A DNA stretch of 64,000 nucleotides, from contig CALUXV010000001.1 of the NCBI GenBank assembly GCA_944324835.1, positions 62,001-126,000 on the forward strand, written 5' to 3'. Position 1 is the first letter of the stretch. Each line of letters begins with the position of its first letter. The translations under genes and the position numbers were made by a program. The notes beneath the pieces were generated by a model, which did not search any database, was not told the DNA's origin, and saw only the letters and a list, made by a program, of their open reading frames with translations. The stretch is from Candidatus Gastranaerophilales bacterium. GTDB lineage: Bacteria; Cyanobacteriota; Vampirovibrionia; Gastranaerophilales; Gastranaerophilaceae. Positions 1 through 64,000 of the stretch are shown piece by piece.

Positions 1-659
1 TTATTGACTCTAATATATTTCCATCAACAATTGATTTTATGGATAATAATTCCATCGTAACCGTTGAAAAATTTTATCCTGCGAATTTAAGAACAGATAA
101 AACCGCAGCACTTATAATTGAAATTGATGGTTCTAGTGAGTCTGTTAATACAGATGGTAAAAGATTAAAATCAGTTCTTGAAAGTTCAAATGCAACAGAC
201 ATAACAATATCAAATACAAAAGAAGAATATGAAAAGATATGGACGGCAAGAAGATCATCATTTGCAGCAGCTGCCAAATTAAGACCCGACGTTGTAACAG
301 ATGATGTTATTGTTCCACGTTCTAAACTTCCAGAATTAATTAATGGAATTAATGACATTTGTAACAAATATCACCTTGAGACCTGTATTGTAGGACACGT
401 GGGAGACGGTAACGTTCATCCGCAAATCGCTCTTAATTTAGAAAATGATGAAGAACATAAAAATTATATTTCAGCAAAAGAAGAAATATACAAGTTAACA
501 ATCAGTCTCGGAGGAACTCTTTCCGCAGAACATGGTATTGGAACAGAAAAGAAAAAATATTTATCAATGGCAATAGATAAAAATGCTTTTGAATATATGA
601 AAAAAATCAAATATATATTTGACCCGAAAAATATTTTAAGTCCAAATAAACTTTTTTAA
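1..659 (+). CDS. glcD: FAD-linked oxidase C-terminal part (GlcD-like), 5' truncated
   Basis: C-terminal half of a GlcD/D-lactate dehydrogenase-type flavoprotein, which oxidises a 2-hydroxyacid (glycolate or D-lactate) to the 2-oxoacid. The frame is open from the window edge: the residues before the first ATG at 39 read IDSNIFPSTIDF, which fits the family and shows the gene starts outside the window. Family motifs are HVGDGNVHP (metal/substrate site) and SAEHGIGTEKKKYL near the C-terminus. The protein ends in DPKNILSPNK, the normal family terminus. The FAD-binding half lies upstream and cannot be seen, so the exact substrate is open. Confidence 0.88.
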   Translation, partial: IDSNIFPSTIDFMDNNSIVTVEKFYPANLRTDKTAALIIEIDGSSESVNTDGKRLKSVLESSNATDITISNTKEEYEKIWTARRSSFAAAAKLRPDVVTDDVIVPRSKLPELINGINDICNKYHLETCIVGHVGDGNVHPQIALNLENDEEHKNYISAKEEIYKLTISLGGTLSAEHGIGTEKKKYLSMAIDKNAFEYMKKIKYIFDPKNILSPNKLF

Positions 660-671
660 ATGTTAAGAAAT

Positions 672-699
672 TTGCATTTCTATTAAATACTGGTATAAT
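672..699 (+). promoter_or_regulatory. sigma-70 type promoter of cutA
   Basis: TTGCAT at 672-677, 16 bp, TATAAT at 694-699, with an extended -10 (TGG before TATAAT). It lies just after the glcD stop and about 40 bp before cutA, so cutA and the following gene probably form their own transcription unit. Confidence 0.6.
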
Positions 700-738
700 A
701 ACGAAGAGAAACAGTCATTAATGGGGAGTAGATTTAAA

Positions 739-1053
739 ATGGATATTATACTTATTTATTGTACCGTACCGGACAAGAAATCGGCTAAAAATATTGCAAA
801 TACTTTAATAAAACATCATCTTGCAGCCTGTATAAGTATGACAGACCGAGTTGAATCTATATTTTCTTGGGATGGTGATTATTGTAAAGAAAAAGAAATT
901 TTACTTACAATAAAAACTATTCGAAATAATTTTGAAAAAATAAATTCAATTATAAATGAAATCCATCCTTATAGTGTCCCCGAAGTAATTGCAGTACCAG
1001 TAATAAACTGTAGCGAAGATTATATGAAATGGATTGCACACGAAACGAATTAA
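739..1053 (+). CDS. cutA: CutA1-family divalent-cation tolerance protein
   Basis: CutA1 proteins are small, very stable trimers of about 105 residues with a ferredoxin-like fold, linked to copper/divalent cation tolerance; the biochemical role is still debated. The sequence has the family pattern: a TVPD start, AACISM in the middle, the SIFSWDG(D)Y segment, the KEKEILLTIKT strand and the HPYSVPEVIAVPV strand. An ATG at 721 is in frame, but the GGGGAG ribosome-binding site sits between 721 and 739, so MDIILIY at 739 is the better start. The last 25 nt overlap the next gene. Confidence 0.9.
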   Translation: MDIILIYCTVPDKKSAKNIANTLIKHHLAACISMTDRVESIFSWDGDYCKEKEILLTIKTIRNNFEKINSIINEIHPYSVPEVIAVPVINCSEDYMKWIAHETN

Positions 1054-1832
1054 GTAAAGAGATAATTCAATTTTTTAAATCACTTGGAATTGATGTACAT
1101 ACAACAACTAAAGCTCTTGGTCATCAAGGCTTTTTTAGGTTGAACAGAATTGATATATCAAAAGATATAAAGCCTGAAAGAGTTATACCGACATTAATAC
1201 ATGAATTTTCGCATTATATAATATATAAAAAGAAACCATTATGTAAGGATTTTTATCCAATATTTAAAACTGATAATGAAGCCATTTATAATGAATTACA
1301 AAAAGTTACTAATTTGGTAGATAAAAATTCTACACTGGAAAAACTATATATTCAAAAAAATAATATTAAAGATACAATTGCATATCATGAGAAAATAATA
1401 AAGAAAAAATATCCTGATTTTAAAAGAGGGAAAGAATTTAAGCCGTTTATTAAATTTTCTCGTTTTTCAGATGTAAGATATCTTTTAAAACATGACGCAG
1501 TAAAAGTTTTACATTGGTTTAACTACAAAACATATTCTATTATAAACATTGAAAATGAATTTCCTGATATGCCAGAAGAGTTTATTTCATATTTAAAGCT
1601 GCGTTCTTGTCAGAGAAAACAAACATCTATCACAAGAAGAATTCGGAAGCTAAATAAATATTATAACGAACCAACAGAACTATTTGCAAGATTTATTGAA
1701 GGCTTATACCTTGATAACGACAAAACCAAAAATATCGCACCAAATACTTATAAAATATTTATGCAATTATTTAATGAAAACTATTATAATCCGCTTAACA
1801 AATTATTTGAAATTGTAAATATTCAAATATAA
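1029..1832 (+). CDS. putative zincin-type metallopeptidase (HEFSH)
   Basis: A 267-residue protein with a clear zinc-protease motif, HEFSH at residues 58-62 (HExxH). A second conserved-looking patch near residues 213-224 (EPTELFARFIEG) recalls the ELFAR segment of zincin domains found in phage polyvalent proteins; E217 is a candidate third zinc ligand. No signal peptide or membrane segment is visible, so it is probably cytoplasmic. It begins inside the end of cutA (25-nt overlap), which suggests translational coupling. The central part is lysine-rich and not recognised. The substrate is unknown. Confidence 0.6.
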   Translation: MDCTRNELSKEIIQFFKSLGIDVHTTTKALGHQGFFRLNRIDISKDIKPERVIPTLIHEFSHYIIYKKKPLCKDFYPIFKTDNEAIYNELQKVTNLVDKNSTLEKLYIQKNNIKDTIAYHEKIIKKKYPDFKRGKEFKPFIKFSRFSDVRYLLKHDAVKVLHWFNYKTYSIINIENEFPDMPEEFISYLKLRSCQRKQTSITRRIRKLNKYYNEPTELFARFIEGLYLDNDKTKNIAPNTYKIFMQLFNENYYNPLNKLFEIVNIQI

Positions 1833-1889
1833 ACTAGCAAATTTCTATGAAAAAATGTTTTATATACATATAATTAGGTGTGTAGATAA

Positions 1890-3209
1890 ATGAATTTAAT
1901 TCAATCGATAACTATAAATAAGAATTATCCGTTGTTTGTAAAACAAAACAAACAACAGAATAATACTACAGTATTATTCGTACCTTCATCAGATACATTT
2001 ACCCATTCTGAAACAAGTATTAATTTTAGAGGGAATAATGGTAATGATACATCTAATGGTCGTTTTTTAAAAGGTTTAGAAGATATAACAGACCCTTATA
2101 GCGGAGTCAAAATACTTACATTTGACCAAATGCAGGATATTTCAAAAAACATTTCAGAAAAACCAAATATTCGTTCAAAACTTAACTATCTAAAAAAATT
2201 TGAATCATCAATGCTACCGGTAGAACATAGCATTTTTAAATTATTTGAAATAGAAGCTAGCCGGGATAAATTTACTACTTTTTCAGAAATACTACAAAAC
2301 CAAAAACCTTATAGTATGATACAGCTGCAAAAAGAACAGAATACAATTTTAGACAAAATAGAAAAAGCCAGCGAAAATATTTCTCCTAAAAACAGAAAAA
2401 TAATTGCAAGTGAATTAAAAGAAGGGCGTAGACGTATTTATAAAGATGATGATAAACACCCGTTTAAACGTAAAGCTTTTATAAATAAATTAATAAAACA
2501 TCAATGCGAAGAAATATTGGATAAAACAGAAAAAGTAATTCTTTCAAACCGTAAATTTGAAGGTTTAGAAGAACTGAGTGAAGCAACATACAGATTTCAA
2601 AATGAACCGCTTGAAAGTGCTAAAGATGGAAAAACCCCTGTAGATCTTATTGTTGATTTAAAACATAAGTATTTACCGGATTATAATGATGAATACAAAG
2701 ATATTATTAATATTGCACGTAAATTACCGACTTCAAATACAAGTGTGAATGCATTTATTATTAAATATGCAGACAGATCCAACCAAGAAATTGGAGAGCG
2801 ATTATTAAGTCAATCTGTTGGAACAATTGAACATATCGATGCAGATTCATTGGGTGGAGAAAATGAAGCTGCGAATTTTATGTTAACAACTAAGGCAAGA
2901 AACGAAGCAAGAGGAAACCTGCCGGTTAAAGCTTTTATCAAGCAGTATCCAGGCATACCTAAATACACCCAAAAATATATAAACGACATTATTAATAACG
3001 TGCATCAAGGCAAATTAAGAGGGTATGAGTGGTATCCATATCTACTGAAAGATAAACTTGCAGAAAATGGAATTAATGTAAGTATAGCAAGATATAGAAT
3101 TCCTCCAGATAAGGCTTTTAAGAAACTTCCGCCAAGACTTCATGACAAATATCCGAGTTATAAACAATATATTCCGGAAAGAACAGAGCCATTAAATATT
3201 CGATACTAA
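1890..3209 (+). CDS. hypothetical protein with HNH-like segment
   Basis: A 439-residue protein not recognised as a whole. Residues 311-345 read like the core of an HNH (beta-beta-alpha metal) nuclease: GTIEHIDADSLGGENEA, then N329, then N338 followed by EARGN. This matches the usual order E/D-H, GG, N, N-x-x-(R/K)-G. The Cys knuckles of classical HNH proteins are absent, but an early DPYSGVKIL segment (about 69-76) resembles the position of the first knuckle. Residues 43-48 carry SINFRG, similar to RMNFEG near the start of the HD-GYP protein at 62431-63297. No signal peptide. Nuclease activity is inference. Confidence 0.5.
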   Translation: MNLIQSITINKNYPLFVKQNKQQNNTTVLFVPSSDTFTHSETSINFRGNNGNDTSNGRFLKGLEDITDPYSGVKILTFDQMQDISKNISEKPNIRSKLNYLKKFESSMLPVEHSIFKLFEIEASRDKFTTFSEILQNQKPYSMIQLQKEQNTILDKIEKASENISPKNRKIIASELKEGRRRIYKDDDKHPFKRKAFINKLIKHQCEEILDKTEKVILSNRKFEGLEELSEATYRFQNEPLESAKDGKTPVDLIVDLKHKYLPDYNDEYKDIINIARKLPTSNTSVNAFIIKYADRSNQEIGERLLSQSVGTIEHIDADSLGGENEAANFMLTTKARNEARGNLPVKAFIKQYPGIPKYTQKYINDIINNVHQGKLRGYEWYPYLLKDKLAENGINVSIARYRIPPDKAFKKLPPRLHDKYPSYKQYIPERTEPLNIRY

Positions 3210-3247
3210 GTTTTAAATACATTTTTGTAATAATTTCTTAATATTAT

Positions 3248-3274
3248 TAAAGATTCTCTAATAATAACCGTTAT
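3248..3274 (+). promoter_or_regulatory. sigma-28-like promoter of MG-SQ paralog A
   Basis: TAAAGATT (3248-3255), exactly 11 bp, ACCGTTAT (3267-3274). The FliA/SigD consensus is TAAAGTTT-N11-GCCGATAA/T. The same arrangement stands before the two other paralogs. A TTTGTAATAAT site is centred at 3229, about 50 bp upstream of the inferred start. Confidence 0.55.
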
Positions 3275-3334
3275 ACATAACATAATATATTATTTATTAC
3301 GTAATTAATTTAACCTAGGGAATCGATTCAAATT

Positions 3335-6181
3335 ATGGGAATGTCGTCATCACAAGCTAGACTACTATCTCTGACTGCTCGGCAGCACGATGTCGAATGG
3401 CGTGCTCAACGGCTGCAAGCAGATAAGCTGCGGCTTGCGAATGATTCTGATCGTGTGTACAATACTTATCTGGCGGCCCTTAGCGCCACAAAAATCCAAA
3501 CCAGGATTTATGATGAGTACGAAGGTGATACGTTCAAGGATGCAACTCTAGCAATGCTGGAAAATGGTCTTATTCCAAAAGGAAATCCAGCATATCAAGC
3601 TGGTGTGTATTCTGCAGAACCACTATTCTTGCAGGAAATTTCAACGGGTCGACTTATGATAACACCTGAATATGCAAAAGCTATAGGTGTAACAGGAGAT
3701 AGTCCGACATATAACGGCACGCTTGATGATTTCTTGACAGATGTTTGTGGGCTGACAAAAACAAAGAAGATTGTTACTACAAGGCCAGATGGGTCTTATA
3801 CTAAAGATCCTAACACTCTTCTAAGTTTTACCCCTATAGGAAACATGAGTTATCAGCAATTCCAACACAATTACACTTATGAAGGAGCTATAGCAAATAC
3901 CAAAGGCGATGGCTTTGATGATGAAGAACTTAAACCTTATGCGGAATTTAATGATACTCATAATTCTGTATCCGGAACTCCTGTTTCAGGAGCGTCAAGT
4001 TTTGTTGCAGGACAAACTTATACAATAAGCAGTGCTGCTGATTTAAATAAGTTAATGACATTAACTCAAAGCGGACAATCAACCAATGGTGCAAAATTTG
4101 TATTAACTTCAGACATAGACCTATCCGGTTATACTTGGCACGGAATTGAAAATTTTGCAGGGACATTCGATGGAAACGGATACACTATATCAAACTTAAG
4201 CGGTACACAAGGCTTATTTAAAAATACAAGTGATGCGGTTGTTAAAAATGTAAAACTTGAAAATATTAATGTAAACGGCAACAATATTTATGTAGGAGGC
4301 TTAATTGGTCAATCCTATGATACAGATATTACAAATGTATCCGTATCCGGTTCTGTTAAAAACTATAATTCAAGTAGTTTTTCACACGAAAGAACAGATC
4401 ACAATGAAGATATTGGTACTGGTGGAGTTGTTGGATTCTATTATGCAAGTGGTGGCGAAACATCAACCATTGATAATGTTATGAATCGATGTGATGTTAC
4501 AGGTACCGGCTATAATGTTGGAGGTGTTTTAGGTTGTTACTTTATACAACACCCAAGTTCACATCCTAATTTTAATAATGCATATTCTATAGGAGATATT
4601 ACTGGTGGAACAAACGTTGGCGGTATTACCGGATATTGGAAAGTAGACCCAGATAATAATTCTAATACTGATGTAAGCAATATCTATTCTGGAGGAGATA
4701 TACACGGTAATACAAATGTTGGAGGCTTTACAGGTGTTCTTTCTTGTTGGGATGATAATGGGGATACATTTACATTTACAGGAATTGATACTACTTGTAA
4801 GATTAGTGGCAACGCAAATCTTGGAGTAGTAATTGGAAACAACAACGCTGTCACAAATACAACTAATGCAGACTTTATTGATTGCGGATACGGAGCAGGA
4901 GTAAATCCTGGCATGGATTTAGTTGGTATGGTCTCAAGCGGTACTGCAAATATCCCAACAACAGGTGGAGGATTTGAATCTTTTGAAGTAGCTGCTAAAA
5001 TTCCTTCAATAGAAGCCGATGGAACTGGAGGCTATTATTCAAATATTTATGGAGCACTAGTCAAAGCAGGGGTTATAGATCCAGCGACTGCAAGCGAAAC
5101 AGAAAAAACTCAAATAAGTAATAAAATTAAAGCATTCTTAAATAAATTCAATAATAACGAAGCTGATAATAAAAAATTATATTATTTAAATGAAAAATTA
5201 TATAATTATCTTACCGGTGGTGCTGATGAAGCATTTTCGAACGCCTTAATTGCTGATATCACTGGAGGTACAACAACAGCTACCGCAGCTTGGCAAACAG
5301 GAGCGGATATAGGAAAAATTAAACGTGCAACAGGAGAAACATCCTGGGAACCAACTTATCATGAACAAGCAGGAAAGCTTACAATTCCTCATATAAATAC
5401 TATTCGTCAAAATATTCGTTCTGCTGTAAAAATGGCAGGAGAAACTATACCTGATATTAGCATTGATTTATTCCTAGATAAATATGATTTAACAGATAAT
5501 GCTGATAAAGCATCTTTAGCATATGTTAATGATTTAGTTGTTAATTACGTTAAAAATGGTAAATCTATGCAAGAATTAATTGATGCTTTATACCAAGGTA
5601 GAAAAATAACTAAAATACCGGATTACATTGATGATCCAGCTCATTATACTATTTCCGTCTCCCCAAATGATCAAAGTGGAGATATACAAGCGTCTGAAAA
5701 TTATTTACAAATACCTAATTATGAAGATATTATTACATGGGAATGGGATTGGGAAGATCCAGAAGTTCAAAAAGGTGTCGCGCAATATAATGCACTCAAA
5801 GGTGGCTTTATTATCATCGGAGATACAACTCAAAGTGCAGACTTTGATGGTGTCGGTATGCATCGTAGCGCAGATTGGCTTACTAATGTTATTCAAACAG
5901 GACTTGCACAATTTGTAAGATTTGATTTTGAAACCGGAGAAATAAAAGGTACAAGTATTGCAAATGAAACTTCGTTACTTGAAGTACAAAATAAAGAATT
6001 CTTAAAAACCGCAGAAGCAACTTATGAAAAAGATATGAAAAAAATAAATAAAAAAGAAATGAAAATCGATACTGAACTAGAAGAACTGGAAGCAGAAAGA
6101 ACTTCTATAAAAACAGAACAAGATAGTTTGAAAAAAGTTATCAATGATAATATTGACTTGTCATTTAAATTATTTAGTTAA
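3335..6181 (+). CDS. MG-SQ family protein A, GLUG beta-helix insert
   Basis: A 948-residue protein with three parts. The N-terminus (about 1-60) is a charged helix starting MGMSSSQARLLSLTARQ, without a signal peptide. The middle contains at least six GLUG motifs (VGGLIG, GGVVG, VGGVLG, VGGITG, VGGFTG, LGVVIG) at roughly 33-residue spacing between residues 320 and 500, preceded by a DIDLSG...FAGTFDGNGYTISNL segment typical of extracellular right-handed beta-helices. The last 55 residues are a coiled coil ending SFKLFS. Both ends match the proteins at 37626-38552 and 56601-59294. Conserved ends around a variable middle recall filament subunits such as flagellins; the function is unknown. Many bacterial GLUG proteins are surface-exposed. 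Confidence 0.85.
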   Translation: MGMSSSQARLLSLTARQHDVEWRAQRLQADKLRLANDSDRVYNTYLAALSATKIQTRIYDEYEGDTFKDATLAMLENGLIPKGNPAYQAGVYSAEPLFLQEISTGRLMITPEYAKAIGVTGDSPTYNGTLDDFLTDVCGLTKTKKIVTTRPDGSYTKDPNTLLSFTPIGNMSYQQFQHNYTYEGAIANTKGDGFDDEELKPYAEFNDTHNSVSGTPVSGASSFVAGQTYTISSAADLNKLMTLTQSGQSTNGAKFVLTSDIDLSGYTWHGIENFAGTFDGNGYTISNLSGTQGLFKNTSDAVVKNVKLENINVNGNNIYVGGLIGQSYDTDITNVSVSGSVKNYNSSSFSHERTDHNEDIGTGGVVGFYYASGGETSTIDNVMNRCDVTGTGYNVGGVLGCYFIQHPSSHPNFNNAYSIGDITGGTNVGGITGYWKVDPDNNSNTDVSNIYSGGDIHGNTNVGGFTGVLSCWDDNGDTFTFTGIDTTCKISGNANLGVVIGNNNAVTNTTNADFIDCGYGAGVNPGMDLVGMVSSGTANIPTTGGGFESFEVAAKIPSIEADGTGGYYSNIYGALVKAGVIDPATASETEKTQISNKIKAFLNKFNNNEADNKKLYYLNEKLYNYLTGGADEAFSNALIADITGGTTTATAAWQTGADIGKIKRATGETSWEPTYHEQAGKLTIPHINTIRQNIRSAVKMAGETIPDISIDLFLDKYDLTDNADKASLAYVNDLVVNYVKNGKSMQELIDALYQGRKITKIPDYIDDPAHYTISVSPNDQSGDIQASENYLQIPNYEDIITWEWDWEDPEVQKGVAQYNALKGGFIIIGDTTQSADFDGVGMHRSADWLTNVIQTGLAQFVRFDFETGEIKGTSIANETSLLEVQNKEFLKTAEATYEKDMKKINKKEMKIDTELEELEAERTSIKTEQDSLKKVINDNIDLSFKLFS

Positions 6182-6182
6182 T

Positions 6183-6497
6183 TTAATTATTAAGTCTATT
6201 TTCTTCTCGTTTTATAAAATTACAATCACTTTCAAGACGTTTATCTTCCATTGCATCAATTAATTCTTGAATATCTTTAATTTGACCTAATTCAAAACCA
6301 ACTTCAGCCAAAAGAACACAATCATTACAAAGTCTATATTTTCCATACTGAATTGAGCCTGCTAAACATGCTTCTTCGCCACAAGCATCACATTGAAAAA
6401 ACTCATTTTCAGAATCAGGATTGTCATCAATATCGTCTTTTTTCATTTGTTCAACTACAAGCTGCATTTCTTTTACAACTTCTTCTTTCGTTTTCAT
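6183..6497 (-). CDS. small zinc-ribbon protein
   Basis: About 104 residues, starting MKTKEEVVKEM. The CDACG...CNDC pair (C-x2-C, about 16 residues, C-x2-C) is a zinc-ribbon signature. The rest is acidic and probably helical. It starts 1 nt after the pdxJ stop, with the GAGGAG ribosome-binding site inside the end of pdxJ; the longer TTG-initiated frame would destroy that spacing, so the ATG at 6497 is chosen. Last gene of a murT-pdxJ operon. Function unknown. Confidence 0.7.
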   Translation of the reverse strand: MKTKEEVVKEMQLVVEQMKKDDIDDNPDSENEFFQCDACGEEACLAGSIQYGKYRLCNDCVLLAEVGFELGQIKDIQELIDAMEDKRLESDCNFIKREENRLNN

Positions 6498-6498
6498 T

Positions 6499-7215
6499 TT
6501 ACTTCTCCTCAACAAGTTTTTTCATTTCTTCTACAGCTTGAGATAAACCAACAAACACTGCCCGAGCAATAATACTATGTCCTATATTAAGTTCGACTAA
6601 ATCCGGAATTTCATGCATTCGTTTAACATTTTCATAATTCAATCCATGACCTGCATTTACCTTTAATCCTAGTGTTTGTGCGAACGTTGCAGCACCTTTT
6701 AATGCTTGGAATGATTCCTCTTCTTTGTCTGTACCAAAATCTTCAGAGTATCTTCCTGTATGTAACTCAATAAATGGAACACCACATTTATATGCTGCAG
6801 ATACCTGAGATATATCAGCATCAATAAACATACTGACTTCAATACCTTTTTCAATAAGAGGTCTTACAAATTTTGTTGCTCGCTCTAATTGACCTGCGAC
6901 ATCAAGACCACCTTCAGTTGTAAGTTCTTGTCTTTTTTCAGGAACTATACAAACAGCATGAGGTCTTAGCTTAAGAGCAATTTCTTGCATTTCATCAGTC
7001 ATAGCCATTTCAAGATTTAAACGTACTTTAGAAAGGTTTCTTATTGATTGAACATCAGAATCTTTTATATGGCGTCTATCTTCTCTCAAATGTGTTGTTA
7101 TTGATGAAGCACCTAAATCTATACACATTCTTGCCGCTGTTAAAACATTCGGCTCTATACCTCCTCTAGCATTTCTTAATGTTGCAATATGATCAATATT
7201 CACACCTAGTAACAT
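6499..7215 (-). CDS. pdxJ: pyridoxine 5'-phosphate synthase
   Basis: PdxJ condenses 1-deoxy-xylulose 5-phosphate with 3-amino-2-oxopropyl phosphate to give pyridoxine 5'-phosphate, the last ring-closing step of DXP-dependent vitamin B6 synthesis. The 238 residues match the usual length. Visible signatures are LGVNIDHIATLRNARGG at the start, TTHLREDRRHI (catalytic His region), CIVPEKRQELTTEGG and VNAGHGLNYENV. It lies 1 nt after murT and directly before the zinc-ribbon gene, all on the minus strand, so co-transcription is likely. Confidence 0.97.
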   Translation of the reverse strand: MLLGVNIDHIATLRNARGGIEPNVLTAARMCIDLGASSITTHLREDRRHIKDSDVQSIRNLSKVRLNLEMAMTDEMQEIALKLRPHAVCIVPEKRQELTTEGGLDVAGQLERATKFVRPLIEKGIEVSMFIDADISQVSAAYKCGVPFIELHTGRYSEDFGTDKEEESFQALKGAATFAQTLGLKVNAGHGLNYENVKRMHEIPDLVELNIGHSIIARAVFVGLSQAVEEMKKLVEEK

Positions 7216-7216
7216 T

Positions 7217-8539
7217 TTATTCTCCTTTTTCGTTTAAATGAAGTAATGCGGTATATGTAGGCAGAATTGTAATGTTACTATTATTTGCATCTTTTTTGCT
7301 TACAAATTTCACTGCTTCATCTATGTTTTGTATAACTTTTACATTATCAATACCTGCATATTTAAGCCTTACAGCCATATCATACGCTCTAGTACCTGAT
7401 GTTATAATCATTTTTGAACTATCTTTTAATATTTCAAAATCAGTATCCCATAACCAGGACACATCTCTACCATCCGCATAATTATCATTAATAATAATTA
7501 AAATATCTGAGTTTTTATCAATAGTTTTAAGTACCTCACTTGCACCAGTTGGATTTTTAATTAACTGAATAATAGCTTTCCTGCCATTAATTTCTTTAAT
7601 TTCACTTCGTCCAAAAACAGACTTGTATGTTTCTAATGCTTTTTGAATATCAGTAACTCCAAGTTCAAATGATACTGCTATTGCGGCAAGAGCATTATAC
7701 GCATTATACAATCCAACTAGAGGGATACGGAAAGTATAGTTTTGATTATTATAATTCATTGAAATAACTGAATAATCATCATGTATTACAACATCTGCGG
7801 AATATTTACACTTAGGACGCTTATATCCGCAGGCGCAATAATAATGTCCTTGTTGCGCATAAAATCTTGTTTCATATTTTAAAGTTGCACCGCACCATGG
7901 ACAATTAATTGTTTCCATTGGAGCTTTTGATTCAATATTCTTATTATCATATTCAATTTTATTGAACCCAAAATATATAGATTCTTTATCATCTAAAGCT
8001 CTAAAATTCACAACCAATGGATCATCAGCATTTAATATTAATCGTAAATCTCTATTTTTATCAATTGCATTTTGTATCTTTTTTGCCGTTGTACTAAGTT
8101 CTCCATATCTATCAAGTTGATCTCTAAAAAGATTTGTAACGACAAGATAATCTGATTTTATATTATCGTAAAGTTTTGATAAATAAGCTTCATCAGATTC
8201 TAAAACTGCGTATTCATAACGTTTTAACGGAGAAATCCCGAGAGCAAATGTATTTGCTATACCGGTTAACATATTTGCACCTTTTGAATTATGAATAACA
8301 GAATGCTTTGTTGTTTTAAGAATATGCGATAGAATCCCAGAAGTAGTAGTTTTACCATTTGTACCAGTAATCGTAATACATTTTTTCATATATTTTGAAA
8401 CTTCTTTCAAAAAATCAGGTTCAATTTTTAATGTAATAAGTCCAATAAATGAAGTTCCCGAGGTTTTTCCATGCATCTTAATTATAAATGATAAAAACTT
8501 GGCCAGAATTATTAATAAATAAAACTTTATTCTCTTCAT
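7217..8539 (-). CDS. murT: Mur ligase-like MurT, lipid II isoglutaminyl synthase subunit
   Basis: MurT activates the D-Glu alpha-carboxylate of lipid II with ATP; its partner GatD supplies ammonia from glutamine. The protein has a hydrophobic N-terminal helix (KFYLLIILAKFLSFII), the Mur P-loop ITGTNGKTTTSG, a zinc-ribbon insertion (CPWCG ... CACGYKRPKC) typical of MurT, and a C-terminal DUF1727-type domain with GRSEIKEI. The start MKRIKFY at 8539 has GGAG 9 nt upstream; the longer frame to 8602 lacks support. No gatD is adjacent or elsewhere in the window. Confidence 0.88.
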   Translation of the reverse strand: MKRIKFYLLIILAKFLSFIIKMHGKTSGTSFIGLITLKIEPDFLKEVSKYMKKCITITGTNGKTTTSGILSHILKTTKHSVIHNSKGANMLTGIANTFALGISPLKRYEYAVLESDEAYLSKLYDNIKSDYLVVTNLFRDQLDRYGELSTTAKKIQNAIDKNRDLRLILNADDPLVVNFRALDDKESIYFGFNKIEYDNKNIESKAPMETINCPWCGATLKYETRFYAQQGHYYCACGYKRPKCKYSADVVIHDDYSVISMNYNNQNYTFRIPLVGLYNAYNALAAIAVSFELGVTDIQKALETYKSVFGRSEIKEINGRKAIIQLIKNPTGASEVLKTIDKNSDILIIINDNYADGRDVSWLWDTDFEILKDSSKMIITSGTRAYDMAVRLKYAGIDNVKVIQNIDEAVKFVSKKDANNSNITILPTYTALLHLNEKGE

Positions 8540-8619
8540 AAAATAGTACTCCAAGCGGATTTGCATTATTAACAATCTACATATATAATCATAATAGTAC
8601 AAAAAAGTAATTAATAAAA

Positions 8620-8970
8620 ATGTTTTTTTTAATCTTAATATTATTTATAGTTCAGTTATTATTGCTTGCAGTAGTAGTATCCGTATTATTAAATTTTGAT
8701 GTAAAAATTTTAATGTTAACGGAGAAGTTAGCGTTGCAAAATAAATTTATCGGAAAAGAACTTGCATCAATAGAAAATACGTGCTCGCATACTAAAAAGC
8801 TTATCCAAAAAAACAAGTATAAATTATACAAAGCCCAACGTTTATTTATTATAAGTCGCGGAATTGGAATCCTTGAATGGGCTTTACTTCTTTTCTTAAA
8901 GCCGCTTGGAAAAAATTTCTTACTAGGATATAAACTTGCAAAAACAGCTTTTAAAAAGTTGTCAACATAA
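8620..8970 (+). CDS. small membrane protein, unknown
   Basis: 116 residues with one strong N-terminal membrane helix (about 1-27, FFLILILFIVQLLLLAVVVSVLL), a basic helical middle and a hydrophobic patch near 80-92. It is divergent from murT and is the first of four small plus-strand genes for membrane-anchored or YtxH-like proteins, which suggests a shared envelope or stress role. No family is recognised. Confidence 0.65.
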   Translation: MFFLILILFIVQLLLLAVVVSVLLNFDVKILMLTEKLALQNKFIGKELASIENTCSHTKKLIQKNKYKLYKAQRLFIISRGIGILEWALLLFLKPLGKNFLLGYKLAKTAFKKLST

Positions 8971-8986
8971 AAAAATATGGTATAAT
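8959..8986 (+). promoter_or_regulatory. sigma-70 type promoter before YtxH-like gene
   Basis: TTGTCA (8959-8964), 16 bp, TATAAT (8981-8986) with TGG extension. It overlaps the end of the upstream gene and precedes the AAGAGG ribosome-binding site and ATG at 9005. Confidence 0.6.
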
Positions 8987-9004
8987 TGTTAAGAGGTAAA
9001 AATA

Positions 9005-9316
9005 ATGAGTGAAAACAAATCATCAATAGGTTTCGGTTTAGGTCTAATTGCCGGTGTAATAGGCGGTATAATTGCCGGAGTTTTATATGCTCCAGAATCT
9101 GGAGATAAAGCTAGAAATAAAATTAAAGATACAGTATGTGACCTGGCCGAAAAACATTCCCCTGAAGTTAATCAAGCTAAAAAACGTGCTTTTGAATCAA
9201 TTGATTTATTCTGTTATAAGCTAGAACGACAATACAAAAAATTTAATAATATGTTGAAATCAAAAAAAATGAGAAAAGCAAAAGAGCTTGAAGATACAGA
9301 GTATGATTTTAATTAA
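9005..9316 (+). CDS. YtxH-domain protein
   Basis: 103 residues. The N-terminus is a glycine-rich membrane segment (GFGLGLIAGVIGGIIAGVLYAPESG) followed by a charged helix with KARNKIKD, the hallmark of YtxH proteins (a Gram-positive general-stress family also present in cyanobacteria). The C-terminal half is basic. A related, shorter YtxH gene is at 9770. Probably inner-membrane anchored; molecular role unknown. Confidence 0.8.
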   Translation: MSENKSSIGFGLGLIAGVIGGIIAGVLYAPESGDKARNKIKDTVCDLAEKHSPEVNQAKKRAFESIDLFCYKLERQYKKFNNMLKSKKMRKAKELEDTEYDFN

Positions 9317-9330
9317 GAGGAGAGTTTGTT

Positions 9331-9693
9331 ATGGATAATGCAAGTCTGTATCAAGGGCTTACTTTCCTTTGTTGGACAAGTGTAGTCTTTTTGATTGTTG
9401 TAGGTGTATTTATTGTAAAAGTTTTATTTGATTTTTCAAAACTTTTAACATTAATGAACCAAACGGCAGAATTAGTAAGAAAATCAGCAGAACCTATATT
9501 AAATGACGTTACAGAATCAGTAAGTATTATTAATAATTTAGTTAAACGAACAGAGTCTAATGTTAATCGTTTAAAAAATATATCCACCAAACTTTCAAAA
9601 TTTGCAGTTACGGTTTTATCTAAATCTTCTGCACTTGCAGGAGTAATAGCAAAAGGTATTTTTAGCATAATTAAATCACGATTCAAAAAATAG
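9331..9693 (+). CDS. DUF948/YtxG-like membrane protein
   Basis: 120 residues: a membrane helix at about 14-34 (WTSVVFLIVVGVFIVKVLF) followed by a long amphipathic helix with regularly spaced small residues (LVRKSAEPILNDVTESVSIIN). This is the layout of DUF948 (YtxG) proteins, which are often encoded next to YtxH, as here on both sides. GGAG ribosome-binding site before the ATG. Family assignment is by architecture and context. Confidence 0.65.
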   Translation: MDNASLYQGLTFLCWTSVVFLIVVGVFIVKVLFDFSKLLTLMNQTAELVRKSAEPILNDVTESVSIINNLVKRTESNVNRLKNISTKLSKFAVTVLSKSSALAGVIAKGIFSIIKSRFKK

Positions 9694-9769
9694 GTAATTG
9701 TAATTAGTTATATTGATAATGAAATGAATACTTATTGTAATAAAATGAATTTGTAAAGGAGATATAAAT

Positions 9770-10039
9770 ATGTCAGTATCAAGATTTTTAGCAGGATTCG
9801 CAGTTGGTGCAGGTTTAGGTGCTATTGCCGGAATCCTTTTGGCTCCTCAATCAGGCGAAGAAACAAGAGAAATGCTTGGCTCTATGGCAAAAGACGTTGC
9901 AGAAAAAACGGATGAAACAGTTAAAGATATCCAAGAAAAAGCAGATCATATTGTTTCTGATATGCAGCAAAAAGGAGATGAGATTATTTCTAAAATACAA
10001 GATTTAATCAATAAACAAAAAGAAGAAGTTATGGAGTAA
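9770..10039 (+). CDS. YtxH-domain protein (second copy)
   Basis: 89 residues: the FLAGFAVGAGLGAIAGILLAPQSGEETREML start is a textbook YtxH N-terminus, followed by a predicted coiled coil (DETVKDIQEKADHIVSDMQQ). Strong AAAGGAG ribosome-binding site. The 3' end of the gene forms the left arm of a transcription terminator, so coding sequence and terminator overlap. Confidence 0.85.
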   Translation: MSVSRFLAGFAVGAGLGAIAGILLAPQSGEETREMLGSMAKDVAEKTDETVKDIQEKADHIVSDMQQKGDEIISKIQDLINKQKEEVME

Positions 10040-10062
10040 TAGTCCATAACTTCTTCTTTTTT
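10021..10062 (+). terminator. rho-independent terminator of the YtxH cluster
   Basis: 15-bp perfect stem (10021-10035 with 10043-10057), 7-nt loop, followed by a run of T. The left arm codes the last residues of the YtxH protein. Confidence 0.9.
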
Positions 10063-10065
10063 AAT

Positions 10066-10101
10066 AAAAAGGTATAATTAATTTATAAATTATACCTTTT
10101 T
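10066..10101. terminator. bidirectional terminator between YtxH cluster and serS
   Basis: 14-bp stem (10066-10079 with 10088-10101), with A-run and T-run flanks so that it can act on both strands. It lies 27 bp beyond the serS stop on the minus strand. Confidence 0.8.
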
Positions 10102-10127
10102 TATTTTATAAAAAACATGAATTGTAA

Positions 10128-11393
10128 TTATAATTTATCAAAACCTGTATATTTTCTCAAAACTTCAGGAATAATAACGGTTCCATCTGCTTGTTGGAAG
10201 TTTTCTAAAATTGCTGCAAAAGTTCTGCCAACAGCCAGCCCTGAACCGTTAATTGTATGAACAAATTGTGTTTTACCTGTAGCTTTATCTCTGTATCTGA
10301 TATTCGCACGGCGTGCTTGATAATCACCGTAGTTTGAACAGCTTGAAATTTCTTTGTAATTATTATAAGACGGCATCCACACTTCTAAGTCATAACATTT
10401 GTTCGCAGAAAAACCGATATCAGAAGTACACAAAGCAACCCTTCTATATGGCAAGCCCAATAATTGCAGCATTCTTTCACCGTCCTGAGTCAATTTTTCA
10501 TGTTCATCAGGGCTTGATTGGGGAGTACATAATTTCACCATTTCAACTTTATTAAACTGATGAACTCTGATTAACCCTCTGGTATCTTTACCTGCAGAAC
10601 CGGCTTCACGTCTAAAACATGGAGTGTAAGCAGTCATATATTTCGGCAAATCATCCTCCGATAAAATTTCTCCCGCATAAATATTTGTTACAGGAACTTC
10701 TGCAGTCGGAATCAAGTATAAATCCTCATCAACGCATTTATACATATCTTCTTTAAACTTTGGAAGCTGTCCTGTACCTGTCATTGTAGCTGCATTTGCC
10801 ATAAACGGAGGTAATATTTCTTCATACCCTTCGTTTTCTGTATGCTGGTCTAAGAAGAAATTAATTATTGCACGTTCTAATCTTGCACCTTTACCTCTAT
10901 ACAGAGTAAATCTTGATTGGGAAAGCTTAACCCCGCGTTCAAAATCAACAAGGTTCTTTTCTTCACATATATCCCAGTGAGCTTTGTATTCAAAATCGAA
11001 CTTTGTAGGTTCACCCCATCTTGAAACTTCAACATTATAATCTTCGGTAGGTCCGATAGGTGTTGATTCATCCGGAATATTCGGGATATGCAATAATAAA
11101 TCTCTTTGTGCAGTATCAAGTTCTACTTGTTTTTCTTCAAGTTCTTTAATTTTATCACCTAATGCTCTTACTTCTTCTTGAATAGCATCAGTATTTTCAC
11201 CGTTCTTTTTCATCATACCGATTTTTTGAGAATCATTTTTTCTTTTTGCTCTCAATTCATCTGCTTCGGTTTGAACTTTACGGCGTTCTTCATCTATTTT
11301 TAAAACTTCATCAATCGATAAGTCAGGAGAACGTCTTTTTAACAACTCATTTATTTTATCTGGATTTTCTCTAATAAGTTTAATATCTAGCAT
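10128..11393 (-). CDS. serS: seryl-tRNA synthetase
   Basis: Class II synthetase charging tRNA-Ser. 421 residues, normal length: an N-terminal coiled-coil tRNA-binding arm (about 30-105, rich in E/K), then motif 2 ([24 protein letters not shown]) and motif 3 ([17 protein letters not shown]). TAEVP, which binds serine, is present. It stands 70 bp downstream of the TolC-like gene on the same strand. Confidence 0.98.
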
Positions 11394-11462
11394 GTTTCTA
11401 CCCTTTCTTATCTAAATTACAACTAAGATAATATTATATTAAACATATCAGACAATCAAACA

Positions 11463-13031
11463 CTAATCATCAGGATAAGAGAAGAAATTATGCAAACCTC
11501 TTATAACCTTATTGTTATAATATCTCTTTTTAACAACAGGTTTCTTTTTCGGTTCAACTTTTACCGGTTCTTTTTCTGTTTTAACAGGTTCAACTTTTTT
11601 AGCCTTTACATCTTTTTGAACAGGTTGCGGCTTTGATTTTTCAAGCTCTACAGCCCCTGCAATAATATTTTTACCGATTGCTTTTTCCAGATTAGCACGC
11701 GCGGTATTGTATTCATACAAAGTATTATTGTATTGCATTCTTGCATTGGCATACTGAACCTGTGCCTCTTTTAATTCCACCGGATTTCCGACACCGACTG
11801 TATATCTGCCAAATGATAAATCATAGTTTTCTTTTGCCTGTTTAACCTGCAAAGTTGAAACCGGAATTTTATTTTTCTTTTCTACAAGATTATAAAACGC
11901 ATTTTGGATTTCTAAATAAATATCGTTTTGAGTTTGATGAGATGTTGCAATCTCTTTTGAATGCTGGGTTTGTGCTTCTTTAATCTGGTTTCTTATCAGC
12001 ATTCCGTTAACTGTCGGAAAATTCAAGTAAGCCCCGATATTGTAACCGTAGTTTGAAGTAAACGATTTACCACCGATTGAGTAGTTTGCATCAAACTGGA
12101 TTTGCGGATACCATGCTTTTTTCGACAGTTTAACATTCTGATTAGCAGTTTGAACTTTTACATCCGCCAACTTGTAATCCGGTCTTGATTCTTTTGCAAT
12201 TTCGACAGCCTGAGTTAATGTTAAATCACAAGGATTGTATTTTAAATGATCAAGAATATTATACTTATTCATATAAGGCAGCCCCATGGCATTATTCAAT
12301 TGAGCCATTGCTATATCAACCGCATTTTCTGCCTGAATAAGAGTTAATTTTGCGTTACTCAAATTAACTTCCGCAATCGTTACATCAACTTTCGGATTAG
12401 TTCCGGCTTCATAAAAAGCTTTTGCCTGTTCATAGAATTTTTCATATTGTTCAACAGTTTCTTCCGCAACTTTTTCTTGTTCATAAGCCAAAAGAACATT
12501 GTAATACGCATTTTTTACGTCACGTAATACAGTATTAACCGTTTCCGTCAACATAATCTTGTATTGTTCGTTCTCTAACTTTCGAATAGTTACGGTATTT
12601 TGTGTTACCCCGAAATCATACAACATTTCGGAAACAGAAATCGTTCCCAATACGTAGTAATTGAATACAAGGTTTCTATTGAATACATCAGACAATTGCA
12701 GCTGTTTGATTCTTGTATAACCTGTCTGCCAGCTGAATGACGGGAACCAGTTTGACCATGCCTGCTTAATCCTGTAATCGGATGCAAACACATCCTGTAT
12801 TGCGGCCTGGATTTTAGGATTGTTTCCCATCGCAAACTTCAAACAATCTTCAAGATTAACATCGATATATTTTGCAACTCCGCCTTCTATTACAAAATCT
12901 TCGCCTTTGTTTGGCTGTACCATATTAGAATCCGGATACTCAGATTTGTCAATAGTATTGCCTATCTCCGCAGAGTATACAGAGGACGAGAAAAATATAA
13001 ATATTAGTAATAAACTTATTAACTTCTTCAT
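11463..13031 (-). CDS. TolC-family outer-membrane efflux channel
   Basis: 522 residues, starting with a cleavable signal peptide (MKKLISLLLIFIFFSSSVYSA). Two repeated TolC halves are visible, with long helices rich in A/Q/N (NAYYNVLLAYEQEKVAEETVEQYEKF ... ENYDLSFGRYTVGVGNPVELKEAQVQYANA). The last 60 residues are a Lys/Pro/Val-rich tail (PVKTEKEPVKVEPKKKP), longer than usual and probably periplasmic. Third gene of an adaptor-RND-TolC operon on the minus strand, 29 nt after the pump gene. Confidence 0.93.
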   Translation of the reverse strand: MKKLISLLLIFIFFSSSVYSAEIGNTIDKSEYPDSNMVQPNKGEDFVIEGGVAKYIDVNLEDCLKFAMGNNPKIQAAIQDVFASDYRIKQAWSNWFPSFSWQTGYTRIKQLQLSDVFNRNLVFNYYVLGTISVSEMLYDFGVTQNTVTIRKLENEQYKIMLTETVNTVLRDVKNAYYNVLLAYEQEKVAEETVEQYEKFYEQAKAFYEAGTNPKVDVTIAEVNLSNAKLTLIQAENAVDIAMAQLNNAMGLPYMNKYNILDHLKYNPCDLTLTQAVEIAKESRPDYKLADVKVQTANQNVKLSKKAWYPQIQFDANYSIGGKSFTSNYGYNIGAYLNFPTVNGMLIRNQIKEAQTQHSKEIATSHQTQNDIYLEIQNAFYNLVEKKNKIPVSTLQVKQAKENYDLSFGRYTVGVGNPVELKEAQVQYANARMQYNNTLYEYNTARANLEKAIGKNIIAGAVELEKSKPQPVQKDVKAKKVEPVKTEKEPVKVEPKKKPVVKKRYYNNKVIRGLHNFFSYPDD

Positions 13032-13060
13032 TCTATCTTAATCCTATTTACCCCTATCCT

Positions 13061-16000
13061 CTATTTATCCCTTCTCATCTCTTTAATCTTTTCAACTAAT
13101 TTATTAATCAAATCTCCGCCGAATATTCTCACAACATTCGCAACTTTTTTGATACCATCTGCATAGTACCATTCTTTCATTACGTTAATCATAACAAAGA
13201 ACGCAGGAACAAGGATACTACCGATACAGGATACAGCAATCATACCGCCGAATACAGTCATACCGATGGAGTGACGGCTGCCGGCACCTGCACCGTGAGC
13301 AAATACCAGCGGCAACAAACCTAAAATGAACGCAATGTTTGTCATCATAACCGCCCTGAACCTGAGTTTTGCAGCTTCCATCGCAGCATCAACATAGTTC
13401 ATACCGTCTTCCATAGCATCCTTAGCAAATTCGACAATCAAAATTGCCTGTTTTGTACCTAAACCGACTAACATAACAAGCCCAATCTGTGCATAAATAT
13501 CCAGAGCATACCCTGAAATATATTGGAAGAACAGTGCACCGACCAACGCAACTGGAGATATCAGCATTACAGCAATCGGCAATGTCCAGCTTTCATAGAG
13601 TGCTACAAGGAACAAATAAACAAACGTTAATGCCATTGCAAGGATTGGCCCGATTTGTCCTGCCGATTGTTTTTCCTGCAAGGATGTACCTGACCAGCTG
13701 AAACTCATATCTTTAGGCAAAAGCTTGTCAGATAGCATTTCCATTTCTTCCATTGCCTGCCCTGAACTGATATTATTTCTCGGCGTACCGTTAATTGTTA
13801 CTGATGGATACATATTATAACGAGTTATCATATAAGGCCCGATAACGTTCTCTGTATGAGCAACAGCAGTTAACGGAACCATTTTACCTGTTTTATTTTT
13901 AACATAAAGCTTGCTTAAGTCTGACGGTTTTACACGATAAGGAGCATCAGCCTGAATGTAAACACGATATACACGACCAAATTTATTGAAGTCGTTTATA
14001 TATGTTGAACCAAGAAAATTAGACAAGGTATTATATATTTCTGCAATTTCAACCCCTTGTGCCATAGCTTTTTCTTCATCAATCACAATTTTCAATTGCG
14101 GTAATGATGCCGAATATGTTGTAAACAGTCTTTGAAACATAGGATCTTTTGATGCCTCTGCCATGAAATCTTTGCTTACATTAAACAATTCTTCCGGAGT
14201 CCTGTCCCCCATATCCAAAAGTCTGTACTCAAAGCCGCCAAACATACTCATACCGGAAATTGATGCAGGAGGGAATGTTGCAACGGTAGCTTCCGTAAAG
14301 TTTGCAAACATCTGCCCTATTTGTCGTTGTATTGATTCCATAGATAATGAGGCTTTTTTACGTTTTGACCAATCATCTAACTGCGATACAATCAACACCG
14401 TATTCTCACCTGAATACCCTGCAACTTCCAAAGTACTTTCAACACCAGGTATTTTGGATATTTTTTCTGCAACTTCTGCACCTATCTTATCACTTCGAGA
14501 TACAGATGCACCATCAGGGAGCTGTAATTGTGTAAATAATGCACCTTTATCTTCCGTCGGCAAGAAACCTTTTGGAATAATAAAGAACATAAATAAAATA
14601 AATATAAATACCCAAATAAGGAATTTCAAAGTCTTTTTAGGAGATTCGACAAAATAGTGTACGGCCCGCAAATATCCTTCACGAACAGACAAAAACCAAT
14701 CATCAAATTTTTGAATAAATTCAAAATCGGCTTTTTCGGAACCGCCCTTCAAAATAATTGAACATAATGCAGGTGACAGAGTTAACGCAACAACTGTTGA
14801 TAAACCGATTGAGGTTGCAAGGCATAAAGCAAACTGTCTGAACATCTGCCCCGTAATCCCTGTCATAAACGATACAGGAACAAATACAGCCATCAATACA
14901 AGAGATGTTGCAACAACTGCACCAAATACTTCTTCCATTGTAATTTCTGTTGCATCTTTAGGAGATTTTCCTTCCTGAATATGCCGCTGGGTATTCTCTA
15001 ATACAACAATCGCATCGTCTACTACCAGACCTACGGCAAGAACCAACCCGAACAAAATTAACAGGTTAATTGAGAACCCGAACATCCCCATAAATATGAA
15101 TACACCGATTAACGATACCGGAATTGCACAGAAAGGAATAAATGCAGAACGAAAAGTTCCTAAGAACAGATACGTTACAATACTTACCAATAATACTGCT
15201 AAGCCTATTGCACTAATAACTTCATGAATTGATTCTCTTACGAATTTTGTATCATCATATTGAACCGCATAAGTAACATCAGGCGGGAATTTTTTACTCA
15301 AATCTTCCATTTTTGCCTTGATACGGTTAACAAGATCAATAGAGTTTGCATCAGGAAGCTGTGTAATAGAAAGCATCGCATTATTTTTACCTGCAACTCT
15401 TGAAATTGAATTATAGTTATTTGCCCCCAGTTCAACTCTGGCAATATCTTTTATCTTGACATTGGAACCGTTTGGATTTGCTTTTACAACAATATTTTCA
15501 AATTCTTCAACATCTTTTAAACGGCCTTTAGTACGCAGGGTATACTTCAATACCTGCGGGTCAACCATAGGTTCAACCCCCAAGTTACCTGCAGGAGTTT
15601 GAACGTTTTGAGCGGCAATTGCATTCTGAACATCTGTTGATGATATATTCATACTTGCCATTTTTTCAGGATTCAGCCATATACGCATAGAATACTCACC
15701 GGCACCAAAAACGTTAACTTCCGCAACACCGTTAGTTCTGGCAATTTCATCTTTTAAATACAGTGTTGCATAGTTTGCCAAATACAATGAGTCGTACGTT
15801 CCATGCGGAGATTTAACAGACATCATCAAACAACCCGGACCGCCGGTTGATTTTTTAACGGTCAAACCGTATCTTCTTACTTCTTCCGGCAGACGAGGAG
15901 TAACCAATTGTAATTGGTTCTGAACGTTTACCAGTGCCATGTCAGGGTCAGTTCCGACTTCAAAGTATATTGTCAATTTGTATGAATCGTTTCTTGAATC

Positions 16001-16243
16001 AGATGACATATAAATCATGTCTTCAACCCCGTTCAATTGAAGTTCTACAGGAGCCGCAATTGTTGATGCAATAACGTCAGAACTCGCACCGCTGTAGGTC
16101 GCAGATACAATAACCTGAGGAGGAGTGATTGACGGGTATTCTTCTACCGGAAGATGGGTCATGGCAATAAGCCCCGCAAGTATAATTACGAGGGAAATAA
16201 TTATTGCCAGTTTTGGCCGTCTTACAAATAAATTACCCGCCAT
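13061..16243 (-). CDS. RND-family multidrug efflux pump (HAE1/AcrB type)
   Basis: Inner-membrane proton-driven pump that passes drugs or other amphiphiles to the outer-membrane channel. 1060 residues, normal for HAE1 pumps. The N-terminus is FVRRPKLAIIISLVIILAG; the TM4 proton-relay aspartates are in GLVLAVGLVVDDAIVV; a TM10 lysine is in GLGTKQAILIVEFAKD. The ATG overlaps the adaptor stop (TAATG), so translation is coupled. Drug substrates cannot be read from sequence. Confidence 0.96.
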   Translation of the reverse strand: MAGNLFVRRPKLAIIISLVIILAGLIAMTHLPVEEYPSITPPQVIVSATYSGASSDVIASTIAAPVELQLNGVEDMIYMSSDSRNDSYKLTIYFEVGTDPDMALVNVQNQLQLVTPRLPEEVRRYGLTVKKSTGGPGCLMMSVKSPHGTYDSLYLANYATLYLKDEIARTNGVAEVNVFGAGEYSMRIWLNPEKMASMNISSTDVQNAIAAQNVQTPAGNLGVEPMVDPQVLKYTLRTKGRLKDVEEFENIVVKANPNGSNVKIKDIARVELGANNYNSISRVAGKNNAMLSITQLPDANSIDLVNRIKAKMEDLSKKFPPDVTYAVQYDDTKFVRESIHEVISAIGLAVLLVSIVTYLFLGTFRSAFIPFCAIPVSLIGVFIFMGMFGFSINLLILFGLVLAVGLVVDDAIVVLENTQRHIQEGKSPKDATEITMEEVFGAVVATSLVLMAVFVPVSFMTGITGQMFRQFALCLATSIGLSTVVALTLSPALCSIILKGGSEKADFEFIQKFDDWFLSVREGYLRAVHYFVESPKKTLKFLIWVFIFILFMFFIIPKGFLPTEDKGALFTQLQLPDGASVSRSDKIGAEVAEKISKIPGVESTLEVAGYSGENTVLIVSQLDDWSKRKKASLSMESIQRQIGQMFANFTEATVATFPPASISGMSMFGGFEYRLLDMGDRTPEELFNVSKDFMAEASKDPMFQRLFTTYSASLPQLKIVIDEEKAMAQGVEIAEIYNTLSNFLGSTYINDFNKFGRVYRVYIQADAPYRVKPSDLSKLYVKNKTGKMVPLTAVAHTENVIGPYMITRYNMYPSVTINGTPRNNISSGQAMEEMEMLSDKLLPKDMSFSWSGTSLQEKQSAGQIGPILAMALTFVYLFLVALYESWTLPIAVMLISPVALVGALFFQYISGYALDIYAQIGLVMLVGLGTKQAILIVEFAKDAMEDGMNYVDAAMEAAKLRFRAVMMTNIAFILGLLPLVFAHGAGAGSRHSIGMTVFGGMIAVSCIGSILVPAFFVMINVMKEWYYADGIKKVANVVRIFGGDLINKLVEKIKEMRRDK

Positions 16244-17442
16244 TATTTCTTACCCTTTCCGAATAATTTATTCCTTATTTTTTGGAAGAAGTTTGGTTTT
16301 ACAGTTTCTTTATCCGATACTTCCTGCTGAACTATTCTGACAGGTGTTCCCGGAATAACTTTTTGGATACCGCTTGAAAGTACTCTGTCTCCGACTTTTA
16401 GACCTTCACTGATTAAAGAATAATCACCTTCCTGTCCTGAAGTTTTTACATAAACAAGTCTTGGCAAGTCCTCATTATCTAAGACATAAGCATATTTCCC
16501 TTCCTGATTTTCCTGAATACATTTTGTAGGAATTGCAGGAACAGGAGATGTTTTATTTGAATAAATAACAATTCGTCCAAAATCGCCGGAAATTAATGCA
16601 TCGTCTTCATTTGCAAATGTTGCACGCATTAAAATTGTACCGGTTGATTCATCAACTTTGTTATCTCTGAAATCTTGGACTCCGGGTTTATCATACTTAT
16701 CACCGCTGCTGAATACATACTCAACCTTGCGGTTAACATTCGGGTTTCCGTCAATCGCTGTTAAAGTTGAATACTGCTGCATTTCAAGCGGGAAAGTCAC
16801 ATACATCGGGCGTGTACTGTAAATAGTAGTTAATGCTCCTGAATTAATAGTTACATAGTTTCCGACCGTTACTGTAATAATCCCGATTCGTCCCGATACA
16901 GGTGCCTTAACTTTTGTGTATGATAAATTTCTCATCGCATCACGATATGCCATTTCACTGTACGTAGTCTGAGCCCTGAATGCATCTCTTTGCGATACCG
17001 CATTATCGTATTCGGAACGTGCAATATAATCTTTTTGGACAAGTTTTTGTGCTCTTATTGCCTGTTTATCATAATATATCTGTTGTGCTCTGACCCGTTC
17101 AACATCAGCCTTTGCTCTTTGTGCCGCAAGTGCATATTCCTGAGGTTCAATTTCAAACAGAACCTGCCCTGCTTTTACATAGTCACCTTCTTTAAAATAG
17201 CTTTTAGTTAAGTAACCGTTAATTCTGGCATTAACCTGAATTTGAGATTTTGAAGTAACACGTGCCGGAACCTCATAACTCTTTTGTTTATCCATATATG
17301 TAACTTTTGTAACCGTAACCGGCGGCGCTAATGTTGCTTTCATCTTGTTTTGAGCCAATAATGTCATAAACGAGGTAAACAAATACCTCAATAATATTGC
17401 CCCGAAAACAATACACACGATTATTATAATTTTTTTACGCAT
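16243..17442 (-). CDS. RND efflux periplasmic adaptor (AcrA/MexA type)
   Basis: Membrane fusion protein that bridges pump and TolC. About 399 residues. The start MRKKIIIIVCIVFGAILL at 17442 (signal/anchor) has GGGGAGAG directly upstream; the frame runs 10 codons further to 17472 without support. A lipoyl half-motif (VKAGQVLFEIEPQEY), a helical hairpin (AAQRAKADVERVRAQQIYYDKQ) and beta-barrel segments (VKAPVSGRIGIITVTVGNYV) are in the family order. The C-terminus is Lys-rich. No Cys lipobox is visible, so it is probably anchored by its N-terminal helix. Confidence 0.94.
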   Translation of the reverse strand: MRKKIIIIVCIVFGAILLRYLFTSFMTLLAQNKMKATLAPPVTVTKVTYMDKQKSYEVPARVTSKSQIQVNARINGYLTKSYFKEGDYVKAGQVLFEIEPQEYALAAQRAKADVERVRAQQIYYDKQAIRAQKLVQKDYIARSEYDNAVSQRDAFRAQTTYSEMAYRDAMRNLSYTKVKAPVSGRIGIITVTVGNYVTINSGALTTIYSTRPMYVTFPLEMQQYSTLTAIDGNPNVNRKVEYVFSSGDKYDKPGVQDFRDNKVDESTGTILMRATFANEDDALISGDFGRIVIYSNKTSPVPAIPTKCIQENQEGKYAYVLDNEDLPRLVYVKTSGQEGDYSLISEGLKVGDRVLSSGIQKVIPGTPVRIVQQEVSDKETVKPNFFQKIRNKLFGKGKK

Positions 17443-17466
17443 ATACTCTCCCCAAAATAATCTATA

Positions 17467-17496
17467 TAACATGCATTATAATATAGATATAACCAA
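17467..17496 (-). promoter_or_regulatory. putative promoter of the efflux operon
   Basis: On the minus strand, TTGTGC, 18 bp, TATAAT, about 25 bp upstream of the adaptor ATG. The spacing is slightly long, so the assignment is moderate. Confidence 0.4.
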
Positions 17497-17533
17497 TGGC
17501 ACAAATTTAATATTTTGTAATATCAAATTTATC

Positions 17534-17565
17534 AGTAGAAAAATATACTGGTATATTTTTCTACT
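17534..17565. promoter_or_regulatory. 32-bp perfect palindrome upstream of the efflux operon
   Basis: Two 15-bp arms (17534-17548 and 17551-17565) around a TG centre; the core is AAAATATAC-TG-GTATATTTT. It lies about 40 bp upstream of the inferred efflux promoter and between two divergent genes. The exact dyad without a loop looks more like an operator (TetR/MarR type) than a terminator, though it could also form a cruciform. No regulator gene is adjacent. Confidence 0.45.
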
Positions 17566-17629
17566 ACTAACACTAACAAAATTTATTTTTCATGTCAAGA
17601 AAAAAGTAATTAACTGCTGGCTTTTGATG

Positions 17630-17635
17630 TATAAT
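17630..17635 (+). promoter_or_regulatory. -10 element of a leaderless transcript (yhcH-like)
   Basis: TATAAT ends 6 nt before the ATG at 17642, so transcription would start at or next to the start codon. There is no Shine-Dalgarno sequence; the -35 is weak. Confidence 0.45.
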
Positions 17636-17641
17636 ACAGAT

Positions 17642-18064
17642 ATGAAAAATATAATTTTAAACGAGACACCAAAAATAAAAAAAGCTATTGAATATATCAA
17701 AAATACTAATTTTAACGACATGCCGGATGGAAAAATAAATCTTGATGACGGGATTTGGGCAAATTTGCAAACGTATTACACCAAAGAAGATGCATTATTT
17801 GAAGCACACAGAAAGTACATTGATATACAATTCTTGCTTTCCGGACAGGAGAAAATAAGTGTTTGCGAATATAATAACTGTAAACCAAGTATTCCTTATG
17901 ATGAAGTCAAAGATATTGAATTTTTAACATCTGAAACTTTTGAAGATGTTGAAATGCATACCGGAGATTTTCTTATACTATATCCAAATAATGCACACAA
18001 ACCATCTATCAATATTAACGGGCAGCATCACGTCAGAAAATTGGTTGTTAAAGTACCCGTATAA
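17642..18064 (+). CDS. YhcH/YjgK/YiaL family protein (sugar anomerase-like)
   Basis: 140 residues from MKNIILNETPKI. Cupin-like DUF386 family; the characterised member NanQ (YhcH) is an N-acetylneuraminate anomerase, others act in sugar catabolism. Family signatures are DGIWANLQTYYTK, FEAHRKYIDIQFLLSGQEKI and GDFLILYPNNAHKPSI, with the metal-binding His/Glu residues in place. The open frame extends to 17471, but the upstream part has no family match and no ribosome-binding site. No sialic-acid genes are nearby, so the substrate is open. Confidence 0.85.
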   Translation: MKNIILNETPKIKKAIEYIKNTNFNDMPDGKINLDDGIWANLQTYYTKEDALFEAHRKYIDIQFLLSGQEKISVCEYNNCKPSIPYDEVKDIEFLTSETFEDVEMHTGDFLILYPNNAHKPSININGQHHVRKLVVKVPV

Positions 18065-18070
18065 ATTTTA

Positions 18071-18706
18071 TTAAATAGCAGGGAATAAATACAGTTCGCC
18101 GTTATCACCACGCCAGCGAATAAAACCGGTATTAACTTTACCGCCCAAATCAAGAGCAGTAACAAGTGCCCAATTCCCCTGAATTGCAGTTAATCTTATT
18201 TCCTTAGGCCTGTTTAATTTCCCGAGAAGTTGAGATTCTTTATCACTTCTGGAATGGACATCATATACAAAATCAGGAGCATCCTTTAAAATTTTTAAGC
18301 CGTATTTTCTACCGTACATGTTGTAAAAGGTTATCCACGGCAAAAATTGGAAATCATCTTCTTTATATGCCCAGCCCTGAGAATTTTTTGTTTTATCATA
18401 AATAACTTTTACGTAATCTTCGTCCATATCTGTTGCATATACAAAAGATAAATCTTTTTTATTCCTCAAAACAGCAAACAAATTACTTGCATAGTCAGTT
18501 TCAGATACTGTCACATAAGACCATTTTTTCTGAAATAATAGAGTTGATTTTGAATCAGGTTTTTCAAAAACTTTTAAAACATTTGTCGGCTGATAAACGC
18601 CTAAAACTCCCATTGGGACATCTGATACCTTTATAGGAACAATATCAGCGTATACAGGAATAACGGTTAATAAAGCAAATAACAAACTTAATAAAAGTTT
18701 TTTCAT
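18071..18706 (-). CDS. secreted SH3-like protein
   Basis: About 211 residues from MKKLLLSLLFALLTVIPVYA, a clear signal peptide. The mature part seems to hold two SH3-like segments: one around VLKVFEKPDSKSTLLFQKKWSYVTVSE and a second around YDVHSRSDKESQLLGKLNRPKEIRLTAIQGNWALV. Such bacterial SH3 domains often bind peptidoglycan or periplasmic partners. Start chosen at the ATG after GAGAGG rather than 13 codons upstream. It follows pheT by 13 nt. The specific role is not known. Confidence 0.7.
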   Translation of the reverse strand: MKKLLLSLLFALLTVIPVYADIVPIKVSDVPMGVLGVYQPTNVLKVFEKPDSKSTLLFQKKWSYVTVSETDYASNLFAVLRNKKDLSFVYATDMDEDYVKVIYDKTKNSQGWAYKEDDFQFLPWITFYNMYGRKYGLKILKDAPDFVYDVHSRSDKESQLLGKLNRPKEIRLTAIQGNWALVTALDLGGKVNTGFIRWRGDNGELYLFPAI

Positions 18707-18719
18707 AATAAAACCTCTC

Positions 18720-21200
18720 TTATTCTCTGAATGATAATTCTGCAAATGTTTTTTTCAATAATGAACGAACGTTAGCCATTTGTTCTTCGATGGTTTCATC
18801 TGTTAGGGTTGAATTTGCATCCAACATTTTTATTCTGCACGCAATACTCTTGAATCCATCTTGGACGTGTTCTCCTTGATAGATATCAAAAACATCACAG
18901 CCATTGAATAAGTTATTATTAACACCCTTTTTAATTGTTTTTTCTAATTCCGCATAAGATACACTATTTGGAATAATCATTGCAATATCTCTTTGTACTT
19001 CAGGGAACTGCGGAAGTTTTTTATAACGGGTAACTGATTCATTGATATTTGCAAATACCATATCTAAATCTACTTTGAAAAGATATGCATCCTGTTTCAT
19101 TTTTAATTTATCACGTAGTTCCGGATTTATCTGTCCGTAATATCCGATAACTTCAGGATGTTTACCCAATAATAACATTACTGCAGTTCTATAAGGGTGT
19201 AATGCTTTATGAGTATCAGCAAGAGGAGATTCTGCAAGAGTTGCAAGTTTAATTCTCTTTGCCAGTCCCAATTCTTCCATCAAGCTGTCAACAATACCTT
19301 TTACTGTATAGAAATCAACTTCTCCTGTTGACTGCCATTTTGAGTTTTCTTTTACACCTGTTATTATACCTTCCAACACTTGAGTTTCTTTTACGCCTGC
19401 ATCTTTTTCATTCGCTTCGCCGACTTTATGATAAATTTTGCCGAGTTCATAACCCCAGAAAACTTTTTGTCCGTTATCATAATTATATTTCATACAATTC
19501 AATAAACTTGCAGCCATTGTTTGTCGAAGCATAGTAAATTCTTCACTTGCAGGATACTCAACTTTAACTGCTGTTTCAGGGTTATAAACTATGTCAAACT
19601 GTTTCAATAAAGGTTCACCGATTAATGATGATGTTACAAGTTCATCCAAACCTGATGAAAGCATTAGTTCATGAATTTTTTTCTTAGTTCTTTCTTCCAA
19701 TGTTATAACAGGACTTGAAGTTTTATTCGGAAGTGTCGGTGCAATTTTATCGTAACCGTTGATTCTTGCAATTTCTTCAATTAAATCACATTCTCTTGTT
19801 ACATCATTATAACGGAATGACGGCACTTCAAACTTTGCAGCCAATTCATTCCCGCCGAGTTTTTTAAATCCTAATCTTTCAAGTATTGTTTCACATTTCA
19901 TTGCATCAATACTTAAGCCTAAAACTTTTTGAACCTGAGAAAATCTTAATGTAATATCAACAGGTTCAAGTTTGTTATTTCCTGTTTCAACTATACCTTC
20001 AACTTGAGCGTTTGCATATTCATTCAATAACTGCATTGCACGCATTAAGCCCGGTTTAACAGCTTCTATATCTATACCGTGTTCAAATCTTGCACTAGCA
20101 TCAGAGCGGTAGCCTATGCTTCTTGCACTTTTTCTGGTAGTAGGTGCAGGAAAATAAGCAGCCTCTAATGCAATATTTTTTGTATTGTCATCAATTTCAG
20201 AATTTTCACCGCCGAATACACCTGCGGCACATACACCTTCATTTTCGGTTGCAATAAGAACCGTATCCGTTGTTAATTCTCTTTCAACACCATCCAGAGT
20301 AACCAGTTTTTCACCGTTTTGTGCACGACGGACACAAAGATATCCGTTTAATTTATCTCTATCAAAAGCATGCAGAGGTGTACCGTATTCCAATAATACA
20401 TAATTTGTAATATCTACAACATTATTAATAGGACGCATGCCGGATGCAATAAGACGTTTTTGCATCCAATCAGGAGAAGACTTTATTTCGATACCTGATA
20501 ACAAGCCTATTGAATAATATTTACATACATCATTATCTTTTATTTCAACTTTGAAAGCATCTGTTGAACAATCTCTTGTTTGCTGTAAATAAGAAAATTT
20601 TAAAGGTCTGTCAAATATAGCAGAAAGTTCTCTTGCAACACCGACAACGGATAATTGGTCACCACGGTTTGCAGTCGGTGCAACATCTAATATCATATCT
20701 TTTTCAAAGCCCAAAACATCTTCAACATTTTGACCGATTTGAACATCTGGGAATATACGATTAAGAATTAATATACCATCTTCTTCCTGATAATTTCTCT
20801 CTGCAACACCAAGTTCATCATCAGAACAAAGCATACCTTGAGATTCAACCCCTCTTATAACAGCAGGTGTTAGTGTAAACTGTTCGCCGGTGTGTCTGTC
20901 TAAAACATTACTGCCAACCGATGCATAAGGAATAATCTGCCCTTCTTGAATATTTTGAGCCCCGCAAACAACAGTTTTTAATCCTGAACCGTTATTGATT
21001 GTTACAAGATGAAGTTTATCTGCATTCGGATGGTTATCGATTTTTTCGATTCTGGCAGTTACAATATTCGAAAATTGAGGTTTCAATTCTTCAACAGCCT
21101 CTACTTCCAAACCGCTCATAGTCAATTCATGTGCAATTTGTTCCACAGGAATATCTGATATATCTACTAATTCACATAACCAATTTAATGAAACTTTCAT
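18720..21200 (-). CDS. pheT: phenylalanyl-tRNA synthetase beta subunit
   Basis: 826 residues, full length. An EMAP/tRNA-binding domain (IVTARIEKIDNHPNADKLHLV), B3/4 editing domain (TPLHAFDRDKL, SARSIGYRSDASARFEHGID), B5 domain, catalytic-like core and C-terminal FDX-ACB anticodon-binding domain (FPEVQRDIAMII) are in order. It works as an alpha2-beta2 enzyme with PheS; pheS, usually directly upstream, is not next to it here (the upstream neighbour pgeF is divergent). Confidence 0.97.
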   Translation of the reverse strand: MKVSLNWLCELVDISDIPVEQIAHELTMSGLEVEAVEELKPQFSNIVTARIEKIDNHPNADKLHLVTINNGSGLKTVVCGAQNIQEGQIIPYASVGSNVLDRHTGEQFTLTPAVIRGVESQGMLCSDDELGVAERNYQEEDGILILNRIFPDVQIGQNVEDVLGFEKDMILDVAPTANRGDQLSVVGVARELSAIFDRPLKFSYLQQTRDCSTDAFKVEIKDNDVCKYYSIGLLSGIEIKSSPDWMQKRLIASGMRPINNVVDITNYVLLEYGTPLHAFDRDKLNGYLCVRRAQNGEKLVTLDGVERELTTDTVLIATENEGVCAAGVFGGENSEIDDNTKNIALEAAYFPAPTTRKSARSIGYRSDASARFEHGIDIEAVKPGLMRAMQLLNEYANAQVEGIVETGNNKLEPVDITLRFSQVQKVLGLSIDAMKCETILERLGFKKLGGNELAAKFEVPSFRYNDVTRECDLIEEIARINGYDKIAPTLPNKTSSPVITLEERTKKKIHELMLSSGLDELVTSSLIGEPLLKQFDIVYNPETAVKVEYPASEEFTMLRQTMAASLLNCMKYNYDNGQKVFWGYELGKIYHKVGEANEKDAGVKETQVLEGIITGVKENSKWQSTGEVDFYTVKGIVDSLMEELGLAKRIKLATLAESPLADTHKALHPYRTAVMLLLGKHPEVIGYYGQINPELRDKLKMKQDAYLFKVDLDMVFANINESVTRYKKLPQFPEVQRDIAMIIPNSVSYAELEKTIKKGVNNNLFNGCDVFDIYQGEHVQDGFKSIACRIKMLDANSTLTDETIEEQMANVRSLLKKTFAELSFRE

Positions 21201-21290
21201 ATAAACCCTTTCTTATAATAATTATCCCTTCTCCATTAATTAAATTTTATACCAAAGAAAATACAATGTAAATTTACACCACAAAAAGTA

Positions 21291-21320
21291 TTGTACTTTT
21301 TATCGGATTTATTCTAGGAT
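21291..21320 (+). promoter_or_regulatory. promoter of a leaderless pgeF transcript
   Basis: TTGTAC (21291-21296), 18 bp, TAGGAT (21315-21320), 6 nt, then the ATG at 21327. The -10 could be misread as a ribosome-binding site (AGGAT), so either a leaderless start or a short leader is possible. Confidence 0.4.
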
Positions 21321-21326
21321 GGTTGT

Positions 21327-22088
21327 ATGTTTCATATCAAATTTATAAATAAAAAAAGAGTTATTTATTCAGATATTATTCCTGAAGCAGAACACTTTTT
21401 TACAACAAGAGAGTCCGTTATTCGTTCCAGCGAGCCTGAAATAGAATCTATTGTAAAAGAAAATAAAAAAGATATTTGCAACTATCTTAAAATAGATAAA
21501 GCAATGCTCGTATCGCCAACACAAACACATTCATCAAACATTAGAATTGCGAGCAAAACCCTTGATTCATACCCGAATACAGACGGATTAATTCTGGATA
21601 ATTACAGCCAGGCAGTATATTTAAATTATGCGGACTGCACACCGATTATTCTCTATGACAAAAAACATAATATAGGTGCAGTGCTTCATGCCGGCTGGAG
21701 AGGAACTGCTGGCGAAATCGGACCTAAAGCGATTGAAATTATGAAACAAGAATACTTTACAAATAACGAAGATTTATACGCAGTAATAGGCCCGACAATA
21801 GCCATTTGCTGCTATAACATCGGAGAAGATGTTTATGAAAAACTAAAACAAACTATCTCCAATATGGAACCTTATGAAACATTTGTTTATGAAAAAATAT
21901 ATGTCGATTTGAAAGGTATCAACAAGCAGCAATTAATTGATTTTGGTGTTCCAAGAGAAAATATTGATGTCTGCCCGTATTGTACCAGCTGCAACAATGA
22001 TTTATTTTATTCATACAGAAAAGAAAAAGGCACAACATCAAGACATAGTGCGATATTAAAATTAATACCTCAAAAAGAAGAAATTTAA
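21327..22088 (+). CDS. pgeF: PgeF/YfiH-family polyphenol oxidase-like protein
   Basis: 253 residues. YfiH-family enzymes carry a Cys/His metal site and have been reported as purine nucleoside phosphorylase/adenosine deaminase-like enzymes and as editors of peptidoglycan precursors (PgeF). Signatures are NYADCTPIILYD, VLHAGWRGTAGEIGPKA, AVIGPTIAICCYNIGEDVY, and CPYCTSCNNDLFYSYRKEKGTTSRHSA at the C-terminus. Complete and of family length. Confidence 0.93.
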   Translation: MFHIKFINKKRVIYSDIIPEAEHFFTTRESVIRSSEPEIESIVKENKKDICNYLKIDKAMLVSPTQTHSSNIRIASKTLDSYPNTDGLILDNYSQAVYLNYADCTPIILYDKKHNIGAVLHAGWRGTAGEIGPKAIEIMKQEYFTNNEDLYAVIGPTIAICCYNIGEDVYEKLKQTISNMEPYETFVYEKIYVDLKGINKQQLIDFGVPRENIDVCPYCTSCNNDLFYSYRKEKGTTSRHSAILKLIPQKEEI

Positions 22089-22140
22089 TTAAATATTATA
22101 CAAAATAATATTATCTAAAACTTGTTAAATTATTACTCAT

Positions 22141-23880
22141 TTAACCTAAAATAATCATTTCGCAATTTTTACAATCGAATTGTAATTCATATTTTTTGTT
22201 TCTGTCATCGACAAGGAATAATTTTTCAGGGGATTTACACATATTAAGAGCGTATTTTATGCAGTGTTTTGTCCGCATTAATTCTATTTTATGTGAACAG
22301 CCTGCTTCAAATGCTGGTTCTGTAATTTCGCATCCGCAATGTTTATAAAATTCTTTGGCTGAAGCATTATATACGTTAGCTTTATAATCATCCGAATTTT
22401 TATAATATTTTGTATAATGAAGTTCTTTTTGTTCTTCTTTGTGGTAATTTTTTTGACGTTCTTTAAGGAACTTTTCCAGCAACTCTCGTCTTAATTCGTT
22501 TACAAGTGAGAACGGCAAAAACGGGATTTTGGTATTTAAGTTGATATCATTTACATCAAATATCGTATCGCCTGTTTTTCTCATTTGTGCAATAAAGTTT
22601 TCGTTCATTTTTTCTTGATTTTTGGCCGGTTCACCTTCCGGTAAATTGATTGAAACGTTATTATTATCTTCGTCACCGGTAATAATTGTATTATTTTCAA
22701 CTGTTATATCAATACCTATTTTGCGAACAATTTTAGCCGAATTTAATTTTTTTTCATAGAGTGCATCTTTGTTTCTAAAAACAGGATTCCCTTTTGTTAT
22801 TTCCGGCATTTTGTTCGGGTAAATTTTATTCCCTTCGACTTTATTTACAAGGCAGCCTTCATTCCCAATCAAAAGACCGTCCTGCGGGTAAAGTTTTTTA
22901 TTTGAATCTGTTTCAAAAAAGTTTTTACTGACTTTTATGATTTGTCCTATAAATTCCCCTTTGTAACCATCAAAATTAAAACAGTCTTTTCTTTTATCCA
23001 GGAAATAATCAGTATATCCGCGGTTAAAACTTTTTGTTATATCCGGCTCAAAATCTGTTATAATTTTTCCGGATGAAGTCTTTTCACAGAGTTTATCAAG
23101 TTGTTTTCTATAATATAAAACAACATTTTTTACGTATTCTTTATCTTTCAGCCGTCCTTCTATTTTAAACGACTTAACTCCGATGTTGACCAGTTCTTCT
23201 AAATATTTTGAAGTATTAAAATCTTTCAAAGATAAAAGCGGTTTATTTTTTATAATGATATTACCTTTATCATCAATAAGAGAGTAGTTTTTACGGCAAG
23301 GCTGCGCACATTCTCCTCTGTTTGCGGAACGTCCGCCTATAGATTGACTTAAGTAGCATTGGCCGCTATAGGATACACATAATGCCCCGTGAATAAAGCA
23401 TTCGAGTTCGATATTGGTATTATTCTTGATTTCTTGTATTTGTTTAAGTGATAATTCTCTTGCAAGAACAACACGTGGAATACCTAGTTTTTCAAAGAAT
23501 TTAACTTTTTCTAAATCCCTGTTATCACATTGTGTGCTGATATGTAAGGGGATTGGCGGTATTTCTTTATCAATAGAGAGTTTTAAAATTCCCATATCCT
23601 GTACGATTAGAGCATCGACTCCAATGGAATATAGTTGTTGTATGAGAGTTTTAACTTCTTCAAGTTCAATATCAGTAACAATAGTGTTTACTGTGACGTA
23701 TATTTTTACATAGAATTTATGAGCATATTCTACGAGTTCTTTTAAATCATCAAGAGAATTTCCTGCTTTATATCTTGCACCGAAAGAAGGTCCGCCAATA
23801 TATACTGCATCGGCACCGCAGTCGATGGCAATCTTTGCCGTTTCTAAATCTTTTGCAGGTGCCAGCAGTTCTGTTTTCAT
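22141..23880 (-). CDS. peptidase U32 family protein (RlhA/YhbU-like)
   Basis: 579 residues. U32 proteins are [4Fe-4S]-containing factors in RNA modification (RlhA: 23S rRNA C2501 hydroxylation; TrhP: tRNA U34 hydroxylation) rather than proven proteases. Visible: MKTELLAPAKDLETAKIAIDCGADAVYIGG, CFIHGALCVSYSGQCYLSQSIGGRSANRGECAQPCRKNY (the core Cys cluster) and SFKIEGRLKDKEYV. The C-terminal part holds further Cys (CGCEITEPAFEAGCSHKIELMRTKHCIKYALNMC). Which RNA it modifies cannot be decided here. Confidence 0.9.
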   Translation of the reverse strand: MKTELLAPAKDLETAKIAIDCGADAVYIGGPSFGARYKAGNSLDDLKELVEYAHKFYVKIYVTVNTIVTDIELEEVKTLIQQLYSIGVDALIVQDMGILKLSIDKEIPPIPLHISTQCDNRDLEKVKFFEKLGIPRVVLARELSLKQIQEIKNNTNIELECFIHGALCVSYSGQCYLSQSIGGRSANRGECAQPCRKNYSLIDDKGNIIIKNKPLLSLKDFNTSKYLEELVNIGVKSFKIEGRLKDKEYVKNVVLYYRKQLDKLCEKTSSGKIITDFEPDITKSFNRGYTDYFLDKRKDCFNFDGYKGEFIGQIIKVSKNFFETDSNKKLYPQDGLLIGNEGCLVNKVEGNKIYPNKMPEITKGNPVFRNKDALYEKKLNSAKIVRKIGIDITVENNTIITGDEDNNNVSINLPEGEPAKNQEKMNENFIAQMRKTGDTIFDVNDINLNTKIPFLPFSLVNELRRELLEKFLKERQKNYHKEEQKELHYTKYYKNSDDYKANVYNASAKEFYKHCGCEITEPAFEAGCSHKIELMRTKHCIKYALNMCKSPEKLFLVDDRNKKYELQFDCKNCEMIILG

Positions 23881-23910
23881 AAATTCCTCAATATAAACTT
23901 ACACAAAACC

Positions 23911-24879
23911 TTACACGGCAGGTGTTGTTTCAAGTTGTTTAGGAGTATTTGCTCCTTTGTCTTTCCAGATATCTATAAGTACTGAACAGAAGAATATACT
24001 TGAATATGTTCCGACTGTTATACCTAAAATCATCGCAAGAACGAAGTTTTTAGTTGTAACTCCGCCGAAGAAATACAAGGCAAACAATGTGATTAATGTT
24101 GTTAATGATGTATTAATACTTCTTGCAAGTGTTTGATTAATACTGTAATTAATAATTTCACTGAATGTCATTTTCTTAGCATAGTATCTTAAGTTTTCTC
24201 TGATTCTGTCAAATACAACGATTGTATCGTGAACAGAGAAACCTATTACGGTCAGAACGGCAGTTACAAATAACGCATCAATTTCTGTCCCGTATAATAT
24301 TCCCATTAATGCAAATACCCCGCATACAAAAAGTACGTCGTGAACAAGTCCTAATATTGCTGCAAGTGCATAATCAAATTGGAATCTTATTGTTAAATAG
24401 CAAATGATACCTAATAATGCTAATCCTACGGCAAGTAAAGAATTTTTGAACAACTCTTTTCCCATAGTAGGACCTACAGATGCAACTTGTACAAGCTGCG
24501 CATTAGGATAATCTTTTTGTATAACCTGTGTAATTTTTTGCTGAACATTTGATTTACTGTCAATAAATTTTGTTCTGATTGAAATCATTGCTTTCAAATC
24601 AGTTTTATTTTTAGAATTTACATTTACGATTTGAATATACGGATTTTCTACACCGTTTTTTTCAAGGTTAGTTCTGATTTGTGCCATTTCATCATTTGTC
24701 ACATCTTTTTTGACTCCATATTGCAGTGTAGTACCGCCTGTATAATCAATACCAACCTTTAACGGCGTATGTGTCGGTGTTGTTATTGCAGAATATACCA
24801 TTCCTATTAATCCCGGTAAAATAAGCAATGCAGAGAATGCTAAACACCAAAATCTAATCTTTACTATATCAAGTTTCAT
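23911..24879 (-). CDS. secF: protein translocase subunit SecF
   Basis: 322 residues, six membrane helices. SecDF uses the proton gradient to pull exported proteins from the SecYEG channel. Family motifs are GIDYTGGTTLQYGV near the N-terminus, SVGPTMGKELFKNSLLAV and VIGFSVHDTIVVFDRIRENLR, the last carrying the conserved charged residues of TM4. Directly downstream of secD in an operon; secY is elsewhere in the window (61080-62411). Confidence 0.97.
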   Translation of the reverse strand: MKLDIVKIRFWCLAFSALLILPGLIGMVYSAITTPTHTPLKVGIDYTGGTTLQYGVKKDVTNDEMAQIRTNLEKNGVENPYIQIVNVNSKNKTDLKAMISIRTKFIDSKSNVQQKITQVIQKDYPNAQLVQVASVGPTMGKELFKNSLLAVGLALLGIICYLTIRFQFDYALAAILGLVHDVLFVCGVFALMGILYGTEIDALFVTAVLTVIGFSVHDTIVVFDRIRENLRYYAKKMTFSEIINYSINQTLARSINTSLTTLITLFALYFFGGVTTKNFVLAMILGITVGTYSSIFFCSVLIDIWKDKGANTPKQLETTPAV

Positions 24880-24897
24880 AATATATAACCTTTCTTT

Positions 24898-26214
24898 TTA
24901 GTCAATAATTCCAAATTTTGCATTTTCTTTCTTAGATTCAGTTACCTGATATCCTTGTCCGATTTCATTCTTTCTTAATCCGAATAATTCAGGATGTGTA
25001 AGAGTTTTTGTTCCAAATATCAATAACATAAAGTTTTTAGTAACCGTAATTGCAGTAAACATAGATGTAACTACGCCGAGAGCAAGTGTTAATGCAAACC
25101 CTTTTACGATACTTGTACCAAGACAATATAGAATTACGCATGTAATAATTGTTGTCATATTTGAGTCAAAAATACTTGTGAATGCTCTGTCGAAACCTGC
25201 ATTGATTGCCGTAAACAGCGTTCTACCGGCTCTTAGCTCTTCTTTTGTCCGTTCAAATATGAGGATATTCGCATCAACCGCCATCCCGATACTAAGAATG
25301 AAACCTGCGATACCTGCAAGAGTCATTGTAACAGGAATCGTTTTGAATATTGCAAACAAGATAACACCGTATATACAAAGTGCAACGTCTGCAATTAATC
25401 CCGGTAATCTGTAATATCCAATCATAAATAGCATTACAAGTCCAAGACCAATTATACCTGCGACTTTTGATTTTGCGATACTATCAGCACCGAGTGTCGG
25501 GCCGACTGTATTTTCTTCAACAATTTTTGCAGGAACAGGAAGAGCACCTGCGTTCAAGAGGTCTACCATTTTCTTAGCTTCTTCATATTGGAAGCCGCTG
25601 TCTCCGCCTGATATTTGAGCTCTGCCTTCCAAAATTGGTTCTCTGATAACAGGAGCCGATTGCATTTCTCCGTTAAAGAATATAGCCATTGGTTTGCCAA
25701 CCAATGCTCTGGTAAGTTTAGCAAATTTTCTTGTTCCTTCTGCATTGAATTCCAAATCAACAACCCATTGTCCATTTGATGAATTTGTACTCAAACTTGC
25801 CTTTGATAAATCTTTACCCGTTAAGCCGGTTGAAATCCAGTTTTCTGTGTACATATCATTTGCAGACGGCATTGGAGCTTTGAATTCTAATTCTGCAGTG
25901 TCACCAATAAATGCTTTGGCTTGTTCTAAATCTGATACATCAGGGATTTCAACAACAAGTCTGTTTTCCCCCGAACGTTGAACAACAGTTTCTGCAACAC
26001 CAAGTTTGTTCACACGGTTTTCAATTGCAAATAACAAACTATCCATCATATCCGGAGTAATTTTTGCAATTGAACTTGTTGTCTGTGCCTCAAGAACCAA
26101 TCTTGAACCGCCGACAAGATCTAAACCAAGTTTTGTCGGTTTGGTAAAAATTAAAACAATTGATGTTATTACTATTGCAACAATAGCCCAAAACATTATA
26201 ATTCTATTTTTCAT
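24898..26214 (-). CDS. secD: protein translocase subunit SecD
   Basis: 438 residues. Visible: TKLGLDLVGGSRLVLEA (D1 motif), the periplasmic P1 region with VVEIPDVSDLEQAKAFIG, AQISGGDSGFQYEEAKKMVDLLNAGALPVPAKIVEE and GMAVDANILIFERTKEELR with the TM4 Asp. It is 18 nt upstream of secF. The first membrane helix (MFWAIVAIVITSIVLIF) follows directly after the start. Confidence 0.97.
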   Translation of the reverse strand: MKNRIIMFWAIVAIVITSIVLIFTKPTKLGLDLVGGSRLVLEAQTTSSIAKITPDMMDSLLFAIENRVNKLGVAETVVQRSGENRLVVEIPDVSDLEQAKAFIGDTAELEFKAPMPSANDMYTENWISTGLTGKDLSKASLSTNSSNGQWVVDLEFNAEGTRKFAKLTRALVGKPMAIFFNGEMQSAPVIREPILEGRAQISGGDSGFQYEEAKKMVDLLNAGALPVPAKIVEENTVGPTLGADSIAKSKVAGIIGLGLVMLFMIGYYRLPGLIADVALCIYGVILFAIFKTIPVTMTLAGIAGFILSIGMAVDANILIFERTKEELRAGRTLFTAINAGFDRAFTSIFDSNMTTIITCVILYCLGTSIVKGFALTLALGVVTSMFTAITVTKNFMLLIFGTKTLTHPELFGLRKNEIGQGYQVTESKKENAKFGIID

Positions 26215-26283
26215 CTATTTATTTAACTCCCTATTAAAATTTATAATCATTTATTTATACTTATTTTACCAGAAACAATATTA

Positions 26284-27186
26284 TTACAATAATGCCATCA
26301 GGTTAGCCCTGCAAGAGTTAATTGTATACATAAGTTCTGTTTTTTCTTCTACAGTCAAACTGACAAGAGGTTGTCTGACGTAGTCATTTATTAGCCCAAT
26401 TTCTGACAAAGCAGCCTTAACAGGTGTAGGATTAGGTGCCATAAACAGTTTTCTGAATACCGGATACAATTTATTGTGAATATTTCTTGCTTTCACAATA
26501 TTTCCTGACTTAAATTCTTTAATCATCATTTTTATTTCTTTTCCGAAAATATGTGATGCAACAGATATTACCCCGTGTACTCCAAGTGACATCATCGGTA
26601 ATGTAAGACTGTCATCACCGCTTAGAATTGTAAAATCATCAGGTGTATTTATATTCAATTCTGTTATTGTATCCATATCACCATAACTTTGTTTAAGAGC
26701 TGCAATATTATTATATTTTTCAGCCAAAAATTTAACTGTATCAACAGACATATTTACTCCGGTACGTGACGGAATGTTATACATTATAATCGGCAGATTA
26801 ACAGCTTCTGCAATTGCTGAAAAATGTTCTATCATACCTCTTTGAGAAGGTTTGTTGTAATAAGGTACGACACAAAGAACCGCATCTGCTCCTTCTTGTT
26901 CTGCCAGTTTTGACATTTCAACAGCAGTTTTTGTACAGTTAGAACCTGTCCCCATTATCACTTTTGCATTATTCTTGACACCTTTTTTGGCCGCATGAAG
27001 TATTTTTATTTCTTCTTCATGTGTAAGAGTCGGTGATTCTCCCGTTGTTCCAGTAACAACTATAGAGTCAGAGCCATTCTCCGTTAAATATACTGCAAGC
27101 TGTTCGACTTTTGCATAGTCAACATCTCCGTTATTAAGAATTGGTGTAACCATTGCTGTTAGAACTTCCCCGGTGTCAAATCTCAT
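26284..27186 (-). CDS. dapA: 4-hydroxy-tetrahydrodipicolinate synthase
   Basis: First committed enzyme of the diaminopimelate/lysine branch; condenses pyruvate with aspartate semialdehyde through a Schiff-base lysine. 300 residues, normal. Motifs: GTTGESPTLTHEE, VVPYYNKPSQRGMIEHF (catalytic Tyr), YNIPSRTGVNM and IAALKQS (Schiff-base Lys). DAP-type peptidoglycan is thus expected. A lone minus-strand gene after secD with its own GAGG ribosome-binding site. Confidence 0.95.
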   Translation of the reverse strand: MRFDTGEVLTAMVTPILNNGDVDYAKVEQLAVYLTENGSDSIVVTGTTGESPTLTHEEEIKILHAAKKGVKNNAKVIMGTGSNCTKTAVEMSKLAEQEGADAVLCVVPYYNKPSQRGMIEHFSAIAEAVNLPIIMYNIPSRTGVNMSVDTVKFLAEKYNNIAALKQSYGDMDTITELNINTPDDFTILSGDDSLTLPMMSLGVHGVISVASHIFGKEIKMMIKEFKSGNIVKARNIHNKLYPVFRKLFMAPNPTPVKAALSEIGLINDYVRQPLVSLTVEEKTELMYTINSCRANLMALL

Positions 27187-27335
27187 AATTTATACCTCTT
27201 TATTATTATTTTTAAAATAATTATAAAACAAAAAACTAATATGGGATGTAAATAAATATTAACCAAATGAGAAATTAATAACTTTGTGTTATATTAGTAA
27301 AATCTTATTAATTTATCTTGTAGGAGGAATTTTAA

Positions 27336-28133
27336 ATGGAAAAACTAGCGGATATAGGTGTATTTGGCGGTTCAGGTTTTTACAGTTTTTTAGATGATAT
27401 TGAAGAAGTCAAAGTTGAAACACCTTATGGCATGCCAAGTGACAGTTTATTTATAGGGAAAATCGGAGCACACAAAGTAGCATTCATGCCTCGTCATGGC
27501 AGGAGCCATACAATTCCTCCGCATATTTTAAATTATAGAGCAAATGTTTGGGCAATGAAGCATGTCGGATGCGAAAGAGTTATTTCTCCATGTGCCGCAG
27601 GAAGTTTACAAAAACATGTTGAACCTGGCAGCTTTGTTATATGTGATCAATTTGTAGACTGGACAAAAGGCAGACCTTCAACGTTTTTTGACGGTCCTAT
27701 TGTGACACACCCGTCACCGGCTGATTTGTATTGTCCTGAACTTAGACAACTTGCGATAAAAACAGGTAAGGACTTAGGTATAAAAATCCATGAAACAGGT
27801 ACTGTTGTTGTAATTAATGGTCCTCGTTTTTCTACAAAGGCAGAATCAAAATTCTTTACAAATCAAGGGTGGGAAGTTATTAATATGACTGCATTCCCTG
27901 AAGCATATCTTGTTAAAGAATTAGACATGTGCCCATTGAATATATCATTAATTACTGATTATGATGCAGGCCTTGTCGGGGATGTACCGCCTGTATCTCA
28001 TCAGGCTGTTATTGAAGTATTTAATAATAATGTCGCTAATTTGAAAAAATTATTATTTACTATGATAGAAAATATTCCAGTGGAAAGAAATAATTGCGAT
28101 TGTGCTAATACTAAGGCAAAATCCAGAGCATAG
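27336..28133 (+). CDS. mtnP: S-methyl-5'-thioadenosine phosphorylase
   Basis: Phosphorolysis of methylthioadenosine to adenine and methylthioribose-1-phosphate, in methionine salvage. 265 residues. GGSGFYSFLDD (phosphate binding), FMPRHGRSHTIPPHILNYRANVWAMK, INGPRFSTKAES and NMTAFPEAYLVKEL match the MTAP subgroup. A TAGGAGG ribosome-binding site precedes the ATG. The C-terminus is Cys-containing (NNCDCANTK). It leads a short plus-strand run with yggT and the serine hydrolase. Confidence 0.93.
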   Translation: MEKLADIGVFGGSGFYSFLDDIEEVKVETPYGMPSDSLFIGKIGAHKVAFMPRHGRSHTIPPHILNYRANVWAMKHVGCERVISPCAAGSLQKHVEPGSFVICDQFVDWTKGRPSTFFDGPIVTHPSPADLYCPELRQLAIKTGKDLGIKIHETGTVVVINGPRFSTKAESKFFTNQGWEVINMTAFPEAYLVKELDMCPLNISLITDYDAGLVGDVPPVSHQAVIEVFNNNVANLKKLLFTMIENIPVERNNCDCANTKAKSRA

Positions 28134-28144
28134 AGGTTAAGATA

Positions 28145-28411
28145 ATGGTTCAGAATCAAATGTTACTAAAAGCAATAAACGGTTTATTTAATATGTTTTA
28201 CATATTAATTATCCTCAGAATTTTTATGTCCTGGATTCCAAGTATTGATTGGGAACAGCAGCCAATAAAATTTATTCGTGAAGTAACAGACTCTTATTTG
28301 GATATATTTAGAAGGTTCATTCCGCCTTTAGGGGGATTAGACTTTTCTCCGATAATTGCAATTATTGTACTGCAAATAATACAAGGGTTTATTACTATGA
28401 TTATATCTTAA
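28145..28411 (+). CDS. yggT: YggT family membrane protein
   Basis: 88 residues, a single-repeat YggT protein (the E. coli protein has two repeats; the short form is usual in cyanobacteria, where it is linked to nucleoid and chloroplast division). Two membrane helices flank the signature RIFMSWIPSIDWEQQPIKFIREVTDSYLDIFRRFIPPLGGLDFSPIIA. It starts 11 nt after mtnP. Confidence 0.9.
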   Translation: MVQNQMLLKAINGLFNMFYILIILRIFMSWIPSIDWEQQPIKFIREVTDSYLDIFRRFIPPLGGLDFSPIIAIIVLQIIQGFITMIIS

Positions 28412-28482
28412 TAAGATATAATTTATTCAGGGGATTAGAAAGTAGAAAAACATGTGTTAATCTATTATAAGACTGGAGGAAT

Positions 28483-29694
28483 ATGTACGCATACAAGTAT
28501 AAGGATAGTGTAGAAGATTATAGATACCAAACCGGTTATGATAACAGGGTTTTACGTCCTGTTAATAAACCTGTTTATACAAAGCATGTAATTCACAAAA
28601 AGACTAAAAAACGCAGATCTTTAATATCTTCATTAGTTTTATTAAGTGTTATTGCATTCTTTGCGTTAGTTGTAATGCCATTCAGCTTCAATTGTGTCAG
28701 AAATCTATTCTGGCTAGACAAAACAGCACCTTTTACTAATAAAGGCGTAGATTCTCCTGTTGTTAAAAATTCCGAATACAAATCAGGTGCAAATTTACAG
28801 GATATTTTATACCCGACTCTCGGATATTTAAATAATGACCTGTTTTTAAACCAACGTTTGCTGGCACCGACTTTATTCAGCAAAAAATATGCGGCTGATA
28901 TGTATTTGTCTGACAGAATGACCGATTTAGAAAATCAGTTAAAGGGATTAAATAAAGCGTATCCTTCTATTAAACCTGCAATTTTTGTATGGTCATTTGA
29001 AACAGGGAAATATGCGGCTATAAATGAAGATAAAGTTTATCCGGCAGCAAGTATTATAAAAATTCCTGTTCTTGTTCAGTTATTTAAATCTATTGAGGCA
29101 AATCAGATTTCTATTTATGATGAAATGTATTTGACTCATTATTATCGTTCATCCGGCTCGGGCAATATGCAGTTTGCACAAGAAAGAAAATATACTCTGG
29201 ATGAACTTGCAAGAGTGATGATACAAGACTCTGATAATACTGCAACCAATATGCTTATGTCTAAAGTCGGCGGTATGGATGATGTTAATACAGGTATAAG
29301 AACTTGGGGTTTAAAAAATACTCATATCAAGACCTGGCTTCCTGATTTGACAGGTACAAATACTACAACCGCATATGATATGGCGAAAATATTGTATAAC
29401 CTTGAAAATCCATCTTTCTTAAATGTTAATTCAAGAGAAGACATTATTAAATACATGAGTAAAGTTAAAAATAACAGGCTTATCCAAGCAGGTTTGCCGC
29501 AAGGTGTTCCTTTTATACACAAGACCGGAGATATAGGTTCTATGCTCGGGGATGCAGGTATTGTTTATATGCCGTCAGGACAGCATTATATTGTTGTTAT
29601 CCTTGCTCTAAGACCTCATAATGATGCTGCAGGATGTAATTTTATAAGGGCTGCATCTTCATTGATTTATTCAAACATGCTTAATGTTAAGTAA
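28483..29694 (+). CDS. class A beta-lactamase-fold serine hydrolase without Glu166
   Basis: 403 residues: a basic N-terminus, one membrane helix (about 46-67) and an extracytoplasmic class A penicillin-binding fold. S190-x-x-K193 (SIIK), S250-D-N252 and K347-T-G349 form the active site, with the S-to-SDN distance (60) identical to class A enzymes. The omega-loop position of the deacylating Glu166 falls on L286 in TWLPDLTG. A membrane-anchored D,D-peptidase-like or peptidoglycan-processing role is more likely than antibiotic hydrolysis. The 3' end overlaps gmhA (convergent) by 8 nt. Confidence 0.85.
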   Translation: MYAYKYKDSVEDYRYQTGYDNRVLRPVNKPVYTKHVIHKKTKKRRSLISSLVLLSVIAFFALVVMPFSFNCVRNLFWLDKTAPFTNKGVDSPVVKNSEYKSGANLQDILYPTLGYLNNDLFLNQRLLAPTLFSKKYAADMYLSDRMTDLENQLKGLNKAYPSIKPAIFVWSFETGKYAAINEDKVYPAASIIKIPVLVQLFKSIEANQISIYDEMYLTHYYRSSGSGNMQFAQERKYTLDELARVMIQDSDNTATNMLMSKVGGMDDVNTGIRTWGLKNTHIKTWLPDLTGTNTTTAYDMAKILYNLENPSFLNVNSREDIIKYMSKVKNNRLIQAGLPQGVPFIHKTGDIGSMLGDAGIVYMPSGQHYIVVILALRPHNDAAGCNFIRAASSLIYSNMLNVK

Positions 29695-30256
29695 ATATAC
29701 CTTTTTCAACAAGTCCGCAAATAATATGACCTATCATAATTTGTGATTCTTGTATGATAGGTGTATCAGTTGAAGGGATTTTTATTAAATGCCGGCATGT
29801 CTTTTCTAATTGTGATTCATGATTTCCAATTAGTCCGACAGTTGTAACTCCAAGTTTATTTGCAGTGTCTACAGCTTTTATAATATTGGGAGAATGCCCG
29901 GATGTTGATATGGCAATAAATACGTCTCCCGGGTTCCCATTTGCCAGTATTTGGCGTGCAAATGATTCTTCATATCCGTAATCATTGCTTATTGCTGTTA
30001 AAAGCGGAGAATTTGTATTTAGTTCAAGCGCAGCAAGTGGTGCTCTGTCAAATTTAAACTTAGATACTAGTTCTCCTACGATATGTTGGGCATCGGCCGC
30101 AGAACCACCATTTCCGGCCGTCAAAACTTTGTTACCTTTTTTGTATGCATCAATTATAATGTTTGCGATAGTTTCAATTTCGTTAATAATTGTTTCATCA
30201 TTTAGTATTGCTGTTTTGGTTTTAATACTATCTTGAATATAATCTTTTATTCTCAT
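29687..30256 (-). CDS. gmhA: sedoheptulose-7-phosphate isomerase
   Basis: SIS-domain enzyme that makes D-glycero-D-manno-heptose 7-phosphate for the LPS core. 189 residues. NGGSAADAQHIVGELVSKFKFDRAPL, TAISNDYGYEESFARQ and AISTSGHSPNIIKAV are family signatures. No other heptose gene is in the window. It supports a diderm, LPS-type envelope. Confidence 0.93.
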   Translation of the reverse strand: MRIKDYIQDSIKTKTAILNDETIINEIETIANIIIDAYKKGNKVLTAGNGGSAADAQHIVGELVSKFKFDRAPLAALELNTNSPLLTAISNDYGYEESFARQILANGNPGDVFIAISTSGHSPNIIKAVDTANKLGVTTVGLIGNHESQLEKTCRHLIKIPSTDTPIIQESQIMIGHIICGLVEKGIFT

Positions 30257-30545
30257 TTTTCACCTTATTTAATATAACTTTACGATATTGTACCATAAAA
30301 CCCTCGTTTTATTACAACATTATATATTATATATATACGATTTTAAAATAACTACATATTTTTGTTTAAAAAAGCAATTCTTTTAGAAAAAAAGCCTTTA
30401 TAAAAATATGGGAATTAAGGAAATTATAGATCAAATTATTATATATATATCACCACAATTAGTACCTGTACCTGTTAAGGTTAAGAACTAATTAAACAAA
30501 GAATTCTTTTTATACTCTCTTTTAATATCCTCGTGTTTATTTAAT

Positions 30546-30575
30546 GTTTGCCACAAACTGGCAAACTTTTTTTTT
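30546..30575 (+). terminator. rho-independent terminator in a gene-free region
   Basis: GTTTGCC (30546-30552), 7-nt loop, GGCAAAC (30560-30566), then nine T. No annotated plus-strand gene lies upstream within 800 bp, so it must end an unannotated transcript or read-through from 29694. Confidence 0.8.
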
Positions 30576-30623
30576 GCTTTTCGTTCTTAATAAATCTTTA
30601 CACTATTTCAAACTAAAGTTTAA

Positions 30624-30651
30624 TTGAAAAGCATGGATATATAGTTAAAAT
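30624..30651 (+). promoter_or_regulatory. promoter of a leaderless coiled-coil gene
   Basis: TTGAAA (30624-30629), 16 bp, TAAAAT (30646-30651), 6 nt, then the ATG at 30658. No ribosome-binding site. Overlapping it, TAAAGTTT (30614-30621), 11 bp, ATGGATAT is a partial sigma-28-like match. Confidence 0.5.
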
Positions 30652-30657
30652 AAAGAT

Positions 30658-31038
30658 ATGGAAAATATTTTTGATAATTTATTCCCTATCACAAGTAAGA
30701 ATAATTCAGAGAGCAACAAAATCATAAAGCTTGAGATGGAAATTTCGAAGCTTAAGTTATGCCTTAAGATGTCAAATGAATCAAACGAAAAGCGTAAGGC
30801 TGCTATGGCAATAATGCAGCGACGTTTAGAAGAGCAGGAGGCATTAATTAAGCGTTTAAACAGTGTACTCCATAAGCAGGATATGGCAATGTGCAATATG
30901 CGTATTACTATGCGAAATCAGCAGGAACGATTGAATCATCTTGCCAGAATTGACAACAGAATGAATGAACTGCAAGATGAACAAGCACAAATTTTGCAAT
31001 TTGCACAGGAATATCAGCAAAGTAATATTGTTAATTAG
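30658..31038 (+). CDS. small coiled-coil protein, unknown
   Basis: 126 residues, almost entirely predicted coiled coil from residue 20 on (heptads in IIKLEMEISKLKLCLKMS and EEQEALIKRLNSVLHKQ), rich in M, Q and R. No membrane segment. The stop overlaps the dnaB stop on the other strand. No family recognised; the leaderless promoter and its own terminator context suggest a genuine gene. Confidence 0.6.
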   Translation: MENIFDNLFPITSKNNSESNKIIKLEMEISKLKLCLKMSNESNEKRKAAMAIMQRRLEEQEALIKRLNSVLHKQDMAMCNMRITMRNQQERLNHLARIDNRMNELQDEQAQILQFAQEYQQSNIVN

Positions 31039-32432
31039 AATACATCTGTTTTTATAGGGTTTTTGAATTTTGTAATATTTCCTTGGAATAGCAGTTTCAC
31101 TGTTCCTATCGGACCGTTTCTTTGTTTTGCAATTATAATTTCTGATTCACCTTTATTGGCTGCTTTGGCAGACATATCTTCTTCTTCGCCGGCTTCTTTT
31201 TTATAGTACTCATCTCTATAGATAAACATTACAATATCGGCATCTTGTTCGATTGCACCGGAATCTCTAAGGTCAGATAACATCGGGCGTTTATCCGTTC
31301 TTGATTCAACCGCACGAGAAAGCTGTGATAGAGCAATAATTGGGACATTTAATTCTCTTGCAAGAATTTTCAGCCCCCTTGATATAGCAGAAATTTGCTG
31401 CATTCTATCTTCTTTACCTGATGATTCCATCAATTGAAGGTAGTCGATAATTACAAGCCCCAAATCTTTTTCTTCCATTGCAAGACGTCTGCATTTTGCT
31501 CTGACATCTGTTAGCGTACAGCCAGCTGTATCATCTATATATATAGGTGCTGCAGCAAATGAATCCATTGCAATTGCCAGTTTTTCCCAGTCTTTATCAG
31601 ACATGTTTCCGGAACGCAGTTTTTGTGAATCAACTTCTGCTTCCGAACAAAGCATACGTTGAACTAATTGGTCCTTTGACATTTCAAGAGAGAATATTGC
31701 AACCGGAACCTTTGCTCTCAGTGCTGCATTTTGTGCAATGTTTAAAACGAAAGCAGTTTTACCCATTGAAGGACGTGCAGCAAGAATTATTAAGTCAGAC
31801 TTTTGCAGCCCGCTTGTCATATCGTTTAATTCATAAAAACCTGTATCAACACCGGTTAATTCACCTCTGTGCTGATAGCGATATTCAATTTTTTCGTAAG
31901 TGGATAAAACCAAATCTTTTACGTGAGTTAAATCTTTTGTTGCTTTTTGTGATGCAATTTCAAAAATTAGTCTTTCAGCTTTTTCCAAAGATTCTTCAAC
32001 CGGTGTAAGTTCATATCCGGAAGTTACGATTTCAGAGCCGGCGTTGATTAAAGAACGTTTAATAGCTTTTTCTTGTATTTGTTTTGCATAGTATTCAACG
32101 TTTGCTGTTGTTATTGTTTTGAAGCTTAAATCGTTAATAAATGCTCTTCCGCCGACAAGTTCCAGCTTTTGGTTAAGATTTAAAACATCAGATACTGATA
32201 CAATATCAATTCTTTCATTTTGATTGAACAACTGCAGCATCGCTTCATACACATATCTATGTGCAGGTTTATAAAAAGATTCCGGAGTTATTAATTCTAC
32301 TACTTTTGTCAAACATACAGGGCTGACAAGAATTGCACCTAAAACGGCTTCTTCAGCATCGGTGTTTTGAGGCATTAATTGTGATATAGCTGGATCTGTT
32401 TTTTTCTTTGTGTAAGTTGATGTTGCCATCAT
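31035..32432 (-). CDS. dnaB: replicative DNA helicase
   Basis: Hexameric 5'-3' helicase of the replication fork. 465 residues, no intein. N-terminal domain with MPQNTDAEEAVLGAILVSP; Walker A ARPSMGKTAFVLNIAQNAA; Walker B LGLVIIDYLQLM; ALSQLSRAVESRTDKRPMLSDLRDSGAIEQDADIVMFIYRDEYY. A site of the form AATGTAACAAT (32474-32484) lies upstream. Confidence 0.97.
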   Translation of the reverse strand: MMATSTYTKKKTDPAISQLMPQNTDAEEAVLGAILVSPVCLTKVVELITPESFYKPAHRYVYEAMLQLFNQNERIDIVSVSDVLNLNQKLELVGGRAFINDLSFKTITTANVEYYAKQIQEKAIKRSLINAGSEIVTSGYELTPVEESLEKAERLIFEIASQKATKDLTHVKDLVLSTYEKIEYRYQHRGELTGVDTGFYELNDMTSGLQKSDLIILAARPSMGKTAFVLNIAQNAALRAKVPVAIFSLEMSKDQLVQRMLCSEAEVDSQKLRSGNMSDKDWEKLAIAMDSFAAAPIYIDDTAGCTLTDVRAKCRRLAMEEKDLGLVIIDYLQLMESSGKEDRMQQISAISRGLKILARELNVPIIALSQLSRAVESRTDKRPMLSDLRDSGAIEQDADIVMFIYRDEYYKKEAGEEEDMSAKAANKGESEIIIAKQRNGPIGTVKLLFQGNITKFKNPIKTDVF

Positions 32433-32525
32433 TTCTATCCCTTTAAAAAAATAATACTATAGACATTACATTTTTAAAATATAATGTAACAATAATTATA
32501 TTTTTTATAAAAACTCACAAATAAT

Positions 32526-33623
32526 CTATACATTAAACCTAAAATGTACTAAATCACCATCTTGAATTATATAATCTTTACCCTCAAGACGTGTAACTCC
32601 TTTTTCTTTGCAAGCTGTATATGAACCCAGTTCTTTAAAATCGTTATAAGGAGTAATTTCTGCTCTGATAAAACCTTTTTCGAAATCGGTATGGATAACT
32701 CCTGCAGCTTGAGGAGCTTTAGTCCCTTGAGTTACTGTCCATGCCCTAACTTCTTTTTCACCTGCTGTTATGAATGTTATGAGATTCAACAAAGAATAAA
32801 CAGATTTTATCATTTTATTGATTCCGCTGTCTTCAACACCTAAGTCCGCAAGATATTCTTTTGCTTCATCAGGACCCAATTCAACAAGTTCTTCTTCTAT
32901 TTTTGCAGAAATAATAACCATTTCTGCGCCATGAGATTTTGCATATTCACCGACTTTTTGGGTATAGCTGTTACCGTCTTTCATATCGCTTTCAGATACA
33001 TTAGCGCAGTATATAACAGGTTTTACAGACATCAGATTCAGGTTTTTTAACACCTTTATTTCTTCTTCATTGAAATGGTCTTCAAGTTTTATAAATGAAC
33101 CTTCAGACAATAAATCTGTAATTTTTTTCAATGCTTTATCTTCAAGAACAGCTTCTTTATCGCCGGATTTAACTGTTTTTAAAATTCTTGCCTGACGTTT
33201 TTCAATTGATGCCAAATCAGCAAGAATCAATTCGGTATTAATAACTTCAATATCGGATATCGGATCAACTTTACCATCTACATGGATTGTGTTTTCGTCA
33301 TCAAAACATCTTACTACTTGAATTATTGCATCAACTTCTCTAATATTATGCAAAAATTGGTTTCCAAGCCCTTCACCTTTGCTTGCTCCTTTTACAAGAC
33401 CTGCAATATCAACAAACTCAATAGCTGTTGGAATAATTTCTTGTGTTTTGCATAATTTTGCAAGAATTTCTAAACGTTCATCCGGAACTGTTACGACTCC
33501 AACATTTGGTTCAATTGTACAGAACGGATAATTTGCGCTTTGTGCATTTTTAGATGCAGTAAGTGCATTAAATAAAGTTGACTTTCCTACATTTGGCAAA
33601 CCTACAATTCCGGCTCTTAACAT
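32526..33623 (-). CDS. ychF: ribosome-associated ATPase YchF (OBG family)
   Basis: 365 residues. GLPNVGKSTLFNALT (G1), SANYPFCTIEPNVGVV, DIAGLVKGASKGEGLGNQFL (G3) and a C-terminal TGS domain (FITAGEKEVRAWTVTQGTKAPQAAGVIHTDFEKGFIRAEI). YchF prefers ATP over GTP and binds ribosomes in translation-quality and stress control. It follows deoC by 1 nt. Confidence 0.97.
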   Translation of the reverse strand: MLRAGIVGLPNVGKSTLFNALTASKNAQSANYPFCTIEPNVGVVTVPDERLEILAKLCKTQEIIPTAIEFVDIAGLVKGASKGEGLGNQFLHNIREVDAIIQVVRCFDDENTIHVDGKVDPISDIEVINTELILADLASIEKRQARILKTVKSGDKEAVLEDKALKKITDLLSEGSFIKLEDHFNEEEIKVLKNLNLMSVKPVIYCANVSESDMKDGNSYTQKVGEYAKSHGAEMVIISAKIEEELVELGPDEAKEYLADLGVEDSGINKMIKSVYSLLNLITFITAGEKEVRAWTVTQGTKAPQAAGVIHTDFEKGFIRAEITPYNDFKELGSYTACKEKGVTRLEGKDYIIQDGDLVHFRFNV

Positions 33624-33624
33624 T

Positions 33625-34290
33625 TTATATATCCCTCATTCCTTCTGCTATAACTACTCCAGAGCTTGTTCCTAGTCGTTCAGCCCCTGCTTTTAAAAGA
33701 GCATATGCTTTTTCATAATCTCGAATTCCACCTGATGCTTTAACTTTTAAACCGTAAGGAGCAACAACATCATGCATTAACTTAACATCTTCAACTTTTG
33801 CTCCAACACCACCCTTAACAAATCCTGTAGATGTTTTAACTAAATCAGCTTTTGCTTCAACACAAATTTCGCATGCTTTACGAATTTCATCAGGTGTTAA
33901 TAAGTCTGTTTCTAATATAACTTTTAAAACATGCCCTTCGCATGCTTCACGGACGGCAGTTATATCCTGACGAACGTAATCAAAGCAGCCGTCTTTCAGT
34001 TTTGATACATTAATAACCATATCAATTTCATCTGCACCGTCATCAACCGCTTTTTTAGCCTCATAAGCTTTTACGTCTGAGCGATTTGCGCCAAGTGGGA
34101 ATCCTATAACAGTCACAACTTTAACATCCGAGCCATTTAAGTGTTCTTTAGCCAAAGATACAAAACAAGGATTAACGCAAACCCCAAGAAAATTGTGTTC
34201 TTTAGCCTCTTTAAAAAGTTTCATTAATTCTTCTTTTTTTGCATCCGGTTTTAGTAATGTATGTTCAATATGAAAGTTAATATTATCCAT
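33625..34290 (-). CDS. deoC: deoxyribose-phosphate aldolase
   Basis: Class I aldolase splitting 2-deoxyribose 5-phosphate into acetaldehyde and glyceraldehyde 3-phosphate in nucleoside salvage. 221 residues; Schiff-base Lys in LVKTSTGFVKGGV, proton-relay Lys in KVKASGGIRDYEKA; VINVSKLKDG also fits. Operon with ychF; tdk (36695) is another nucleoside-salvage gene close by on the other strand. Confidence 0.94.
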   Translation of the reverse strand: MDNINFHIEHTLLKPDAKKEELMKLFKEAKEHNFLGVCVNPCFVSLAKEHLNGSDVKVVTVIGFPLGANRSDVKAYEAKKAVDDGADEIDMVINVSKLKDGCFDYVRQDITAVREACEGHVLKVILETDLLTPDEIRKACEICVEAKADLVKTSTGFVKGGVGAKVEDVKLMHDVVAPYGLKVKASGGIRDYEKAYALLKAGAERLGTSSGVVIAEGMRDI

Positions 34291-34423
34291 AAAAAGCTCC
34301 TAATCGTATGATAATAATAGCACAAATATAATAATTAGTTCTTTATATAAGTAATAAATTTAATTAAATTAACTGATTGACAAAATCATATAACAAATTA
34401 ATAATATTAATTATTGTTTTAAA

Positions 34424-34434
34424 ATTGTAACAAT
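34424..34434. promoter_or_regulatory. perfect ATTGT-A-ACAAT dyad
   Basis: An 11-bp dyad about 95 bp before the ATG at 34529. Related TGT(A/T)ACA-centred sites occur upstream of the MG-SQ genes, the helical-repeat gene at 41673, dnaB and the M16 gene. Binding protein unknown. Confidence 0.3.
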
Positions 34435-34528
34435 TTGTTTACGAACTAGCAAAAAATTGTAATTTATTGCTTTATATAAAAGGACGTAAAAAAGAAGTAT
34501 AAAACTTAAAAAGAAAGATAGGTTTAAC

Positions 34529-34837
34529 ATGAGTGAAATTAATAACAGTGGATTTAACCCGAATAAAGAAATAAAAATGCCACAACCTACATCGGTTAAT
34601 AATATATCTAATACACAAAATATTACACCTGCTGAAAAACAGCAAACAGATGCATCAGCTCCTGTTTCAGAAGCTCTTGGTAAATCTATGGTAAGAGTTG
34701 ATAACCATGATGCAGATATGCAGCGTTTATTAAAGCATCCAAAACTTGCTGAAGTTTCAGATAAAATGTTTAATGCCGCAACTAATGCAGGTCTTTCTTA
34801 TCCGGAAGCTGCAACATTTGCAACTACAGAATCTTAG
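34529..34837 (+). CDS. small hypothetical protein
   Basis: 102 residues. The first half is low-complexity (N/P/Q/T/S-rich), the second half looks folded (AQMQRLLKHPKLAEV-like helix, then FNAATNAGLSYPEAATF). No signal peptide, no family recognised. A strong AAGAAAGATAGG leader and a dedicated terminator at 34882 support a real, separately transcribed gene. Confidence 0.6.
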   Translation: MSEINNSGFNPNKEIKMPQPTSVNNISNTQNITPAEKQQTDASAPVSEALGKSMVRVDNHDADMQRLLKHPKLAEVSDKMFNAATNAGLSYPEAATFATTES

Positions 34838-34881
34838 TAGTATAATAAACACGAAAGTTGAACTTTAATAAATTTAAACAA

Positions 34882-34911
34882 ATGCCCTTAGTTTTTATAA
34901 GGGCATATTTA
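34882..34911 (+). terminator. hairpin terminator before the sugar kinase gene
   Basis: ATGCCCTTA (34882-34890), 7-nt loop, TAAGGGCAT (34898-34906), followed by ATTTATT. The short T-tract allows some read-through into the kinase gene at 34928. Confidence 0.65.
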
Positions 34912-34927
34912 TTGGGAGAGTACGGGA

Positions 34928-35980
34928 ATGAAAGAAAAAGTTTTTACAATTGGAAGTGCAACAATGGATGTATTTGTAGAATGTGATTCTGCGAACATTG
35001 TATCAGTCTGCAAGCAAGACGGCAGTTCAAGTTTTATGAGTTATCCGTATGGAGCAAAACTTGATATGTCGAATTTTTCATCAAAAGTTGGCGGCGGCGG
35101 GGTTAATACTGCAATGAATTTTGCAAATCTTGGATTTGACACCACCGCAATATTTAAAGTAGGAGATGATATTTATTCCCGTGGAATAATGGAAGAATTT
35201 CATAAAAGTACTGTGAAAACAGATTGTGTCATTCAGGATAAAACCATCAGTACCGGTTTTTCGATTATTCTTGTAAGTTTTCAAGGTGATAGAACTGTTC
35301 TTGCTAACCGAGGCGCAAATGCTTTAGTCAAAATTGAAGATATAAACTTTGATAAACTAAAAGAAGCTGACTGGTTATATATTGCACCTCTAAACGGACA
35401 ATCAAATAGAGTATTAGAACCGCTTGTTAACTTTGCAAAAGAAAACGACATAAAAGTTTGTTTTAATGCCGGAACAACAAGTATAAGACAGGGTTTTGAA
35501 TATATGAGTAAAATCCTTGCAACTGCAGATGTTGTTGTAATGAATAAAGAAGAAGCTTCTATGTGCAGCGGTATAAAGGTTCGTCCGGATACAAAAACAG
35601 AACATTTTTCAGAAGAACTTATCCATCCTGATGTAAAACACATGCTTCAAAAACTAAAAATAAAAGATTATCAGGTTGTTGTAATAACAGATGGCGGTAA
35701 TGGTGCTTATGCATATAACGGAAAAGAATACTATTATTGTCCGGTATTTCAATCCCCAGTTGTATCAACATTGGGAGCAGGTGATGCGTTTGCATCAACA
35801 TTCTTTGCATCCTTAAAAGAAACCAATCTCAATATCGGAGAATCTTTAATGTATGCTTCTGTTGAATCAAGTTTTGTCGTTTCAAAATTTGGTGCAACTG
35901 AAGGCCTTATACCGTTTGACGAAATAAAAAAACGTTTATCAGAAAAACCTGATTACACATATATTAAAGTTACGGAATAA
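34928..35980 (+). CDS. PfkB/ribokinase-family sugar kinase
   Basis: 350 residues. GGGGVNTAMNFANLGFDTTAIFKVGDD (substrate region), GAGDAFASTFFASL (anion hole and catalytic Asp), and NKEEASM before the ATP site. The PfkB family phosphorylates sugars, nucleosides or fructose phosphates; the exact substrate is not evident. Its stop overlaps the start of the next gene (TAATG), coupling it to a RecB-like nuclease, an unusual partner. Confidence 0.9.
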   Translation: MKEKVFTIGSATMDVFVECDSANIVSVCKQDGSSSFMSYPYGAKLDMSNFSSKVGGGGVNTAMNFANLGFDTTAIFKVGDDIYSRGIMEEFHKSTVKTDCVIQDKTISTGFSIILVSFQGDRTVLANRGANALVKIEDINFDKLKEADWLYIAPLNGQSNRVLEPLVNFAKENDIKVCFNAGTTSIRQGFEYMSKILATADVVVMNKEEASMCSGIKVRPDTKTEHFSEELIHPDVKHMLQKLKIKDYQVVVITDGGNGAYAYNGKEYYYCPVFQSPVVSTLGAGDAFASTFFASLKETNLNIGESLMYASVESSFVVSKFGATEGLIPFDEIKKRLSEKPDYTYIKVTE

Positions 35981-36609
35981 TGAGTATCTACTCTCCACAA
36001 ATGCTTAATACCTTTATTGATTGTCCGGCAAAATATTTTTACCGGTATGTTAAAAACATACCAATGCCGCAATTGGAGAACAGTTTTATTGTCGGGAAAA
36101 ATATTCACGCTATAGCAGCATATTATCTGAGAGGAGAAGATATTTCTATCTTTAATCTGTCAGAAAAAGAATCCGGTATGTGGAATAAACTAAAAAAATC
36201 ACCGTACTTTAATTTAAAAACAGAAAAAGTAGAACATAATATTTCTATCAAAATAGATAACGATTGGATTGGCGGGCGTTTAGATGCTCTTGTTAGAAAT
36301 TCAAAGGATGAATATTATATTCTGGATTATAAAACAGGAGAAATTCCCAAAGATGCAAAATCTAATTTTCAGACAATAGTTTATCTTTTGTGCTGCGATA
36401 GATTACTTAAAGAATATAAATCTTTAAACTTTGTATATATTAGTGTTAAAACAGGTGAAGAAGAAGTTATAGAATTTTCATCGGATTTAAAAACAAAATA
36501 TGAGTCAATGGTAAAAGATATTTTAACTGAGATAAAAAAGCACTCAGAACCCAATAGAGTACCTGGAAAAAAATGCGAAAATTGTTTATATTCTAAAATT
36601 TGTGTTTAA
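35980..36609 (+). CDS. stand-alone PD-(D/E)XK nuclease with Fe-S cluster motif
   Basis: 209 residues, RecB/Cas4/AddB-C-terminal type. H43, D102 (GGRLDAL), D116-x-K118 (ILDYKTG) and Q131...Y135 form the nuclease site. C15 (DCPAKYF) together with C199-x2-C202-x5-C208 at the C-terminus matches the four-Cys 4Fe-4S pattern of AddB and Cas4. No helicase domain, CRISPR array or cas gene is near. Probably a single-strand exonuclease in DNA repair; role inferred from family. Confidence 0.85.
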   Translation: MSIYSPQMLNTFIDCPAKYFYRYVKNIPMPQLENSFIVGKNIHAIAAYYLRGEDISIFNLSEKESGMWNKLKKSPYFNLKTEKVEHNISIKIDNDWIGGRLDALVRNSKDEYYILDYKTGEIPKDAKSNFQTIVYLLCCDRLLKEYKSLNFVYISVKTGEEEVIEFSSDLKTKYESMVKDILTEIKKHSEPNRVPGKKCENCLYSKICV

Positions 36610-36694
36610 ATTTATTACAAATTTGACCGCTGAAAGCAAGTTATTTAAAATAAAGATAAAAAAGTAAATATTCTTGGGAGATTAGAGATAAAAA

Positions 36695-37315
36695 ATGAAC
36701 GGATATAGTTTTGAATTAATCACAGGTCCGATGAGTTGTGGAAAAACAGAGGAGTTATTAAGAAGAATTCGCAGATGCGTAATTGCAAAGAAAAAAATAA
36801 AAGTTTTTTCACCCAAGATAGATACACGTTCCAATGGAGATTATATTGAGTCTAGAAACGGTCTTTGGACTGATGCAATCAAGATAGAACACTCCATTCA
36901 AATTATGTCAAACGTAAAACCTGAAGATGAAGTTATTGCAATTGATGAACTTCAATTCTTTGATTCAAATATTGTTAAAGTTATATCAACCTTGATGAAA
37001 GAGGGTAAAAAAGTTATCGGAACAGGTTTGGAATTGGATTTTAAATCAGAACCATTTGGTGCAATGCCTCAATTAATGTGTATTGCAACTAAAATAGATA
37101 AGTTGCAGGCCGTATGCATGAAGTGCGGATGCGAACATGCAACAAGAACCCAGAGATTAATCAACGGTGAACCTGCCGACAAAAGTTCACCACTTATTAT
37201 GATAGGCGGCGATGAAACATACGAAGCACGATGCGTTAAGTGTTACGAACTGCCTGATAAGAATGGCGATAAGCCACGCAATAACCTCAGAATATTAAAC
37301 TTTATGCACAAATAA
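36695..37315 (+). CDS. tdk: thymidine kinase
   Basis: Type II thymidine kinase of nucleotide salvage. 206 residues: GPMSCGKTEELLRRIRR P-loop, VIAIDELQFFD (catalytic Glu/Walker B), a structural zinc site (CMKCGCEHA ... RCVKCYELP) and the lasso loop with the YEARC segment. Own GGGAG ribosome-binding site, 85 bp after the nuclease gene. Confidence 0.95.
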   Translation: MNGYSFELITGPMSCGKTEELLRRIRRCVIAKKKIKVFSPKIDTRSNGDYIESRNGLWTDAIKIEHSIQIMSNVKPEDEVIAIDELQFFDSNIVKVISTLMKEGKKVIGTGLELDFKSEPFGAMPQLMCIATKIDKLQAVCMKCGCEHATRTQRLINGEPADKSSPLIMIGGDETYEARCVKCYELPDKNGDKPRNNLRILNFMHK

Positions 37316-37318
37316 ACA

Positions 37319-37414
37319 CTACATATTATGTAAGGTTTTGTGTCCTTCTATTATGCTTGGTAGCATAATTATTGAAATGTAGAATACAAATGCGAAAAGT
37401 AATAAATCTACCAT
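37319..37414 (-). CDS. possible 31-residue membrane peptide
   Basis: The frame from 37414 encodes a 31-residue peptide with one membrane helix (MVDLLLFAFVFYISIIMLP) and a short polar tail (EGHKTLHNM). An AGGTG ribosome-binding site stands 6 nt before the ATG. It is convergent with tdk and too short for usual gene callers. A longer, out-of-phase frame over the same bases (37326-37538) is less likely. Function unknown. Confidence 0.4.
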   Translation of the reverse strand: MVDLLLFAFVFYISIIMLPSIIEGHKTLHNM

Positions 37415-37553
37415 TGAGTACACCTCGTTTTTCAATCCTTACATATTCTATATTCCACATTTTGGATATTTTATAACATTTTTGGTTAATATTGATACAA
37501 AACGAAATAGAGCCTTTTATACACTTATTAATCAGCAAATTATTTTAATAAAA

Positions 37554-37570
37554 AACCGCCATCGGCGGTT
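37554..37570 (-). terminator. rho-independent terminator of MG-SQ paralog B
   Basis: AACCGCC with GGCGGTT, 3-nt loop, followed on the minus strand by a T-run; 56 bp after the stop of the gene at 37626-38552. The most GC-rich hairpin nearby. Confidence 0.8.
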
Positions 37571-37625
37571 AATATTAATTCAAAATTATAAGGAAAAATT
37601 ATATAGAAAATCTTTATTTTATTCT

Positions 37626-38552
37626 CTATGAGAATAGTTTAAATGTTTTCTCAATATTGTCATTTCGGACTTGTTTTAGAGAATCCATTTCTGTTTTGAT
37701 AGCATTTCTTTCTGTTTCAGTTTGAGAAAGTAAAGTATCATATTGCGTATCTTTTCTATTTATACGAGTGGTTTCTGATTCATAAATTGCTTCTGCTTTT
37801 TTAAGTTCTTTTTCGTCAACTACTTCTTGTAATAAACTATCAGTAGAAACGCTTACTTCCATCCAGGCACCTTTTCCATCATCGCCTGCTTCAGTATCAT
37901 ATTTGTGTAATAAAATTTCGCCGTTTGCTAACATGTTTGTTAACCATTCATAATCATCACCATAATTTGCAGTATCAAAAACTTTAACACCTTTATCACC
38001 ACTTTCGGTTAATGCCGCATAAAGGTTTATGTAATATGATGATTCCGCAACATCTACATCATCAAGAGTTGTAATATTTTTTGTTGCTTTTAAATAATCC
38101 AGTGCGAACTTTTCACCAGCATATTTCTTCTGATATTCTTCTCTGTTATTATCATCTATCTCAATACCATATTTATTCTTTAACTCGGCATCAGTTATAG
38201 ATTGCCAAACCTGAGCTTCGTAAGCTTTCTTCATATCTTCATTTGCGACATAAAATTTACCGGCATCATCACCGTTTAAAATTTCAAGAGCATATGGAGT
38301 TTGAACCCCCATATTATATCCGCCAAACATAGTATTAAATGTAGCATCTCTATATGAAACAGTTCCATCAGTTTCTACATATTTGTATTGAACTTTTTTA
38401 GCATCTAATGCAGCCATATAGTCGTTATAAACTCTATCTGACTCATTTGCCAATTGGAGCTTTTGAGCTTGAATTCTTTGAGCTTGATACTCTATGCGAT
38501 GCTGTCTGGATGTTAATTGCAGCAAACGTACTTGTGTAGCAGCTAAACCCAT
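37626..38552 (-). CDS. MG-SQ family protein B (short form)
   Basis: 308 residues. N-terminus MGLAATQVRLLQLTSRQHRIEYQ continuing into AQRIQAQKLQLANESDRVYNDY, closely similar to paralog A (3335-6181). C-terminal coiled coil ETERNAIKTEMDSLKQVRNDN, ending TFKLFS as in A. The middle is short, acidic and without recognised domain, so this is close to a minimal version of the family. No signal peptide. It has its own sigma-28-like promoter and terminator, so it is monocistronic. Function unknown. Confidence 0.85.
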   Translation of the reverse strand: MGLAATQVRLLQLTSRQHRIEYQAQRIQAQKLQLANESDRVYNDYMAALDAKKVQYKYVETDGTVSYRDATFNTMFGGYNMGVQTPYALEILNGDDAGKFYVANEDMKKAYEAQVWQSITDAELKNKYGIEIDDNNREEYQKKYAGEKFALDYLKATKNITTLDDVDVAESSYYINLYAALTESGDKGVKVFDTANYGDDYEWLTNMLANGEILLHKYDTEAGDDGKGAWMEVSVSTDSLLQEVVDEKELKKAEAIYESETTRINRKDTQYDTLLSQTETERNAIKTEMDSLKQVRNDNIEKTFKLFS

Positions 38553-38585
38553 TTTTACTCCTTTTTCTAGTTCCTTATATGAAAC

Positions 38586-38612
38586 ATAACGGCATTTTTC
38601 TTCATTTCTTTA
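38586..38612 (-). promoter_or_regulatory. sigma-28-like promoter of MG-SQ paralog B
   Basis: Read on the minus strand: TAAAGAAA, exactly 11 bp, GCCGTTAT, 33 bp before the ATG, with AAAAGGAG as ribosome-binding site. Two dyad-related TGT(A/T)ACA sites lie upstream at 38627-38655. Confidence 0.6.
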
Positions 38613-38795
38613 GAGAATATTAACAAATTGTTACATTATTAATTTTTGTAACAATTTATACAATTTACTGGTATATCTTAATTAAAAATTGTATAATCAG
38701 TATATACACAATACAATATAAAAATCCAACTATCACTATCTTTTTAAACCAAGTATGATTATTTAATCATACTTTTTATTTTATTTAAAAGTATG

Positions 38796-39364
38796 ATAAC
38801 TAAATAGATATTTTGTTATGAACACTTATAAAAGTATTCATAACTTTATTAAAAATAATATATTGTAATATCGTTATATAATATTTATTTTAAATAAAAA
38901 TACTATTCTAAGGGTTTTATAGAATAATAACAGGGTTATACATCTCTACATCTAGTATCTGCGTTTCAAATAATTTTTCTTTTTGCCTCTGACGAGGCAT
39001 ATCAAATGATAGCGGGGTTTATGCACCCCTGCACCCCGCATCCCCATTTCTTTGACAGCAAAGAAACGGGGAACAAAGAAACTGCCGACTTGAACTCCGT
39101 TCGCTAATACTCACTAATTTCAACCCCAGAAATGTGAACTCGGCAGAAAATGGATACTATTCATATAAGAAAGTTAAAATAAAAAGTATTTTCTGCCTCA
39201 AACAACACATTTCTTGATATTGTTTCAATAAGTGAGTATTGCTCACTCCGTAAAAGCCGGAAGGGGGAGAAAATAATAAGTAAAAGAATTCCCCAGAACT
39301 AAAGTGAAAGACTGCACTATTAAACACTTAATCACTTTTCATAACAAAATATCTATTTAGTTAT
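38796..39364. mobile_element. TIR-bounded non-coding element (MITE-like)
   Basis: Perfect 27-bp inverted repeats lie at 38796-38822 and 39338-39364. Each end contains TA followed by ACTAAATAGATATTTTG, so the outer limits could be a TA target duplication (IS630/Tc1-mariner type) around a 563-bp element with 24-bp repeats. The inside has no long ORF but a distinctly GC-richer core (about 39003-39160) with several hairpins: TGCCTC-TGAC-GAGGCA (38984-38999), a 13-bp stem with one mismatch at 39042-39071, CTGCCGA/TCGGCAG (39082-39146), and a 10-bp inverted pair AATACTCACT (39107-39116)/AGTGAGTATT (39231-39240). No transposase. Copy number cannot be seen. Confidence 0.6.
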
Positions 39365-39376
39365 AATTAACTGTGT

Positions 39377-39382
39377 TAAAAT
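39377..39382 (+). promoter_or_regulatory. extended -10 element of rlmD beside the element end
   Basis: TGT-TAAAAT ends 7 nt before the ATG at 39390 and begins 12 nt outside the right terminal repeat, so any -35 would lie inside the element. No Shine-Dalgarno is present. Confidence 0.35.
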
Positions 39383-39389
39383 TTAAGTT

Positions 39390-40733
39390 ATGGAACAAGA
39401 ACTCATTGTAGAAATAAAAGAACTCTCCAATCTTGGCTCTGGAATAGCCAAACATGCCGGCATGATTATTTTTGTCGAAAATACATGTCCTGGAGATATT
39501 GTAAAAATAAAAATAAAAAAACAAACCAAAAATTATGCAATTGGAGAACTATTAGAAATACTTACCTCATCGCCTCATAGAATTCAACCATTTTGTCCAA
39601 TGCAAAAAATTTGCGGTGCTTGTCAAATTCAATTTATTGATTACAACTATCAATTAGAGCTAAAAAAGAAAATAGTCTGTGATTATGCAAGGAATTTAGA
39701 ATCAATAACAGTTGGAGAAACAATACCTTCTCCGCAAATAAAAAATTACAGGCACAAAATTCAATATCCAATATCTGAAACACAAAACTCTAAACGCATT
39801 CTTGCAGGATATTATAAACCAAAATCTCACGAGATTGTAAATATTAAATACTGTCCTATTCAACCTAAAATTTGCGATGATATTATTGAATATATTAGAG
39901 TTACAGCTCCCAAATATAATATTTCTGGATATAAAGAGAAATCGCACACTGGAATTTTAAGACACGTTGTCATTCGTTCATCCGCAGATAATGGAAACAA
40001 CCTTTTGGTATTAGTTATTAACGATAATAAAATTTCAAAACAAATTAAACAATTTGGAGAAGATATCTATAACCATTTCGACAAAATTACAGGTGTTTGC
40101 GTTAATTTTAACAATAAAAAAACAAATTTAATTCTATCTGATAAAACAAAAACTTTATACGGCAAAAACTATACTGAAGAAAAACTTTGCGGTATAACAT
40201 TTAAAATTGGAGCAAACACTTTTTTTCAAGTTAATCCTAAAAGTGCAGAAAATATTTTTAATTACGTAAAAAACTATATCTCTAAAAACTTTGAATCTCC
40301 AGTTATTCTTGATGCATATGCAGGAATTGCAGCATTTGGTATCGTAATGGCTGATATTTCAAAAAAAGTTGTGAGCGTTGAAGAAAATGAAGAATCAATT
40401 TCTCTTGCCAAAGACACCCTTGCCCAAAATAAAATAAACAACGTAGAACTTTTTTCAAAAGATACTGCAAAATATCTTGAAACATCAAAAGAACAATTTG
40501 ATATCACAATTCTTGACCCGCCAAGAAAAGGTTGTACAAAAGAAGCTTTAGATGGTGTTCTTAAAGTAACAAAATCAAAAATTATATATGTTAGCTGCAA
40601 TCCACAAACGCTTATTAGAGATTTAGAATACCTTATATCTAAAGGAGCAAAAGTTAATTTTATTCAGCCATTTGATATGTTCTGCCATACTTATCACGTT
40701 GAGTCAGTTGCAATTATAGACTTAGTTCAATAA
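39390..40733 (+). CDS. rlmD: 23S rRNA (uracil-5-)-methyltransferase, RlmD/RumA family
   Basis: 447 residues: N-terminal TRAM RNA-binding domain (1-60), Fe-S cysteines (CPMQKICGACQ), then the SAM domain with LDAYAGIAAFGI, ILDPPRKGCTKEAL and VSCNPQTLIRDL (catalytic Cys). The C-terminus HTYHVESVAI is typical. Distinction between RlmD, RlmCD and TrmA-like subgroups is not possible by eye, but the N-terminal Fe-S motif favours RlmD/RlmCD type. Confidence 0.92.
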   Translation: MEQELIVEIKELSNLGSGIAKHAGMIIFVENTCPGDIVKIKIKKQTKNYAIGELLEILTSSPHRIQPFCPMQKICGACQIQFIDYNYQLELKKKIVCDYARNLESITVGETIPSPQIKNYRHKIQYPISETQNSKRILAGYYKPKSHEIVNIKYCPIQPKICDDIIEYIRVTAPKYNISGYKEKSHTGILRHVVIRSSADNGNNLLVLVINDNKISKQIKQFGEDIYNHFDKITGVCVNFNNKKTNLILSDKTKTLYGKNYTEEKLCGITFKIGANTFFQVNPKSAENIFNYVKNYISKNFESPVILDAYAGIAAFGIVMADISKKVVSVEENEESISLAKDTLAQNKINNVELFSKDTAKYLETSKEQFDITILDPPRKGCTKEALDGVLKVTKSKIIYVSCNPQTLIRDLEYLISKGAKVNFIQPFDMFCHTYHVESVAIIDLVQ

Positions 40734-40734
40734 A

Positions 40735-41532
40735 CTATTTTCTAGCCGGCATGTTTTGATTTATAAATTCTATTGCTTTCTTCTTGCAAGCAGAATCATG
40801 CTGTAAAATTAACATACCATTTGTTGGATAATTGGTATTATGTATAACAAACTTTCCTTTGGCAAAAGTTTTTAATGAGACTTCCTGACAAACAGCATAT
40901 TTATCACTCTTACTACACATTACAAGAATAGGTGTTGTTCCTAAGCGATAATCAAAAATATTTAAACCCTTAAATTGTTGATAAGGAGTTAATAATACCA
41001 TAGCTTTAGGTTTTATCGGCATTAATTGAGCAACCAAAACACCTGTATTAGCCCCAATATCACCACCAACTATTGCATAATTATTAAAAGAAACTTTTTT
41101 AGTTATTTGCTTGGTAGTATTTATAAGGGCTAATATATCATAAGGATATTTTTTATACGTCTTTGGTGTAAAATAAGTCCAAGATTTAACTCTAAATTTA
41201 GCGTCTTTATTACTTATGCCATGTCCTCTTAAATCAACAAGCATAACTGCATACCCTTGTTTTACAAAAGTATATGGCAATTCTTTCCATTGAGAAGACG
41301 AATACCCCAGAGAATGCAAAAAGATAATTGTAGGATATTGAACCTTAACCTTAGAACCTTTTGGAGTTCTTGGATAAAGCAATTGCGCCTTCATTATATG
41401 AGAATCTTTAGTAGTAACTTCAATCGTTTTAGTTATATAAGGCTTTTTCTTCTTTTTTGTTGAAGTCGCAGCAAATACACCTGACATTGTAAATACAAAA
41501 ACTAAAATTAAAACCAAAGCCTTCTTTAACAT
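40735..41532 (-). CDS. secreted alpha/beta hydrolase with Asp in the nucleophile elbow
   Basis: 265 residues with a signal peptide (MLKKALVLILVFVFTMSGVFAA) followed by a Lys-rich stretch. HSLGYSS (oxyanion region, 73-79), VDLRGHGIS and YAIVGGDIGANTG identify the fold. The elbow G156-G-D158-I-G160 carries Asp where most members have Ser; D210 and H231/H245 are candidates for the acid and base. Asp nucleophiles occur in haloalkane dehalogenases and epoxide hydrolases; an inactive or altered enzyme is also possible. Convergent with rlmD, 1 nt apart. Confidence 0.75.
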   Translation of the reverse strand: MLKKALVLILVFVFTMSGVFAATSTKKKKKPYITKTIEVTTKDSHIMKAQLLYPRTPKGSKVKVQYPTIIFLHSLGYSSSQWKELPYTFVKQGYAVMLVDLRGHGISNKDAKFRVKSWTYFTPKTYKKYPYDILALINTTKQITKKVSFNNYAIVGGDIGANTGVLVAQLMPIKPKAMVLLTPYQQFKGLNIFDYRLGTTPILVMCSKSDKYAVCQEVSLKTFAKGKFVIHNTNYPTNGMLILQHDSACKKKAIEFINQNMPARK

Positions 41533-41672
41533 TACAATTTCCCTCTTTTTATAGAGATTATAGCATAATTATTAAAAAAATGTTACAATTGAAAGAAAAT
41601 TAGGCAATTATTTAACAAAAAACATCTTATTATATATATATTATATAATAAGTAAATACAAAGGGAGAAATT

Positions 41673-42578
41673 ATGGCAGTTTCACTCGACACTAATGTTG
41701 TATATTTACAAGATAGATTAAACATCAACACAACACGGATGAATAACTATGCAAACAAATCCGTTGATGAAATTATCAAAGAAGAAGCTCAACAGGGAAA
41801 CCAAACTGCTGTTGATTATAAACGTCAAATATTTGGCAATCAAGATGAACTTATAAATGGTTTTAAACTTGATGACCCAAACAATAAGTACAACATAATA
41901 AGAGCAATGTCAGAAGATCAACAAGAAAAACTTCTACCTATGCTGGAATCAGAAGATATGGTACTAGGTTTAGGATTTTTTACACAGGACCAACTATTGA
42001 AACTGTTTAATGAAGTGCCGCCGGAAGAAGCAGTTAATGTAGCATTAGAGGCATTCTCTCTTGAACAAATTATATCAATGTTGCCACAAGAACAACTGGA
42101 AAAATTCTTTTTTAGTGATGATGTTGAAAAAGATCAAGTAATAAAACAATTACAAAGTATGCCTCCTGAAATCTTAATACAAATGGTTGAAAGTATTACA
42201 GGAGAGCCATCAGACGTAAGTGATTCAATGGCTTTAATACAAGCAATTGCCAATTTGCCAGAGAAACAATATAAAGAAACAATGGCAAATATGGATCCTG
42301 TTGTACAATCTCAGGTAGTATTCCAGATGGCTCATGATGATAAAAAAATCTTAGAAGTATTTGATAATGAAGCTTATACAATGATGCTGCAAAGGCTGCA
42401 AAAACCAGATATGGTTAAATCAATGATTGGTTTAGAAGATGAATCATTGCAAAAAATGATAGGAGAATTACCGCCTGATTTATTTGCAATTGTTGCAACT
42501 CAAGTAGATACTAAAGAATTTGCGAAATTCTTAATCGAAGATTGTCAAGATGTTCTTGAAAAAATGAGTACAAGATAA
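41673..42578 (+). CDS. helical-repeat protein, MgtE_N/FliG-like
   Basis: 301 residues, all-helical, acidic. From residue 70 on it has repeated short helices joined by (M/L)P(P/Q)E(E/Q/I) turns (VPPEEAVNVAL, LPQEQLEKFF, MPPEILIQMV, LPPDLFAIVA), the style of the MgtE N-domain/FliG superhelix. No membrane helix, so it is not an MgtE channel. The first 60 residues are a separate helical segment. A GGGAG ribosome-binding site precedes the ATG, and an AATGTTACAAT site lies at 41579-41589. Role unknown; the fold call is inference. Confidence 0.55.
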   Translation: MAVSLDTNVVYLQDRLNINTTRMNNYANKSVDEIIKEEAQQGNQTAVDYKRQIFGNQDELINGFKLDDPNNKYNIIRAMSEDQQEKLLPMLESEDMVLGLGFFTQDQLLKLFNEVPPEEAVNVALEAFSLEQIISMLPQEQLEKFFFSDDVEKDQVIKQLQSMPPEILIQMVESITGEPSDVSDSMALIQAIANLPEKQYKETMANMDPVVQSQVVFQMAHDDKKILEVFDNEAYTMMLQRLQKPDMVKSMIGLEDESLQKMIGELPPDLFAIVATQVDTKEFAKFLIEDCQDVLEKMSTR

Positions 42579-42579
42579 A

Positions 42580-43086
42580 TTAACCTTCAGATAAAGAATC
42601 TAAAAGCATTTGCAATGCACATTGCGTAAATTCCTGTTTCATTCTTATACGATTATACTTAGGATTTAACTTAAACTCCTGAACTATAGACTTATACCTA
42701 TTAGTAATTCCTACATACAATAAACCAACAGGCTTATCCGGAGTTGCGCCGGTCGGCCCTGCGATTCCAGTTGTAGAAATTGCAATATCTGCTTTTGTTT
42801 TTCTGTATAAGCCTTCGGCCATTTCTCTGGCACACTGTTCACTTACGGCACCGTATATTCTTAAAGTTTCATCTTTAACATCTAATAATGCTTGTTTTGA
42901 TTCATTAGAATAAGTTATAAAGTTTGCACGTATATAATCAGAACTTCCTGAAATATCAGTTAGCCTTGAACTTAATAAACCACCGGTACAAGATTCTGCA
43001 GAAGAAATTATTAGAGAATGAGTCTTTAAAATTTCTGCAATTGATTTTTCTAAATTAGTATTTCGTTTAAATCTGTTAAATATCAT
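42580..43086 (-). CDS. pncC: nicotinamide-nucleotide amidohydrolase (CinA C-terminal domain)
   Basis: 168 residues, a stand-alone CinA C-terminal domain that deamidates NMN to NaMN in pyridine-nucleotide recycling. SSAESCTGGLLSSRLT, YSNESKQALLDV, GAVSEQCAREMAEG and TTGIAGPTGATPDKPVG are family motifs. nadD at 46499 belongs to the same pathway. Convergent with the helical-repeat gene, 1 nt apart. Confidence 0.94.
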   Translation of the reverse strand: MIFNRFKRNTNLEKSIAEILKTHSLIISSAESCTGGLLSSRLTDISGSSDYIRANFITYSNESKQALLDVKDETLRIYGAVSEQCAREMAEGLYRKTKADIAISTTGIAGPTGATPDKPVGLLYVGITNRYKSIVQEFKLNPKYNRIRMKQEFTQCALQMLLDSLSEG

Positions 43087-43155
43087 AGATTAAATGTATT
43101 TCATTAGAACTCCATTGTCAATATGTAAAAAAGATGATTATTTAAAATATTGGTA

Positions 43156-43161
43156 TATAAT
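43156..43161 (+). promoter_or_regulatory. -10 element of a leaderless transcript (YkgJ-like gene)
   Basis: TATAAT ends 6 nt before the ATG at 43168; no Shine-Dalgarno and no recognisable -35. Confidence 0.4.
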
Positions 43162-43167
43162 ATTTTT

Positions 43168-43713
43168 ATGATTGAAACAGAAGCACAATTTTTAGAACGA
43201 CGTCCGCAAAGGCTATGCCTTATGTGCGGTAAATGCTGCAGAGTAGTTACAGCCTCTATTTCTCAAGAAGAGATGCTTAAACGAGCAAACAATGGAGATA
43301 AAGAAGCTTTAGAATTTTTAGAACTGTTTGAACCATTTGAATCCATTGAAGCTGCTAAAGCTGTAGATAAAGAAATTGTAGAAAATATTCCAGATTATGA
43401 ACACAGAACATTTTATACATGCAGATTTTTAAAAGGGAATCTATGTACCAGATATGAAACAAGACTTGGAGTATGTAAAAGGTTTCCAAACTCTCCGTGG
43501 GCGATTTATCCGCCAGGATGTGGTTTTGCTGGATGGCTATTTGTTGAACGTGAAAAAATTATGAAGTATGTACGTGGTTTGAAAGAAGAGCAACTAAAAT
43601 ACAAAATGATGCTAAAAACAACCCCTGAACTTAAAGAAAAACTTGAAAAATTAATCGCTTCAATTGATGAAAATATCAAACTATTTTCTCAATACGGTTC
43701 TGAAAAATGGTAA
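43168..43713 (+). CDS. YkgJ-family cysteine cluster protein
   Basis: 181 residues from MIETEAQFLERRP. CLMCGKCCR near the N-terminus and CRFLKGNLCTRYETRLGVCKRFP form the Cys cluster of the YkgJ (Fe-S or zinc) family; WAIYPPGCGF adds another Cys. The C-terminal third is a charged helix. The open frame begins with a TTG at 43150, but that lies inside the promoter, so the ATG is chosen. Members are of unknown biochemical role. Confidence 0.82.
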   Translation: MIETEAQFLERRPQRLCLMCGKCCRVVTASISQEEMLKRANNGDKEALEFLELFEPFESIEAAKAVDKEIVENIPDYEHRTFYTCRFLKGNLCTRYETRLGVCKRFPNSPWAIYPPGCGFAGWLFVEREKIMKYVRGLKEEQLKYKMMLKTTPELKEKLEKLIASIDENIKLFSQYGSEKW

Positions 43714-43799
43714 AATTATACATACTTAATTAGACTCGTTATTACCAAAATCTATAATGCTATGATTATATCAATAACTATTCTGAAATGTATGCAAAA

Positions 43800-44381
43800 T
43801 TATAGAATAAAATCTTTCAATTCATACAGTTTTTCAAAATCACCGGTTGTTACAACTTCTTTGGTTATAGTATCATATACCTTTTTGATACCTTTTTCAT
43901 CAGGAGTTTTAAGCTGTTTCGGAAGTTTAATATCATCTGCAGTTTTGGCGTTGACAAAACCTTCGTTCAGTTTTGCAAACTCTTTGTAAATATCAAGGAT
44001 TTCTTGTTTTTCTTCAGAATACTCGTACCCCAGATTGAGATAATATTTTGTATCCTTACCGAACCATTTAACAAATTCTGAAATATAGTTTATTTCCTGC
44101 AACTCAATTTCTTCATTGTATTCCTGTCCCAAACAATGATTCCCGGTAAGTTCCGCACCTTTTTGAGTTACAACATAAGAAGCCCAGAGCATACAGCCCA
44201 AATAAAATGCTGTATTTTGTTCTATCATTGCCAATATTTGAGGATAATACGTTTTAAACTTAAATCTTTTTTGTCCGAGGTTTTTAAACTTGTTTATTTC
44301 CGCATACATGTATTCAATTGAATGTATAAAGCTTGAAAGATATTGCCCGTAACCCGGGTCAAACGGAACAGTATTTGCCAT
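43800..44381 (-). CDS. hypothetical protein downstream of isocitrate dehydrogenase
   Basis: 193 residues, aromatic-rich and mostly helical (YLSSFIHSIEYMYAEINKF; FYLGCMLWASYVV as the most hydrophobic part). No signal peptide or recognised domain. It starts 1 nt after the isocitrate dehydrogenase stop, so the two are co-transcribed, but no functional link is evident. Confidence 0.7.
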   Translation of the reverse strand: MANTVPFDPGYGQYLSSFIHSIEYMYAEINKFKNLGQKRFKFKTYYPQILAMIEQNTAFYLGCMLWASYVVTQKGAELTGNHCLGQEYNEEIELQEINYISEFVKWFGKDTKYYLNLGYEYSEEKQEILDIYKEFAKLNEGFVNAKTADDIKLPKQLKTPDEKGIKKVYDTITKEVVTTGDFEKLYELKDFIL

Positions 44382-44382
44382 A

Positions 44383-45381
44383 TTATTCTCCTAAGTTATT
44401 AATTATTGCCTGAGTAAATTCTGAACATTTTGCACTTCCGCCTAAATCTGCAGTTTTTACGCCAGATTCAAGGGTTTTGTATAAAGCTTTTTTAATTTTT
44501 TCGGCGGCAGTTTTCTCATCAATAAAGTTCAACATCTCACAAGCCGATAAAAGTAATGCCATCGGATTTGCCTTATCCTGACCTTTGATATCCGGAGCTG
44601 AACCGTGTACTGCTTCAAACACTGATGCTTGAACTCCAATATTGGCGCTTTGTGCAACACCTAAACCGCCAATCAAACCTGCAGTTAAATCTGATACTAT
44701 ATCTCCGTACAGATTCGGCAATAGTAATACATCAAACTGTTCAGGTTTTTGTACAAGCTGCATACAGCAGTTGTCGACAAGTATTTCTCGAAATTTAATT
44801 TGCGGATATTTTTCCGCTATGTTTCTTGCACATTCTAAAAATAATCCGTCTGAAAGTTTGCAGATATTAGCTTTTGTTACAACACAAACTTCTTTTCTGT
44901 TGTTTTTAAGAGCGTAATCAAACGCAAATTCCGCAATTCTTTCAGAAGCTTTTCTTGTAATTATTTTTATACTCTTTGCTGTATCATTATCCGGTTTTTC
45001 CTCTATTCCGGCATATAAATCCTCTGTATTTTCTCTTACGACAACAATATCGACATTGTCAAATTTAGTTTTAACTGTCGGTATGTTTTTACAAGGACGC
45101 AAGTTTGCATACAAATCCAATTCTTTTCTTAATTGAACATTAACCGATCGGAATCCTTTGCCGATAGGGGTTGTAATCGGTGCTTTAAGCGCTACTTTAT
45201 TCTTTTTTATTGAATCAATAACTCTTTGCGGTAAAGGTGTTCCTTCTGCATCGGCTACATCAGCCCCTGCTGTTTGGATATCCCAGTTTATATCCGCACC
45301 TGCTGCTTCTATTATTCTTACAACAGAATCCGAAATTTCCGGCCCTATTCCGTCACCTTTGATTAATGTTACATCTCTCAT
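44383..45381 (-). CDS. NAD-type isocitrate/isopropylmalate dehydrogenase family
   Basis: 332 residues, a beta-decarboxylating dehydrogenase. TLIKGDGIGPEI, VVRENTEDLYAGIE (typical of IDH3-like isocitrate dehydrogenases), VTKANICKLSDGLFL and NLYGDIVSDLTAGLIGGLG (metal-binding signature). The RENTEDLYAG segment favours isocitrate over isopropylmalate; no leucine genes are nearby, but homoisocitrate-type activity cannot be excluded. Confidence 0.88.
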   Translation of the reverse strand: MRDVTLIKGDGIGPEISDSVVRIIEAAGADINWDIQTAGADVADAEGTPLPQRVIDSIKKNKVALKAPITTPIGKGFRSVNVQLRKELDLYANLRPCKNIPTVKTKFDNVDIVVVRENTEDLYAGIEEKPDNDTAKSIKIITRKASERIAEFAFDYALKNNRKEVCVVTKANICKLSDGLFLECARNIAEKYPQIKFREILVDNCCMQLVQKPEQFDVLLLPNLYGDIVSDLTAGLIGGLGVAQSANIGVQASVFEAVHGSAPDIKGQDKANPMALLLSACEMLNFIDEKTAAEKIKKALYKTLESGVKTADLGGSAKCSEFTQAIINNLGE

Positions 45382-45420
45382 ACTTATTACCTCTTGTTTG
45401 ACTTAAGTATATCATAAAAG

Positions 45421-45449
45421 TTGATAACATAATTTTAATTTGTTATGAT
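45421..45449 (+). promoter_or_regulatory. promoter of the leaderless TPR-nadD operon
   Basis: TTGATA (45421-45426), exactly 17 bp, TATGAT (45444-45449), 6 nt, then the ATG at 45456. No ribosome-binding site. The best example of the leaderless pattern in this window. Confidence 0.6.
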
Positions 45450-45455
45450 TATTTT

Positions 45456-46499
45456 ATGGCAGAAGAGATAGAAGATTTACAAGCAATATTAAGGGAAGAC
45501 CCATATAATTATCAAGCAAGAAGGACTCTTTCTATTGCATTATTAGATGCAGGTTTTACGGAAGAAGCGAAAAAGAATCTTTTATATCTAATTCGTACAT
45601 TCCCGGATAATGCAGAATTATTGTATAACCTGGGAATTGCCTATGAAAAACTTAAGCAGTTTGACAAAGCCGAAAATGCATATCTTAGAGCTATTGAAAT
45701 CTCTCCTGAAACTGATTTCTTTTATAATCTGGGGATTACTTATATTGAAGAAGAAAAGTTTAATGAAGGAATACCGGTTTTTAAAAAAGTATTAGAATCT
45801 GAACCTGACGATTCAAATTCATATTTTAATCTGGGATTATGCTATTTCAAGATAAAGGAATTTGATTCTGCGCTGGAAAACTTTCAAAAAACAGTTGAAC
45901 TCAATGATGCAGATTTGTACGCACATTTTTACATTGGAAATATTTTTAAGGAAGAAGGTCTTTTGGATTTGGCAGTTGAACAGTTTAATAAAGTATTAGC
46001 CTTATCTCCGGATTACAGCTGGGCATATTTCAATCTTGGCTCAATCGCTTTTGAAATGGGAGATACAGAAAATGCCGTATTTTATCTTAAAAGCACAATC
46101 CAATATAATCCTCTTGATTTAGAGGCTTATAAAATTCTTAATAAAATATACCTCAAACAGGGACGTTTTATGGAATCTTCTGACTTGATAAAAATGGCAA
46201 TGGAAGCTATTCCTCAGAACGGCGACTTGTATTATAACTATGCACAAATATTTAAGGCACAGGGAGATGTTGAAAAATGGCAAAAAGCACTTGCCGAAAC
46301 AATTAAAAATCATAAAACGCTAACCTATCCGTTTGAAAGTATAAAAACAGAGTTAAAAGAGGCAAATGCAATACTAAAAGAACAGCAAAAAGATTTGCCG
46401 CCTGAACCGGAACCGGCTCCTGAACAAATACCGGAGCAGCAGGAAGAATACTCTCCTGAAGCACCAATTCAATCAGAAAATCCGGAGGGGGTTGAATAA
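45456..46499 (+). CDS. tetratricopeptide-repeat protein
   Basis: 347 residues with about seven TPR units (e.g. AELLYNLGIAYEKLKQFDKAENAYLRAIEISP, YFNLGLCYFKIKEFDSALENFQKTVEL) and a Pro/Glu-rich C-terminal tail (PPEPEPAPEQIPEQQEEYSP). No signal peptide, so a cytoplasmic scaffold is likely. First gene of a TPR-nadD-yqeK-panE operon; its stop overlaps the nadD start (TAATG). Confidence 0.85.
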   Translation: MAEEIEDLQAILREDPYNYQARRTLSIALLDAGFTEEAKKNLLYLIRTFPDNAELLYNLGIAYEKLKQFDKAENAYLRAIEISPETDFFYNLGITYIEEEKFNEGIPVFKKVLESEPDDSNSYFNLGLCYFKIKEFDSALENFQKTVELNDADLYAHFYIGNIFKEEGLLDLAVEQFNKVLALSPDYSWAYFNLGSIAFEMGDTENAVFYLKSTIQYNPLDLEAYKILNKIYLKQGRFMESSDLIKMAMEAIPQNGDLYYNYAQIFKAQGDVEKWQKALAETIKNHKTLTYPFESIKTELKEANAILKEQQKDLPPEPEPAPEQIPEQQEEYSPEAPIQSENPEGVE

Positions 46500-47086
46500 T
46501 GAAACTATGTGTTTTTCAAGGTACGTTCAATCCTATCCACAGGGTACATATTCAAGTTGCGAAATTTGCCCTTGAGCATTATGGATTTGATAAAATACTT
46601 TTTATCCCTGCATATTTACCACCGCATAAAGAAGTGGATAATACTCTTGCACAACACCGTTTGAATATGGTAAAACTTGCCGTTGACGGGATAAAAGGGT
46701 TTGGCGTCAGTGATATTGAATTCCAAAGAGAAGGCAAATCATATACCTATCTGACAATTCTTGAACTTAGAAAAATTTACGGAATAAATGAGAGAATCAA
46801 TTTTTTGATAGGTACAGATGCGTTTGAGAAAATAGACACTTGGTACGAAACCGACAAACTCAAAGATTTACTGCATTTTATCGTTTTCCCGCGCTGCAAT
46901 AATTTTAATCCTGATAATTATTCAAGACTTAAAACATCGGGATACAATTTTGAATTTGCACCTATGGAGTATATTGATGTATCATCTACAGATATAAGGA
47001 ATAATTTAAATCAAGGTGAATCCGTTAATGATTTAGAACTTCCGGTAGTTACAGAGTATATAAAAGAAAATGGTTTGTATGAATAG
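46499..47086 (+). CDS. nadD: nicotinate-nucleotide adenylyltransferase
   Basis: Makes nicotinate adenine dinucleotide from NaMN and ATP in NAD synthesis. 195 residues: FQGTFNPIHRVH (nucleotide-binding HxGH-like), FIPAYLPPHKEV, NFLIGTDAFEKIDTWYE and VSSTDIRNNL. Followed directly by yqeK, a common pairing in bacteria. Confidence 0.95.
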   Translation: MKLCVFQGTFNPIHRVHIQVAKFALEHYGFDKILFIPAYLPPHKEVDNTLAQHRLNMVKLAVDGIKGFGVSDIEFQREGKSYTYLTILELRKIYGINERINFLIGTDAFEKIDTWYETDKLKDLLHFIVFPRCNNFNPDNYSRLKTSGYNFEFAPMEYIDVSSTDIRNNLNQGESVNDLELPVVTEYIKENGLYE

Positions 47087-47639
47087 AGACGAAATATTAA
47101 ACTGGCTAAAAGAGAATTTGAACGATGAACGATATGAGCACTCTCTGGGAGTTGCAGAAAAAGCAAAAGAGATTGCACAAAAGTTTGGACTTGATACTAA
47201 TAAAGCAGAGTTTGCGGGACTTATTCACGATTGTGCAAAATGTCTAAAAAAAGAAGAATTAATCAAAATAATTAATGAAAACCTCAAGGTTGAACAATGC
47301 GAAATGATTAACCCGAAAACTTTTCATGCACCTTGCGGGGCTTATCTGGCGCAAAAAATTTTCGAAGTCAAAGATTCAGAGATACTATCCGCTATCCGCT
47401 GGCATACAATCGGACATCACGGTATGACAGATTTTGAAAAAGTTATTTTTATTGCAGACAAAATTGAATCCCGCACAAGACCTCAAGAAATGATTGATGC
47501 TATTGAACCATTCCTTAAAGAAGGATTGGACAAGGCATTACTGGCATGTTACAAGTTGACGATTAAAAGCCTTGTCGACAGGAATTTGAAAATATGTGTT
47601 AATACAATAGATTTATATAACGAGTTGTTGAATGATTAA
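47079..47639 (+). CDS. yqeK: HD-domain phosphohydrolase YqeK
   Basis: About 186 residues from MNRDEILNWLKEN. HSLGVAEKAKEIA, LIHDCAK (HD), and IRWHTIGHHGM give the metal-binding His/Asp set of YqeK, reported to hydrolyse Ap4A symmetrically. It overlaps the end of nadD by 8 nt; an in-frame ATG 9 nt upstream also exists. The end overlaps panE by 8 nt. Confidence 0.92.
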   Translation: MNRDEILNWLKENLNDERYEHSLGVAEKAKEIAQKFGLDTNKAEFAGLIHDCAKCLKKEELIKIINENLKVEQCEMINPKTFHAPCGAYLAQKIFEVKDSEILSAIRWHTIGHHGMTDFEKVIFIADKIESRTRPQEMIDAIEPFLKEGLDKALLACYKLTIKSLVDRNLKICVNTIDLYNELLND

Positions 47640-48486
47640 AGATGTTCTTATAGCAGGTTTAGGCGGCGTAGGTGCCGTATACACATCACAAATCGAAAAA
47701 ACTAATAAAGTAAATGTATTGGTAGATTCAAAACGATTTGAATATTATACTCAAAATCCGACATTTATAAACGGAGAAAAATTTGAGTTTAACTATATAA
47801 CTTCCGAGACTCCATCCCCGATGGATTTGATAATAATTTCCGTAAAATATTACAATCTGGATGAAATTTTAGAAAGCTTAGATGGTTTTATTAATTCTAA
47901 TACGCATATAATTTCTTTGATTAACGGTATTTCAAGTGAAGATAGTATAAAACAAAGATATCCTGATACCATTGTTATCCCGGCATATCTTATCTGTAAC
48001 AGTATAATAAGAAACGGGCGCAATATAACGCATGACAGAATAAATAAAATAGTTATGAGAGATAATAAATCAGTTGCGGAGTTTTTTGATAAGTGTGGAA
48101 TAAATTATGAAGTATCAGAAGATATAAAATCTTCAATGTGGCAAAAATTTATGCTTAATATAATTGCAAACCAGCTAAGTGCCGTGACACATAAAACATT
48201 TGGAGAAATGAATAAACTTCCTTATATAGAATCACTTTTACATAAAATTCTTAAAGAAGTCATTTTGATTGCGGAATTAGAAGGCGTAAAGAATCCGGAA
48301 CTATTGGCAGAAAATGCAATAAAAACCTTTAGAGGAATGGCTCCTTACGGTAAAACATCAATGCTTCAAGATATAGAGAATAACCGCAGAACAGAAATAG
48401 ATGCATTTGCCGGATATATTATCAAATTAGGCAAAAAATATAATATTAAAACGCCTTATAATACTCTTTTTAAATATTTAATTTAA
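47632..48486 (+). CDS. panE: 2-dehydropantoate 2-reductase family protein
   Basis: 284 residues, ketopantoate reductase family: LIAGLGGVGAVYTSQIE (NADPH-binding GxGxxG), IISVKYYNLDEIL, SSMWQKFMLNIIANQLSAVTHKTFGEM (catalytic Lys region) and TSMLQDIENNRRTEIDAFAGYII. In pantothenate synthesis it makes pantoate; other substrates are known in the family. Last gene of the TPR operon; convergent with the next gene. Confidence 0.88.
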   Translation: MIKDVLIAGLGGVGAVYTSQIEKTNKVNVLVDSKRFEYYTQNPTFINGEKFEFNYITSETPSPMDLIIISVKYYNLDEILESLDGFINSNTHIISLINGISSEDSIKQRYPDTIVIPAYLICNSIIRNGRNITHDRINKIVMRDNKSVAEFFDKCGINYEVSEDIKSSMWQKFMLNIIANQLSAVTHKTFGEMNKLPYIESLLHKILKEVILIAELEGVKNPELLAENAIKTFRGMAPYGKTSMLQDIENNRRTEIDAFAGYIIKLGKKYNIKTPYNTLFKYLI

Positions 48487-48497
48487 TTTTTCAATTA

Positions 48498-49676
48498 TTA
48501 TTTAGACAAATTTATTGCAGCGGCAGTATCTGTAATACTTCTTCCGTTCAAGTTCGGCAGAGTAAAATGATAGGCTGCAACACCCGGTTTAAAGAAATCA
48601 ACAAATGAAGATTCACCGGAATCAATAAATGAAATATTGTCTTTATTAATCATAAAATTCCCTGTTCCGATATCGTTGTAATAAACACCCAAATCGTTTA
48701 AATCCTTCAACCTTGCATTAACATCCAATATATCATTAATTTCTTTTTGTTCAGGATGTTTCCCTTCTGAAACCTCATAAATAGCGGAATTAGTTTTGTA
48801 ATCAAAGAATTTAAGTTTCGGGCCTTGTTTGTATCCATTCAAATCAAGATATCTTTCCAGCTGCGAATTCAAAAATGCAGAATCCGATTTCATAGAAATA
48901 TTGTCTTTCAAGTCACCATTACCTAAATCCGGCTGGAATTTCATAATGTATTTTTTACCACCGATTTCAAATCTTCTAACTGCTTTTCCTGATAAACCTC
49001 CAATAATGTAATCACCAAACTTTATTCCAGAATGTTCAAATCCTGCCTGAGAATGATTCAGTGCGGCATTAAATACATTTCTGTACTCATCAACACCGCC
49101 AAACTCTTTTGGCGGCTCACCGAATACAAAATCATCCCCAAATTTTTCTTTGAGTTTCCAAACATTCCAATTAGGTGAAATTTTTATCAAATCGTCAGGG
49201 TGATTAGCTTCATTAACCGTTTTTTTAGTGTATTTATAATAAGCTTCCTGATACCCGCCCGGGCGAAGCATCCAATCAGTTAATTCTTTATCTCCGCCAA
49301 TTTTTGAATTCAGCATCCTTACGTTTTCTTTGCTTTTTCGAGGGTTCAAAGTAACGTCTTTTATAAATTTTTCACTTAAAGTTTCATCCGAAGTTATTTT
49401 AAACATTAACTGTTTAAAATTCTTAGGAGCCATTTTCAGATTCTTAAGTGTGCCCATTAACGATGTAGAGTTTTGGATTAGTTTAAACGCTTTGTCTAAA
49501 GATGTTTTACTTCCTTTTGATACAATATAAACCCCACCTGCAGCAAGTGCCATCGTTCCAAGTCCAATACCAATACCCGCTTGTGGAGTAATGGAATGTT
49601 TTTTAGATTGTTTAGAGACAGCGGCTGAATTATTTTTAATAGGAAGAGGAGATACTTTACTTGGTACTTGAAGCAT
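48498..49676 (-). CDS. orphan protein with kinase-like C-terminal segment
   Basis: 392 residues: low-complexity N-terminus, hydrophobic stretch 34-52 (GIGIGLGTMALAAGGVYIV), a helical middle, and a C-terminal part with the order of a protein-kinase-like fold: K246 (KKYIMKF), E274 (SQLERYL), Y-N-D335...N340 (YYNDIGTGNFMI) and I-D352-S-G-E (SFIDSGESSF). These match the ATP-lysine, helix-C Glu, catalytic loop and DFG-like metal Asp. HRD is replaced by YND. An APH- or effector-type divergent kinase is possible; unproven. Confidence 0.5.
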   Translation of the reverse strand: MLQVPSKVSPLPIKNNSAAVSKQSKKHSITPQAGIGIGLGTMALAAGGVYIVSKGSKTSLDKAFKLIQNSTSLMGTLKNLKMAPKNFKQLMFKITSDETLSEKFIKDVTLNPRKSKENVRMLNSKIGGDKELTDWMLRPGGYQEAYYKYTKKTVNEANHPDDLIKISPNWNVWKLKEKFGDDFVFGEPPKEFGGVDEYRNVFNAALNHSQAGFEHSGIKFGDYIIGGLSGKAVRRFEIGGKKYIMKFQPDLGNGDLKDNISMKSDSAFLNSQLERYLDLNGYKQGPKLKFFDYKTNSAIYEVSEGKHPEQKEINDILDVNARLKDLNDLGVYYNDIGTGNFMINKDNISFIDSGESSFVDFFKPGVAAYHFTLPNLNGRSITDTAAAINLSK

Positions 49677-49740
49677 TTATAAACCTCCGGATTAACAGAT
49701 ACACAGATGATATAAAACAGAAACACAAAATATTTTGCTA

Positions 49741-49775
49741 AAAAACGGACACTTTATTTATAAAGTGTCCGTTTT
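49741..49775. terminator. bidirectional terminator after rplI
   Basis: 15-bp perfect stem (49741-49755 with about 49760-49774), 4-nt loop, A-run on the left and T-run on the right. It separates rplI from the kinase-like gene on the minus strand. Confidence 0.85.
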
Positions 49776-49794
49776 TGTTACACTTAAAATAAAA

Positions 49795-50298
49795 TTATTC
49801 TTCTGCTGCTGTTTCTTCAACTTCTTCTTCAATAGATTCTTTAACGATTTCAGAAGCTGTAACAACAACTTTTAATTCAGTTTTAACTTTTGAAGTTAAT
49901 TTGATTAACATCTTATATTCACCAACTTTGTTAATCGGGTGATCAAGAGAAACAGTTTTCTTATCAACTTCAATATTAGCTTTTGCTTTTAATTCTTCAC
50001 ACAATTTCTTTGTTGTAATTGTACCGAATAATTTTCCACTTTCACCAGCTTTAGCTGATAATTCTAATTCTCCGATTTTTTCAATTTCTTCAGCTTTTGC
50101 TAAAGCTTCTTGGTGTAATTTTTCTTGTTTAGCTTTGATTCTTGCTAAATTCTTTTCTCTGTTTTGTAATGCGCCTTCTGTAGCAAGTTCTGCAACATTC
50201 TTAGGGAACAAGAAGTTTCTTGCGTAACCATCTTTAACTGTTACAACGTCACCTGCTTCACCAAGGTTTTGAACATCTTTTTTCAATATAACTTGCAT
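49795..50298 (-). CDS. rplI: 50S ribosomal protein L9
   Basis: 167 residues; MQVILKKDVQNLGEAGDVVTVKDGYARNFLFPKNVAELAT is the canonical start. The C-terminal domain (KLFGTITTKKLCEEL) is followed by an extra acidic tail (SIEEEVEETAAEE), longer than the usual 148-150 residues. Normally next to dnaB or rpsR; here it ends the gyrA-LCP-rseP run. Confidence 0.96.
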   Translation of the reverse strand: MQVILKKDVQNLGEAGDVVTVKDGYARNFLFPKNVAELATEGALQNREKNLARIKAKQEKLHQEALAKAEEIEKIGELELSAKAGESGKLFGTITTKKLCEELKAKANIEVDKKTVSLDHPINKVGEYKMLIKLTSKVKTELKVVVTASEIVKESIEEEVEETAAEE

Positions 50299-50384
50299 TT
50301 CTTAAATTCTCCTTTACTATATTTCAGCATTCGTAAGTGTATGATAACTGAAACAAACTCTATTGTCGAGTATTTGTTAATTTT

Positions 50385-51764
50385 CTATAATTTCTGAGTA
50401 ACTAATGCCCATATATCGTTGAATACAATAATCACCATTAGTGCTATCAATAAAAAGAAACTAATCGTTGCAAGAGTTTCCATTACTCGCTTACCGACTT
50501 TACGTCCGGCAATTTTTTCAACAATCAAAAACAATAATTGTCCGCCATCTAATGCCGGAATTGGTAAAAAGTTTACAATTGCTAAATCCATTGAAATTAT
50601 TGCGGTCAATAATAAGCCGTAGAATAAGCCGTCATTATGGATAATATCTCCTCCAACTTTGGTTATAGCAACAATTCCATGTAAATCTTTTAACGGTACT
50701 TTTCCTGTAAATACTTGTTCTAGGCCAACAAGCATCATATATGTATTTTGATATAAGTATTTAACACTACTTACAAATGCATCACCAAATGAATCAGTAG
50801 TGCGCAAAACTTCTTTTGATGCCAGCTGAACACCAATTGCCCCTTTTGATGATGGATAAATTGGTTTTAACTTAATATACTTACCGCCCCTATCAACTAT
50901 TATATATAATGGATGCTCATTATCTGAAATAGCTAAGGCTAAATCATTTATTGTATAACGTCCATTTGAAATATAATAGCGAGTTTGATTCTTTGTATAT
51001 AAACTATCTCTTAATTTAATAATATCATCAGAAACTTTTACTTGATTATCAGAATATTTCTTTAAACCTATAGCAGTATTTTCATCTAAAGTAATTGGTG
51101 GCTCTTTTACATAGTTACGGGGTAATCTCACTCCTACATCTTGCGGAATTAATTCATTTCTACTCAAAGCAGGATTTAAAGCTTTTATTTTTTGATAATT
51201 CTTTTCAACAACCCCCATATCAACAAGCCCGTCACGGGTTTTACTTAATTGAACAATATTCAATAATGCATATGTGTTTGTAATTTTTGTACCATTTACT
51301 GAAACGATTCTATCGCCGATTTTCAACCCCGAAGTCCATACAGATGCATCTTTTGGCGCTAGTATTTTGGAAATTTCTATATTATAAACTCCGGATGGTA
51401 AATATTTCCATACAAGAGCAGAAAATAATACTAAGAAAAAAGCACAAATTACATTTGCAATAACTCCTGCTGATACTACGATTGCTCTTTGATACACCGG
51501 TTTATTTTCAAATCTTTCTGGAGAGTCTTCCGGTAAATCACAATCTTGTTCATCATCAGGAAAAGCAACATAACCGCCTAATAATAATGCATGTATTAAG
51601 AAAGTAGTTTCTCCAATTTTTTTTTCGAATAAAGTAGGCCCAAAAGGAAGTCCAAAGCCAAACTTTTCAACCTTAATCCCGAATGCTTTTGCAGCACAAA
51701 AGTGTCCAAGTTCATGTATTAGCACAAGAAAACTTAATAATAAAATCATTATAATTATGGCCAT
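50385..51764 (-). CDS. rseP: RseP-like site-2 metalloprotease
   Basis: Intramembrane zinc protease that cleaves anti-sigma factors or signal-peptide remnants. 459 residues: H17ELGH21 in the first membrane helix, a PDZ-like region (SVNGTKITNTYALLNIV) interrupted by a large periplasmic insert, and NFLPIPALDGGQ near the C-terminus (third zinc ligand). The insert makes it slightly longer than E. coli RseP (450). 12 nt downstream of the LCP gene. Confidence 0.92.
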   Translation of the reverse strand: MAIIIMILLLSFLVLIHELGHFCAAKAFGIKVEKFGFGLPFGPTLFEKKIGETTFLIHALLLGGYVAFPDDEQDCDLPEDSPERFENKPVYQRAIVVSAGVIANVICAFFLVLFSALVWKYLPSGVYNIEISKILAPKDASVWTSGLKIGDRIVSVNGTKITNTYALLNIVQLSKTRDGLVDMGVVEKNYQKIKALNPALSRNELIPQDVGVRLPRNYVKEPPITLDENTAIGLKKYSDNQVKVSDDIIKLRDSLYTKNQTRYYISNGRYTINDLALAISDNEHPLYIIVDRGGKYIKLKPIYPSSKGAIGVQLASKEVLRTTDSFGDAFVSSVKYLYQNTYMMLVGLEQVFTGKVPLKDLHGIVAITKVGGDIIHNDGLFYGLLLTAIISMDLAIVNFLPIPALDGGQLLFLIVEKIAGRKVGKRVMETLATISFFLLIALMVIIVFNDIWALVTQKL

Positions 51765-51776
51765 TTATTCTCCCTC

Positions 51777-53096
51777 TTAATTGGATAGAACGATTGTAAA
51801 GTCACTATTTACACAATAGTTTCTTACCGGATCGTATACATATTGAATTTTTTCTAATGTAGAAACACGTTTTCTTAAATAATTATAGAAACTATTGGAA
51901 ACATTGTTATTATGAGCAATAAATTGAGAATGCGGTAATGTTTCCATTGTTAAACAATTAACTTTATACCCCATATTTTCTAACGTGTTTTTTAATTCTT
52001 CTGCTTCAGCAGCTTTTGAAGATGAATACATAATTCCGGCAACAAGAGATGTATCTCCGCCTGCAGCTTTATCTTCACGGTAAATCAACCTATCAACAAC
52101 GTCCTGAACTTTTTCAGGGTCTAAAATCCAATAACTTATATATCCGTTTTTATTCGGTGCTCCCGGTAATGTCGCAATCTGAATTCCTCCGTCACTTAAA
52201 CCTCTTGCAGCATTAGCAAGTTGTGAAAGCTCATAAATAGACATATCGGTTTTTACATCATCACGAGTAACACTCAATAATTCCGGTAATTTTGATAATG
52301 CTTGCGGAGTTTTAATTGTATCCAATAACCCTTTTAAAAACCATTGCTGACGCTGAGTTCTACCTATATCACCCAATCCGTCATGACGAAATCTTAGATA
52401 ACCAACAGCTTGAGTACCGTTCAAAACGTTTAAACCTTTATTTAAATGTATATGAAGCTTCCCGGAATAATCATCATAGTTCATCCGTTTTTCAACATAA
52501 ATAGGTACACCACCAAGAGTATCTACAATATCTTTTACTGCATCATCATGAATCATTATGTAATTGTCAATTCTTACACCTAAAGTATCTTCTATTGTTT
52601 TTTTACATAATTTAATACCACCAAAAGCATGCGCTGAATTAATTTTATTTACACCATGCTCGTCTATATATACTTTACTGTCACGAGGAATTGAAATAGC
52701 ATTTACTGAATGACTTTTAGGATCTACATTCATAAGAATAATCGTATCTGTTCTTGTACCATCCCATTTATCCGTACCTTCACCATTAGAATCAACTCCT
52801 AAAAGTAAAATATTCTTCGCTCTGCCAAATGCAGGAAGATTAAATGAAGTTCGCCCTCTATTTTTTATAGCATCTGCCCAACCTAATAATTCATCAGTAA
52901 TTGCAGATTCTTCGCCAAATACACTTTTTACAAGCCCTTCTTGATTTATAAACCATAGTGTAAATGCAAGTACACAACACATTCCTAATACAAAACTTAA
53001 TAACGATTTAGCAAAATTTGAAGAACCATTTCTTTCTTCTTTAATATGTTCTAAAAAAGAAGTATATTCTTCTTTTTCATCGTATTTACTATTCAT
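51777..53096 (-). CDS. LytR-CpsA-Psr family glycopolymer transferase
   Basis: 439 residues: cytoplasmic N-terminus, membrane helix at about 29-50 (SLLSFVLGMCCVLAFTLWF), LCP domain with ILLLGVDSNGEGTDKWDGTRTDTIILMNVDPKS (catalytic Asp/Arg residues) and SIPRDSKVYIDEHGVNKINSAHAFGG, plus a C-terminal LytR_C-type part. LCP enzymes attach glycopolymers to peptidoglycan or other acceptors. Found in Gram-positives and in cyanobacteria, so it fits the taxonomic call. Confidence 0.9.
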   Translation of the reverse strand: MNSKYDEKEEYTSFLEHIKEERNGSSNFAKSLLSFVLGMCCVLAFTLWFINQEGLVKSVFGEESAITDELLGWADAIKNRGRTSFNLPAFGRAKNILLLGVDSNGEGTDKWDGTRTDTIILMNVDPKSHSVNAISIPRDSKVYIDEHGVNKINSAHAFGGIKLCKKTIEDTLGVRIDNYIMIHDDAVKDIVDTLGGVPIYVEKRMNYDDYSGKLHIHLNKGLNVLNGTQAVGYLRFRHDGLGDIGRTQRQQWFLKGLLDTIKTPQALSKLPELLSVTRDDVKTDMSIYELSQLANAARGLSDGGIQIATLPGAPNKNGYISYWILDPEKVQDVVDRLIYREDKAAGGDTSLVAGIMYSSSKAAEAEELKNTLENMGYKVNCLTMETLPHSQFIAHNNNVSNSFYNYLRKRVSTLEKIQYVYDPVRNYCVNSDFTIVLSN

Positions 53097-53121
53097 ATAA
53101 CTAACTAATTCCTCTTATAAA

Positions 53122-55662
53122 CTATAATAAAGTACCTTGTGTAGCCTCACCATCAGTTCCTTCATCTGTTATTGATGAATCTTCAGCAGTTGTTTCCTCA
53201 TTTTTAGAAGGATTAACAATCTTATCTACTGATACAACAGTATCATTATCTACTAGATTTTGCGCTCTAACACCTGTTGCAGGTCGTCCTTGTTGAGAAA
53301 TTGAATTTGCTTTTAATCTTGTAACGATACCGTTTGCTGTAACCATCATAACTTCATCATCTTCATCAACAATAGTTAAAGCAACTAATCTCGACATTGA
53401 TGATTTAAACTTGGTTGCTATTAGACCTATACCACCTCTATTTTGGCTTCTGAATTCAGATAGTTTTGTACGTTTGCCAAAACCGTCCGATGTTACAACC
53501 AATAAATCCGCATCATAATCACGAGGTACAATATCGCAGCCGATAATTGTATCACCGGTTCTGAGTTTCATAGATGTAACACCTCTTGCACTTCTACCAA
53601 GTGGTCTTAAATCTTCAATCGGGAATCGTATCGCCATACCGCAGGCTGTACCTATAATAATCTCATCTTGAGGGTTTGATAATTTTACCCAATTTAACCT
53701 ATCTCCGTCTTCAAGAGATATTGCAATAATACCATTCCTTCTAATATTTGCGAAATTATCTAATTCAATTCTCTTTATATACCCCTTTTGAGTTAACATT
53801 ATTAGATTTGAATCATGTGTAAAGTTACTTACCGGTACAACTGCAGTAATTTTTTCATCTTGTTCAATCGGAAGAACATTTACTATTGGTAAACCTTTTG
53901 CCTGACGTCCACCTTCAGGGAAATCATATACATTTAGAGAATATACAACACCTTTTGAAGAGAAGAACAATACTTTGTCATGCATCATAGCGGTAAAGAA
54001 ATGTTGAATATCATCATCATCCTTAGTCTTCATGCCGCTCTTACCTCTTGTCGCACGGTTTTGACGTTCAAAAGTATCAAGACTTATTCTCTTCAAATAC
54101 CCTTGATGTGTAATGAATACAGCCATAGGCGTATTTGGAGTCAAATCTTCAATTGTTACTTCACCTTGTTCCGGAAGAATTTGTGTTTTTCTGTCATCTC
54201 CGTATTTTTCTTTATCTTCAAGAAGTTCTGCTTTAATAATATTCAAAACTTTTTGTCTGTCGGCCAATATTTCTTCATATTCCGCAATTTTCTTTTGCAA
54301 TTCATCATATTCAGCCTTGATTTTGTCTTGTTCTAAACCTGTTAATCTTCTCAATTGCATTTCAAGGATTGCATTTGCTTGATCAACATCAAGCCCGAAT
54401 CTGTTCATTAAACCGACTCTTGCATCATCAGTTGTTTTGGATTTTTTAATAAGTTCAATAACTTCATCCAAAGAACCTAACGCAATCAACAATCCTGCTA
54501 AAATATGTGCTCTGATTTTAGCTTTCTTCAAGAAGAAAATAGTTCTTCTAGTAACAATTTCTACCCTGTGTTCAACAAATTCGCTTAATACTTCGTACAA
54601 GTTCATTAATCTTGGCTGTTGTCCACATAACGCCAGCATATTTACACCAAATGTCGTTGATAACTGAGTATACTTGAACAAATTATTTTTAACAACTTCA
54701 GGTTTTGCATCACGTTTTAATTCAATAACAATTCTCATGCCGGAACGGTCTGATTCATCTCTTAAATCAGAAATTCCTGTAATCTTTTGTTCTTTAACAA
54801 GATCCGCTATTTTTTCAATAAGCATAGCTTTGTTAACTTGATAAGGGATTTCCGTTACAATAATAGCTGTTCTGGCCTGACGTCCGCCTCCGCCTGCAAT
54901 TTCTTCTATTGTTGCTACGGATGACATTTTAATTGAACCACGCCCCGTTTCATAAGCCTGTTTAATATCATTCAAACCGATAATGGTTGCTGCTGTCGGG
55001 AAGTCAGGACCTTTGATATACTCCATTAACCCTTCAACGGTAATATTCGGATTATCAATCAAAGCAATAGTACCATCCACAATCTCAGATAAATTGTGAG
55101 GAGGGATATTTGTTGCCATACCAACTGCAATCCCAGATACACCATTTAATAAAAGCATTGGTAATCTTACAGGAAGTACTGAAGGTTCTTGCAATGAACC
55201 ATCAAAGTTTGGTACGAAATCAACAGTATCATTATCAATATCAGCAAGCATAGATGTTGTAATCTTATGCATACGTGCTTCTGTATATCTCATTGCAGCA
55301 GCACCGTCCCCGTCAACAGAACCAAAGTTCCCATGACCGTCAACTGTTAAATATCTTGTTGAGAAATCTTGAGCCATACGAACAAGAGCTTCATATACAG
55401 CAGTATCACCGTGAGGGTGATATTTACCTAATACTTCACCAACGATACGCGCACATTTCTTGAACGGCTTGTCAGGAGTCATGCCAAGTTCATTCATTGC
55501 AAATAAAATTCTTCTGTGAACAGGTTTTAACCCGTCACGCACGTCAGGCAATGCACGACCGACAATTACACTCATTGCGTAATCGATATAACAGCGTTTC
55601 ATCTCTTCTCTAATATTGACAGGAACTATCTTTCCGTCTTCGAAAATATTTTGTTGACTCAA
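53122..55662 (-). CDS. gyrA: DNA gyrase subunit A
   Basis: 846 residues: [52 protein letters not shown] (quinolone region; Thr and Glu at E. coli positions 83 and 87, natural in many species), the catalytic Tyr in DARMHK-adjacent [10 protein letters not shown], and a six-blade C-terminal domain. The GyrA-box segment reads [13 protein letters not shown] instead of QRRGGKG. The start codon is TTG, supported by GGAGAAGGA just upstream. Leads the LCP-rseP run. Confidence 0.96.
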
Positions 55663-55690
55663 AATCCTTCTCCTTCTTCCCTTTAGTAAT

Positions 55691-55718
55691 ATTTTAGCAT
55701 AAACAAAGAAGGTGTAAA
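55691..55718 (-). promoter_or_regulatory. gyrA promoter
   Basis: On the minus strand TTTACA, 16 bp, TAAAAT, about 30 bp before the TTG start. Confidence 0.5.
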
Positions 55719-55779
55719 GTTTATAAGCAACGATTCTTTACAGGAGGAGATAAATATTTATTATAAAAAAACACAACAA

Positions 55780-55802
55780 CGGGCAGAAAAAACTCCTGCC
55801 CG
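55780..55802 (-). terminator. terminator of the EF-hand gene
   Basis: CGGGCAG/CTGCCCG, 7-bp stem with 9-nt loop, followed on the minus strand by a T-rich tract; 38 bp after the stop of the gene at 55840. Confidence 0.75.
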
Positions 55803-55839
55803 CAAAAATTTATTTAGTAAATGTATAAACACCCGCTAT

Positions 55840-56229
55840 TTAAGCAGATGTTTCAATATAAGAAGTAGCACCTGCAGAAAAAGCTGCTTCATTTGCCATA
55901 TAAGCATTTGCTGCTTGCGCTGTTGTTACAACATTTTCTGTAGAACGGCTGCCGAGTCCGGAAAAATTGGAGCCGTACTCACTAGAGACCTTGGCATAAT
56001 ATTGAGCCATTTCTGCATTGGTAACAACACCATCGGTATTGGTGTCCATCTCCTCTTTATAGAGCGAATCACCTTTAACTGCATAAACACCTTGATCTGC
56101 ATTTGCAGAAGAATCAACTTGGGTATTTTGAGCAGCTGATGGAGCCTCTTTTATGTTTACTTTTGGAGCTGAATTTAACGCTGATTCCGTAAGACTTAAA
56201 TTCAGCATCATTGCAGAAAGATCTGGCAT
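55840..56229 (-). CDS. small protein with a single EF-hand loop
   Basis: 129 residues, Ala/Ser/Asn-rich, no signal peptide. Residues about 62-73 are a perfect EF-hand calcium loop: D-T-N-T-D-G-V-V-T-N-A-E, inside YKEEM...MAQYYAKV helices. One such loop alone binds Ca2+ weakly unless it dimerises. Well-formed promoter and terminator indicate a separately expressed gene. It sits directly beside MG-SQ paralog C and its inverted fragment. Function unknown. Confidence 0.7.
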   Translation of the reverse strand: MPDLSAMMLNLSLTESALNSAPKVNIKEAPSAAQNTQVDSSANADQGVYAVKGDSLYKEEMDTNTDGVVTNAEMAQYYAKVSSEYGSNFSGLGSRSTENVVTTAQAANAYMANEAAFSAGATSYIETSA

Positions 56230-56255
56230 GTGATATGAATACTCCTTATATATTT

Positions 56256-56284
56256 ATTATAACTGTTCTATTTACACTTTTCAA
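56256..56284 (-). promoter_or_regulatory. consensus sigma-70 promoter of the EF-hand gene
   Basis: On the minus strand TTGAAA, exactly 17 bp, TATAAT, with an AAGGAG ribosome-binding site before the ATG at 56229. Among the best consensus promoters in the window. Confidence 0.7.
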
Positions 56285-56340
56285 GTGTTATAGAAATGAA
56301 AGTTTACAAAAGATAATATTTTAATTTTACATAAAATTCA

Positions 56341-56436
56341 TCAAGTAAATATCTTGAACGTGGCTTGAACGTTATCATCTATAATTTTCTTCAAGGAATC
56401 AAGTTCTGTTTTTATTGCATCTTGTTCTGTTTCAAT
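56341..56436 (-). pseudogene. inverted C-terminal fragment of MG-SQ paralog C
   Basis: Minus-strand reading gives ETEQDAIKTELDSLKKIIDD, NVQATFKIFT and a stop: the same 30 residues as the C-terminus of the gene at 56601-59294, with only a handful of silent or near-silent base differences over about 90 bp. Upstream in frame there is a stop and no start, so it is a remnant. It faces away from the intact gene, so that gene and its promoter are bracketed by inverted repeats. Confidence 0.85.
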
Positions 56437-56517
56437 TCAAACTCAAATAATAACAATCCTTTAATCAAACATCCCTCCCAAAATTGTAACAAATTGTAAA
56501 TAATGTTTTTAATAAGC

Positions 56518-56544
56518 TAATGTTTTAATAAAAAATGCCGTTAT
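56518..56544 (+). promoter_or_regulatory. sigma-28-like promoter of MG-SQ paralog C
   Basis: TAATGTTT (56518-56525), exactly 11 bp, GCCGTTAT (56537-56544). The following bases (ACGTAACATAATA) nearly repeat those after the paralog A promoter. An ATTGTAACAAA site is at 56483-56493. Confidence 0.6.
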
Positions 56545-56600
56545 ACGTAACATAATAACAATTATGTTACTTAGGAAAAGAAAAAGGGAACGTCGTAACA

Positions 56601-59294
56601 ATGGGAATGGCAGCATCACAAGTTAGATTTTTATCATTGCAAAGCCGCAAAAATACAATCGGCTTAAACTTGATGACGCTTTCTAACAGAAAGCTTGCCT
56701 TATCTCGTGATATGAATAGAGTTGCTGCAGAATATAATGAAGCAATGAACCAAAAAGTATTAAAATGGTCCGGAGATTCAGGTATAACTTATCAAGGATT
56801 AAATTATGATTTGTTAATGAAGCCAAACGCTGCAAACTCAACACTTCCTTATATCGTAACAGATGCACAAGGCAGAGTTGTTGTAGATGATAATACTATT
56901 GAACTTGACGGTCATGATACCGGTGTATCTTACCGTGATTTAGCTATGATGATTTCATCATATTCTGGATATAGTGCTGAGGACCAAAAAACACATTATA
57001 TGAATTTTAAAGTTGATAAAACAAATGGTTATACAGATAATTTAAGCGGTGCTGATACTGGAGTTACAGAAGATGATATCAGAAATACAAATGTTACCGG
57101 CGAAAATAAAGCAACTGCTGGTACTGCAAATGAACTTGAATATGAAATTGTATCGACTTCAAATCAATTAGCAAGTAACTCTTTACGTTACGATTTGATG
57201 GAAAAACTTGGTTTGATAAGTAAAACAGAAATAGAACAGATAAATGATTTAGAAATAGAATTGTATGGGCCATCAAAAAACCCTAATGCAGAGAAGTTTC
57301 CTATCGGTACATTAATGGGTAATTATTATCTTGCTCTTGCAAACTTAGAAGCATATAACGTATATAAACAAAATGGAGATTATGTTTATGCTGGAGGTTC
57401 TCAAGACCCTAATGATCCAACTACCGCTACAGGAAGTGCTCCTGATAAAGAAATTATGAGTAATGATGGAACTGCAACAATAACAATAAAAAATGATTAT
57501 GCTCCAACAACAGGAACGAATATAACATTTAATGGAGAGTCATCATATAGCAGTAAAGTCGATTATACTAAAATCTATGATTCTACTACTGGAGATGTAA
57601 CAGATTTAACAACTAAAACCGAAGATATTTATACTGGAACAAATGAAAACTTTAGCTATACAATAGCAGGTGGTAAAATTCAGTATACTTATACGGCATC
57701 ATCATTGATGACTGCTATGGGAAAAGTTGATACTACCGGTTGGTACTCAAAAAAGACTTGGGGAAAAAATCGATCAAATGGTTCAGAAATAGATGGCAGT
57801 ACAACTTGGGCAGATTTAATTTCTCAAAATAAAATGATTGAGACTTATATTAGCAGCAACTTTGATAATGGTAATAGAAGTGAATCAGCATTAAATTCAA
57901 TTGTTGATTCTTTAGCAACGGCTATAGCAAATAATGGAGCTATTCAAATAGATGCTACAGCATTAGATAAAGCTAAGCAAAGTACAAAGGCGTTTTTCAA
58001 TGGTAAAATTACAAATGGCGGGTCTATAAATAGTGATTGGATGCGGCCAGCACACAGTCAATCGACTGTAGAAAAAAAGGCGATTAATAAAGCAGAAGAA
58101 TCTAACTTGATAGGTGGTATGCGTAAGGGGGATAACTGGTTTACCCCTGGAGGTAGAACTTATCAGGCAGTTAGTGCTAGAAACTTATATAATACTTTTA
58201 TAACATTTTATAATTATTATTATAATGCTCCAACAGCAGCAGCCATAGTAGATTCTTCAGTAGGTACTTTTGATAGCGTAAATGTTACCCCAACAACATT
58301 TGACGAAAATTCTTATGATATGGGTTCTAAAACACCATTTACCTACAATGGGCAAAAATATATCAGAATTAAGGTAAAAGATGAAGACGGTTCTGGTATA
58401 GAATCATATGATTATTTCAAAGTAGATGCTTCTGGCAATATCGTTGGCAGTGCTGTTCAAAATGATACTTATGGAACTGATGCTGCAGGAAATAAAAAAG
58501 TGTTTAGAACGATATATAACAATGATGGCTCAGCTAATGGTTATGAAATTCAAGAAACAAATTATAATTCTCAAATTAATGTCGTTGGAGCAGGTTCTGC
58601 TTGGACTCCAAATAGTTCAATTACTGGAGGTGGCAGTGGCGCATCAGCAGTGCCTAGTGGTGACGTTCTCACATTAACTTATACTGATGAAGAAGGCAAT
58701 GCAGTTGAATACAAGTTAGGTAACTTCGTAAAAGATAGTAAGTATGCTACAACGATTGAAGGTTCTGCGGCATCAGATATAACAGCAGATTTGCAGGCAA
58801 AAGTTGATGAAGCTGCAAAAGCAAAAGATGCTGCAATCAATCAATTAGATAAGTTATTTGATGAAAAAGAATCTAAAATGATGGATTACTTTGATTCATT
58901 ATTTAAAATGATTGCTGAAAATGGCTGGGTTTATGATGAAAATGTTAATAATACAGCAAATAAAGAAGAAAGTAAAAATTACCTCAATGCAATGCTTCAA
59001 AACAATATGTACTTTGTAACAGAAGTTGATACATTGGATGGCACAGATTTTAACTATGCAACCAAACTTGCAACAAACGTAAGTAAAATATTTGAAGTAT
59101 ATGATGAAGATGCTCAAAATACGGCACTATCTCAATATGAGGCTGAAAAAGCAGAAATATCATCAAAAGAAAAACAAGTTGATATCAGAATGAATAAACT
59201 TGAAACAGAACAGGATGCAATAAAAACAGAACTTGATTCTTTGAAGAAAATCATAGATGATAACGTTCAAGCCACATTCAAGATATTTACATAA
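56601..59294 (+). CDS. MG-SQ family protein C
   Basis: 897 residues. N-terminus MGMAASQVRFLSLQSRKN, with a helical region to about residue 55 (LSNRKLALSRDMNRVAAEYNEAMNQ). The long middle is Asn/Thr/Ser/Asp-rich, with beta-type low-complexity stretches and no recognised domain. From about residue 725 helices return (ADLQAKVDEAAKAKDAAINQLDKLFDEKE), and the end is the family coiled coil (LETEQDAIKTELDSLKKI ... TFKIFT). No signal peptide or Cys. Composition suits a secreted or surface structure exported without a Sec signal, as for flagellar-type proteins; this is inference. Confidence 0.85.
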   Translation: MGMAASQVRFLSLQSRKNTIGLNLMTLSNRKLALSRDMNRVAAEYNEAMNQKVLKWSGDSGITYQGLNYDLLMKPNAANSTLPYIVTDAQGRVVVDDNTIELDGHDTGVSYRDLAMMISSYSGYSAEDQKTHYMNFKVDKTNGYTDNLSGADTGVTEDDIRNTNVTGENKATAGTANELEYEIVSTSNQLASNSLRYDLMEKLGLISKTEIEQINDLEIELYGPSKNPNAEKFPIGTLMGNYYLALANLEAYNVYKQNGDYVYAGGSQDPNDPTTATGSAPDKEIMSNDGTATITIKNDYAPTTGTNITFNGESSYSSKVDYTKIYDSTTGDVTDLTTKTEDIYTGTNENFSYTIAGGKIQYTYTASSLMTAMGKVDTTGWYSKKTWGKNRSNGSEIDGSTTWADLISQNKMIETYISSNFDNGNRSESALNSIVDSLATAIANNGAIQIDATALDKAKQSTKAFFNGKITNGGSINSDWMRPAHSQSTVEKKAINKAEESNLIGGMRKGDNWFTPGGRTYQAVSARNLYNTFITFYNYYYNAPTAAAIVDSSVGTFDSVNVTPTTFDENSYDMGSKTPFTYNGQKYIRIKVKDEDGSGIESYDYFKVDASGNIVGSAVQNDTYGTDAAGNKKVFRTIYNNDGSANGYEIQETNYNSQINVVGAGSAWTPNSSITGGGSGASAVPSGDVLTLTYTDEEGNAVEYKLGNFVKDSKYATTIEGSAASDITADLQAKVDEAAKAKDAAINQLDKLFDEKESKMMDYFDSLFKMIAENGWVYDENVNNTANKEESKNYLNAMLQNNMYFVTEVDTLDGTDFNYATKLATNVSKIFEVYDEDAQNTALSQYEAEKAEISSKEKQVDIRMNKLETEQDAIKTELDSLKKIIDDNVQATFKIFT

Positions 59295-59434
59295 TGCGTG
59301 TCTGGCGAATCAGTACTAATGGTAGACTAAAGTCTACCCTACATCTCTCCTTAATTAGAAGGCAATTAAAGGTGTAGGTTTAAGAGGTAGTTAATTGTAA
59401 GGAGATGTTATAATTAAATATCCGTACCGATAAG

Positions 59435-59460
59435 AACCTGAAATAAATTCAGGTTAACTT
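59435..59460 (+). terminator. probable terminator of MG-SQ paralog C
   Basis: 8-bp stem (59435-59442 with 59448-59455), 5-nt loop, followed by AACTTTT. Confidence 0.55.
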
Positions 59461-59569
59461 TTACCCAAATAATATTCACCTATTTCCCCCTTTGTAACAA
59501 AAATTTAACCCAAAGTATTGTATTTATAATATGTTTGGGTTATTATTTATTTTGTCAGAAAAGTTAACA

Positions 59570-59620
59570 ACTAAATATTTTGTGAAAGCCTTTAATTAGG
59601 CTGCGTTTCACGTATTTAGT
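59570..59620 (+). promoter_or_regulatory. structured 5' leader of the rpsE operon
   Basis: ACTAAATA (59570-59577) pairs with TATTTAGT (59613-59620), GTGAAA (59582-59587) with TTTCAC (59606-59611), AGCC with GGCT inside. This coaxial stem with internal loops lies 51 nt before the rpsE ATG and could be a ribosomal-protein autoregulatory leader. Confidence 0.4.
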
Positions 59621-59671
59621 AAAAATATAAAAGGCTAAAAGTTACACATTCTAAATTATGAAAGGTATAAC

Positions 59672-60364
59672 ATGACTGAAGAAAACAAAGAATTAGAAAC
59701 AGCTGTTGAAGAAACTGCTACAGAAGAAGTTACTGTTAGTGAAGAAACTGTTGCAGAAGCAGCTGAAGCAGCAGAAGCTGAAATTGCAGAATCTGCTGAA
59801 GAAACTGAAACTGCTGAAACAGCAAAACCAGCTAAAAGAACTCGTTCAAGAAAGAAAAAAATTGAAACTAAAGAAGAAAAACCAGAATCTGAATGGAAAG
59901 AACAAGTTGTTCAAATCAGCAGAGTTACAAAAGTTGTAAAAGGCGGTAAGAAACTTAGTTTCAGAGCTATCGTTATTGTAGGGAACCAAAAAGGACAAGT
60001 TGGTGTTGGCTGCGCTAAAGCTGCAGAAGTTATCATTGCTATCCAAAAAGCAATCGTTGACGGCAGAAAGAACCTTATCAACGTTCCTATTTTCAAAACA
60101 ACAATTCCTCACCCTATCAAAGCTCGCTCAGGTGCAGGTGCAGTAATGCTTAGACCGGCATCACAAGGTACAGGTATTATTGCCGGCGGTGCTGTTCGTT
60201 CAGTATTAGAATTGGCTGGTATTGAAAATATTCTTTCAAAATCATTAGGTTCTAATTCACCTCTAAACGCAGCAAATGCAACTATCGAAGCGTTAAAATC
60301 TTTAACTCCGTTCGCAGAAGTTGCTAAAAAACGCGGCTTGACTATGTCTGAACTTTTAAACTAG
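59672..60364 (+). CDS. rpsE: 30S ribosomal protein S5 with acidic N-terminal extension
   Basis: 230 residues. S5 proper begins near residue 75 ([40 protein letters not shown]) and ends normally. The first 50 residues are almost only E, A and T (ETATAEE-type repeats), followed by a basic patch (KRTRSRKKK). Such an extension is unusual for S5. S5 acts in decoding accuracy and mRNA unwinding. First gene of the rpsE-rpmD-rplO-secY block. Confidence 0.95.
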
Positions 60365-60415
60365 TCGGGTAATTTGAATTAAAATATTACATGAAATAAT
60401 AAGGAATATAATAAA

Positions 60416-60601
60416 ATGGCAAAGACAAAACAAATAAAAATAAAACTTGTTAAAAGTTTAATCGGTACTTCACCTGCTCAAAGAAAAATTGCTGCAGCTC
60501 TTGGTTTTTCTAAAAAAGACCAAATCGTTGAACACCAAGACAGTGCAACAATTATGGGTATGGTAAACAAAATTTCTCATTTAGTATCAATAGTAGAATA
60601 A
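60416..60601 (+). CDS. rpmD: 50S ribosomal protein L30
   Basis: 61 residues: KQIKIKLVKSLIGTSPAQRKIAAALGFSKKDQIVEHQDSATIMGMVNKISHLV, full family length. L30 is absent from most cyanobacteria as far as I recall, so its presence is worth noting for placement. Between rpsE and rplO as in the standard spc order. Confidence 0.95.
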   Translation: MAKTKQIKIKLVKSLIGTSPAQRKIAAALGFSKKDQIVEHQDSATIMGMVNKISHLVSIVE

Positions 60602-60624
60602 TTTAAGAAAGAAGGAATATAAAA

Positions 60625-61080
60625 ATGTCAAAAGATAAAATCACTTTAGAAGATTTAAGACCTGCTGAAGGCGCTACTTCTACAAAAAAACGTGTAGGCA
60701 GAGGTCGTGCTTCAGGGATGGGTAAAACATCTACCCGAGGTCACAACGGTGAAGGTCAACGTTCAGGCCAAAGCTCTAAAAGAGGTTTTGAAGGCGGTCA
60801 AATGCCTGGTTACAGACAATTACCTAAGTTGAAAGGTTTCCAAATCATCAACAGAAGAAATTGGGCTGAAATCAACGTTGGCAGATTAGAACAATTAAAT
60901 ATTTCTGACGTTTCTTTAGAATCTCTTAAAGAACTTAAAAAAGTTCACCCTTCAAGTGAAGCTTTAAGAGTTTTAGGAAACGGTGAAGTTAAGAAAGCTC
61001 TTAACATCAAAGCAGCATACGTATCACCTTCTGCAAAATCTAAGATTGAAGCAGCAGGCGGAAAGGTTGAGTTAGTATAA
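60625..61080 (+). CDS. rplO: 50S ribosomal protein L15
   Basis: 151 residues: LEDLRPAEGATSTKKRVGRGRASGMGKTSTRGHNGEGQRSG and FEGGQMPGYRQLPKLKGF are diagnostic. The stop overlaps the secY start (TAATG). Confidence 0.97.
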   Translation: MSKDKITLEDLRPAEGATSTKKRVGRGRASGMGKTSTRGHNGEGQRSGQSSKRGFEGGQMPGYRQLPKLKGFQIINRRNWAEINVGRLEQLNISDVSLESLKELKKVHPSSEALRVLGNGEVKKALNIKAAYVSPSAKSKIEAAGGKVELV

Positions 61081-62411
61081 TGGCACAAAATATTAAAATG
61101 CCTACAACAGCAGACCTTATGTCTATGTGGAATGCATCAGGGCTAAAAAGTAAAATCATTTTTACTTTCCTGATGATTGCTGCATTCAGATTCGGGGTTC
61201 AGCTGCCGATTTTTGGGATAAATAACGAAATTTTCTCAAGAATTGCAGGCGGAAATAATATTATCGGATTTCTTGATTTGTTTTCCGGTGGTGCACTCGG
61301 TAAGGTATCTATCTTTGCACTGGGTATCGGCCCATATATCACCGCACAAATCATTATGCAGCTATTGTCTGTCGTAATCCCTTCTTTGGAAAAACTTCAA
61401 AAAGAAGACGGAGAAGCAGGCAGACGTAAACTGTCACAGTATTCAAGACTGTTTACCGTTGTATTAGCAGCATTCCAGGCAATGGTATTTATGGCTTATA
61501 TGTCACACCTGCCCGGTGCAATAACAGTTAACCACACAATGTTCTACATATCTTCAGTGGTAACACTTACTGCAGGCTCTATTCTTGTTATGTGGATTTC
61601 TGAATTAATTACAGAAAAAGGTATCGGTAACGGCGGATCTTTAATCATCTTTGTCGGTATCATATCAGGGATTCCTTTGTACGCATCAAGAACGGCACAA
61701 TTGGTTGCAAGAGATCCGGGGTTACAATTTGGCTTATTCTTACTTCTTGCAATATTCTTTGCAACAATGGTTTTCATTGTAATAATGCAGGAAGCTGTAA
61801 GAAAAGTTATTATTGTTAACCCGAAAAGACAGGTCGGGAACAAGGTTTATGGCGGAGTTAATACGTTTATTCCGTTCAAGCTTAATCCGGGCGGAGTTAT
61901 GCCAATTATCTTTGCGATTGCAATACTATTATTCCCGTCAACTGTTTTGAGTGTTGTAGGACAAACCAATATACACAACGAAACACTTCAAAATATAGTT
62001 CTAACATTAAATAAGTTCTTTAGTCCTGACGGATTGGTATATTATGTAATATATTTTGCATTGATTGTTTTATTAACATTCTTCTATGCATCTATTATTC
62101 CTAATATGCAGCCAAAGGAAATTGCTAATAACCTGAAAAAATACGGTTCTTCTATTCCGGGAATTAAACCGGGCAGACCAACCGCAGAAGCTTTGGATAA
62201 AATATTATCAAAAACAACATTTATTGGAGCTTTAGGATTAGGACTTATTGCGTTAGTACCGTCATTTGCAAGTTATGTTACAAATATCAAAACCATACAA
62301 GGGATTGGAGCTACATCTCTAATCATCATGGTTGGGGTTGCACTTGATTTGATTAACCAAGTCAGAACACATTTACTTGCAAGAAACTATGAAACTTTTC
62401 TTAAAAACTAA
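61080..62411 (+). CDS. secY: protein translocase subunit SecY
   Basis: 443 residues, ten membrane helices. Central channel of Sec export and membrane insertion. FRFGVQLPIFGIN, FSGGALGKVSIFALGIGPYITAQIIMQLL (lateral gate) and SELITEKGIGNGGSLIIFVGI, then PGIKPGRPTAEALDKIL and a C-terminal RTHLLARNYE. No adk, map or infA follows, unlike the usual spc order. Confidence 0.97.
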   Translation: MAQNIKMPTTADLMSMWNASGLKSKIIFTFLMIAAFRFGVQLPIFGINNEIFSRIAGGNNIIGFLDLFSGGALGKVSIFALGIGPYITAQIIMQLLSVVIPSLEKLQKEDGEAGRRKLSQYSRLFTVVLAAFQAMVFMAYMSHLPGAITVNHTMFYISSVVTLTAGSILVMWISELITEKGIGNGGSLIIFVGIISGIPLYASRTAQLVARDPGLQFGLFLLLAIFFATMVFIVIMQEAVRKVIIVNPKRQVGNKVYGGVNTFIPFKLNPGGVMPIIFAIAILLFPSTVLSVVGQTNIHNETLQNIVLTLNKFFSPDGLVYYVIYFALIVLLTFFYASIIPNMQPKEIANNLKKYGSSIPGIKPGRPTAEALDKILSKTTFIGALGLGLIALVPSFASYVTNIKTIQGIGATSLIIMVGVALDLINQVRTHLLARNYETFLKN

Positions 62412-62430
62412 CTAGCGTAAATAAAATAAA

Positions 62431-63297
62431 CTAGGCAAAAAATGTCGTATTCTTATTAATTTGGGGTACGGCATTTTTTCTGTCTAAGTAATTAGATAGA
62501 GTTGCCGTATTTTGATTATTTATTCTGCCGTTCGCTGCATAAGCAGTCAATGCATTATAAATATCAGGGTTTACACCTTTATCCATCTCTGAGGCAAGAA
62601 TTTTTAGTGCCTCATTTTCACTCATCTGCCGTTTATAACTCCTTTTTTCTCGAAGTGCTGAATACTTATCCGCCATAGATACAATTTGAGAATTAATATC
62701 CATTTTTTCATTATCTGGCATCATTGGATACCCTAAATGAGCAGGGTTTTGATGGTGATATTTGATGACAGCAAGTGCGCCGTCACTTATTCCTTGATTT
62801 TTGAGTAGTTCGTAACTTAATGAAGAATGAAGCCGCATTATATTTTCTTCTTTAGGCGATAGTTTGTTCTGTTTTGTCAGAATTCCTTCCGGAATCAAGA
62901 CTTTCCCTATATCATGCAAAAGAGCACCATCTGCAATATCTTTTAAATCCGCTTGAGATTTTAAATTTGGCGGCAGGTTGTTATATATCGCAATTGCGGT
63001 ATTTTTTGTATCGACAGAGTGGTTATAAACATGTTTTTTGAATCCGTCAACATTTACATTGAGCGGAATTCCTTTTTCTGCCAGCATCCTTGTTATATCA
63101 GGATTTGAATAAACAATCGACAATAGTGTATTTCTGTCCAAATACTTATCAAGAGTTCCGTTCAGAGAGGTTCTGTCAGGACGATTTGGCAGAATTATAC
63201 GAGTGTCCCTACCTGAGTCATAAGGACGTACGACATTTATGGGGTACGTATTTTTTACTAAACCTTCAAAATTCATACGATAATTAAACCTACTCAT
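62431..63297 (-). CDS. HD-GYP-domain protein with altered active site
   Basis: 288 residues from MSRFNYRMNFEG (an in-frame TTG lies 24 nt upstream). Ankyrin-like helices (residues 45-80) precede an HD-GYP domain: H93, H128-D129-IGK, H157, H181-H182, G189-Y-P191 and MADKYSAL...RSYKR. The family motif HHExxDGxGYP reads HHQNPAHLGYP: the Glu and the DG are lost. Active members hydrolyse cyclic di-GMP. N-terminal RMNFEG recalls SINFRG in the protein at 1890-3209. Confidence 0.8.
   Translation of the reverse strand: MSRFNYRMNFEGLVKNTYPINVVRPYDSGRDTRIILPNRPDRTSLNGTLDKYLDRNTLLSIVYSNPDITRMLAEKGIPLNVNVDGFKKHVYNHSVDTKNTAIAIYNNLPPNLKSQADLKDIADGALLHDIGKVLIPEGILTKQNKLSPKEENIMRLHSSLSYELLKNQGISDGALAVIKYHHQNPAHLGYPMMPDNEKMDINSQIVSMADKYSALREKRSYKRQMSENEALKILASEMDKGVNPDIYNALTAYAANGRINNQNTATLSNYLDRKNAVPQINKNTTFFA
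62437..62479. terminator. terminator shared by secY and the HD-GYP gene end
   Basis: AAAAAATG-T-CGTA pairs with TACGGCATTTTTT across a 17-nt loop. The hairpin lies inside the last codons of the minus-strand gene. Confidence 0.6.
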
Positions 63298-63352
63298 ATA
63301 TAAAGTATTTGTTTTAAGCAAAATTTACTTAAAATCAAAAAAAGTTCTTATT

Positions 63353-63362
63353 TTGTTACAAT
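63353..63362. promoter_or_regulatory. TTGTTACAAT site between HD-GYP and M16 genes
   Basis: A TGT(A/T)ACA-centred dyad in the divergent intergenic region, of the type found before the MG-SQ genes. Confidence 0.3.
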
Positions 63363-63410
63363 GTTTAATATAAATAACAAATTTTTCTTAAAATATGGTT
63401 TTATAATAGT

Positions 63411-64000
63411 ATGGTTAAAGGAATTAGTAGTTCTAATATTCAATATATAAATAATTCTTTAAAAAATAACTCTCAGAATCAGGCAATATCAGAAGATAAA
63501 CCTGTTCAAAATACTTCGTTGCCGTCAAATATTACTGCAGATTTTAACGTAAAAGTACCACAAGCATTTACCAAACAAGGAGTTGAAAAACTAAGTAACG
63601 GACAGGAAATTCACTGTTACAAGCTTGCAAACGGACAGCGGGTTATGATTGCTCCGATGAAAACTCCTAAAACATACGTAAATACTTATGTAAATACAGG
63701 TGCAATGAATGAAAAAGATGATGAACGAGGTATAAGCCATTTTAATGAACACATGGCATTCAATGGCACACTCGGAACTGACGGATATATAAAACTCGGC
63801 ATCGGCGATGTATTTAGAAAAGTAGCAGAAATGGGCGGCTGCACAAATGCATCTACCGGCATGGCTGAAACGAATTACACTATTGGAATTCCACAATTTG
63901 ATAAAAATGATTTAGAAACCGCAATTGCAATGCAGGCATCTATGATGAACAACCTTGAAATGGCGAATAACATGGTTGAAAAAGAACACGGGCCTGTATG
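63411..64000 (+). CDS. M16 (insulinase-family) metallopeptidase, 3' truncated
   Basis: First 196 residues of an M16 zinc peptidase that runs off the window. After a low-complexity N-terminus (about 45 residues) come LANGQRVMIAPMK, TYVNTGAMNEKDDERGISHFNEHMAFNGT with the inverted zinc motif H-F-N-E-H, and, 75 residues later, E-K-E-H (third ligand), followed by GPV at the edge. NAST in the NASTGMAETNYTIG segment is the usual substrate-strand motif. No signal peptide. Confidence 0.88.
   Translation, partial: MVKGISSSNIQYINNSLKNNSQNQAISEDKPVQNTSLPSNITADFNVKVPQAFTKQGVEKLSNGQEIHCYKLANGQRVMIAPMKTPKTYVNTYVNTGAMNEKDDERGISHFNEHMAFNGTLGTDGYIKLGIGDVFRKVAEMGGCTNASTGMAETNYTIGIPQFDKNDLETAIAMQASMMNNLEMANNMVEKEHGPV

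Follow-up and report, generated by a model that had tools for sequence, protein, structure and literature searches.

An inverted copy of the 3' end of a Gastranaerophilales family gene and its possible origin in a lost divergent neighbour

The locus of gene C and its inverted 3' end

The window, by which we mean the whole 64-kb stretch of DNA analysed (G000:C1:62001-126000), lies on a 138-kb contig (C1) of a genome of 1.98 Mb, G000, which is 97.4% complete and assembled in 97 contigs. Gene C, which has two paralogues in the window, is located between a 129-aa ORF and a ribosomal protein gene (Table 1). The names gyrA, rpsE, alaS and trmD are assigned from our reading of the translations. No Pfam or NCBIfam model accounts for gene C, and its DNA likeness to the orthologue in the sister genome G003 is confined to the first ~430 bp and the last ~410 bp. 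The region upstream of the gene is 84% identical in G003, over a stretch that takes in the gene start, and 90% identical in G006 from ~56494. Downstream of gene C, we observed two short palindrome-like intergenic elements (59312-59343 and 59427-59458), which recur in this genome and in sister genomes.

Table 1. Features of the window, and dispersed family duplicates in sister genomes (given as contig:position).
Feature	Location	Strand	Remarks
Paralogue A	3335..6181	+	Own middle region with GLUG / M26-like matches
Paralogue B, 308 aa	37626..38552	-
gyrA	53122-55662		Adjoins the 129-aa ORF
129-aa ORF	55840..56229	-	Adjoins gyrA; in relatives a neighbour of alaS, not of gene C; similarity to G003 ends at ~56291
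Remnant	56339..56435	-	Final 30 codons of gene C and a stop, in inverted copy (stop codon 56341-56343); start and body absent
Filler, ~45 bp	56436..56479		Separates the remnant from the conserved upstream region; no likeness to the body of gene C in register comparison
Upstream region of gene C	56480..56600	+	Presumed promoter; conserved in G003 and G006
Gene C, 897 aa	56601..59294	+	N- and C-terminal segments conserved, middle hypervariable
Second arm of the repeat	59200..59296	+	True 3' end of gene C
rpsE	59672..60364	+	Preceded by gene C in G000 only
G003 duplicate	C2:164036-164959 / C3:189147-190070		Dispersed family members
G003 duplicate	C5:61193 / C6:88408		Dispersed family members
G001 duplicate	C46:9386 / C47:8631		Dispersed family members

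Sequence comparison showed that the remnant and the 3' end of gene C form two arms of 97 nt each, which are 94% complementary and 2,764 nt apart. Using 13-nt seeds, we found no second direct or inverted repeat of at least 50 nt in the window. Translated from the minus strand, the remnant reads ETEQDAIKTELDSLKKIIDDNVQATFKIFT*, with the same residues and stop as the last 30 of gene C. The six mismatches comprise five synonymous codons and a stop codon that is TGA in the remnant versus TAA in gene C, all six being silent. The inner end of the remnant is 165 bp from the ATG of gene C. The earlier note had described a minus-strand copy of the last 30 residues of gene C, inverted relative to the true 3' end and about 160 bp upstream of the gene, and the measurements bear out both its nature and its distance.

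Both edges of the remnant are abrupt. Likeness to gene C stops 2 bp beyond the stop codon on the outer side and ~96 nt before it on the inner side, just within the last 31 codons. Identity per 20-nt bin was 16-20/20 in the last 99 nt and 4-8/20 on either side, the drop to chance level occurring within one bin at each edge. Between the mismatches, the exact runs measure 13, 26, 11, 23, 14, 1 and 3 nt, with a maximum of 26 nt. Identity to the 3' ends of other paralogues in G000 did not exceed 68%, as compared to 94% for gene C, so the remnant is specifically a C-type end. In the 3'-end alignment, it carries the G003 state at three sites where gene C differs, so that it represents a sister copy rather than a mere decayed piece of gene C. 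Over 93 nt, gene C and the remnant are 94% identical to each other and 89% and 91% identical to G003.

The gene family and its surroundings in related genomes

A C-terminal model built from six C-type ends gave 15-22 matches per genome in the eight genomes of the genus, 138 in total, and in the fetched stretches 133 ORFs had a conserved segment at the N-terminus or the C-terminus. The N-terminus (MGMAASQ...) and the helical C-terminus are conserved in the family and the middle is not; RTX and calpain-like matches were found in the middle of single members. Thirteen of the 138 matches lay in frames shorter than 60 aa. Twelve of these stop at a contig end and the thirteenth is the remnant, which is thus the sole internal isolated family 3' end in such frames among the eight genomes. 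For paralogue B, the predicted model has long terminal helices at a low mean pLDDT of 57.4; a Foldseek search with this model returned 0 PDB matches at E<=0.001, and a profile search against PDB sequences gave a best E of 0.11. The proteins are perhaps surface-exposed or secreted, and we take a flagellin-like architecture to be a lead for the family. The listings and abstract openings covered by our literature search contained no paper that deals with the family, and none on Gastranaerophilales inversions.

Among the eight genomes of the genus, the order 129-aa gene, gene C, rpsE was found in G000 only. The surroundings of the 129-aa gene could be read in six of the seven sisters, all but G006: it faces alaS in five (G002, G003, G004, G005 and G007), and a long ORF separates the two in G001. 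Upstream of rpsE, we found trmD in two of the seven (G003 and G007) and other genes in G002, G004, G005 and G006. The gene before rpsE is variously trmD, a ~1,300-aa gene, a 126-aa gene or gene C, and because of this variation the first gene of the ribosomal cluster in the genus appears to be rpsE. Gene order thus indicates that gene C sits at a rearrangement junction and that its flanks are derived.

The C-type genes of the sisters have other surroundings. Gene C is flanked in G003 by an ABC-transporter-like gene and a 91-aa gene, and it has as its neighbour a 213-aa gene in G006 and an 822-825-aa ORF in G001. One C-type 3' end lies before a 933-aa ORF and another before a UvrD-like gene in G005, one beside a 99-aa gene and another before the UvrD-like gene in G002, and one before the UvrD-like gene in G004. 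Gene C or its 3' end therefore has differing neighbours in G000, G001, G003 and G006 and one in common in G002, G004 and G005; the C-terminal model search gave no strong C-type match in G007. The UvrD-like gene is preceded by a 183-187-aa gene in G000 and G003, and a gene with the same ending faces the ABC gene in G001, G002, G005 and G007. It appears, from these orders, that the edges between the ABC gene, the 183-aa gene, the UvrD-like gene and gene C have been exchanged between genomes. Pfam supports the identities of the UvrD-like and RelA/SpoT-like proteins.

In G000 itself, alaS is on contig C5, trmD on C39, the ABC gene on C8 and the 91-aa gene on C57. No family 3' end was found beside any of the four, with one neighbour of the 91-aa gene out of sight, as its contig starts 577 bp before the matched stretch. 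An inversion between pre-existing copies of gene C was considered as the origin of the G000 junction and rejected, since alaS, trmD and the neighbours of gene C in G003 lie elsewhere in G000 without an adjacent family 3' end.

A C-type match at E<=1e-25 was present in 33 of 288 genomes of the bacterial family, and four of these (G005, G095, G118 and G168) have two. The two matches share a contig only in G118, which belongs to another genus. There, the two C-type genes, 984 aa (-) and 962 aa (+) in length, stand head to head with their 3' ends outward and their 5' ends 1.1 kb apart, the 3' ends being 75% identical over 93 nt. Within this locus (L297, G118:C49, 6604-13559), inverted matches extend over 623 bp at the 5' ends (74%) and 445 bp at the 3' ends (69%). 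The intact divergent arrangement of C-type genes thus exists in a relative, in one genome of another genus and at a different locus. Only one C-type gene was found in each of G003, G006 and G001. The C-type 3' ends on contigs C36 and C5 of G005 are 94% alike and at most 86% alike to any other compared end, and those on C60 and C23 of G002 are identical over the stretch that they share at contig ends. Both pairs have unrelated flanks, the sequences parting 1 bp past the stop codon in G005 and 8 bp past it in G002.

Dispersed whole-gene duplicates accounted for three of the seven family pairs compared in sisters, the other four matching only in parts. One G003 pair is 98.9% identical over 1,480 bp from 117 bp upstream of the start codon, the other 94% over 1,639 bp, and the G001 pair 90.7% over 1,330 bp. 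The homology of these duplicates starts ~80-117 bp ahead of the start codon and includes 220-440 bp of downstream sequence. The suggestion in the earlier note that genes of this family are duplicated, deleted and exchanged agrees with such duplicates and with the differing neighbours of gene C.

Family 3' ends also recur at assembly breaks. Contigs in G001, G002, G004, G005 and G007 often stop inside them, and several contig pairs in those genomes share one stretch and then diverge just past the stop codon. We counted 14 contig ends within family 3' ends versus ~1.2 expected, starting from 28 of the 138 C-terminal matches, chosen by eye as near contig ends and with rounded contig numbers. At L149 (G005:C4, 1-6925) and L165 (G004:C41, 3820-10688), two family genes in divergent orientation flank a RelA/SpoT-like gene. 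Those on G005 contig C4 terminate at the two ends of the contig in the same exact 127-mer, and their likeness over the last 300 nt present is 78%; the 127-nt length is presumably set by the assembler k-mer (k127), and the true shared tract may be longer. Two other G005 contigs end in near-identical family 3' ends. It is possible that the G005 RelA/SpoT-like segment is invertible, and the likeness of the ends suggests that gene conversion of family 3' ends is in play.

A general homogenisation of 3' ends over 5' ends was not supported among complete genes: the best match was in the gene's own genome for 12/83 of the last 93 nt vs 9/83 of the first 93 nt, and for 13/83 vs 9/83 at 150 nt, in a set of 83 genes that omits those at whose ends the assembly broke off. 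The idea that family 3' ends are hot spots of rearrangement was borne out by a modest effect only. The neighbour was conserved at 252/346 family 3' junctions and 292/364 family 5' junctions, as compared to 2443/2864 and 2504/2800 non-family junctions, in counts that are not independent and come from the fetched stretches (1.67 Mb).

Origin of the remnant

On balance, we lean towards the explanation that the 97-bp arm is what survives of a C-type gene that adjoined gene C in divergent orientation and became truncated. The family would spread by copying of a gene together with ~100 bp of upstream DNA, as is seen in relatives, where divergent C-type pairs also occur. A second C-type gene would once have stood head to head with gene C, on the minus strand and with its 3' end towards gyrA. 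The 3' end of the copy may have stayed alike because both genes were functional or through gene conversion. An internal deletion, recent on the scale of species divergence, would then have taken the body and promoter, leaving the last 30 codons and stop beside the promoter of gene C. The relic probably does nothing.

In keeping with a lost paralogue, the remnant is homologous to one end of a family gene and the rest is absent. Its boundary at the stop codon, together with its exclusively silent changes, favours descent from a functional gene, and likeness that ends 2 bp past the stop codon is what one would predict if two coding ends were followed by unrelated DNA. The G118 pair has exactly the arrangement that a lost neighbour requires. 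If all six changes had arisen on an unconstrained remnant, silent changes alone would have p ~1e-4. However, only 1 to 3 changes can be assigned to the remnant branch, as placed by eye from the 3'-end alignment, which gives a modest p of ~0.22 to 0.011, and the constraint argument thus rests on very few remnant-branch changes. No intermediate, either a longer remnant or a full pair at the gene C locus, was found in any genome, one genome per species being compared. Unlike the whole-gene duplicates with their downstream homology, the remnant and gene C share nothing past the stop codon, so a lost neighbour would need a further break, or conversion of the end of an older paralogue.

The main rival, which we consider possible but rather unlikely, is that the inverted copy arose when gene C was brought to its junction, a staggered break, a template switch or a single local flip in that rearrangement having duplicated the 3' end. 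The derived flanks of gene C make such a birth plausible, and it would accommodate a junction found in G000 alone, the location of alaS, trmD and both G003 neighbours of gene C on other contigs of G000, and the want of common downstream DNA; inverted duplications at inversion breakpoints are described in the excerpts of Drosophila papers that we consulted. In contrast to the observed boundary 2 bp after the stop codon, a duplication of this kind should end anywhere, and the copy has no non-synonymous change and keeps the G003 state at three sites. We regard as improbable a wider scheme in which recombination throughout the genome uses the coding 3' ends of the family as its arms. Conversion would keep these ends identical, opposite paralogues would bracket segments such as the G005 RelA/SpoT-like gene, crossover would invert these segments and move neighbours, and the remnant would be a worn-down arm. 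Little credence is given to an assembly chimera, in which the junction, or the remnant itself, would be a product of the assembler. The genome is in 97 contigs and the spacer between gene C and rpsE (59297-59473) holds short intergenic elements that recur in it, but the longest exact repeat between the arms, 26 nt, is far below the 127-nt prefix common to two G005 contigs, and alaS and trmD have continuous neighbours of their own elsewhere.

We likewise give little credence to an active invertible element, in which the population would carry promoter and gene in both orientations through recombination of the arms. With 97 bp at 94% identity the arms are long, and they stand 2.8 kb from each other; in G005 both the divergent genes with the same 127-mer and the two other contigs with near-identical family 3' ends present joins that the assembly did not resolve. 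However, the arms specify identical residues, all their differences being silent, so that an inversion would leave the protein unchanged and carry its promoter along. Homologous recombination over 97 bp with exact runs of 26 nt is possible but should be rare. Contig C1 contains no match to the PF00589 integrase (6 genome-wide) or PF00239 resolvase (1 genome-wide) model, near the element or elsewhere, and a recombinase acting from another contig is possible. Inversion could alter the neighbourhood only, e.g. read-through towards rpsE. Thus, the remnant and gene C are probably not a genetic switch, and a scar fits better than a switch. Of the two readings in the earlier note, the scar of a lost neighbour gained support from the G118 pair, whereas inversion between the arms is possible in principle and no positive evidence was found for it. 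Its expectation that recombination would invert promoter and gene and restore a nearly identical C-terminus is sound in that identical residues would be rebuilt. The inversion reading itself is weakened by the unchanged product, the short exact runs and the lack of a recombinase match on C1.

Significance and comparison with known systems

Taken alone, the remnant is a small scar, and it shows the restlessness of the gene family to which gene C belongs. Within a single genus, the genes of this family, which is unnamed and found in Candidatus Gastranaerophilales, undergo copying, movement and loss, and their ends are sometimes homogenised. It therefore offers a good case for how uncultured gut bacteria diversify proteins that are perhaps surface-exposed or secreted.

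As in the invertons and invertible promoters of gut bacteria, as far as excerpts of the reports describe them (e.g. PMC11892184, PMC10939037), promoter-bearing DNA lies between inverted repeats at this locus. Unlike in those systems, the segment holds a whole gene with its upstream region, the arms encode the same peptide, a flip would be silent and the contig has no integrase or resolvase match. The inverted duplications at Drosophila breakpoints, from what the consulted excerpts convey, are likewise short inverted copies at a rearrangement junction; the remnant differs in that it ends at a stop codon and in that both arms are at one junction. Truncated paralogue copies (pseudogene fragments) are similar in that the remnant is a 3' fragment without start or body, near an intact paralogue and inverted as in a divergent pair. 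In contrast to truncated gene copies generally, it has no non-synonymous change in 30 codons, which suggests that it is very young or was recently converted.
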